From positions 1 through 35,298 of the forward strand of contig JAJRUD010000206.1 of NCBI GenBank assembly GCA_024277995.1: 35,298 nt of DNA, in the 5' to 3' direction. This DNA comes from Chloroflexota bacterium. Lineage in GTDB: Bacteria; Chloroflexota; Anaerolineae; Anaerolineales; E44-bin32. Made by a program: the position numbers and the translations under genes. The notes beneath the pieces are model-generated. The model was given only the letters and a program-made list of their open reading frames with translations, searched no databases and was not told the origin of the DNA. Below, piece after piece: positions 1 through 35,298 of the stretch. Each line of letters begins with the position of its first letter. The stretch's first letter is position 1.

Positions 1-705
1 CTGGACTACTACGCCACGCTGATGCGCGACTACGGCCCGGGCGACACCGCCACCTACTGGCTGCAGGCCCGCGCCAACTACTTCGCCGGTGAGGCCGGCA
101 TGGTCGTCTGGTCGCCCTTCATCCTGGACGAGATGGCCGGCTTGCGCGACTCCGCGCTGCCCAACTGCCCCGAGTGCGCCGATGACCCGGCCTATCTGGC
201 CAAGAACAGCGGCGTAGTGCCCTCCTTCGCCGGCCCCAGCGGCAGCCCGGCCCAGTGGGGCTCCGTCAGCTACATGGGCATCACCTCCAAAGCCAACACC
301 GAAGCCGCCAAGGCCTTCGTGCAGTACTGGCTGAGCGACGGCTACCTCGACTGGCTCGGCGTGGCCGCTGAGGGCAAGTTCCCCATGCGGCGCGGCACCG
401 CCGACAACTCGACGGCCTACCTTGACGGCTGGGCCCAGCTCGAAGTGGGCGTCGATCGCCGCGCGCCGTTGAGCGACTTCTACAGCGAAGAGGTGCTCTC
501 GGCCATCATCCAGGGCGCCAACAACTTCGACCGCTGGGGCTTCGCCCAGGGTCAGGGCGAACTGGTGGGCGCCATCTACTCCGAACTGCCCGTGCCGCAG
601 GCCATCGCCGACGTCATCGAAGGTGCGATGACGGCCGAAGAGGCTGCAGCCGAGCTCCAGGCCAACGTGGAGGAGATCCAGGCCGCGCTGGCAGCGGAAG
701 AGTAA
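1..705 (+). CDS. Sugar ABC transporter substrate-binding protein, C-terminal part
   Basis: The reading frame is open from base 1, so the gene begins before the window; 234 residues and the stop are visible. The protein resembles the C-terminal half of family 1 extracellular solute-binding proteins (maltose/oligosaccharide type). Features typical of that lobe are a stretch equivalent to 'GITSKANTEAAKAFVQYWLS' (a helix that packs after the hinge) and a late helical tail rich in Ala and Glu. A CPEC pair near residue 56 could form a disulfide or bind metal. The next two genes encode MalF- and MalG-type permeases, so it should deliver a carbohydrate to them outside the membrane. The sugar cannot be told from the sequence. 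A signal peptide or lipobox would lie outside the window. Confidence 0.85.
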   Translation: MDYYATLMRDYGPGDTATYWLQARANYFAGEAGMVVWSPFILDEMAGLRDSALPNCPECADDPAYLAKNSGVVPSFAGPSGSPAQWGSVSYMGITSKANTEAAKAFVQYWLSDGYLDWLGVAAEGKFPMRRGTADNSTAYLDGWAQLEVGVDRRAPLSDFYSEEVLSAIIQGANNFDRWGFAQGQGELVGAIYSELPVPQAIADVIEGAMTAEEAAAELQANVEEIQAALAAEE

Positions 706-739
706 AGCGGGGCGCCGCCCAGACGGACGGCTGCCTTCA

Positions 740-768
740 AGGGCAGGGGGCACGCGGCCCCCTGCCCT
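740..768 (+). repeat. Perfect 12-bp hairpin between binding-protein and permease genes
   Basis: The arms at 740-751 and 757-768 are exact inverted repeats (AGGGCAGGGGGC and its complement) around the five-base loop ACGCG. No T-run follows. The hairpin lies 35 bases after the binding-protein stop and 48 bases before the permease start. This fits an RNA stability or partial-termination element that keeps the binding protein more abundant than the membrane subunits, as is known for several ABC operons. The function here is inferred. Confidence 0.7.
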
Positions 769-816
769 GCTCCGCGCCATTCAACCACGGACCGCTCATG
801 CCCGAGGAGTGGACCC

Positions 817-1779
817 TTGAGCGCACAACCAGCTAACCGGCGCAGGCTCAGCTTGCGCGCGCGAGAAGCCAGACTGGCCTACGGCTTGCTGGCCCCCACG
901 CTCGTCGTCGTTTTCCTCATCGTCATCTTCCCCATCGTCTGGAACATCATCCTCAGCCTGCAACCCATCCGGCTGCAAGATCTGCCCAACATCAACCTGC
1001 TCGACATCAGCAACGCCTCCCTCAACAATTACATGCGCGCCATCACTGCCCGCGGCGGGCGCTTCTGGGAGGCGCTGCGCGTCACCTTCGTCTACACCAT
1101 CGCCAGCTCCGTGCTGGCACTGCTGATAGGGGTATGGGCGGCGCTCATCGTGCGCGATCCCTTCCCCGGCAGGAACATATTCCGCGGCCTGCTGCTATTC
1201 CCCTACATCGCGCCGGTGGTCTCCCTGGCCTTCATCTGGAAGCTGATGCTGGACAAGAACATCGGCGTGGTGACGCTGCTGCTCAGCCGCCTGGGCATGG
1301 AGCCGCTCAGCTATCTCACGACGCGCGCCTACTCCGTCAACATCCTGGGGCTCGACCTCAACGTCCCGCTGGCGCTCGTCACCGTCATCCTCTTCGAAGC
1401 CTGGCATTATTTCCCCTTCGCCTTCCTTTTCTTCCTGGCCCGCCTGCAGGCCATACCGCGCGACCTCTATGAGGCGGCGGCCGTCGACGGCGCCTCGCCC
1501 TCACAACTGCTGTGGTACATCACCTTGCCCCAACTGCGCGCCGTGGCCGGCACGCTGCTGCTGCTGCGCTTCATCTGGACCTTCAACAAGTTCGACGACA
1601 TCTTCCTGCTCAACGGCGGCGCGGCGGGTACCGAGGTCATCACCATCCAGATCTACCAGTGGCTCTTCGCGCGCCGCAACGTGGGCGTCGCAGCGGCGGT
1701 GGCGGTGATCATGGCCCTCATCCTCGGCGCTCTAGTCTTCATCTACCTGCGCTGGTTCCAGCCGGAAGAGGAGGAATGA
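817..1779 (+). CDS. Sugar ABC transporter permease, MalF type
   Basis: This 320-residue inner-membrane permease has about six transmembrane segments. The first follows a basic N-terminus, at roughly residues 22-47. The EAA loop that docks the ATPase is clear near residue 219 (EAAAVDGASPSQLLWYITLP), which is diagnostic of binding-protein-dependent permeases. Length is normal for the MalF/UgpA group without the large periplasmic loop of enteric MalF. The start is TTG at 817: GAGGAG lies about seven bases upstream and no in-frame ATG gives the full first helix. The 3' end overlaps the next permease by ATGA. No ATPase gene follows, so a shared MsiK-like ATPase elsewhere is likely (inference). Confidence 0.9.
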   Translation: MSAQPANRRRLSLRAREARLAYGLLAPTLVVVFLIVIFPIVWNIILSLQPIRLQDLPNINLLDISNASLNNYMRAITARGGRFWEALRVTFVYTIASSVLALLIGVWAALIVRDPFPGRNIFRGLLLFPYIAPVVSLAFIWKLMLDKNIGVVTLLLSRLGMEPLSYLTTRAYSVNILGLDLNVPLALVTVILFEAWHYFPFAFLFFLARLQAIPRDLYEAAAVDGASPSQLLWYITLPQLRAVAGTLLLLRFIWTFNKFDDIFLLNGGAAGTEVITIQIYQWLFARRNVGVAAAVAVIMALILGALVFIYLRWFQPEEEE

Positions 1780-2738
1780 GCATGCGCGAGCGCTACACCC
1801 TTTCCTACTGGTCACGCGAGCGCGTCGAGCGCGCCCTTGGCTCGCTCATCCGCGCCTTCAGCATCCTTTTCTTCCTGGTCATCACGGCCTTCCCTTTCTA
1901 CTGGATGCTCAACCTCAGCTTCCGACCCTACAGCGACGTGCTGCTGCACCCGCTGCGCGCCCTGCCGCGCGCCATAGACGTAGCCTCAGTCTTCGCGCCC
2001 CTCACCTGCCTGCGGGGCGCCAGCGAGGCGTGCACAACGGCTATCCGCAACAGCAGCTTCGCGGCGGTATTGATCAGGTACGGCTTCCTCACCTACATCC
2101 GCAACAGCGTCATCGTGTCCTTCATCACCGTCGCCTTGACGCTGGTGCTCGCCGTGCCCGCCGCCTACGCCGTCACCCGCCTGCAGTTTCGCGGCCGATC
2201 GGCCATGAGCTGGGGGATCCTGCTCATCTACATGTTCCCCGCCATCGTCATCGGCATCCCGCTCTTCGTCTTCTTCGTGCGCATCCAGCAGTCGCTGGGC
2301 ATCCCCCTGCGCGGCAACCCCTACACGGTCACCATCATCTACCTGGCCGGGACGCTGCCGGTCGCGCTTTACATGCTGCGCAGCTACTTCCCCAGCGTGC
2401 CGCGCGAGCTGGAAGAAGCCGCGCTCATCGACGGCGCCAGCCGGCTGGAAGTCATCTGGCGCATCACTATCCCGCTCGCCATGCCCGCCATCGCCAGCGT
2501 CGCCCTCTACACCTGGATGATCGCCTGGAACGAATTCCTCTTCGCCCTGCTCTTCCTGGTGGAAAGCCAGCCCAGTTGGACGCTGCCCCTGGGCCTGCAA
2601 CAGCTCGATGGGCAGGAGGTACCGCGCACCTTCCTGATGGCCGGCAGCGTCATCATCACATTGCCCATCATCTTCGTCTTCAGCCTCTTCGAACGCTTCC
2701 TGGTGGAGGGGCTCACCGCCGGCGCGGTGAAGGGCTAG
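1776..2738 (+). CDS. Sugar ABC transporter permease, MalG type
   Basis: This 320-residue partner permease has an N-terminal membrane helix at about residues 24-46 and four or five more behind it. The EAA motif near residue 210 (EEAALIDGASRLEVIWRITI) sits in the usual position before the last helices, and the tail (RFLVEGLTAGAVKG) is a hallmark of MalG/LacG-like permeases. A region around residues 66-95 containing two Cys (TCLRGASEACTTAIRN) enlarges the first extracellular loop compared with enteric MalG. The ATG at 1776 overlaps the previous stop (ATGA), with AGGAGG just upstream; a second ATG two codons later is possible. It forms the translocation pore with the preceding protein. A strong hairpin follows the operon. 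Confidence 0.9.
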   Translation: MSMRERYTLSYWSRERVERALGSLIRAFSILFFLVITAFPFYWMLNLSFRPYSDVLLHPLRALPRAIDVASVFAPLTCLRGASEACTTAIRNSSFAAVLIRYGFLTYIRNSVIVSFITVALTLVLAVPAAYAVTRLQFRGRSAMSWGILLIYMFPAIVIGIPLFVFFVRIQQSLGIPLRGNPYTVTIIYLAGTLPVALYMLRSYFPSVPRELEEAALIDGASRLEVIWRITIPLAMPAIASVALYTWMIAWNEFLFALLFLVESQPSWTLPLGLQQLDGQEVPRTFLMAGSVIITLPIIFVFSLFERFLVEGLTAGAVKG

Positions 2739-2812
2739 AGCCAGGCAAGCCCACCCGGCGCACGCTCGCCGATCTTGCCTCTCAGCCAACCGGTGAAGTG
2801 AATGGAGAACCC

Positions 2813-2839
2813 AAGGGGCGGGCCTGAGGCCCGCCCCTT
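2813..2839 (+). terminator. Hairpin at end of sugar ABC operon
   Basis: Perfect 12-bp inverted repeat (2813-2824 with 2828-2839; AAGGGGCGGGCC arm) with a three-base TGA loop, 75 bases after the last permease stop. It has the position of an intrinsic terminator, but no T-run follows. Confidence 0.6.
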
Positions 2840-2912
2840 GACCATCCTCGCGGCCGCTTTGCGCGCCAGGACCGAGGCACTCACAGGCTCACCTCACCCT
2901 TCGCAGGCGTGA

Positions 2913-2918
2913 TACAAT
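2913..2918 (+). promoter_or_regulatory. Possible -10 element for uvrB
   Basis: TACAAT (five of six matches to TATAAT) lies 40 bases before the uvrB start, between the upstream operon hairpin and uvrB. No good -35 is seen at 16-18 bases. No LexA-like SOS box was recognised by eye. Confidence 0.35.
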
Positions 2919-2958
2919 TCGCCTGGCGCACATCTGTTCGCCTTGGAGCAGAGCCGCG

Positions 2959-5001
2959 ATGACCGAATTCCGCCTGCACGCTCCCTACAAACCCACGGGC
3001 GACCAGCCGCAAGCCATCGAGCAACTGCAGGCGGGGTTGCTGCGCGGCGACAAACACCAGGTGCTCCTGGGGGCCACAGGCACCGGCAAGACCTTCACCG
3101 TCGCCAACATCATCGCCCGCGTGCAGCGCCCCACCCTGGTCATCGCCCACAACAAGACGCTGGCCGCCCAGCTCTACGCCGAGTTCAAGAGCTTCTTCCC
3201 CGAAAACGCGGTCGAGTACTTCGTCTCCTACTACGACTATTACCAGCCCGAAGCTTACGTCCCGAAACACGATCTCTACATCGAGAAGGAGACCGAGATC
3301 AACGAGGAGATCGACCGCCTGCGGCTGTCGGCCACCACCTCCGTCATCTCGCGCCGCGATGTGATCGTGGTGGCCTCCGTCTCCTGCATCTACGGCATCG
3401 GCAACCCCGAGGCCTACGGCCGCGTGGTGGTCGAGCTCGAGGTGGGCCGCCGCTACCGCCGACAGGCAGTCCTGCGCCAGCTCGTCGAGAGCCACTACGA
3501 GCGCAACGACATCGAGCTGCGGCCGGGCGTCTTCCGCGTCCGCGGAGACACACTGGAAGTCGTGCCCGCCTACGGCCAGCACGGCCTGCGCATCGAGTTC
3601 TTCGATGAAGAGGTGGAGCGCATCGTGGAATTCGACCCGCTGACGGGCGAGCTGCTCGCCGAACGGGATTCGATTTCCATATACCCTGCCAAGCACTTCA
3701 TCACCGAAGAGGAGAAGCTGCAGGCCGCCATCCGTGACATCGAGGCCGAGCTCGCCGAGCGCCTGGCCCAGCTCCAGCGGGAGGGCAAGCTGCTGGAGGC
3801 GCAGCGCCTGGAACAGCGCACGCGCTACGACCTGGAAATGCTGCGCGAGGTGGGCTACTGCGCCGGCGTCGAGAACTACTCGCGCCACCTGGACCAGCGC
3901 CCGCCGGGCTCACCGCCCTGGACCTTGATGGACTACTTCCCGCCCGATTACCTGCTGGTCATCGACGAGAGCCACATGACCATCCCTCAGATCAGAGGCA
4001 TGTACGCCGGCGATCGCTCGCGCAAGCAGACGCTGGTGGACTACGGCTTCCGTCTCCCCTCCGCGCTGGACAATCGACCGCTCTCCTTCGACGAATTCGA
4101 AGAACGCACCGGCCAGATCATCTACACCTCGGCCACGCCCGGCCCCTACGAAATAGAGAGGGCCTCTCAGGTGGTGGAGCAGATCATCCGCCCTACCGGA
4201 CTGGTAGACCCCGAAGTAGAAGTCCGCCCGGTGGAGGGCCAGATCGACGACCTGGTCGGAGAAATCCGGCAGCGGGTCGAGGTCGGCGAGCGGGTGCTGG
4301 TGACCACGCTCACCAAACGCATGGCGGAGGATCTGTCCGACTATCTGCTGGAGATGGGGATCAAGGTGCACTACCTGCACTCGGAGATCGACACCCTGGA
4401 GCGCGTCGGCATCCTGCGCGATCTGCGTCTGGGCGTCTATGACGTCGTGGTGGGCATCAACCTGCTGCGGGAGGGCCTCGACCTGCCGGAGGTCTCCATG
4501 GTGGCAATCCTGGACGCCGACAAAGAAGGCTTCCTGCGCTCGGACATCGCCCTCATCCAGACCATCGGCCGCGCCGCCAGACACGTCCGCGGGCGGGTGA
4601 TCATGTACGCCGATCGCATTACGCAGTCGATGCGCCGGGCGATTGACGAGACGGAACGCCGCCGCGCAAAACAGTTGGCCTACAACAAGGAACACGGCAT
4701 CGAGCCGGCCACCATCGTGAAGGAGATCCGCGACCTGACCGACCAGATGACGGCGCGCGCCGTCGCCGAAGCCGGAGCCGCCTACCAGGCCTTCGCGCCG
4801 GCCGACCTGCCCAAGGATGAACTGTCGCGCCTGATCAAGGAGATGGAGAAACGCATGCAGGCCGCGGCCCAAGCGCTAGAGTTCGAAAAGGCGGCCGCGC
4901 TGCGCGATCAGATCTTCGAACTGCAAGAGACCCTGGCCGAGAAAGAGAACCTGCCGCCCTGGAAGCGCGCCCGTGCGCTGGCCGGCGAAGAGGACCTGTA
5001 A
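2959..5001 (+). CDS. uvrB: Excinuclease ABC subunit B (UvrB)
   Basis: UvrB is the damage-verifying helicase-like subunit of nucleotide excision repair. It is loaded by UvrA and then recruits UvrC for dual incision. The 680-residue length is typical. Walker A is GATGTGKT at residues 38-45. The beta-hairpin that clamps the damaged strand is seen at about 88-105 ([16 protein letters not shown]). The DESH Walker B box is near residue 336, the SF2 motifs ([29 protein letters not shown]) follow, and the C-terminal UVR motif that contacts UvrC is at about 616-651 ending in a coiled-coil helix. ATG at 2959 has GGAGCA upstream, and the N-terminus matches the family. It appears monocistronic between two hairpins. 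A longer Glu/Arg tail after the UVR motif is ordinary. Confidence 0.98.
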
Positions 5002-5139
5002 CCCCCCACACCCTTGCCGGTCTCCGGCTTCCTGCGCCCACCGAAGTGCGTCAACCTTCTTGCCCTATCGGCCAGATGCCCAGTCGGCAGCCGCGCCTCT
5101 CGGTCCATGGCATCACGCTTCCCGGGAAGGGCCTCACAG

Positions 5140-5182
5140 CCCGGTGGGAGAAAGCCCACCGGGGCGGCTCGTGAACCGCCCC
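5140..5182. terminator. Two overlapping hairpins between convergent uvrB and kinase genes
   Basis: Hairpin one has 9-bp arms CCCGGTGGG (5140-5148) and CCCACCGGG (5155-5163). Hairpin two has 7-bp arms GGGGCGG (5161-5167) and CCGCCCC (5176-5182), with further TC/GA pairing inside. They share three bases, so they are alternatives or a stacked pair. Lying between convergent genes, they could terminate transcription from both sides. There are no T-runs. The second one, GGGGCGGCTCGTGAACCGCC plus CC, also has the form of a dispersed intergenic palindrome. Confidence 0.55.
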
Positions 5183-5252
5183 TGCACGCTTACGGATGTC
5201 TCCAGGTCGCTTGAGAGCTGACTCGAGCCGGAAAATCGCTCAACGCGTTCGG

Positions 5253-6698
5253 TTATGATTGCACCGAAGCCACATCCATCGCGGCCAGGGGAAGCGCCAT
5301 CCTGAAGACCGCCCCCCCTTCCGGTCGGTTGGCCGCGGTGAGCGTACCCCCATGGGCCTCTACCAGCTTGCGCGCGATGGCCAGCCCCAGCCCCGACCCG
5401 CCAGCCTGCCGCGAGCGCCCGCGGTCGGCCCGAAAGAAGCGCTCGAAAATGTAGGGCAGCGCCTCGGGTGGTATGCCCTCGCCCGTATCGCGCACCTCCA
5501 GGATCGCCAGCCCTCGCTCGGTGTCGGCGTGCACCTCAACCTCCACCCGCCCGCCTTCCGGCGTGTGGCGCAGGGCGTTGCTCAAGAGGTTGCCCAACAC
5601 CTGGCCGATGCGCGAGGGGTCGGCCTCCACGACGGGCCCCGTCCCTTCCCGCATGCGGAGCAGGATCTCAACCCCTGCAGCCCCGACCTGGGCACGATGC
5701 CCCTCAACCATGCGCGCTGCCAGATCGCCCAGGTCGACGGGCTCTCGCTCCAGCGAAAGCGCCCCGGAGTCGGCCATGGCCAGCGTGCGCAGGTCCTCGA
5801 TGAGCCGGTTCAGCAGGCGAGCCTGTTCCAGCACCGGGCCCAGGTTCTCCGCGGTCGGCTCATAGACTCCGTCGACGATGCCTTCCAGCCTGGCCTGCAT
5901 CACGGCCAACGGATTGCGCAGTTCGTGCGCCACGTCGGCCGTCATCTCCCTGCGCAGGGCCTCGGCGCGCTCCAGGTTCTCCGCCATCTGATTGAAAGCC
6001 TGCGAGAGCTCGCCCACTTCATCCGCCGTGCGCACCGATACGCGTTGATGCAGATCGCCGCCGGCCAAGCCACGCGCGGCGCGCGTCAGGTCGCGAATGG
6101 GGCGCAGCAGACCGATCACCAGCCCACCGCCCACCAACAGAGCGACGCCGCCGGCTACAAGGGACGAGAGACCCAGCAACCGCCGCAGACGCCTCAGCAG
6201 GTCCTCCTCCGGGCGCGGCGCGTCGCCCGTCGCCACGATCAGGTAGCCAACCGTTTCCCCCTCCACCATGATGGGCAGCGCATCCGCCAGCGCATCTGGC
6301 GGGAGAGGTTCGCCCGGCGTGCGGGAGGTGCTGACGATCACGGATCCCTGCGGATCGGCCAGAGTGACGGCCACGCCCGCCATATCCACCCCCGCCATCC
6401 CGCCCATGCCGTGAGGCCCGCCCATGTTCGGGTGTCCCATGCCTGGATGGTCGAAGGAGGATCCGCCGATGAGCGAGTCGACGCCCACCCAGCCGCCGCG
6501 GCCCTGGTAGAAGGCCGCCAATTGGCCGGCCAGCCGTTGCGCATCGGTCATGCCGCCGCGGAACATGAAGCCCCGCACCTCGCGCGCCGTCGCCTTCCCG
6601 GCCAACAGCCAGAAGGTCATCACACCCGAGACGACCACCAGCAGGAAGGCCAGCAGGAACTTCCACAGCAGGCTGACGCGCGGCATCCTGCGAGCCAT
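5253..6698 (-). CDS. Sensor histidine kinase with Met/His-rich sensor loop
   Basis: This 481-residue membrane sensor kinase has a first transmembrane helix at about residues 10-33 and an extracytoplasmic segment of about 140 residues. A second helix lies near 172-197, followed by a HAMP linker and a HisKA domain with phospho-acceptor His258 in AHELRNP. The HATPase_c domain has an N-box (NLLSNALRHTPEGG), a G1 box (DTGEGIPPE), an F-box (FERFFR) and a G2 box (GSGLGLAIARKL). The sensor part holds eight Met/His residues between 84 and 106 in HPGMG/HPNMG-like repeats, which suggests metal binding such as Cu(I) (inference). Translation starts three bases after the regulator's stop, and GGAGGGTT inside the regulator's end serves as the ribosome site. 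The pair forms one operon. Confidence 0.93.
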   Translation of the reverse strand: MARRMPRVSLLWKFLLAFLLVVVSGVMTFWLLAGKATAREVRGFMFRGGMTDAQRLAGQLAAFYQGRGGWVGVDSLIGGSSFDHPGMGHPNMGGPHGMGGMAGVDMAGVAVTLADPQGSVIVSTSRTPGEPLPPDALADALPIMVEGETVGYLIVATGDAPRPEEDLLRRLRRLLGLSSLVAGGVALLVGGGLVIGLLRPIRDLTRAARGLAGGDLHQRVSVRTADEVGELSQAFNQMAENLERAEALRREMTADVAHELRNPLAVMQARLEGIVDGVYEPTAENLGPVLEQARLLNRLIEDLRTLAMADSGALSLEREPVDLGDLAARMVEGHRAQVGAAGVEILLRMREGTGPVVEADPSRIGQVLGNLLSNALRHTPEGGRVEVEVHADTERGLAILEVRDTGEGIPPEALPYIFERFFRADRGRSRQAGGSGLGLAIARKLVEAHGGTLTAANRPEGGAVFRMALPLAAMDVASVQS

Positions 6699-6701
6699 CG
6701 G

Positions 6702-7394
6702 CTAACCCTCCGCGAAACGATAGCCGACGCCGAACACCGTCTCGACGTAGCGCGGCCGCTTCGGGTCGGGCTCGATCTTGGCGCGCAGGTTCTTGATGTG
6801 CGCATCGACGGTGCGTTCGTAGCCTTCGTAGGCGTCCCCCTGAATGGCTTCCAGCAGCTGCAGGCGCGTGAAGGCACGGCCCGGTTCCGCGGCCAGGGCC
6901 GCCAGCAACCTGAACTCCGTCGGCGTCAGGTCCACTTCCCGACCCTGCACCCAGACCCGATGGCGCGTGCGGTCGATCTCAACCTCACCGGCGCGGATGA
7001 TCTCCGGCTCATCTTTCTTCGGCTGTGCCCGGCGCAGGACGGCGCGCACGCGCGCCACTACTTCGCGCGGACTGAAGGGCTTGCTGATGTAGTCGTCCGC
7101 CCCCAGCTCCAGGCCGATCAGGCGGTCCGTCTCCTCGACGCGCGCCGTGACCATGATGATGGGCACGTCCGCCGCGCGGCGCATATGCCGCGCCACGTCC
7201 AGGCCGTCCATGCCCGGCAGGTTCAGATCCAGCAAGACCAGGTCCGGCCGGCGGTGCTGGAAGGTGGACAGGCCGGAGACGCCATCGTAGGCCGCCTCCA
7301 CGTGGAAACCGGCGCGCTCCAGGTAATCGCGCAGGACCTGCACCAGCTCCGGTTCGTCTTCAATGATCAGCACGTTTCCGCTCATATGCTCCAT
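6702..7394 (-). CDS. OmpR/PhoB-type response regulator
   Basis: A 230-residue two-domain regulator partnered with the downstream kinase. The receiver domain (about 8-122) has the acidic pair E12-D13, phospho-acceptor Asp56 (LLDLNLPGMDG), Thr83 and Lys105-Pro106. The C-terminal winged helix (about 132-228) shows the OmpR-type 'VDLTPTEFRLLAAL' start, a recognition-helix region with RTVDAHIKNLRAKIEPDP, and the wing ending in FGVGYRF. It should bind tandem DNA sites as a phosphorylated dimer and act as activator or repressor; no target site was identified. The first possible start is ATG at 7394. An alternative start three codons in, ATG 7385-7383, fits a TATAAT box that would place the transcript start next to it, giving a leaderless message. 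Confidence 0.95.
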   Translation of the reverse strand: MEHMSGNVLIIEDEPELVQVLRDYLERAGFHVEAAYDGVSGLSTFQHRRPDLVLLDLNLPGMDGLDVARHMRRAADVPIIMVTARVEETDRLIGLELGADDYISKPFSPREVVARVRAVLRRAQPKKDEPEIIRAGEVEIDRTRHRVWVQGREVDLTPTEFRLLAALAAEPGRAFTRLQLLEAIQGDAYEGYERTVDAHIKNLRAKIEPDPKRPRYVETVFGVGYRFAEG

Positions 7395-7398
7395 TATA
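7393..7398 (-). promoter_or_regulatory. TATAAT box overlapping the response-regulator start
   Basis: On the minus strand TATAAT (7398 to 7393) overlaps the first ATG of the regulator gene. Transcription would begin around 7386, directly at the second in-frame ATG (7385). No recognisable -35 hexamer lies 16-18 bases upstream. Confidence 0.4.
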
Positions 7399-7542
7399 GC
7401 CCTTGGCCTGGCGGCGCGGGGCGCTTTCGGAGCCGGGCTCGGCGCGCCAGGATTGCCGCCTGCCCGTATTCTGGCAGCGCGGCATGAAGATCTGATGAAG
7501 GCCCTGCGAAGGACTGCCGAAGAGCCTGAGCGTTGAGGGCCG

Positions 7543-7692
7543 TCAGCGGCCGAGGGGCGCGTACTCGCGTCGGCGTACGTGGTCCGGGGAGATGGCTGCC
7601 ATGTGCTGGGAGGCCGTGTTCACGTAGTCCATTACGTCGCTCTGAGCTGCGCCGTTCTGAAAGGTCTCAACCGCTTCGATGGCGGCGTCCAT
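7543..7692 (-). pseudogene. Small open frame or remnant of a larger gene
   Basis: Starting from ATG 7692 the minus strand encodes 49 residues (MDAAIEAVETFQNGAAQSDV, then MDYVNTASQHMAAISPDHVR, then RREYAPLGR) with a composition like real protein. The frame stays open upstream with a plausible sequence (ETPACFNAALQSLLDP) for about 16 codons, then becomes Ser/Pro/Gly-rich nonsense without a start codon. That pattern suggests the C-terminal end of a decayed gene rather than an intact small protein. No Shine-Dalgarno sequence is visible before ATG 7692. The family is not recognised. Confidence 0.35.
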
Positions 7693-7792
7693 GGGGTCCA
7701 GGAGCGATTGCAGCGCCGCGTTGAAGCAGGCCGGCGTTTCCCGTGCGGCGCGCGCACCAGGCTGGCCGCCTGATGGTGAGGGGCATGCCAGC

Positions 7793-7821
7793 TTGCCCGC
7801 GCATGACGACCCTGCTATAAA
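7793..7821 (+). promoter_or_regulatory. Sigma-70-type promoter for the lipoprotein gene
   Basis: TTGCCC at 7793-7798 and TATAAA at 7816-7821 are separated by exactly 17 bases, with an extended -10 TG at 7813-7814. Transcription would begin near 7828, about 36 bases before the ATG. Confidence 0.6.
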
Positions 7822-7863
7822 CGAGCCAAGCCTTGCAATGGGCGCGAGAAAGGGGGCTATCCC

Positions 7864-8718
7864 ATGGCAAAGTCAAGCTGGCGGCTCCTCGTCGGGTTCC
7901 TGCTCGGGTTCTCGCTCACGCTCGCAGCATGCGCGGTCCCCTACCGCGTGGCGGAGCCGAGCCCGGAAGAGCTCGCGGCGACCGTGGTGGCACAGACCGC
8001 CACGGCCGGGCAGCCCCGGGCCACCGAGACCGCCTCAGCAACGGCCTCCCCGACGGCAACGGCAACAGCGACGCCCATCCCTCCCACCGCGACGCCGACG
8101 GCCACGCGCACGCCGGGGCCACTGGTCGTCGAAGACGATTTCTCCTGGGACCGGGGCATCTGGCTCTGCGAGGGGTGCGCCATCGAGGACGGAACCTTGC
8201 GCTTCGGCCCCTTCCCCGTCTCCGACGCCTACGTGCAGCACGTCGCCTTCTGCAACCCCTGCGGCGAGGTCACCTATTATCGCATGGCAGTGGACGTCAC
8301 CTTCGGCGAGGGGCAGAGCGACAGGGGCTACGGGCTCATGGTGAGCGGGGGTGAGCACTACCTGATGACCTATGAGATCACGCCATGGCAGACGGTGGAT
8401 CTGTGGTTTCTTTACGACGAGCTGGGCGAGTGGGCGTGGATCGCCGGCCAATGGAGCGGCCTGGTGCGGCCGGGCAGACAGACCAATCGCATCGAGTTCG
8501 AGGTGAGCCCGACCATGTGGGAGGAGGTCGGCGACATCGCGCTGCGCGTCAACGGCCGCACGGTCCTGGTCCTCTACAAGCAGCCGACCTTCCCGGGCGT
8601 CGTGGGGCTGGCCCTCTACGGCCACGACGTATCGGTTTTTTTCGACAACTTCGAGTTCTGGACAGAGGAACAACCGGAGCCACTCATCGAGGGAGGATCC
8701 AGCTCACTGCAGGGATAG
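7864..8718 (+). CDS. Lipoprotein with Thr/Pro linker and beta-sandwich domain
   Basis: A 284-residue exported lipoprotein. A basic N-terminus and hydrophobic core end in a lipobox (LTLAAC), with Cys23 the lipidated residue. Residues about 45-84 are a low-complexity Thr/Ala/Pro linker with repeated TATA/TPTAT units, common in surface lipoproteins of Chloroflexota. Residues about 85-275 look like a concanavalin/LamG-like jelly roll of the 3-keto-disaccharide hydrolase (DUF1080) type. It opens with DDFSWDRGIW, has central strands such as YGLMVSGGEHYLMTYEIT and closes with VFFDNFEF. It is probably a surface carbohydrate- or cell-wall-binding module; catalytic residues are not evident. CEGC and CNPC pairs near 100 and 130 could form disulfides. 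ATG 7864 has AAGGGGG upstream. Confidence 0.75.
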   Translation: MAKSSWRLLVGFLLGFSLTLAACAVPYRVAEPSPEELAATVVAQTATAGQPRATETASATASPTATATATPIPPTATPTATRTPGPLVVEDDFSWDRGIWLCEGCAIEDGTLRFGPFPVSDAYVQHVAFCNPCGEVTYYRMAVDVTFGEGQSDRGYGLMVSGGEHYLMTYEITPWQTVDLWFLYDELGEWAWIAGQWSGLVRPGRQTNRIEFEVSPTMWEEVGDIALRVNGRTVLVLYKQPTFPGVVGLALYGHDVSVFFDNFEFWTEEQPEPLIEGGSSSLQG

Positions 8719-8720
8719 GG

Positions 8721-8752
8721 CTGGCGGGTGGGGGGCTCCCAACCCACGCCAG
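8721..8752 (+). terminator. Hairpin after the lipoprotein gene
   Basis: CTGGCGGGT (8721-8729) pairs with ACCCACGCCAG (8742-8752) with one bulged region. It starts two bases after the stop codon. There is no T-run. A competing pairing of GGGCTGGC with the later GCCAGCCC is also possible. Confidence 0.45.
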
Positions 8753-8794
8753 CTGCCAGCCCGTTCCGCGTGAAGCCACCTGGGCATGAAGGAC

Positions 8795-8820
8795 CGCGGC
8801 CGGCCATGCAGCCGGCCGCG
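8795..8820 (-). terminator. Hairpin downstream of tRNA-Arg
   Basis: Perfect 10-bp arms CGCGGCCGGC (8795-8804) and GCCGGCCGCG (8811-8820) surround a six-base loop. On the minus strand it begins four bases after the tRNA CCA end, where a tRNA terminator is expected. There is no T-run. Confidence 0.55.
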
Positions 8821-8824
8821 CGCG

Positions 8825-8901
8825 TGGCGCCCCTGGCGGGATTCGAACCCACAACCGTCGGATTAGAAGTCCGGTGCTCTATCCGGTTGAGCTACAGGGG
8901 C
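8825..8901 (-). tRNA. tRNA-Arg (anticodon TCT)
   Basis: On the minus strand the sequence folds as a standard cloverleaf. The acceptor stem is GCCCCTG with CAGGGGC, the D arm is GCTC/GAGC, and the T arm is GTGGG-TTCGAAT-CCCGC. The anticodon arm has loop CTTCTAA, giving anticodon TCT, which reads AGA and possibly AGG. The first anticodon-stem pair is a C-A mismatch; the other four pair well. The discriminator is G, and the 3' CCA is encoded (8825-8827). Total length is 77 bases with CCA. Confidence 0.95.
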
Positions 8902-9054
8902 ACAAAGGCGCCGAGAAGGGGAGTTGATCGAGCGCCGTCATTATCCCACAGGCGTCCTGCCGGTACAAGACGCTCCCCTTCAGCCGCTCCTCGACTTCCG
9001 CCCGCCGGCGTTGCCCGACGCCGGGCCGCGGTCGCGCGGGGCCTTGCAGGCGCT

Positions 9055-9504
9055 TCAGCCCTCCTCGATATAGGGACGGATCCCCTTGTAGACTCTGCGG
9101 CCGCTCAGCGTTCGCAGGATCACCTGAGGCGGCTTTCCAAGGCGCTCGCCCAATTCAAGCGCCGAGAGCGGAGTGTTGCCGTTGGCCAGGAAGATGCGGA
9201 ACACGGCATTGACCAGGCTGGTCTGAGGGGTGAGATAATCCGGCTGCTTGGAACAATGGGCGATCAGGGCATGTTGAATGCCCGGGACCCGGGTGACCTC
9301 CGCCGTTTCCGGGTCCACGTGATCAACCAGCACATCGGAGGCCATCTCTGCGAAGACTTCCTGATGCTCAGGGCACAGGTGGCTGCGCAGGTAAACATCC
9401 AGATCACGGCCGGCCCTGTCCCACCATTGATAGTCGATGTGAAATTTGGTCTCTAGCGTAGGGCGCACAAGCTGACGCGCGCGATCGATGCTGGTGGGGG
9501 TCAT
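9055..9504 (-). CDS. Unrecognised protein with C-terminal winged-helix-like region
   Basis: This 149-residue protein was not recognised by family. The first half is rich in aromatic and acidic residues and contains HLCPEHQEVF and AHCSKQPDY segments, whose Cys/His residues could bind metal or be structural. The last 45 residues (VFRIFLANGNTPLSALELGE, then RLGKPPQVILRTLSGRRVYK) read like a winged helix: helix, helix-turn-helix with basic recognition helix, then a wing ending in KGIRPYIEEG. ATG at 9504 is preferred to one four codons upstream, because it overlaps the stop of the preceding gene as ATGA and has GGAGGG just before it. It is co-translated with the 529-residue protein, so the two probably work together, perhaps on DNA or RNA polymerase (inference). 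Confidence 0.8.
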   Translation of the reverse strand: MTPTSIDRARQLVRPTLETKFHIDYQWWDRAGRDLDVYLRSHLCPEHQEVFAEMASDVLVDHVDPETAEVTRVPGIQHALIAHCSKQPDYLTPQTSLVNAVFRIFLANGNTPLSALELGERLGKPPQVILRTLSGRRVYKGIRPYIEEG

Positions 9505-11090
9505 GCATCCCTCCATGCCGATTCGTCAAAGCGCCAGTAGAGATCACCCACGTGCTGGTAATAGTGGCGCAGCATCAGCTCAGCGAAGATAGGGCCGGGC
9601 GGGACGCGACGAATGACGTTGACGCCGGAGTAGAGCGCCTGGGCATGCACGGCGCTCTGCGGGTTCAACTTGGCAAGCTCGCGGAAGACCTGAACCACCA
9701 GATGCTCCAGCGGCAGCTTGCGCTGAGGCCCCCGCAGCCACGCCTCATCCAACGCCGTGGCATCTACCATGCCCACCACCATCAGGTCGTCATATGCGGC
9801 GCCAACGGGGTGCTTGAGCATGGTAAAACCGATGCGGCCGTCCTCGAAAATGCTGATGGTTCGGATCCAATCGTTGCGCTTGCGTCGGTCGACGGCTTCT
9901 ACCACCACCTCGCCCACATCATCTCCGCGGCGGATGCGCACCAGCCCACCGGCCGGGAAGTCGTAGCGCCTGTACCACTCATCAAGGCCGAAGACATAGC
10001 GCTGCCGGCGCACGACCCACCCCGGGAACTTCTCACCGCTGTGAGCATCCACCAGGATGAAGCGGATGCGCGGTGCCTCGTATGCCGTCGGGAACATGGG
10101 GGCCAGACGCGAAGACAGGGGAAGCGCACCCACACGCCAATGTGGGAACAAGACCGACAGCACTACCTCATCGGGCGCCTCATCCGCCGCTTCCACCTGG
10201 CTCAGCTCGTCATCGAGCTGCCGTTCCAGTTCGAGCAGGGAATCCGTGAGCACGCTGCGATCGTAGCTGATCGGCTCGTACTCCAGGCGGGGCGGAGTGA
10301 AGAGCACTTCAGGCGGCTCGAGACGACGCAGGAACCACAGGATCTGGCCCGCCGGCCCCACCTCGTCAAAGCGCTCGTCCTCCTGAAGGGCATAGTCCAG
10401 CGAGAACTCGGCCAACAAGGGGTCCATCCCCGCCGGCAGCTCGATGTGTTCCAGCAGCGCGCTGGTGGGCAGCGGGCCGCCGCCGGCGACGTCGAGCACG
10501 GCCTCGGCGAGATTGAGGTGGCCTTCGTTGACCTCCGCCAGCAGGCTCTTGGGGAACCAGCGGCCGGCGATGCTGACGATGTCCTCGACCTCACTCAGCC
10601 GCTCCATCAGGCGCTGCTCGATCAAGTCTCCGAAGCGCTCCATTATCGCCTCGGGCTTGTCGAGCTCGCCCTCGGCCTGGACCTCGGGGACCTGGTTGAG
10701 CTTGTGCACAGCCAGTCGGGCCGCGAATTCGCGCTGCTGGCCGTCACCGTCGAAAGCCACCTGGATGACATCGAACTCGCCAAGATCAGGGTTGTCCCCC
10801 GGGCGCACGCCGACCACGCGTCCCGTGACGTTGTCGAGAGCGGGGAAGAGCAGGACCTCCCCCTCTTCGTAGGCCTCTGCCGGAAGGTATACGCGCTGCG
10901 CCTCATCGGCGGCGCGCAGCGCTTCCTGCTCAAGCCGCCTCAGACGAGCCTCGATGATCGGGCGGACGATCTCTCCGCTCGTGAGAGGCATTTCCCGCTC
11001 CATGAGCACGTTATAGATAAGATCGAGGTCGCCGTCCTCGATGGAAAAGGATTGCCAGTAGACTTCGGATGATTGGGAGGTCACAGACAC
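9501..11090 (-). CDS. Unrecognised 529-residue protein with internal winged-helix-like region
   Basis: A large soluble protein without signal peptide or membrane segment; its family was not recognised. The N-terminal 50 residues (DLDLIYNVLMEREMPLTSGE, then IVRPIIEARLRRLEQEA) look like an alpha-helical DNA- or protein-binding unit. Residues about 200-258 (GPLPTSALLEHIEL onward, ending FDEVGPAGQILWFLRRLEPP) resemble the HARE-HTH winged helix found in the RNA polymerase delta subunit and in some restriction enzymes. The region from about 270 to 529 is mixed alpha/beta and contains HWRVGALPLSSRLAPMFP and a repeated VVxVFRELAKL-like helix. The protein is acidic. The start is GTG at 11090, with GAAGG eight bases upstream; GTG 11084 is possible. 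It overlaps the downstream 149-residue gene by four bases. Confidence 0.8.
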   Translation of the reverse strand: MSVTSQSSEVYWQSFSIEDGDLDLIYNVLMEREMPLTSGEIVRPIIEARLRRLEQEALRAADEAQRVYLPAEAYEEGEVLLFPALDNVTGRVVGVRPGDNPDLGEFDVIQVAFDGDGQQREFAARLAVHKLNQVPEVQAEGELDKPEAIMERFGDLIEQRLMERLSEVEDIVSIAGRWFPKSLLAEVNEGHLNLAEAVLDVAGGGPLPTSALLEHIELPAGMDPLLAEFSLDYALQEDERFDEVGPAGQILWFLRRLEPPEVLFTPPRLEYEPISYDRSVLTDSLLELERQLDDELSQVEAADEAPDEVVLSVLFPHWRVGALPLSSRLAPMFPTAYEAPRIRFILVDAHSGEKFPGWVVRRQRYVFGLDEWYRRYDFPAGGLVRIRRGDDVGEVVVEAVDRRKRNDWIRTISIFEDGRIGFTMLKHPVGAAYDDLMVVGMVDATALDEAWLRGPQRKLPLEHLVVQVFRELAKLNPQSAVHAQALYSGVNVIRRVPPGPIFAELMLRHYYQHVGDLYWRFDESAWRDA

Positions 11091-11138
11091 CTTAGAACCT
11101 TCGATGTGTGCTGCCGTCTAGAACCTGTATGCGGCGCA

Positions 11139-11144
11139 ATTATA
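11139..11144 (-). promoter_or_regulatory. TATAAT box for the 529/149-residue operon
   Basis: Exact TATAAT on the minus strand (11144 to 11139), 48 bases before the GTG start, in an A+T-rich patch between divergent genes. No convincing -35 is visible. Confidence 0.45.
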
Positions 11145-11177
11145 CTACAACGCACATCATCAGCCCGCGAACCCGGG

Positions 11178-11183
11178 TACAAT
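11178..11183 (+). promoter_or_regulatory. Possible -10 element for the DUF2007 gene
   Basis: TACAAT (five of six matches) lies 50 bases before the chosen ATG. There is no clear -35. Confidence 0.3.
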
Positions 11184-11232
11184 GGTGAAGGGCCTTCACG
11201 CCTGAAGCCGAAGCGGCATGGGAGATCTTGCG

Positions 11233-11490
11233 ATGCATAGCGACGCCGGACCACAAGAATGGGTGCTGATCCATGAAGTCCCGGGCATGTTGGAGGCCGA
11301 GATCCTGCGCGGCATGCTAGAAGCCAACGGCATCCAGGTGATGCTCTCTCACGAATCCGCGGGCACCGCCATCGGCCTGGCAGCCGGGCCATTGGGCTGG
11401 GTCAAGATCCGCGTCCCCGTCACGCTGGAGGCGGAAGCCCGGCAACTGATCGACGATTACCGCTCCGGAAAGCTGGCCGCCGAAGACTGA
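11233..11490 (+). CDS. DUF2007-type small cytoplasmic protein
   Basis: An 85-residue protein matching the DUF2007 ('putative signal transducing protein') pattern. It opens with a WVLIHEVPG strand, then a helix that reads LEAEILRGMLEANGIQV, then a short strand, a small-residue loop and a final VKIRVP strand followed by a helix (EAEARQLIDDY). The fold is a ferredoxin-like babbab. The molecular role of this family is not established, though members are often fused to or located near signalling and secretion proteins. ATG 11233 is chosen because GGGAG lies eight bases upstream; ATG 11218, in frame, lacks a ribosome site. It is divergent from the unrecognised operon at 9055-11090 and convergent with the M23 peptidase gene. 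Confidence 0.75.
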   Translation: MHSDAGPQEWVLIHEVPGMLEAEILRGMLEANGIQVMLSHESAGTAIGLAAGPLGWVKIRVPVTLEAEARQLIDDYRSGKLAAED

Positions 11491-11534
11491 GCGCTCGAGC
11501 GGCGCGCCCGCCAACCACAGCTCGCTCACTCGCA

Positions 11535-12938
11535 TCAGGGGAAGGGACGCGCCGTCCACTCAAGAGGGTCCACTGGCACGCCGCCGACCCACACCTCCCA
11601 GTGCAGGTGGGGCCCCGTCACCCGCCCCGTGCCCCCCACCAGGCCGATCACCTGCCCAGGTTCTACCAGGTCTCCCTGCTCCACCAGGATCTGCGATTGG
11701 TGCAGATAGGCCGTGAAGACCCCCCACCCGTGGTCGATGATGGTCATATTGCCCCGCACGGTCAGCTCGCGCGCCAGCACCACGCGCCCCCTGGCCGGGG
11801 CGTAGATCGGCTGTCCCGTCCCGCCGTAGAAATCCAGCCCCGAATGATAGCGCGTGTATCCGGTGTTGTTGTAGTTGCGGCGCGAGCCGAAGCGCGAGGG
11901 GAAGGCGGTGGTGTACGGCGAGGGGAACTGGAAGGACCCCTCCCAAAGCCGCTCGGGCGTCACCTGGGAAACGATGGAGGCCACCAGCTCGTCCTCGGGC
12001 TCCGTCGCCGCCGGGTCCAGCGTCTCGGGCGGGACTATGAGCACGGGATCCATCAGGTACCCGCCCGTCACCACCCGCACCGGCTGCCGATAGGAATACA
12101 GGAGAGCGCCCCCCTTCGAGGCGTAAAGGCGCATCTCCATGTCGTAGAGCCCCGGCTCGGCCATGGCGTGCACCCCCTGCAGCGCGACGAAGTCCAGCGC
12201 GCCCAGTGCGTTGAAATAGAGCGGGCGTTCCCCCAGAGTCCCCTCCACCCACATGGGCTCACTCACTCCCAGGCGCACGACCAGCGTGCGCCCCTGGATC
12301 GCCGGCACGGGGTTGACCTCCAGCTCGAGCACAGAGGCCGGCAGGTCGCTGGCCGGGCGATCGCCGCCCGGCAGGGCCAGCGGCTCACCGGGCAACAACC
12401 ACAGGCGATCGCTGTGCTGGTTGAGAATCAGGACCTCCCACGGTGAGAGCCCGGCCCGCACAGAGACCTCCAGCAGGCTCTCTCCTACAACAGGAAGAAG
12501 CGTGGTGGCCGCCCGCAGCGCCGCCGGGCCTTCGGCGGCTCGCGGCACGATGAGCGGCTGCCCCAAATAGATCCGTTCCGGGTTGGTGACGCGATTGAGG
12601 CGCGCCAGCGCAGCCTCGGGCACCCCATATTGCAGGCTCAGGCTGTGCAGGCCTTCTCCGAAGGCCACATTATGGGTTTCCAGCACCCCCTCCATCCCCT
12701 CCAGACCCGGGATGACCAACGGGGTGCCCGGCACCAGCAGCGCGGGGTCTGCGATGGCGTTGGTCTCGATCAAAGCTTCGACAGTGGTGCCGAAGCGCTG
12801 CGCGATGTCCGTCAGGGTATCCCCGGGCTGGACCACATAGACCGGCCCGCCGCTCTGTGCCCCGGCCCCCGGGACGACGGTCAACAGCAGGAGCGCGAAG
12901 AGCAATAGGCCGGCCAGCCTCTTAGCCCAACCGGGCAT
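11535..12938 (-). CDS. Secreted LysM-repeat M23 metallo-endopeptidase
   Basis: A 467-residue cell-wall hydrolase. A signal peptide (basic AKR, hydrophobic core, likely cleavage after A27) is followed by three LysM peptidoglycan-binding repeats at about residues 32-76 (YVVQPGDTLTDIAQRFG), 83-128 and 138-182. Then come a 150-residue beta-rich spacer and a C-terminal M23 (LytM) domain. The zinc ligands are visible: H365 and D369 in HSGLD, and H446 in HLHW, with H444 as the catalytic partner. It should cut peptide crossbridges of peptidoglycan, or act as an EnvC-like activator if inactive, but all active-site residues are present. ATG 12938 is preferred (GGAG seven bases upstream, clean signal peptide) to the in-frame ATG at 12962. 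It overlaps the DUF192 gene by 17 bases. Confidence 0.92.
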   Translation of the reverse strand: MPGWAKRLAGLLLFALLLLTVVPGAGAQSGGPVYVVQPGDTLTDIAQRFGTTVEALIETNAIADPALLVPGTPLVIPGLEGMEGVLETHNVAFGEGLHSLSLQYGVPEAALARLNRVTNPERIYLGQPLIVPRAAEGPAALRAATTLLPVVGESLLEVSVRAGLSPWEVLILNQHSDRLWLLPGEPLALPGGDRPASDLPASVLELEVNPVPAIQGRTLVVRLGVSEPMWVEGTLGERPLYFNALGALDFVALQGVHAMAEPGLYDMEMRLYASKGGALLYSYRQPVRVVTGGYLMDPVLIVPPETLDPAATEPEDELVASIVSQVTPERLWEGSFQFPSPYTTAFPSRFGSRRNYNNTGYTRYHSGLDFYGGTGQPIYAPARGRVVLARELTVRGNMTIIDHGWGVFTAYLHQSQILVEQGDLVEPGQVIGLVGGTGRVTGPHLHWEVWVGGVPVDPLEWTARPFP

Positions 12939-13299
12939 CAACGAACTCCAACACATCGCCAATCTCTGCCCACTTCAGCATCTCCGGCGACCCCTCGACA
13001 ATGTACTGCGCCGGGGCCGCCGGCAGATACACGCGCCACGGCTTCGCCAGCCGTCGGTCCACAATCTTACCGCGCGAATCGAGCCAGAGGACACCTATGG
13101 GAAAGAAAACCGCGAACATGTGAATGGCCGTCCCGCTGCGGCTTTCCGCGGGTTCGACCAGAACCAACCCCTTGCCCCGGGGCAGCCGCCTGCGGAAGGT
13201 GAGACCCCGCAGGCGACACCAGTAGCTGGTACACCAGCGCGCCAGGCACAACAGACGCCCATCCTCATCACGTTTGCGCACCTCGACCCAGCGAGCCAT
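12922..13299 (-). CDS. DUF192 family protein
   Basis: A 125-residue cytoplasmic protein of the DUF192 family. The typical blocks are present in order: CRLRGLTFRRRLPRGKGLVL, SGTAIHMFAVFFPIGVLWLD, GKIVDRRLAKPWRVYLPAAP and VEGSPEMLKWAEIGDVLEFV. Function in the family is not known. A usual feature, an N-terminal signal or lipid anchor, is missing; instead the protein begins with a charged segment MARWVEVRKRDEDGRLLCLA. Two extra cysteines (LCLARWCTSYWC) add to the conserved region. ATG 13299 has GGAGGG three to five bases upstream. The gene starts only 16 bases beyond the terminator of the receiver gene and overlaps the peptidase gene, so it may depend on read-through. Confidence 0.82.
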   Translation of the reverse strand: MARWVEVRKRDEDGRLLCLARWCTSYWCRLRGLTFRRRLPRGKGLVLVEPAESRSGTAIHMFAVFFPIGVLWLDSRGKIVDRRLAKPWRVYLPAAPAQYIVEGSPEMLKWAEIGDVLEFVDARLG

Positions 13300-13315
13300 T
13301 GGCCCTCCCTACAGC

Positions 13316-13342
13316 AAAAACGGGGCGACCGCAGCCGCCCCG
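13316..13342 (-). terminator. Rho-independent terminator of the receiver-protein gene
   Basis: On the minus strand, CGGGGCG and CGCCCCG arms (13336-13342 and 13321-13327) flank an eight-base loop and are followed by five T residues (13320 to 13316). It lies 23 bases after the receiver stop. It is the only hairpin in the window with a proper T-run. Confidence 0.85.
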
Positions 13343-13365
13343 CTCTCCAGCATGTCCGATTTCCG

Positions 13366-13755
13366 TTATTTTTCGGTCACGCCCAGGATCTTCTCGACGC
13401 TCTCCAGCAGCTCCTGCGGTCCGAAGGGTTTGGTGATGTAGTCGTCGACCTTGGCGATGTGCAGGCCGAGTACCTTGTCGATGGACTGCGCCTTGGCCGT
13501 GACGACCACCACCGGGATAGCGCGCAGGGTCGGGTCAGCCTTGATCTGCTGGTAGACCTCCCAGCCGTCCATGTCGGGCATCATCAGGTCCAGCAGGATC
13601 AGATCCGGCCGCTCGCGCCGCACGGTCTCCAACCCTTCCACGCCGCCGTTCGCACCAATGACCTTGAATCCTTTACGCCCCAGAATCAACCGCACCAGGT
13701 CGATCATTTCGGGCTCGTCTTCGATGCAGACGACGCGTTTGTCTTCTGCGGCCAT
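13366..13755 (-). CDS. Stand-alone receiver-domain response regulator
   Basis: A 129-residue single-domain response regulator, CheY/PilH-like, with no output domain. The receiver shows the acidic pair E12-D13, phospho-acceptor Asp56 (LLDLMMPDMDG), a conserved Thr (VVVVTAKA) and the Lys-Pro pair in DYITKPFGPQEL. It most likely passes phosphate or binds a partner by protein contact; no kinase is adjacent, so the partner is unknown. ATG 13755 is preferred over an in-frame ATG eight codons upstream because GGAGG lies five bases before it. It stands alone between a 340-base intergenic region and its own terminator. Confidence 0.9.
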   Translation of the reverse strand: MAAEDKRVVCIEDEPEMIDLVRLILGRKGFKVIGANGGVEGLETVRRERPDLILLDLMMPDMDGWEVYQQIKADPTLRAIPVVVVTAKAQSIDKVLGLHIAKVDDYITKPFGPQELLESVEKILGVTEK

Positions 13756-14096
13756 GGGGTCCTCCGCGTGGGGTGCCAAGACGACCTAAGTGTACCATAG
13801 GCCCTTTATCGCGCAACCAACCTAAAGTCCTAGCCTGCAAGGCCCGCCCCGGGCCTGAGGCTCACCTGCACCCACGAGGCGGCTCCAGCGCAGGCGCCGG
13901 CATCAGGCTGCCATCGCCCGCGGCCATCCCCCGCATCGCACGCCAAATACTCACCAGTTTCTCATCCCCGATTAGGGGCGCTCTAAGCGAAGTCCACTAT
14001 CCTACCTACGTGTGATATAGCGTACGAGTGCATATATTTGCATAGATTTACAGGATTCCACACATTTCCTTAGATTCTGTCACGGAGGTCGAATGC
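13756..14096. other. Divergent intergenic region before the heme operon
   Basis: This stretch separates the receiver gene (-) and the MerR-type gene (+). The last 120 bases are clearly A+T-richer than the surroundings. They contain TATATT at 14033-14038 inside TGCATATATTTGCA (14030-14043), a short dyad that could be an operator for the adjacent MerR-type regulator, and a strong ribosome site GGAGGT (14084-14089). The -35 position at 14010-14015 is poor (GTGTGA). No RNA gene was recognised. Confidence 0.35.
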
Positions 14097-14741
14097 ATGA
14101 CTGCCGGCCCTAAATGGCTCACGCTCTCACAGGCTGCGGCGCTCCTGGGCGTCCACCCGACGACCGTCCGCAGGTGGGCCGACAACGGCCAGCTTCCCAG
14201 CCTACGCACGCCCGGCGGCCACCGGCGCTTCTCGGAAGCCGACCTGCGTTCCTTTTCCCAGCAGCGCGATCGCCTGAAGACCCTGGGCGGCCTCGAGCAT
14301 CTATGGGCCAACGAGGCGCTCGAGAAGGCCCGCTTCAGCCTGCAGAACCTGCAGAGCGACGAGGGGTGGATGGCGAGCTACGGCCCTGAGGAGCGCGAGC
14401 TGATGCGCTTGCTGGGCCGGCGCACACTGGGAGTGATGGTCGAATATGCGCTGCATCCCGATCGGCGTAAGGAGCTCCTGCAGGAAGCCCACGACCTGGC
14501 CTGGTCCTACGCCGAGGGCGCCAGGCGCAAGGGGTTGTCCCTCGTTGACGCGCTGCAGATCGTGCTTTTCTTTCGGGGCATCGTGCTGGACGCAGCCTTC
14601 CAGCTCCCCGATCAGGTCCAGCTCAGACCTGAATCGGCCCGCGGGCTGATGCACGAATTGAACACCGTCCTGAACGCGCTCGAACTCGGTGTGGCTGAAT
14701 GCTACCAGCCCACCGACTCCCTCAGCGCTGCACACACTTAG
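14097..14741 (+). CDS. MerR/excisionase-type regulator with RsbRD_N-like helical domain
   Basis: A 214-residue protein. Residues 6-55 are a MerR/BldC-type helix-turn-helix (WLTLSQAAALLGVHPTTVRR, then WADNGQLPSLRTPGGHRRFS, ending EADLRSF), which binds DNA with a winged helix. Residues about 85-205 are all alpha-helical and resemble the RsbRD N-terminal sensory domain (EEAHDLAWSYAEGARRKGLS-like core, followed by ALQIVLFFR). The likely role is regulating the heme operon that begins 11 bases downstream, with the helical domain sensing a ligand, possibly heme or an intermediate (inference). ATG 14097 follows GGAGGT by seven bases. The regulator shares a transcript with hemA, so autoregulation would also control heme synthesis. 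Confidence 0.85.
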   Translation: MTAGPKWLTLSQAAALLGVHPTTVRRWADNGQLPSLRTPGGHRRFSEADLRSFSQQRDRLKTLGGLEHLWANEALEKARFSLQNLQSDEGWMASYGPEERELMRLLGRRTLGVMVEYALHPDRRKELLQEAHDLAWSYAEGARRKGLSLVDALQIVLFFRGIVLDAAFQLPDQVQLRPESARGLMHELNTVLNALELGVAECYQPTDSLSAAHT

Positions 14742-14752
14742 GGGCCATCGTC

Positions 14753-16075
14753 ATGCATCTTCATTGCCTGGGGCTGAATCACCGCACAACACCCATCACG
14801 CTTCGCGAGCGCCTGGCGCTGGACTCCGCTCAGCGGCGTGCCATGTTGGCCCGCTGTGGCTGCAAGGTGCCGAACTCTTCGGGATCCCTCTCGGAGATTG
14901 TTGTGCTTTCTACCTGCAACCGGATCGAGCTCTACGTCCTCTCCCCCTCCGCCGACCCCAACCCGCTCAAGGACCTGTTGGCGGAGGCCAGTGACGTCCC
15001 GCGGCCCAAACTCTCCCCGCATCTGTATCACATGCTGGACCAGAATGCAGTCGACCACCTGCTGCGCGTGGCCGCCGGGTTGGATTCGATGGTGCTGGGG
15101 GAACCCCAGATCCTGGGCCAGGTGGCCGACGCCTACACAGAATCCCTGCGCCTGGGAGCCGTCGGCCCGGTCCTGTCACGCCTCTTTCAGACCGCAATCC
15201 ACGGCGGAAAGCGCGCCCGCCACGAGACGGCCATCGGCCGCAACCCCGCCACCATCAGCTCCGTGGCTGTGCACCTGATGGCCGAAGTCTTCGAAGATCT
15301 GGCGGGCGCCCACGTGGTGGTCATGGGCGCGGGCGAGATGGGGAAGCTCGCCGTGGAGGCGCTGCGCAAGCGCGGCGTCGCCGAGATCTGTGTCATCAAC
15401 CGCACTGTCGCCCGCGCCAGGGCCTTCGCCGATCGCTGGCAAGCCAGAGCGCGCCCTTTCGAGGCCCTGGACGAAGAGCTGCTATGGGCCGATATCCTCA
15501 TCACCTCCACCGGCGCCCCCCACCCGCTGCTCACCCGCCAGCGCGTGGCGCGGGCCATGCAAGGCCGTCAGAGCCGGCCCATGATCATCATGGACATCGC
15601 GCTGCCGCGTGACGTCGAACCCGAGGTGGCCTCCGTCCCCGGCGTGCAGCTCTACGACCTGGATGATCTCCAACATCGTCTGCACAAGACACTGGGAAGA
15701 CGGCAGAGCGAGGTGCCGCGCGTCGAGGCCATCCTGCAGCAGGAAAGCCAGAATTTCATGTCCTGGTTCGAAGCGCTGGACGTGCGTCCGTTGATCATCG
15801 CCTTGCAGCAGCAGGCCGAGCGGATTCGTCGCAAAGAGATGGAACGCACGCTGCGGCGGCTGCCAGACATCTCGCAAGAGCAGGTGCAACAAATCGAGAC
15901 CCTGACTCGTTCTCTAGTAAAGAAACTCCTCGGCCCTCCCACGGCCCGCCTGCGCGCCGAAGCGCTGAACGGCCACGGCGCTGAGTTCGCCATCGTGGCC
16001 CAGAAGCTCTTCGGGCTGGATGGCATCCCAGCTCGAGCGGACACCGAGAAGATCCACCCGTCGAGGAAAGCATGA
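14753..16075 (+). CDS. hemA: Glutamyl-tRNA reductase (HemA)
   Basis: First committed enzyme of the C5 pathway: NADPH-dependent reduction of glutamyl-tRNA(Glu) to glutamate-1-semialdehyde. The 440 residues contain catalytic Cys55 in LSTCNRIELY, the tRNA/substrate-binding GLDSMVLGEPQILGQV block, the NADPH-binding GAGEMGKLAVEAL motif and the C-terminal dimerisation helices (MERTLRRLPDISQEQVQQIE). Length and order are typical. ATG 14753 is chosen: AGGGG lies eight bases upstream and MHLHCLGLNHRTTP matches the family's first strand. The open frame extends upstream into the regulator gene without a better start. Transcription comes from the regulator gene's promoter. HemA and HemL (at the other end of the operon) pass the labile semialdehyde between them. 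Confidence 0.97.
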   Translation: MHLHCLGLNHRTTPITLRERLALDSAQRRAMLARCGCKVPNSSGSLSEIVVLSTCNRIELYVLSPSADPNPLKDLLAEASDVPRPKLSPHLYHMLDQNAVDHLLRVAAGLDSMVLGEPQILGQVADAYTESLRLGAVGPVLSRLFQTAIHGGKRARHETAIGRNPATISSVAVHLMAEVFEDLAGAHVVVMGAGEMGKLAVEALRKRGVAEICVINRTVARARAFADRWQARARPFEALDEELLWADILITSTGAPHPLLTRQRVARAMQGRQSRPMIIMDIALPRDVEPEVASVPGVQLYDLDDLQHRLHKTLGRRQSEVPRVEAILQQESQNFMSWFEALDVRPLIIALQQQAERIRRKEMERTLRRLPDISQEQVQQIETLTRSLVKKLLGPPTARLRAEALNGHGAEFAIVAQKLFGLDGIPARADTEKIHPSRKA

Positions 16076-16998
16076 GCCAACACCACCCCCTGCTCCCCGT
16101 GATTCTGGCCACCCGCCCCTCGAGACTGGCGCGCTGGCAGACGCAACAGGTGCAGCAAGCTCTGGCACGCGCCTTCCCCGAACGCAGTTTCCAGGTGAGC
16201 ATCTACACCACCGAAGGCGACCGGCGCCTCGACCGCCCCCTGCCGGAGATCGGCGGCAAGGGACTCTTCACGCAGGAGCTGGAGGCGGCCCTCAGGTCCG
16301 GCGATGTCGACATGGCCGTCCACTCCCTGAAGGACCTGCCGCTGGAATCCCCGCCCGGCCTGGTCCTGGCCGCCGTCCTGCTGCGCGCCGACCCGCGCGA
16401 CGCGCTCATCAGCCGTGAGGGACAGACGCTCGCCGAACTCCCTGCGGGCGCCGTGGTGGGCTCTTCCAGCCCCCGGCGCCGGGCGCAATTGCTCGCCCTG
16501 CGCCCCGATCTGGAGGTGCGCTCCCTGCGGGGCAACGTGGAGACCCGCGTCGCCAAGGTGCAGCGCGGCGACTATGATGCCGCGCTGCTGGCCGCGGCCG
16601 GATTGGAGCGCATCGGCCTGGAGGCCCACATCGCCGAGCGATTGCCTCTCTCCGCCATGCTGCCGGCACCCGGCCAGGGGGCTCTGGCCGTCCAATGCCG
16701 GGCCGGGGACGAAGCGGTCATCTCCATGCTGCGCGCGCTCGAGCAGCGCGAGGTGCGATTGGCCGTGGAAGCCGAGCGCGCCTTTCTGGGCGGCCTGGGA
16801 GGCGGCTGCTCCGCTCCGGTCGGCGCACACGCTGAGGTGGTCGACGGCCAGTGCACGCTGCAGGCCGTCGTCGCCGCGCCCGACGGAAGCCGCATCATCC
16901 GCGTCAGCGGCCAGGGCGACGACCCTGCTGCCCTCGGCCGGCGGCTGGCCAGGCAGGCCCTGGAGCTGGGTGCCGAGGAGTATGTACCCCATGAATAG
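16072..16998 (+). CDS. hemC: Hydroxymethylbilane synthase (HemC)
   Basis: Porphobilinogen deaminase joins four porphobilinogen units into the linear tetrapyrrole hydroxymethylbilane. The 308-residue sequence shows ATRPSRLARWQTQQV near the start, IGGKGLFTQELEAAL, VHSLKDLP with the catalytic Asp region and GSSSPRRRAQLLALRPD with substrate-binding arginines. RGNVETR and LPAPGQGALAVQCR follow. Cys246 in LGGGCSAPVGAHA should carry the dipyrromethane cofactor. The ATG overlaps the hemA stop by ATGA, indicating translational coupling. The product is unstable and is used by HemD, encoded next. Confidence 0.97.
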   Translation: MSQHHPLLPVILATRPSRLARWQTQQVQQALARAFPERSFQVSIYTTEGDRRLDRPLPEIGGKGLFTQELEAALRSGDVDMAVHSLKDLPLESPPGLVLAAVLLRADPRDALISREGQTLAELPAGAVVGSSSPRRRAQLLALRPDLEVRSLRGNVETRVAKVQRGDYDAALLAAAGLERIGLEAHIAERLPLSAMLPAPGQGALAVQCRAGDEAVISMLRALEQREVRLAVEAERAFLGGLGGGCSAPVGAHAEVVDGQCTLQAVVAAPDGSRIIRVSGQGDDPAALGRRLARQALELGAEEYVPHE

Positions 16999-17779
16999 TC
17001 CACTGCCGCTGGAGGGCCTGCGCGTGGTGGTCACGCGCCCCAAGGTGCGTGCCGCGGAACTCGTCGCCGGCCTGCGCGCCCGCGGCGCCACGCCCATCCT
17101 CTTCCCCGCCATCGAGATCACCCCCACTAAGGATCTGGAACGCCTGGACCAGGCCCTGGCGGAGTTGCCTGCTTACCAGTGGCTGGTCTTCACCAGCGTC
17201 AACTCCGTGGCGCTCACCTGGCAGCGCATGGCGGCCATCGACCTCGATCCGCAGTCCCACCCCTCATTGCGCGTCGCAGCCATCGGCCCGGCCACGGCCG
17301 CCGCGCTGCGGGAGCGCGGCGTCGAGCCAGATTTCGTCCCTCAGGTCTTCATTGGCGAAAGTGTCGGCCGCGAGCTGCCAGATGCCGCCGGCGCCAGGGT
17401 GCTGCTGCCGCGCGCCGCGGGGGCCCGCCCGGCGCTGCCGCGCATCCTGCGCGCCCGCGGCGCGACGGTTGACGAGATCCCCATCTACCGCGCCGTCGCG
17501 GCAACGCCGAGGCCCGAGTCGCTCGACGACCTGCGACAGGGCGTCGCTGCCCTCACCTTCACCAGCCCCTCCACCGTGCAGCACTTCGTCTTCATCCTGC
17601 GCCACGCGGGCCTGGACCCGCTCGCCCTGCCGGGCGATCCGGTCGTGGCCTGCATCGGGCCGGTGACGACCGCCGCCGCTCAGGGCCACGGCTATCGCGG
17701 CATCATCGAGGCCGAACAGTACACGGCCGAGGGACTGCTGCGGTTGCTGGAAGAGCACTTCACGGAGCACGTCTCATGA
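16991..17779 (+). CDS. hemD: Uroporphyrinogen-III synthase (HemD)
   Basis: Closes hydroxymethylbilane to uroporphyrinogen III with inversion of ring D. The 262-residue length is normal. HemD sequences are variable, but the pattern is clear: [20 protein letters not shown] at the N-terminus, [32 protein letters not shown], and in the second lobe [14 protein letters not shown] and [23 protein letters not shown] 16991 lies inside the hemC end (8-base overlap), with GAGGAG upstream. It overlaps hemB by ATGA. The alternative of a fused methyltransferase-HemD is excluded because only the HemD domain is present. Confidence 0.93.
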
Positions 17780-18831
17780 GCATCACCCGCGAAACCCCCA
17801 CTCCATCGATAGACCCCGCACGGCGCCCGCGGCGCCTGCGCCTGTCGCGCGGCCTGCGCCGCATGGTGCGTGAGACGTGGCTCACGCCGGCCGACCTCAT
17901 CCTGCCTCTCTTCGTGCGCCATGGGGAGAACCTGCGTCGCGAGATCCCCTCCATGCCCGGCGTCTTCCAGTATTCCGCCGATCGCCTGCCAGCCGAGGCC
18001 AGGTCCATCGCCGAGCTGGGCATCCCGGCCGTCATTCTCTTCGGCCTCCCGGCCGAAAAAGACCCCCTCGGCCGGGAGAACTTCGACCCGCAGGGCATCG
18101 TCCAGCAGGCGATCCGCGCCATCAAGAAGGCCGCCCCCGAATTGGTCGTCATCACCGACGTATGTCTTTGCGAGTACACCGACCACGGTCACTGCGGGCT
18201 GATCAACCAGGGCGCCCCTCCGCCCCACCCCCACCTGCCGCAGGGCTACGTGCTCAACGACGAGACGCTGGAGATCCTGGGAAGGGTGGCCGTATCCCAC
18301 GCCGAGGCCGGCGCCGACATTGTGGCGCCCAGCGGCATGCTGGACGGCATGGTGGGCGCCATCCGCCGGGCGCTGGACGCGGCCGACTTCCACCACATCG
18401 CCATCCTCTCCTACGCCGTCAAGTACGCCTCCGCCTTCTACGGTCCCTTCCGCGACGCAGCCGAATCCCCGCCCCGTTTCGGCGACCGGCGGTCGCACCA
18501 GATGGACCCCGCCAACGCTCGCGAGGCCCTGCTCGAGGCGGATCTGGACGTCGCCCAGGGCGCCGACCTGCTGATGGTCAAGCCCGCCCTGCCCTATCTG
18601 GACGTCATCCAGAGCGTGCGTCAGCGCCATCCCGAGATCCCGCTGGCCGCCTACAACGTCAGCGGGGAATACGCCATGCTGAAGGCTGCGGCCGAGAAAG
18701 GATGGCTCGACGAGCGCCGCACAGTCCTGGAACTGCTGACCGGCATCAAGCGCGCCGGCGCCGACCTGATCATCACCTATCACGCCCGGGACGCCGCCGC
18801 CTGGCTCCTGGAGGGGGCACGACCGAAGTAA
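17776..18831 (+). CDS. hemB: Delta-aminolevulinic acid dehydratase (HemB)
   Basis: Porphobilinogen synthase condenses two 5-aminolevulinate molecules. The 351-residue sequence has the two Schiff-base lysines, K216 in [17 protein letters not shown] and K269 in [14 protein letters not shown]. The metal site is the cysteine-rich [14 protein letters not shown] (C130, C132, C140), so this is the zinc-dependent class. The C-terminal block [13 protein letters not shown] is present. It overlaps hemD by ATGA and abuts the radical SAM gene (TAATG). In pathway order HemB acts before HemC, so gene order does not follow reaction order. Confidence 0.97.
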
Positions 18832-18863
18832 TGCACGCAAAGCCACCATACTGCGAGGAAGCC

Positions 18864-20027
18864 ATGCCCTACGACACGTTGAGCCCGAGAGCCGCGGGGG
18901 AGCGCAAATTGCACGACCACCACATGCAGGGCGCCGATTTCGACCAGGCTCCCTTCACCATTGCCTGGGAGGTGACCCGGGCCTGCGCCTTCGCCTGCGT
19001 CCATTGCCGGGCCGACGCGCAGCGCAGGCGTGATCCGCGCGAGCTCACCACCGGGGAAGCCTTCCGTCTCATTGAGCGCTTCAAAGATTTCGGCAACCCC
19101 ATCCTGATCTTCACCGGCGGCGATCCCATGATGCGGCGCGATCTCTTCGACCTGATCGCCTACGCCAGCGAGGTGGGCCTGCGCTGCTCCCTCACGCCCA
19201 CCGCCACCGCCCTGCCCACCGAGGCCCGCCTCCACAAAGCGAAAGCCGCCGGCATCCGGCGCATCGCCCTCAGTCTGGACGCCCCTTCCCCGCAGGTGCA
19301 CGACGGCTTCCGTCAGGTGGAGGGCTCCTGGGAACGGACCATGCGCATCCTGCACAACGCCCACGCCGTCGGCCTGAGCGCCCAGGTGAACACCACCGTC
19401 ACCCGGCACAACATCGACCTGCTCCCGGAGATGGTGCACTTCATCCAGGAGGTGGGCGCCGTGCAGTGGTCGGTCTTCTTCCTGGTGCCCACCGGCCGCG
19501 CCCAGGCGGCGCACATGATCTCACCGCAGGAACACGAGCTGCTCTTCCATTGGCTGTACGACCTCTCGAAGGAGGCCCCCTTCGACATCAAGGCCACCGC
19601 CGCCCCCATGTACCGGCGCGTGGCTGTCGAGCGCCGCAAGGCCGAAGTGCCGGCCGGCAGCGAGGTGACCTTTCAGGGAGCGGGATTCCAATACGCCGAC
19701 GGATTGGACCGCCCCGTCAAGGGCGTCAACGACGGCAAAGGGTTCCTCTTCATCTCCCACCTGGGGGAGATCATGCCCTCCGGCTTCCTGCCGCTGGCGG
19801 CCGGCAACGTGCGCGAGCACGACGTGGTCCAGGTCTATCGCCTACACCCGCTCTTCCGCGACCTGCGCGACCCGAGCAAACTGAAAGGGAAATGCGGCAT
19901 CTGTGTCTATCGCGAGCTGTGTGGTGGTCAGCGCGGGCGCGCCTACGGCGTCACCGGCGACTATCTGGCCCCGGACCCGGCCTGCGCCTATCTCCCTGAG
20001 GCCGTGGCAGACGAGGTGATTTCATGA
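18864..20027 (+). CDS. Radical SAM/SPASM protein, TIGR04053/AhbD-like
   Basis: A 387-residue radical SAM enzyme. The SAM-binding [4Fe-4S] site is C41-x3-C45-x2-C48 (ACAFACVHC), followed by FTGGDPMMRRDLF (GGE-like motif), a LSLDAP strand and a C-terminal SPASM-like cysteine cluster (CGICVYRELCGGQRG and a last Cys in DPACAYLP) for an auxiliary cluster. This matches the TIGR04053 group, related to AhbC/AhbD/NirJ, enzymes that remove acetate or decarboxylate side chains on heme or siroheme precursors. Lying between hemB and hemE, it could do a late heme step such as propionate decarboxylation (inference). ATG 18864 has GAGGAA upstream and is preferred to ATG 18831, which overlaps the hemB stop. 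It overlaps hemE by ATGA. Confidence 0.88.
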   Translation: MPYDTLSPRAAGERKLHDHHMQGADFDQAPFTIAWEVTRACAFACVHCRADAQRRRDPRELTTGEAFRLIERFKDFGNPILIFTGGDPMMRRDLFDLIAYASEVGLRCSLTPTATALPTEARLHKAKAAGIRRIALSLDAPSPQVHDGFRQVEGSWERTMRILHNAHAVGLSAQVNTTVTRHNIDLLPEMVHFIQEVGAVQWSVFFLVPTGRAQAAHMISPQEHELLFHWLYDLSKEAPFDIKATAAPMYRRVAVERRKAEVPAGSEVTFQGAGFQYADGLDRPVKGVNDGKGFLFISHLGEIMPSGFLPLAAGNVREHDVVQVYRLHPLFRDLRDPSKLKGKCGICVYRELCGGQRGRAYGVTGDYLAPDPACAYLPEAVADEVIS

Positions 20028-21160
20028 CGCCGCAACGCACCCCTCCAACCCACCTGATAGACGGCGAAGAAAGCACTCGCCCGGAGGGCCCGGATCCCCG
20101 GCCCGAACCCACCTCGCGCTTCCTGCGCGCCTGCCGGCGCCTGCCAGTCGACCGTATACCCGTGTGGTTGATGCGCCAGGCCGGCCGCTATATGTCGGAG
20201 TACCGCGCCCTGCGCGCCCGGTACTCGCTGCTCGAGATCTGCGCCGAGCCGGAGCTGGCGGCCGAGGTCACCCTGCAGCCGGTGCAGGCCCTGGGCGTCG
20301 ACGCAGCCATCCTCTTTGCCGACATCCTGCTGCCCCTGATCCCCATGGGCGCAGACCTGGCTTTCGTCAAAGGGGAGGGGCCGATCATCTACAATCCGGT
20401 CCGCTCCGCCGGTGACGTCCTGCGCCTGCGGCGCATCGACCCGGAGATTGAGCTGCCTTCCGTCCCAGAGACCATCCGCCTGCTGCGCAAAGAACTGCCG
20501 CCGGAGGTACCCCTCATCGGCTTCGCTGGGGGACCCTTCACCGTGGCTTCGTACCTGGTCGAGGGCGGCCCCACGCGGCACTTCCGAACGGTCAAGGGCC
20601 TGATGTACGAACAGCCCTGGACGTGGCATCGGCTGATGCAGCTCCTGCGCGATATCATCCTGGACTACCTGACGGAGCAGGCCCGAGCGGGGGCGCAGGC
20701 TCTGCAGATCTTCGATAGCTGGGTCGGCGCTCTCAGCCCGGAGGATTACCAGGAGTACGTGCAGCCCCATACCGCCTACCTGATGCGCGGCCTGCGGAAA
20801 ACCGGCGTGCCGGTGATCCATTTCGGCACGGGTACCGCCACACTGCTCGATCTGATGGTTGAAGCCGGCGGAGACGTGCTGGGCCTGGACTGGCGAGTGC
20901 CACTGGACCAGGCCAGGCGGCGCTTTGGCTCGCGCGTCGCCCTGCAGGGCAACCTGGATCCGATCGCCCTCTTCGCCCCCCGCGAGGAGCTGGAGCGCCA
21001 GGTGATGCGCGTGCTGCACCAGGCAGGGCCGGAGCCGGGCTACATCTTCAACCTGGGGCATGGCATTCTGCCGGAAACCCCTGTCGATAACGTGCGCGCC
21101 GTCGTGGAGATGGTCCACACCTACCGGCCGCAAGACGAACAGGAGGCCGGGGATGAGTGA
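20024..21160 (+). CDS. hemE: Uroporphyrinogen decarboxylase (HemE)
   Basis: Decarboxylates the four acetate groups of uroporphyrinogen III to give coproporphyrinogen III. The 378 residues include the substrate-binding RQAGRYM at 51-57, FADILLPL with the catalytic Asp, GFAGGPFTVASYLVEG, IFDSWVGALSPEDYQEYV, and the final NLGHGILPETPVDNVRAVVE. An N-terminal tail of about 30 residues rich in Pro, Glu and Arg is longer than in E. coli. ATG overlaps the radical SAM stop. The stop overlaps the start of the hemH remnant (ATGAGTGA), a sign of past or present coupling. Confidence 0.97.
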   Translation: MTPQRTPPTHLIDGEESTRPEGPDPRPEPTSRFLRACRRLPVDRIPVWLMRQAGRYMSEYRALRARYSLLEICAEPELAAEVTLQPVQALGVDAAILFADILLPLIPMGADLAFVKGEGPIIYNPVRSAGDVLRLRRIDPEIELPSVPETIRLLRKELPPEVPLIGFAGGPFTVASYLVEGGPTRHFRTVKGLMYEQPWTWHRLMQLLRDIILDYLTEQARAGAQALQIFDSWVGALSPEDYQEYVQPHTAYLMRGLRKTGVPVIHFGTGTATLLDLMVEAGGDVLGLDWRVPLDQARRRFGSRVALQGNLDPIALFAPREELERQVMRVLHQAGPEPGYIFNLGHGILPETPVDNVRAVVEMVHTYRPQDEQEAGDE

Positions 21161-21380
21161 GCCATCGATCTACACGGGCGCCGCTCCGGCGGGGGAGCCG
21201 CGGCCCGGCGCGGCGAGCCCACCCGCGCCCATCTTCTGTGCCTTTCCCCTGGTTCCCGTCGGCTTTCTCAGCGAGCACGCCCAGGTCCTGCACGACGTTG
21301 ACACGGCACAGCGCCGCCGTGCGGATGCGGCCGGCGGCCTAGCGGGGCACGCCGCGCCAGACCGGAGAGGGCAGCCATGA
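21153..21380 (+). pseudogene. hemH: Internally deleted ferrochelatase (hemH) remnant
   Basis: A 75-codon frame fills the space between hemE and hemY. Its ATG overlaps the hemE stop and its stop overlaps the hemY ATG, as for a normal operon gene. Residues about 33-50 (PLVPVGFLSEHAQVLHDVD) match the C-terminal ferrochelatase block P-x-G-F-x-x-x-H-x-E-x-L-x-x-x-D, which carries the active-site His and Glu. Here the His is kept but the Glu is Gln. The rest of ferrochelatase, normally over 300 residues including the N-terminal His site, is absent. So it is best read as a gene with a large internal deletion that kept its ends and frame. An assembly collapse or a new small protein are alternatives. 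It cannot insert iron on its own. Confidence 0.7.
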
Positions 21381-22840
21381 GCGCCCCAGCGCACGTTGTG
21401 GTCGTCGGAGGCGGCATCGCCGGCCTGACGGCAGCCTACACCCTGCAAAAGGACGCTCGTGCCCAGGGTCTGCCGCTGCGGATCACACTGCTGGAGGAGC
21501 GCGATCGCTGGGGCGGCAAGATCCTGACCGAGCGTGTCGACGGCTTCGTCATCGAGGGCGGCCCCGACACCTTCGTCTCCACCAAGCCCTGGGCCCTGGC
21601 GCTGTGCCGCGAACTCGGTCTTGAGGGACGCCTGGAGGGGACAGACCCTCAGCGGCGGAAGGTATTCGTGGTGCAGCGTGGGCGGCTGGTGCCCATGCCC
21701 GAGGGGCTGGCGATGATGGTGCCCGCACGGGTTGGCCCCATGCTGCGCACGCGCCTGCTCTCACCGCCGGCCAAGGCGCGCATGGCCCTGGAGCTCTTCC
21801 TGCCTCCGCGCAGGCAGGTTGGCGACGAGAGCCTGGGGGCCTTCATCACCCGCCGCTTCGGTCGCCAGCTCTATGAACGGCTGGTGGAACCCCTGATGAG
21901 CGGCATCTACGCCGGCGACGGCGATCGCCTGAGCCTGCAGTCCACCTTCCCCTACCTGCGGAGCTGGGAGCTGGAGCACGGCAGCGTGGCGCGCGGCGCT
22001 CTGGCCATCAGCCGCAGGCGTACCGCCCCCGCCAAGGACAACGGCCGCCCTTCCTCCGTGTTTCTGACGCCGCGCTCGGGTCTGCAGGAGATCGTGGAAG
22101 CGCTGTTGAGCCGCCTGGAGGGGGCCGACTTGCGCCTGGCGGTCGCCGCGCGGCGGGTGCTGGCTGACAGGCTCGGCTACCGCGTTGAGACCACGCGCGG
22201 CGAAGTGCTCCTGGCCGACGCCGTCGTGGTGGCTGCGCCGGCCTTCGCCGGCGCGCGGCTGCTGCGCGACCTGGACAGCGAGCTCGCCACCTTATTGGAG
22301 GGCATCGAGTACGCCTCCACTGCCACCGTCAGCCTCGCCTACCGCCAGGCCGACCTGCCGCGGCCCTTGGACGGCCACGGCTACGTCATACCGCGCGTCG
22401 AGGGCGGCGCCGCCCTGGCCTGCACCTGGACCTCCTCCAAGTTCCCCCACCGGGCGCCGCAGGGCTACGCCCTGATCCGCGTCTTTCTGGGGCGCGCCGG
22501 CCAGTCCTTGGACCTTTCCACCCCCAACGCCAAACTGGTGTCCATGGCCCAGGAGGAACTGCGCCTCCGGCTGGGCATCGTCGCCAGGCCCATTCTGGTG
22601 CGGGCCAGCCGCTGGCCGCGGGCCATGCCCCAGTACAACCTGGGCCATCCGCAGCGTCTGGCGGCCATCGAACAGCGGCTGGCGCTGCATCAGGGGCTCG
22701 CCCTTGCCGGTGCGGCGCTGCGCGGCGTGGGCATCCCCGACTGCATCCACAGCGGCCAACTGGCCGCAAAGCGCGTCCTGGAAAACCTGTCTCACGTGCG
22801 GCACGACTTGCACCCCATGGATGAGGTTACGACACTATGA
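21377..22840 (+). CDS. hemY: Protoporphyrinogen/coproporphyrinogen oxidase (HemY type)
   Basis: FAD-dependent six-electron porphyrinogen oxidase, 487 residues. The dinucleotide-binding GGGIAG is at 11-16, followed by the acidic end of the second strand (LLEERDRWGGK) and ERVDGFVIEGGPDTFVSTKP, a HemY signature. Further typical blocks are FGRQLYERLVEPLMSGIYAG and, at the C-terminus, GLALAGAALRGVGIPDCIHS, the FAD-binding end. Depending on the substrate it acts as protoporphyrinogen IX oxidase (classical route) or coproporphyrinogen III oxidase (coproporphyrin route). Because no HemN is present here, the latter is possible. The ATG overlaps the hemH-remnant stop, and the stop overlaps the hemL ATG. 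Many genomes label the same gene hemG. Confidence 0.95.
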   Translation: MSAPAHVVVVGGGIAGLTAAYTLQKDARAQGLPLRITLLEERDRWGGKILTERVDGFVIEGGPDTFVSTKPWALALCRELGLEGRLEGTDPQRRKVFVVQRGRLVPMPEGLAMMVPARVGPMLRTRLLSPPAKARMALELFLPPRRQVGDESLGAFITRRFGRQLYERLVEPLMSGIYAGDGDRLSLQSTFPYLRSWELEHGSVARGALAISRRRTAPAKDNGRPSSVFLTPRSGLQEIVEALLSRLEGADLRLAVAARRVLADRLGYRVETTRGEVLLADAVVVAAPAFAGARLLRDLDSELATLLEGIEYASTATVSLAYRQADLPRPLDGHGYVIPRVEGGAALACTWTSSKFPHRAPQGYALIRVFLGRAGQSLDLSTPNAKLVSMAQEELRLRLGIVARPILVRASRWPRAMPQYNLGHPQRLAAIEQRLALHQGLALAGAALRGVGIPDCIHSGQLAAKRVLENLSHVRHDLHPMDEVTTL

Positions 22841-24135
22841 ACACCGAGCGATCGAAAGAACTATTCCTTGAAGCGCAGGACATCCTGCCGGGGGGCGTCG
22901 ATTCGCCCGTGCGCGCCTTTCGCGCCGTCGGCGGCCACCCGCTCTTCATCGCCCGCGGCCAGGGCCCCTACCTGTACGACGTGGACGGCAATCGCTACAT
23001 CGACTACGTGCTCTCCTGGGGCCCGCTGATCCTGGGCCACGCGCACCCGCGCCTCGTCGCCGCGCTCGAACAGACGCTGCACGCGGGGACCTCCTACGGT
23101 GCGCCCTGCGAGCTGGAGATCCAGCTGGCGCGCCTGATCCGCCAGGCCATGCCAGGTGTGGAGATGGTGCGCTTCGTGAACTCCGGGACCGAGGCCACCA
23201 TGAGCGCGCTGCGTCTGGCGCGCGCCTTCACCGGGCGCAAGAAGATCATCAAGTTCGAGGGCTGCTATCACGGCCACGCCGACCTGCTGCTGGTCAAGGC
23301 CGGCTCGGGCGTGGTCACCCTCGGGCTGCCCGATTCGCCGGGCGTGACACCCGGAGCCGTCCAGGATACCCTGGTTGCGCGTTTCAATGACCTGGATTCG
23401 GTGCAGGCCCTGTTCGATACACACCCAGACGACGTCGCGGCCCTGATCGTCGAGCCCGTGGCCGGCAACATGGGCGTGGTCCCGCCCGCGGAAGGGTTCC
23501 TCGCCGGCCTGCGCGAGATGGCCGATTCCTGGGGCGCGCTGCTGATCTTCGATGAGGTGATGACCGGATTCCGCGTCCACCCCGGGGGCGCGCAGGCGCT
23601 GTACGGCGTCAGGCCCGACCTGACCACCCTGGGGAAGGTCATCGGCGGCGGCCTGCCCGTGGGAGCCTACGGTGGGCGCCGAGAGATCATGGAGATGGTT
23701 GCACCGGCGGGATCCGTCTACCAGGCGGGCACGCTCTCCGGCAACCCGCTCGCCATGCGCGCCGGCATCGAGACCCTCGAAGCGCTGCTCGATCCCGGAG
23801 TGTGGGAGGGGATCACGCGCCAGGCGGCACGACTGGAAGCGGGTCTGCGCGCCGCCGCGCTCCGGTTGGACGTGCCGGTCCAGGTGACGCGCGTCGGCAC
23901 CATGTGGAGTGCCTTCTTCCTGGATCAGGAGCCGCGCGATTGGGAAAGCGTGCGCGCCAGCGACACGAAACGCTACGCGGCCTACTTCCAGGAGATGCTG
24001 CGCCGCGGTGTATACCTGGCCCCTTCACAGTTCGAAGCCGGCTTCCTCTCCACAGCCCACAGCGCCGAGGTGATTGACGCCACCCTCCAGGCATCTGAAG
24101 AAGCGCTGCAATCATTGAAGACCCACGCGCCTTGA
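22837..24135 (+). CDS. hemL: Glutamate-1-semialdehyde 2,1-aminomutase (HemL)
   Basis: PLP-dependent aminomutase making 5-aminolevulinate from the HemA product. The 432 residues include LPGGVDSPVRAF at the N-terminus, the phosphate-binding NSGTEATMSALRLARA, a GCYHGHAD block and an FDEVMTGFR strand. The PLP-binding Lys267 is in TLGKVIGGGLPVGAYGG. Class III aminotransferase fold, normal length. The ATG overlaps the hemY stop by ATGA. It is the last gene of the operon; its stop is only eight bases from the stop of the convergent M50 gene, with no terminator between. Confidence 0.97.
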   Translation: MNTERSKELFLEAQDILPGGVDSPVRAFRAVGGHPLFIARGQGPYLYDVDGNRYIDYVLSWGPLILGHAHPRLVAALEQTLHAGTSYGAPCELEIQLARLIRQAMPGVEMVRFVNSGTEATMSALRLARAFTGRKKIIKFEGCYHGHADLLLVKAGSGVVTLGLPDSPGVTPGAVQDTLVARFNDLDSVQALFDTHPDDVAALIVEPVAGNMGVVPPAEGFLAGLREMADSWGALLIFDEVMTGFRVHPGGAQALYGVRPDLTTLGKVIGGGLPVGAYGGRREIMEMVAPAGSVYQAGTLSGNPLAMRAGIETLEALLDPGVWEGITRQAARLEAGLRAAALRLDVPVQVTRVGTMWSAFFLDQEPRDWESVRASDTKRYAAYFQEMLRRGVYLAPSQFEAGFLSTAHSAEVIDATLQASEEALQSLKTHAP

Positions 24136-24143
24136 GGCGGGCC

Positions 24144-25298
24144 TCAGGAGGGACCGCTCTGCCTCGGCTCCTCGCGGCGGGCTACAAGATCTGGATGGCT
24201 GGCCAACAGCCGAAAGACCTCGTTCAAATCGCGGCTGGTGATCAAACCCACGAAGCGCCCCCCTGAAGCGACGGGCAGCGCGTCGAGCTTTTCCCGCGCC
24301 AGGCGCTCCTGCACTCGCTCGAGTTCCTCATCAGGAGAGACCGGCTCGACCTCGCGCCGCATCACCAGCACCACCGCGGTATCCGCGCCGTGGCGGTCCA
24401 GCGCTTCCACCAATCTCGCATGGGTGAGCAGGCCCAGGAGGCGCCCGCCTTCGCAGATGGGGAAATCGCTCTGCAGCGTGTTGAGGGTGATTGACACTGC
24501 GTCCCGCAACGTGGCCTGCGGCGGGAGGGCCTGCACCTGTCGCGAATAGGCCTGTGCCACGGTCAGGCCGGAAAGGGCTATGCGCCATCGCACCATGCGC
24601 CCTTCCTGCGCTGCCCCAACGTAGATGAAGATAGCGACCAGGATGAGGAAGATACCGCCCCCCAAGAACCCCCACAACCCCAGGAGCCAGGCCATACTCT
24701 GGCCCACCGATACGGCTATGGTCGTGGCACGGCCGTGGCCCATCCATGAAGGCAGCAGCGCCCGCAGCACTCGGCCCCCGTCCATCGGAAAGGCAGGCAG
24801 CAGGTTGAAGGCCGCCAGGAACAGGTTGGCGGCGAAGACGTAGGTGAACACCGCCCTCAACGTCGGCCTGCCCAGCCCGCCAAGCGCGAACATCAGCCGC
24901 CTGATCCCCAGGTCCTGGCCCCACAATGACCCCACGGCCAGAAGCAGACCGGCGAGCAGAAAGTTGACTGCCGGACCTGCGATGGCGATCACCAGCTCCT
25001 GGCGGGGGACCTCTGGCATGCGCGCCAACTGAGCGACGCCGCCGATGGGCAGCAGCACGATCTGCTTGACTTCGACGCCGTAACGCATCGCAGCCATACT
25101 GTGGCCCAACTCATGCAACACCACAATGACGAAGAGCAGCAGCGTGACGATCACGCCGTAGGCCGCACCGGCCCAGCCGCGCCCGTTGAGCCAGCCGAAC
25201 TGCAGCGCGGCCCAAACCAGAATCAGCGGGAAAGTGAGGTGCACCCTCAACGCGATGCCGCGCACGCGAAACAGGTGGATGGATCCGTTCATGCACAT
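24144..25298 (-). CDS. M50 site-2-type protease with CBS region
   Basis: A 384-residue membrane metalloprotease of the SpoIVFB/S2P-like M50 family. About five or six transmembrane segments occupy residues 18-225. The zinc site is H62-E63-L64-G65-H66, with the third ligand Asp173 in NLLPAFPMDGGRVL. The cytoplasmic C-terminus (about 240-370) has two CBS-like repeats: VSITLNTLQSDFPICEGGRL with LLGLLTHARLVEAL, and LDALPVASGGRFVGLITSRD. These probably bind an adenine nucleotide and gate activity. The substrate may be a membrane-bound anti-sigma factor or another transmembrane protein, but no such partner is adjacent. Start ATG 25298 and a second ATG two codons later are both plausible, with GGGGAG and AAAGGG nearby. 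Confidence 0.93.
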   Translation of the reverse strand: MCMNGSIHLFRVRGIALRVHLTFPLILVWAALQFGWLNGRGWAGAAYGVIVTLLLFVIVVLHELGHSMAAMRYGVEVKQIVLLPIGGVAQLARMPEVPRQELVIAIAGPAVNFLLAGLLLAVGSLWGQDLGIRRLMFALGGLGRPTLRAVFTYVFAANLFLAAFNLLPAFPMDGGRVLRALLPSWMGHGRATTIAVSVGQSMAWLLGLWGFLGGGIFLILVAIFIYVGAAQEGRMVRWRIALSGLTVAQAYSRQVQALPPQATLRDAVSITLNTLQSDFPICEGGRLLGLLTHARLVEALDRHGADTAVVLVMRREVEPVSPDEELERVQERLAREKLDALPVASGGRFVGLITSRDLNEVFRLLASHPDLVARREEPRQSGPS

Positions 25299-25388
25299 CC
25301 CTTTCTCTCCCCGTCAGTATAGCAGCCGGGGAGCGCGCAGGGCCTGTGGAGATGTAAGGATTCTGTAACGACCTGCGAGGCATTCCTT

Positions 25389-25397
25389 TGCTATGAT
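25389..25397 (+). promoter_or_regulatory. Extended -10 promoter for the small TPR-like gene
   Basis: TGC-TATGAT (25389-25397) is an extended -10 element, 36 bases before the ATG at 25434. No clear -35 hexamer is present, as is common with extended -10 promoters. The region lies between divergent genes. Confidence 0.5.
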
Positions 25398-25433
25398 ACC
25401 TACAGAGCGACATCCGCAGATAGAAGAGAGCCA

Positions 25434-25685
25434 ATGGTGATAACGAGACAAGACACGATGGCAACCGTAACCACTCAGGTCCCTACCGTCGAACAGGCGT
25501 TGCAGTTTGCAGTAGAGGCCATCGAAAGGCGTGAGTTCCAGCGCGCCCGCAACGCCCTGCGCTGGGCGTTGGAGCAGGACCCGCAAAACATCGTCGCCTG
25601 GCTCTGGCTGGCGCGATGCAGCCCCGACAGTGTGACGCGCCAGATCTGTTTGCAGCGCGTGGCCGCCCTCAACCCTTACCGTTGA
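25434..25685 (+). CDS. Small TPR-like protein
   Basis: An 83-residue protein. Residues about 19-60 (VEQALQFAVEAIERREFQRA, then RNALRWALEQDPQNIVAWLW) match one and a half tetratricopeptide helices, with the usual A/W/L pattern and the DP..xAW turn. The remaining segment, LARCSPDSVTRQICLQRVAALNPY, supplies another helix pair, ending exactly at a NPYR motif that normally starts the next TPR. It therefore looks like a minimal TPR or a truncated gene with a precise end. It could serve as an adaptor. The start at 25434 has AAGAGAG upstream; ATG 25458 is possible. It has its own promoter and terminator. Confidence 0.72.
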   Translation: MVITRQDTMATVTTQVPTVEQALQFAVEAIERREFQRARNALRWALEQDPQNIVAWLWLARCSPDSVTRQICLQRVAALNPYR

Positions 25686-25711
25686 GCCCGCTTCACCCCG
25701 GCCTCATTGTC

Positions 25712-25740
25712 AAAGGCCCCCGCAATATGCGGGGGCCTTT
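25712..25740 (+). terminator. Perfect 13-bp hairpin terminator after the TPR-like gene
   Basis: AAAGGCCCCCGCA (25712-25724) and its exact complement (25728-25740) enclose a three-base loop ATA. A-run and T-run parts are built into the stem, so it can terminate from both strands. It lies 26 bases after the stop codon. Confidence 0.8.
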
Positions 25741-25931
25741 GCGCGCCGCCAGACCCGGCGCTGGAGGCCGAATAAAGGCTCCGGGACCAGGAAATCGGCC
25801 CACGATCCGGCTCCCCTAAGCCTTACGGCTATGATCACCCATTGTCCTATCGGTCTGATACGGAAACCTTCTGCCGATTGCCGGCGAAGGTCGTGTCGAT
25901 CAGGCCTTCCACGGCCCAGGGCAGCCCCAGC

Positions 25932-27065
25932 CTAATCTCTCTTGGCCGTAAGCGCTCTATCCCACTTTGACCTGAGGATCATCCCCGCCAGCTTGCGGTT
26001 GTTCAACACGCCGCGGATCTTGCCCAGGCGGACGTTGGTTTCCGTGAAGGTCCGTGGCAGGTAGCGCTGCTCCGATTCAGGTTTGCGCATGAGGGAGATG
26101 GCCTCATTGGGGCAGGCCGTAACGCATAAGCCGCATCCAATACAGCGATTGAGGTCAACGTGGACGAGGCCATCGTCAGGGATGAGCGCATCCATCTGAC
26201 AACGATCAACGCACAATTCGCAGCCGTCGCAGAGATCACCATCATGAACAGCGCAAAAGGCAGTGTGCGCCAACTCGGCAGGCATGGTATACCGCTTGAG
26301 GTTGACGAGCACGCCGCAGCAGCAGCCGCAGCAGCAGCAGATGAACGTGGCCTCCTTGGCGGCCGCGGGCTGCAAGACCAGGCCGGCTTCCTCGGCGAGC
26401 CGCAGAGTCGCCAACGCTTCTTCCTGCGTGATGTAGCGGCCCATGCCGTTGCGCACGTAGAAATCAGCGCCCGATCCAAAGGACAGGCAGGTCTCCAGGG
26501 GTTTGTCACAGCGTTCGCCAAGGATTTCCTTCTCCTGGCGGCAGATGCAGGGAGCGAGGGCGAACCTGGCATTTGCGCGCACGAGCTCCTCGGCACGCTC
26601 ATAGCCCATGACTTCAATGTCGGAGCTGATGCTCTCGCCAATGGGTATGGTGCGCAGCTGCGGGGCCTGCTTCCAGACCTGGGGCTGAAGATAGTAGGGC
26701 AGGTATTCCTCGAAATAGCCGGCGATCTCGCGATCCATCTTGTTGAGCTGAAATTCATATATGCCGACGATGAAGTGTGTCGCTGTGTACATGGGCTCCT
26801 TGCCGTCCTTGTGCCGTGCGTAGACCAGGCCTTTCCTTTCCATGCGGTCGAGCGCTTCGGCAACCTCGTCAAGAGGCTTGTTGGCACGGCGGGCGATGAC
26901 TCGCGGCGGCTCTTCAATCAGGGTGAGGTGCATGGCCAGTTCGGCTTCTTCGGGGGTGAAGAGTCGCTCGAGGATCTTTATTTCCAGGCCCGATTCGGTG
27001 GCGGGGAAGCCGCCGGGGAGGTTGTCGAGGAAACGGGCGAGTCGGCGATAGATGTCATGAGACAT
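25932..27065 (-). CDS. 4Fe-4S ferredoxin-type protein with polycysteine motif
   Basis: A 377-residue cytoplasmic protein. The N-terminal 90 residues resemble a MarR/ArsR-like winged helix (TLIEEPPRVIARRANKPLDE, then VAEALDRMERKGLVYAR). A middle domain has CICRQEKEILGERCDKPLETC, a set of Cys that could bind a cluster, then the striking run at residues 243-250: CCCCGCCC, before VLVNLKRY. Residues about 278-335 hold two ferredoxin sites (CDGCELCVDRC and CIGCGLCVTACPNEA) that bind [4Fe-4S] clusters. Related proteins occur in anaerobes beside electron-transfer or corrinoid systems, but the function is not established. ATG 27065 has a perfect AGGAGG six bases upstream. Redox sensing or electron transfer to a partner is likely (inference). 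Confidence 0.88.
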   Translation of the reverse strand: MSHDIYRRLARFLDNLPGGFPATESGLEIKILERLFTPEEAELAMHLTLIEEPPRVIARRANKPLDEVAEALDRMERKGLVYARHKDGKEPMYTATHFIVGIYEFQLNKMDREIAGYFEEYLPYYLQPQVWKQAPQLRTIPIGESISSDIEVMGYERAEELVRANARFALAPCICRQEKEILGERCDKPLETCLSFGSGADFYVRNGMGRYITQEEALATLRLAEEAGLVLQPAAAKEATFICCCCGCCCGVLVNLKRYTMPAELAHTAFCAVHDGDLCDGCELCVDRCQMDALIPDDGLVHVDLNRCIGCGLCVTACPNEAISLMRKPESEQRYLPRTFTETNVRLGKIRGVLNNRKLAGMILRSKWDRALTAKRD

Positions 27066-27453
27066 GAAAGGCCTCCTGCCGCTGGTGACGGCTTACTTCG
27101 CGGGGCGTGGATCCCCTGGTTCTAGATTAGCGGTCATAGGTGGCGGTGTCAATTGTGAGCCCTGTGAACCCAGCTGCACGCTCTCCGCATCGGACGCTTT
27201 GCCTGCGGAGCGTTCCCTCCAGGCCGTCATGGGAGCCAGACCCGTCAATCGGTCAGTGTCGACCATGACATCGTCGGCGGAGCGCCGGCCGCCATGTTCA
27301 TTCAGCGATCAAAGGAATTGGTGGAAAACGACAGCGCACTGTTCGAAGTAGAACTTGGTTCCCCGACACCCTGAGGGGGTTCAATTCGGATCGGAAGCGG
27401 GCCATCCTCCTGCGGCAACCGCGTCACGCCATGGCAGCCGGAGCGGTCTGTGC
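27066..27453. other. Intergenic stretch upstream of the polycysteine ferredoxin
   Basis: This 388-base stretch contains the promoter of the ferredoxin gene (27124-27152, minus strand) and, at the other side, the 3' end region of the isochorismatase gene. A plus-strand frame (27064-27351) has no ribosome site and reads as shadow sequence. No hairpin with a strong stem was seen except a weak CCCC/GGGG pairing around 27361-27376. Confidence 0.4.
27124..27152 (-). promoter_or_regulatory. Candidate promoter for the ferredoxin gene
   Basis: On the minus strand, an exact TTGACA (27152-27147), 17-base spacer and TAATCT (27129-27124). The -10 matches only three of six bases; the distance to the start ATG (27065) is about 58 bases. 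The perfect -35 and spacing support it. Confidence 0.45.
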
Positions 27454-28218
27454 CTACGGCTTGCTCCCCCCAGCCCCCCGCTCCCCCGCCCCCATGCTCT
27501 CCTGCCCCCTGGCTTCCACGCCCTCCCGTTCCCTATCGCCCCCCTCCAGCCATGTCAGAACCTCTCGCACGGAGACCACCTGCGCATAGCGCGAATTCAT
27601 CTCGAACAGACCCACCGCCTGCGACAGGCGGGCGCGATCGAAGACCGCCTCCTCGGGCACGAAGACTCGATAGCCGTAGGAGAAGCCATCCACCACGGTG
27701 GCCCGCACGCAGCCGGAGGTCGTACAGCCGCACACGATGAGCGAATCCACCTGCGCGCGGTTCAGCAGGGTCACCAGCGGGGTGCCGAAGAAGGCGCTGG
27801 GCTTGGTCTTGGCCAGCACCACTTCCCCGGGTCGCGGCGCGATCTCCTGGGGGATGTCCCGAGCGCCGGGCCGTGACATGGGTGCTCCCATCGCTTCGAC
27901 CTCGCCGCGCACCGTTCCCCCGTAGATGTGATCCGATCCTTGCAGCGCGACGATGTAGATGACTGGGGCCGCGCCGCGCCGCGCCGCCTGCAGCAGCTCC
28001 TCGATCCCTTCGACGGCCTCCCAGGCCTGAGGGCCGCAGGCGGTGGGCCACTCGCGCAGCGCTTCCTCCAGCGACTGCCCGCGCCGCCCGCAGAAGGCGC
28101 GCACGACGTCTACGACGAGCAGTGCCGGTCTCCGCCCGCGCGCTTGCGGCCGGCGCGCCGAGATCGCCTGGTACGTCGCGCGCTCCGTCTCATTGAACAC
28201 TTCCTCCCACCAACGCAT
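27454..28218 (-). CDS. Isochorismatase-fold cysteine amidohydrolase
   Basis: A 254-residue hydrolase of the N-carbamoylsarcosine amidase/nicotinamidase/maleamate amidase group. The catalytic triad is visible: Asp37 (LLVVDVVRAF), Lys137 (AKTKPSAFFGTPLVTLL) and nucleophile Cys170 (CGCTTSGCVRAT), with the cis-peptide region just before the Cys. N-carbamoylsarcosine amidase-like proteins share the KxxxSAFxGT block. The substrate is likely an amide or ureide, and it probably acts in the cytoplasm. ATG 28218 has GGGAGGT upstream. The last 25 residues (GDREREGVEARGQESMGAGE) form a charged low-complexity tail absent in most homologues. The gene is divergent from an ABC importer, which may supply the substrate (inference). 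Confidence 0.88.
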   Translation of the reverse strand: MRWWEEVFNETERATYQAISARRPQARGRRPALLVVDVVRAFCGRRGQSLEEALREWPTACGPQAWEAVEGIEELLQAARRGAAPVIYIVALQGSDHIYGGTVRGEVEAMGAPMSRPGARDIPQEIAPRPGEVVLAKTKPSAFFGTPLVTLLNRAQVDSLIVCGCTTSGCVRATVVDGFSYGYRVFVPEEAVFDRARLSQAVGLFEMNSRYAQVVSVREVLTWLEGGDREREGVEARGQESMGAGERGAGGSKP

Positions 28219-28435
28219 GTCCCACCTCCCTGGCTGAAGCCCGTCTTCGGCCGCGCCGAGATCGTGGCCGAGCGCCGCTCACCATCTACCCCACGGCCCG
28301 ACAGCGCGACCTTCTCCCCCGCAGGCGCCTGAATCCGGGCGCGCTGAGAGCTGATGGCTGACAGCCGATCGCTAAGCGCTCGTGAACAACGCCCGATCCC
28401 TCCCCGGCCGGCTCATTGTGAAATTCGGCACGATG

Positions 28436-28464
28436 TTGACATTTCCCCCCTGGCAGCCTATATT
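28436..28464 (+). promoter_or_regulatory. Near-consensus sigma-70 promoter of the HAAT importer operon
   Basis: TTGACA (28436-28441) and TATATT (28459-28464) are separated by exactly 17 bases: six of six and five of six matches. The start of transcription would be about 28471, giving a leader of almost 350 bases before the binding-protein gene. Confidence 0.75.
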
Positions 28465-28475
28465 AATATGTGTCG

Positions 28476-28487
28476 ACTGTCAACAGT
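28476..28487 (+). promoter_or_regulatory. Palindromic operator candidate at the transcription start
   Basis: ACTGTCAACAGT is a 5-bp inverted repeat around CA, a few bases after the expected start. TGTCAAC here (28478-28484) is also the exact complement of GTTGACA at 28435-28441 over the -35 box, so two half-sites flank the promoter. A repressor bound here would block it. The regulator is not in the window. Confidence 0.5.
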
Positions 28488-28498
28488 AGGCAGTTGCC

Positions 28499-28562
28499 AT
28501 GGGCGATGACCACGCGGCCCTAAGGGCCTGTCCAGCCCCTTTCGGAAGCGGTCATCGCCCAT
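28499..28562 (+). ncRNA. Structured 5' leader element, possible three-way junction
   Basis: Perfect 13-bp closing stem: ATGGGCGATGACC (28499-28511) with GGTCATCGCCCAT (28550-28562). Inside are a second hairpin GGCCC-TAA-GGGCC (28516-28528) and a small CTT-TCGG-AAG hairpin (28539-28548), giving a three-way junction shape. It lies in the 5' leader of the importer operon, about 28 bases from the expected start. No known riboswitch class was recognised; a cis-acting ligand-sensing or protein-binding RNA is possible, as is a plain DNA-level palindrome. Confidence 0.45.
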
Positions 28563-28751
28563 CAATTATCCACTCTCCCCGTGCCCCCGTGAGCGGGCAT
28601 CCTCACCCACGGCGTCCACCCGCTTCCGAGATGAGGTTCGGCGTTCGAGAAATCCATGGAGGTGCAGAAACCGGAAAACGGCATCCACGTTCGTCACCCT
28701 GCCCGCCCCCAAGAGCCCAACCATCGCCCTTGCGGCTGGCATCCGAGGACT

Positions 28752-28787
28752 GAAGCCGCCCAGCGCCGCGCTGGGAAAGCGGGCTTC
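28752..28787 (+). promoter_or_regulatory. Bulged hairpin just before the importer start
   Basis: The inner stem CCCAGCG-CCG-CGCTGGG (28759-28775) is extended by GAAGCC with GGCTTC (outer arms within 28752-28787, bulges AAA and GC). It ends 20 bases before the ribosome site GGAGAAGG, so it could act as the expression part of a leader switch or as a ribosome standby structure. Confidence 0.45.
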
Positions 28788-28817
28788 GCCATCGCTTTGC
28801 CTATTCGGAGAAGGATC

Positions 28818-30104
28818 ATGAGAAACCAGAGCAACAGCACCATCTCGACAGGGGGCCGGCTGCTTTCGCTACTGCTCATCGCCGCTTTCGCACTGAGCGC
28901 CTGCGGCGGGGCGGCGACTGCCACCTCGGAGGTTCCCACCGCTGCCCCCGCTCAACCGACCGAGGCCCCCACCGCCGAAAGCGCAGCGCCCGCCACAGCC
29001 GCCCCCGCTCCGACGATCAAGATCGGCGTGCTCAACCCGACCTCCGGCAACTTCGCCATTTTCGGCGATCAGGTCAACTCGGGCATCAAGCTCTACTTCG
29101 ACTCCATCGACTACCAGGTCGACGGCACGCAGGTCGAGGTCATCTACGCCGACACGGCCTTCGACCCCCAGCAGGCGCTCGAACAGGCCCGCCGACTGGT
29201 CGAACAGGAGAAGGTCGATCTCCTCATGGGGCTGGTCAACTCGGCCGTCTCCGTCCCGCTGGCGCAATACGCCGATGAGGCCAAGGTGCCGCTCTTGATC
29301 ACCGTCGCCGGCGCGCGCGCCCCGACTGGCCCCGATCGCAGCCCCTACGTCTTCCGCAGCGGCGCCGCCAACGGCCAGGAAGACCGACCGCTGGGCTGGT
29401 ACGTCGCCTCCAAGCTGGGCCTGACGCGCGCCGCCACCTTTGCCTGGGACTTCCTGGCCGGTGAGGAGCACGCCAACGACTTCATCGACACCTTCACCGC
29501 CGCCGGCGGCACGGTCGTCTCCCAGCAGAAGCCGCCCCTGGGGACCAGCGACTACGGCCCCTTCATCAGCAAGGTGGACCCGGCCGACATCGACGTCGCC
29601 TACGCCTTCTTCGCCGGTCCGGCGGCCATCAGCTTCGTCCAGCAGATGCGCCAGTTCGGCTTTACGCCTGACGTCACCCTGGCCGCGCCCGGCTTCTTCA
29701 CTGCCGGCGTGTTGGAAGCCATGGGAACCGACGCCGAGGGCCTGATCCAGGCCGCCGAGTACGCCCCCGTCCTGGACACCGCCGAGAACAGGCTCTTCCT
29801 GGAGCGCTACGACGCCTCCATCGGCGGTGAGCCCGGCGTCTACGTCGAGGAGGGCTACCTGGGCGCCATGGTAGTCGCCCAGGCCGTCGCAGCCGCCGGC
29901 GACGCTGTCGGGGATACCGAGGCCTTGCTTCAGGCGCTGGCCTCGGTGGACTTCGACGGCCCGAGCGGCCGCATCACTTTCGACGACAACGGCCAGTCCG
30001 TGCGCACCATCTACATCATCCGCGTGGTCCAGGGCGACGACGGGAAAGTGGTTCAGCAAGTGCTCGAGGCCATCCCCGACGTCTCGCAGGATTGGACGCC
30101 CTAG
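28818..30104 (+). CDS. HAAT-family (LivJ-type) ABC substrate-binding lipoprotein
   Basis: A 428-residue periplasmic binding protein anchored by lipid. The signal sequence ends in lipobox LSAC with Cys29. A Thr/Ala/Pro linker occupies residues 33-66. The type I binding fold then begins at IKIGVLNPTSGNFAIFGDQV, typical of the branched-chain amino acid/urea/amide (HAAT) family, and runs through QQALEQARRLVEQEKVDLLM and DYGPFISKVDPADIDVAYAF. The ligand could be a branched-chain amino acid, another hydrophobic amino acid, urea or a short amide, and the sequence does not decide. ATG 28818 with GGAGAAGG upstream is used; the frame extends upstream without a signal peptide. It heads an operon with two permease and two ATPase domains. 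Confidence 0.92.
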   Translation: MRNQSNSTISTGGRLLSLLLIAAFALSACGGAATATSEVPTAAPAQPTEAPTAESAAPATAAPAPTIKIGVLNPTSGNFAIFGDQVNSGIKLYFDSIDYQVDGTQVEVIYADTAFDPQQALEQARRLVEQEKVDLLMGLVNSAVSVPLAQYADEAKVPLLITVAGARAPTGPDRSPYVFRSGAANGQEDRPLGWYVASKLGLTRAATFAWDFLAGEEHANDFIDTFTAAGGTVVSQQKPPLGTSDYGPFISKVDPADIDVAYAFFAGPAAISFVQQMRQFGFTPDVTLAAPGFFTAGVLEAMGTDAEGLIQAAEYAPVLDTAENRLFLERYDASIGGEPGVYVEEGYLGAMVVAQAVAAAGDAVGDTEALLQALASVDFDGPSGRITFDDNGQSVRTIYIIRVVQGDDGKVVQQVLEAIPDVSQDWTP

Positions 30105-30192
30105 CCCCGGCACGCTCCGCATCGAGGGCTGGCGTGGCCCCGGGCTTCGCTCCCTATGAGCCCGATGCTTCGTCAGCCCCCACGGCTCCGGC

Positions 30193-30226
30193 ATATCCCC
30201 ACCTGCCGCCTGGCAGGTGGGGATAT
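30193..30226 (+). repeat. Perfect 15-bp hairpin between binding protein and LivH genes
   Basis: ATATCCCCACCTGCC (30193-30207) and its exact complement (30212-30226) enclose a four-base loop GCCT. No T-run follows. It sits 89 bases after the binding-protein stop and 22 bases before the TTG start of the permease, near its ribosome site. It matches the position of the hairpin in the sugar ABC operon at 740-768, and it may limit transcription or translation of downstream genes. Confidence 0.75.
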
Positions 30227-30248
30227 CTGGGAAGGGGATGAGCACGCA

Positions 30249-31118
30249 TTGGATTTCCGCTTCTGGCTCTTTCAGGTCATGAACGGGCTGACCACTGGAG
30301 CCCTGCTGTTCTTCGTGGCAAGCGGCTTCACGGTGGTCTTCGGGTTGATGCGCATCCTGAACCTGGCCCATGGGGGCCTCTTCTTGCTCGGCGGGCTCGT
30401 CGGATGGTCTGTGCAGCAGGCCACGGGTGACTTCACGCTCGCGCTGCTGGCGGGCGGGCTGGCCGCCGGCGCGCTCGGCCTGCTGCTGGAACAGGCCTTC
30501 ACGCGCAGCCTGATGGGCGACCCGCTCAACCAGGTCTTGCTCACCCTGGGCATCGCCTTCATCCTGAACAACGGCTATCTGGCCATCTGGGGCGGCACGC
30601 CGCGCAGCCTGGCCCCGCCGCAGGTCTTCAGCGCTTCCGTTTCGGTCCTGGGCGTGACCTACCCTTCCTACCGCCTGTTCCTGATCGCGCTGTCGCTGGC
30701 CGCCGGCGCCGCCCTGTGGCTCTTCTGGGAGCGCTCCCGCCTGGGCGCCATGATCCGGGCCTGCGTCGACGACCGCGCCATGGCAGCCGCCATGGGCATC
30801 CGCGTCGACCTGGTCTTCGCCGGCGTCTTCACCGTGGGCGCCGTCCTTGCCGGCCTGGCCGGCGTGCTGGGCGGCCCGGTGGTGGGCACCTTCATCGGGC
30901 TGGATTTCGACGTCCTGCTCCTGGCCGTTGTGGTCATCGTCGTCGGCGGAATCGGCAGCCTGAGTGGAGCCTTCGTTGGGAGCATGCTGGTCGGTCTGGT
31001 CGACGCGCTGGCAAAGGCATCCTTCCCCCAGGTGAGCTACTTCACCCTCTTCGCCCCCGTCATCCTGATTCTGCTCCTGCGTCCCCAGGGCCTCTTCGGC
31101 AGGGAGAGCGACCAATGA
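30249..31118 (+). CDS. HAAT ABC permease (LivH type)
   Basis: A 289-residue permease of the LivH family, with eight hydrophobic segments. The family signatures RILNLAHGGLFLLGG (residues about 34-48), EAGALGLLLEQAF-like early loop and VGGIGSLSGAFVGSMLVGLV near the C-terminus are present. The TTG at 30249 is chosen because the protein then begins MDFRFWLFQVMNGLTTGALL, as LivH proteins normally do. The longer frame to 30156 would add a sequence made from the hairpin (IPTCRLAGGDIWEG), which is not real coding. The Shine-Dalgarno is weak (GGGG about 12 bases upstream). The stop overlaps the next ATG (ATGA). Confidence 0.9.
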   Translation: MDFRFWLFQVMNGLTTGALLFFVASGFTVVFGLMRILNLAHGGLFLLGGLVGWSVQQATGDFTLALLAGGLAAGALGLLLEQAFTRSLMGDPLNQVLLTLGIAFILNNGYLAIWGGTPRSLAPPQVFSASVSVLGVTYPSYRLFLIALSLAAGAALWLFWERSRLGAMIRACVDDRAMAAAMGIRVDLVFAGVFTVGAVLAGLAGVLGGPVVGTFIGLDFDVLLLAVVVIVVGGIGSLSGAFVGSMLVGLVDALAKASFPQVSYFTLFAPVILILLLRPQGLFGRESDQ

Positions 31119-32887
31119 GGCGCGAGGCGCTGATCCTGTTGGCCGGAGCGGCGCTGGCCGCGCTGCCATGGGCGGCCGGCACCTATTGGGTGGGCCTGAT
31201 GACCCAGGCCCTGATCTTCGGCGCGTTCGCCTTGAGCCTCGACATCCTGGCAGGCTTCACCAGCCTGCCCTCCATCGGCCACGCCGCCTTTTTCGGTCTG
31301 GCGGGCTACGGCGCAGCCCTGGCCGTCACCCGCTGGGGCATCGACCCATGGGCGGCGGCCGCCATCGGCATCCTCTTCTCGGTGCTCGTCGCCCTGGCCT
31401 TCGGCCCCCTGGCCGTGCGCCTTCGGGGCCTGGCTTTCCTGACCGTCACCCTGGCCTTCGCCCAGGTGGCCTGGGGCCTGGCCACGCGCTGGACCTCCTT
31501 TACCGGCGGCGAGAACGGCATCCCCTCCGTGACGCGCCCCTCGCTCGCCCTGCTGGGCTGGGACCTGACGGGCCCCTCCGAATTCTACTGGTTCACGCTC
31601 TTCTGGGTCGTTCTGCTCACGCTGCTCATCCACCGCTTCGCCAACAGCGCCGTCGGGATGAGCCTGCTCGGGATCCGCGAGAGCGATCGGCGCATGGCGG
31701 CGCTGGGCTACAACGTGCAGGCCCGCCGCACCATCGCCTTCGTCCTGGCGGCCGCGGCGGGCGCCGTGGTCGGAGTCTTGAGCGCCTACTACAACAAGTT
31801 CATCGGCCCCGGCTCCCTGGACTGGCGCCTGTCGGCGCAGATGCTGCTCTCGGTGATCATCGGCGGCGCGGGATCGCTTTGGGGACCCTTCATCGCCGGC
31901 ACCGGATTGCACGTGCTGAAGACGAACCTGATCGGCGAGACCGAGCGCTGGGTGATGGTGCTGGGCATCCTCTACGTCGTCACCGTGGTGCTCATCCCCA
32001 AAGGCCTGGCCTCCCTGCCACGCATTGTGCGTGCCAAGCTGTGGAGGCAGCAGCCCAAGTCCCCGGCCGAAAAGAAGCCTCCTCGGCCCGCCGCCCCGAT
32101 CAGGATCCACAGCGACTACATCATGGGAGACCGATCGCGTTCGGAAGAACCCGCGCTGGAAGCACGCGGCATTTCGGTACACTTCGGCGGGCTGCAGGCC
32201 CTGCAGAGGGTGGATTTGAAGGTAATGCCGGGCACACGCCATGGGATCCTCGGGCCCAACGGTGCCGGCAAGACCACGCTCTTCAACGTGCTCACCGGTT
32301 TCGTCAAGCCCAGCGAGGGCCGCGTCTTCGTCCACGGCGTCGACATCACCGCGCTGCCCACCCATAAGCGCGTCGGCCTTGGGCTGGTGCGCACCTTGCA
32401 GATCACGACGCTCTTCCCCGAGCTGACCGCCATGGAAAACGTACTCATCGGGACGCTGGTCGGCGTCGGCCATCATCGCAACCTCTGGCGCCGGGCGCGG
32501 TCCGATCGACAAGCATGCCAGGCCGCCCTGGGGCTGCTGCATGACCTGGGCCTCGAGTATCTGGCGGAGACCAAGGTGGCCGAAATCGGCTACGGCGAGC
32601 AGCGCCAGCTCGAGATCGCCGTCGCGCTGGCGCCCCGGCCCCGCCTGCTCCTGCTCGATGAACCGACGGCCGGTCTGTCGGCCGCCGAGACGCGCTCCGT
32701 GCTGGAGCTGCTCCAGCGGCTCCCCCAGGATCTGACGCTGGTCATCATCGAGCATGACCTGGAGGTGGTCTTCGAGATCGCCGACCATCTGACCGTCCTG
32801 CATTACGGAGAGCGGATCGCGGATGGACCCTCCGAGGTGGTTCGGCGGGACCCGGTGGTGAGGGAGGTCTACATTGGCAGCCGTTGA
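31115..32887 (+). CDS. LivM permease fused to LivG ATPase
   Basis: A single 590-residue frame. Residues 1-305 are a LivM-type permease with the family block GFTSLPSIGHAAFFGLAGYG, then RLRGLAFLTVTLAFAQVAWG and a SVIIGGAGSLWGPFIAGTGL motif. A basic Pro/Lys linker follows at about 310-345. From about 350 a LivG-type ATPase appears: Walker A GPNGAGKTT at 380-388, C-loop IGYGEQRQLEIAVAL (Gly where Ser or Ala is usual) and Walker B LLLLDEPTAGLS. An internal ATG near 32124 has no stop before it, so a fused protein is expected. Fusion couples the pore to one ATP-binding subunit. LivF overlaps the end by 14 bases. Confidence 0.92.
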   Translation: MRREALILLAGAALAALPWAAGTYWVGLMTQALIFGAFALSLDILAGFTSLPSIGHAAFFGLAGYGAALAVTRWGIDPWAAAAIGILFSVLVALAFGPLAVRLRGLAFLTVTLAFAQVAWGLATRWTSFTGGENGIPSVTRPSLALLGWDLTGPSEFYWFTLFWVVLLTLLIHRFANSAVGMSLLGIRESDRRMAALGYNVQARRTIAFVLAAAAGAVVGVLSAYYNKFIGPGSLDWRLSAQMLLSVIIGGAGSLWGPFIAGTGLHVLKTNLIGETERWVMVLGILYVVTVVLIPKGLASLPRIVRAKLWRQQPKSPAEKKPPRPAAPIRIHSDYIMGDRSRSEEPALEARGISVHFGGLQALQRVDLKVMPGTRHGILGPNGAGKTTLFNVLTGFVKPSEGRVFVHGVDITALPTHKRVGLGLVRTLQITTLFPELTAMENVLIGTLVGVGHHRNLWRRARSDRQACQAALGLLHDLGLEYLAETKVAEIGYGEQRQLEIAVALAPRPRLLLLDEPTAGLSAAETRSVLELLQRLPQDLTLVIIEHDLEVVFEIADHLTVLHYGERIADGPSEVVRRDPVVREVYIGSR

Positions 32888-33599
32888 GCGCGCTGCATTG
32901 CGCATCCAGGGCCTGCACGTCCACTACGGCGCCAGTCACGCCCTGCAGGGCGTCGACCTGGCCGTGCCGGCCGGCAGTGTGACCGCTGTCCTGGGCCGCA
33001 ACGGAGTGGGCAAGACCACGACCATCAACGCCGTCATGGGCATCGTCCCCGCCAGCGGGGGACACGTCTATGTAGACGACACCGATCTGCTCCCCCTGCC
33101 GGCCCACCTGCGGCGTCGTTTCGGCCTGGCGCTCGTCCCCCAGGGCAGACGCCTCTTTCACAGCCTCTCCGTGGAAGAGCACCTGCACCTCGTCAAGCCC
33201 ATTCGTGAAGAGCCCTTCAGCGTCGAATCGATACTCGACCTCTTCCCGCGCCTGCGGGAGCGCCTCGCGGCCTCGGCCCATACTCTGTCGGGCGGCGAGC
33301 GCTCTATGCTCTCCATCGCCCGCGCGCTGGTCGTGAATCCCACCATCCTGCTGATGGATGAGCCGACGGAGGGGCTGGCCCCGCTGTTGGTCGACTCCAT
33401 CGCGGAGACCATCCCCCTCCTGAAGGACCAAGGGCTGACGGTGCTCCTGGTCGAACAGAACCTGAAGTTCGCGCTGTCCGTCGCGGATTACGTGGCTGTG
33501 ATGGACCGCGGCTCCATCCTGCGCGTGATGAAGCGCGACGAAGTCCGGGACCTGAGGGCCTTGAGCGACCTCATTCTGCACGGCGAGCAGGGGGAATGA
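32874..33599 (+). CDS. HAAT ABC ATPase (LivF type)
   Basis: A 241-residue ATP-binding subunit, the second nucleotide-binding half of the importer. Walker A GRNGVGKTT is at about residues 42-50, the LivF-specific ALVPQGRRLFHSLSVEEHL (Q-loop) follows, the signature is LSGGERSMLSIARAL, Walker B ILLMDEPTEGLAP, and the switch VLLVEQNLKFAL, with Gln where the usual His lies, is typical of LivF proteins. The start is TTG 32874 with GGGAGG six bases upstream and lies inside the end of the LivM-LivG gene. It pairs with the fused LivG domain. Confidence 0.95.
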   Translation: MAAVERAALRIQGLHVHYGASHALQGVDLAVPAGSVTAVLGRNGVGKTTTINAVMGIVPASGGHVYVDDTDLLPLPAHLRRRFGLALVPQGRRLFHSLSVEEHLHLVKPIREEPFSVESILDLFPRLRERLAASAHTLSGGERSMLSIARALVVNPTILLMDEPTEGLAPLLVDSIAETIPLLKDQGLTVLLVEQNLKFALSVADYVAVMDRGSILRVMKRDEVRDLRALSDLILHGEQGE

Positions 33600-33606
33600 T
33601 CATTCC
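33593..33606. repeat. 14-bp perfect palindrome at the end of the importer operon
   Basis: GGAATGATCATTCC spans the livF stop codon and has no loop, so it is more likely a DNA-level protein site or chance than an RNA hairpin. Confidence 0.3.
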
Positions 33607-33609
33607 ATG

Positions 33610-33643
33610 GCCGCCGCTGACAGCCATGTGAGGGGCTGGCGGC
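33610..33643 (+). terminator. Weak hairpin after the importer operon
   Basis: GCCGCC (33610-33615) with GGCGGC (33638-33643), plus inner AGCC/GGCT. It is followed by GAGGGTTCCTC and no T-run. It is the only candidate terminator between livF and the convergent glycosyltransferase gene. Confidence 0.3.
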
Positions 33644-33864
33644 GAGGGTTCCTCTCGATCTCGATCAACAGATACTTGCGCCTCCAATGCGCCAGGTCAT
33701 CTGAGTACGAATGGCAGAACCGGGGACTTCCCGGTCGGATTGCCAATCGGAACTCAGATTCAATCCATCCCCGTGAAGCGTTGCCAGCCGGGCAGTGCGA
33801 CAGGCAGCAACCCGCTGCCCCGACGGCGGACGGCCTGCGTGCCGCACTGTCTCACACCGCAACG

Positions 33865-35298
33865 TCATCGCCTGCGGGCCGGCTGCAGCGGGGGCCGGGC
33901 GGGCGCCCCGCTCTCGGGAGAGCCTCCGAGCCCCCTGCCCCACGTCAAGCCGTCCGCGCAGCGGCCCCAAAGGTGGCTCACGAAGAAGGCCGCCAGGAGG
34001 ATCAGGTACGGATCGACCTGCAGGCGCAATCTTTCAGAGCCCACAAGAGCCATGACGTGGACAACATTCCAGATCAACACCAGCAGCAAGAGGTATGCAC
34101 TCTCCTGTCTGCGAAGAGCCACGAGCATGACGCCGCCCACGGCAAGGACGAACGTTAGCCGAAAGGCCCAAACCCTGATCCTCTCGGCAGGTGTGACGTA
34201 CCTCACCTCGTCATCAAGAGAGGTCAGGCCGTACTCGTATCCATCGGGCCGCCCCTCCTCACCGAAGAGCTCGCGCGGGATTAGAGGGTATGCTCCGAGC
34301 AGGTTCTTGGCACGCTGAATGATGAAGGTTCGCGGCTGATCAGAGATGAACTGCACGCTCATCTTCCATAGATAATCGTCGCGCTCCGACTCGGTCCGAC
34401 TAGCCCAGTCGGGCATCACCTGTCTCTCAGGCAAGGACACACCTTGCCATTCTGGGCGCGTTCGCATCTCGGCCCACCACGTGTGATCCCAGAGTTTCCA
34501 CTTCGCGTTGGGAAGCGGCGAGAACATCCCATGCGCCACATAGTTGTAGGATGCGTATGGCAACAGGACGCCTGCAACGGTCAGCAGGAGCACCGCAAAC
34601 GCCCTCACCTTCACACGCCGCGTCCGCTGGAACTGACGATAGGCGAGATAAGGGAGCAGGAGGGAGAGCAACAGGACCACCTCGGTCCTCGTCAGAACGG
34701 CGATCCCCGCGATCAATCCCCATGCGAAATAGCGCTTCAATGGCATATCGTCTCTGTCCAGCCCGAATGTCTGCCATACCAGCAGCGCCACGAGAGGAAA
34801 GAACAGGCCTTCCGACAGGATGGGCCGCGCATACATGACCAGAGCCGGGTAGAACGCGATGCCTATTCCGGCCAGGATCGCAGTCCTGCTGTTGAACAGG
34901 TGGTATCCGAGCGAATAGATCACGACAACAACCACCACTGAGAGGATGATCTGCAACGATCTGACCATGATCAGACTCTTGCCAAACACCTTGAACACCA
35001 GAGCCAGGAACAACGGGTACATTGGCGGCACAATGGATGTCGGCTGGCCAGGATTTGCAACCCAGATCTCGGTGCCGACCGTGAACCCCCGCCCCTCGAC
35101 AAGACTGCTGGCCAGGTCCAGATAGATGTACTGGTCAGCCATCGAGTCCTGAATGGCCTCGTCCAACCCACCCCATACGACGAGGAAGGCGATCCGCACT
35201 CCTATCGCAAGTACCGACAGGAGCAGAAGCCATCGAAGGTGTTGCCTGGCGTATGCCGGGTTGTCTTGTGGGAGAGCAGCCGGGTCAGGATCCCTCAC
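33865..35298 (-). CDS. GT-C-type membrane glycosyltransferase (PMT/ArnT-like), reaching the window edge
   Basis: At least 477 residues with about 10-12 transmembrane helices. The N-terminal periplasmic loop has QDSMADQYIYLDLASSLVEG with acidic residues, as in dolichyl-phosphate mannosyltransferase-type (GT39/ArnT-like) enzymes that move a sugar from a lipid carrier. ARPILSEGLFFPLVALLVW and ERLRLQVDPYLILLAAFFVS are typical of this group. Donor and acceptor are unknown. A GTG at the very last base triplet could be the start, but the gene may extend beyond the window. The last 30 residues are hydrophilic and Pro/Arg-rich. No operon partner is visible. Confidence 0.8.
   Translation of the reverse strand: MRDPDPAALPQDNPAYARQHLRWLLLLSVLAIGVRIAFLVVWGGLDEAIQDSMADQYIYLDLASSLVEGRGFTVGTEIWVANPGQPTSIVPPMYPLFLALVFKVFGKSLIMVRSLQIILSVVVVVVIYSLGYHLFNSRTAILAGIGIAFYPALVMYARPILSEGLFFPLVALLVWQTFGLDRDDMPLKRYFAWGLIAGIAVLTRTEVVLLLSLLLPYLAYRQFQRTRRVKVRAFAVLLLTVAGVLLPYASYNYVAHGMFSPLPNAKWKLWDHTWWAEMRTRPEWQGVSLPERQVMPDWASRTESERDDYLWKMSVQFISDQPRTFIIQRAKNLLGAYPLIPRELFGEEGRPDGYEYGLTSLDDEVRYVTPAERIRVWAFRLTFVLAVGGVMLVALRRQESAYLLLLVLIWNVVHVMALVGSERLRLQVDPYLILLAAFFVSHLWGRCADGLTWGRGLGGSPESGAPARPPLQPARRR

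Follow-up and report, generated by a model that had tools for sequence, protein, structure and literature searches.

A 75-codon open frame located between hemE and hemY in the heme operon of an Anaerolineae bacterium (phylum Chloroflexota) is very probably (probability of about 0.82) a non-functional relic of the coproporphyrin ferrochelatase gene (cpfC/hemH) of this operon. The window analyzed is a complete contig of 35,298 bases (C171) from a 3.36 Mb assembly of 272 contigs, estimated to be 86% complete with 4% contamination. The heme genes extend from 14699 to 24135 and are all carried by the + strand. These include hemA (14699-16075; PF05201/PF01488/PF00745), hemC (16072-16998; assigned by similarity and position), hemD (16991-17779; assigned by operon position and similarity to the hemD of relatives) and hemB (17776-18831; NF006762). 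They are followed by a gene encoding an AhbD-like radical SAM/SPASM protein (18780-20027, start codon uncertain), hemE encoding uroporphyrinogen decarboxylase (20024-21160; TIGR01464, 432.6 bits, above cut-off), the 75-codon frame (21153-21380), hemY/cgoX encoding protoporphyrinogen/coproporphyrinogen oxidase (21377-22840; TIGR00562, 297.9 bits, above cut-off) and hemL (22837-24135; TIGR00713, above cut-off). The radical SAM protein differs from the AhbD heme synthase: it scores 354 bits against TIGR04545, under the cut-off of 500, and passes instead the cut-off of TIGR04053 (446 bits versus 395).

As the initial annotation had pointed out, the frame overlaps both neighboring genes by its start and stop codons: its ATG (21153) overlaps the stop codon of hemE (21158-21160) and its TGA (21378-21380) overlaps the ATG of hemY (21377). 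A Shine-Dalgarno-like AGGAGG (21141-21146) can be read 6 nt 5' of this ATG, and neither a promoter nor a terminator was found at the hemE-hemY junction. The similarity to HemH that had been proposed is also borne out. Residues 33-63 match positions 261-291 of PF00762 (17.2 bits, E 0.0027), a score under the curated cut-off of 27 bits for this family, and NCBIfam NF000689 matches the frame with an E value of 8e-4. Among 61 related genomes, the top matches after the frame itself are the C-terminal parts of the full-length hemH of five genomes from the same family (G002, G020, G014, G021 and G009), in each of which the best match is its own full-length hemH. The core of the frame is recognizable in the alignment with the hemH of relatives that had been suggested, with 38-52% identity to these five genes and E values from 2e-7 to 2e-4. 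In four of these genomes, hemE and hemY flank the full-length hemH; in G020, the gene comes after hemE, and the search located no hemY. Since similarity and identical gene position coincide, a chance match is excluded. By these family-level comparisons, the frame descends from the hemH/cpfC of the operon.

Alignment with 21 intact copies indicates that the HemH-like part of the frame is limited to a core of 33 residues (about 31-63; 21243-21341; FPLVPVGFLSEHAQVLHDVDTAQRRRADAAGGL), which aligns with residues ~251-283 of Bacillus subtilis HemH and displays coding-like positional GC (0.88/0.45/0.76). Against a profile of the 21 intact copies, this core scores 18-19 bits, whereas the corresponding segment scores 47-58 bits in each intact copy, these latter scores being somewhat favored since the profile was made from the intact copies. 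Four of the 10 columns that are invariant in the intact copies are altered in the core (I to V, V to A, E to Q and Y to H), and its identity to the hemH copies of the family is 39-52%, whereas these copies share 70-97% identity among themselves. The frame therefore shows residual similarity in a conserved position together with relaxed constraint relative to intact copies, as expected for a relic.

The catalytic residues have not been spared. Gln44 of the frame aligns with E264 of B. subtilis (1ak1 numbering), a Glu in all 21 intact relatives, and the change of the catalytic Glu to Gln had thus been correctly recognized. By contrast, the catalytic His had been described as kept, whereas the His in the SEHAQ motif of the frame aligns with H262 and not with H183. 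The region of H183, which carries TAHSLP or SAHSLP in 21 of 21 intact relatives, is absent from the frame. The catalytic roles of H183 and E264 are those given by Hansson 2007 as cited in PMC9794026. A large loss had been announced (about 250-300 codons), and there is indeed one, of about 240 codons. With 75 amino acids, where a ferrochelatase has ~300 residues in two domains, the product of the frame cannot work as a ferrochelatase.

Furthermore, an internal deletion kept in frame, as initially described, implies that both ends of the gene survive, and this does not fit the observations. The first residues (MSEP) resemble the start of intact HemH (MNEP) and may be retained; the rest of codons 1-30 (21153-21242; positional GC 0.67/0.77/0.83, unlike local genes) is non-homologous and the C-terminal end of HemH is missing as well. 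The GC content at position 2 reaches 0.77 in codons 1-30 and 0.75 in codons 64-75, versus 0.45-0.50 in neighboring genes: the codons flanking the core look non-coding in base composition. No hidden HemH piece was found in the other frames of 21060-21420, and no direct repeat marking a deletion or a join was found at the frame. An inverted repeat flanks the core, and RNA folding of the region is no better than that of shuffled sequences (z +1.57). At 66% GC, about 17% of random 75-codon frames would be free of stop codons, so that the openness of the frame is weak evidence for a function.

The second hemH copy that had been envisaged was not detected: a genome-wide search of the 86%-complete assembly found no match to PF00762. 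HemQ (PF06778), CbiX and AhbA/AhbB (PF17805) are also absent from this genome and were rejected as replacements. No AhbA/B scored above cut-off in this genome and 60 relatives, which excludes the siroheme-dependent (Ahb) route for these 61 genomes. None of the 61 genomes encodes HemN above the curated cut-off, the only homologue, below cut-off, being probably HemW. The genome carries cytochrome c assembly genes and no heme-copper oxidase was seen in it; searches for plasmid and viral features gave nothing useful. HemQ is encoded by 11 of the 61 genomes, all of which also encode HemH. In a careful tree of HemB, the radical SAM protein, HemE, HemY and HemL, the operon is nested with four operons that carry both hemH and hemQ (support 100/99), and a quick tree of 65 rows gives the same nesting among such operons (support 99). 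Because of this position, the loss of both genes would most simply have occurred on the branch of this lineage itself. Among the alternatives put forward by the initial annotation, loss of ferrochelatase by the lineage is the best supported.

These data would be explained by a recent loss, in this lineage, of the final steps of the coproporphyrin pathway (CpfC and HemQ), both together and perhaps simultaneously. The remaining scrap may have been kept open because its start and stop codons pass ribosomes from hemE into hemY, a coupling through a short cistron that the overlaps and the ribosome site suggest; alternatively, too little time may have elapsed since the loss. Iron might now be inserted by another enzyme or by a copy encoded in the 14% of the genome that was not sampled, or else heme might be taken up. 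Some points count against the relic interpretation. At 86% completeness, a second hemH could be missed, and no same-genus sequence was found with which selection could be assessed or the junction confirmed. Moreover, given the coding-like core, the open frame and the good ribosome site, a 75-residue peptide might be translated. Combined with the overlaps with both neighbors, these features would also be compatible with a new functional small protein, for instance a HemH-derived porphyrin-binding or regulatory peptide. However, a similar fragment is found neither in the other 26 genomes of the family nor in 37 hemH-less hemE-hemY junctions, the invariant residues are gone, the flanks look non-coding and open frames of 75 codons are not unusual with such a GC content. 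The tiny-protein role initially suggested therefore finds no support and we consider it very improbable. An error of assembly or binning, in which the hemE-hemY interval would have lost a full hemH (and hemQ) through collapse or a wrong join, is barely more credible. The 272 contigs, the incompleteness and the 4% contamination speak for it. Nevertheless, a collapse would leave coding ends unaltered, whereas invariant residues are altered in the core and neither flank resembles HemH; no direct repeat marks a join, HemQ is missing as well and operons lacking hemH and hemQ recur in relatives.

It is less improbable, although still rather doubtful, that the coproporphyrin ferrochelatase was swapped for a protoporphyrin-type HemH encoded elsewhere, as happened in some relatives, and here outside the sampled part of the genome. 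Even then the fragment would be a relic, so that this proposal is compatible with the relic interpretation and the likelihoods given to the two are not mutually exclusive. Two relatives (loci L105 and L117) in which hemE overlaps or abuts hemY carry a different type of HemH downstream of hemL, 11 of 31 genomes with a hemH-less operon have a PF00762 gene elsewhere, and the cytochrome c assembly genes of this genome suggest that it needs heme. Against the swap, no PF00762 match occurs in the sampled 86% of the genome and, without HemN above cut-off in the 61 genomes, the protoporphyrin route would need an unrecognized step.

A wider pattern emerges in Anaerolineae. The hemY loci of named genomes show two types of operon: type I (hemQ-hemE-hemH-hemY) and type II, which lacks hemQ and hemH and keeps hemE, the AhbD-like radical SAM gene and hemY (loci in the L067-L119 region, for instance L073, L088, L098 and L100). 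The TIGR04053 gene is found in nearly all type II operons whose upstream region is covered and is optional in hemQ-containing ones; this radical SAM protein is a possible substitute for HemQ. Whole-genome searches of 31 type II genomes gave no PF00762 match at all in 20. Assuming that incompleteness hides the gene in one genome out of ten, this count would have a P of about 3e-13; this value treats the genomes as independent, which holds only approximately, and the completeness of the 31 is not given. Heme-copper oxidase is above cut-off in 15 of these 20 genomes, and cytochrome c assembly genes are present in every genome tested. No other hemH relic was found in the hemH-less hemE-hemY junctions (0 of 37), the sole match in the set of 38 (L133) being an intact gene.

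In many relatives, a gap of ~800 bases between hemE and hemY corresponds to two membrane proteins with DUF4491 (PF14898). Numerous heme operons of Anaerolineae encode this pair of small proteins between hemE and hemH or hemY, for instance in L079 (4326-4739), L064 (696-1142 and the next frame) and L067 (5135-6000). Because hemH-containing operons encode them too, these proteins make unconvincing candidates for a chelatase substitute. Downstream of hemL, some of the operons without hemH have a HemH of another kind, the protoporphyrin type (L105, 8760-9770; L117, 8494-9651; L101, 8267-9478; L087, 11916-13187), which suggests a replacement of the coproporphyrin enzyme. Four members of the family (G001, G012, G024 and G022, the latter a single contig) have cytochrome c assembly genes and neither PF00762 nor a close HemY; they are possible heme auxotrophs.

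No paper joining Anaerolineae, heme biosynthesis and ferrochelatase was found in the literature searched. Reports of heme auxotrophs cover many phyla, Chloroflexota among them (PMC11139205), so that heme uptake is a fair alternative. As in these auxotrophs, late heme genes have been lost; however, the genes from hemA to hemY all remain here and the losses are limited to hemH and hemQ, which is not a simple loss of the pathway. A coproporphyrin-dependent pathway with AhbD or HemQ as the last enzyme has also been described (PMC7242693). The present operon resembles it in combining hemE and hemY with an AhbD-like radical SAM gene, but here no ferrochelatase was found to feed the last step and the radical SAM protein belongs to TIGR04053, not to AhbD by cut-off. 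Tentatively, the relic might reflect an Anaerolineae lineage crossing from the CpfC and HemQ pathway to an operon devoid of hemH and hemQ. Other operons of this kind keep hemA to hemY together with an AhbD-like radical SAM gene, and the many genomes among them with heme-copper oxidases but without a known ferrochelatase would imply an iron-inserting enzyme that is not yet recognized. Taken alone, the frame clearly illustrates gene decay in an operon that is otherwise whole, hemH and hemQ being both gone where the closest sampled relatives keep both. It led to related genomes that build porphyrin and encode heme enzymes without a recognized ferrochelatase. Should these genomes make heme, a ferrochelatase family would still await discovery; otherwise, they must import heme even though they produce a porphyrin.
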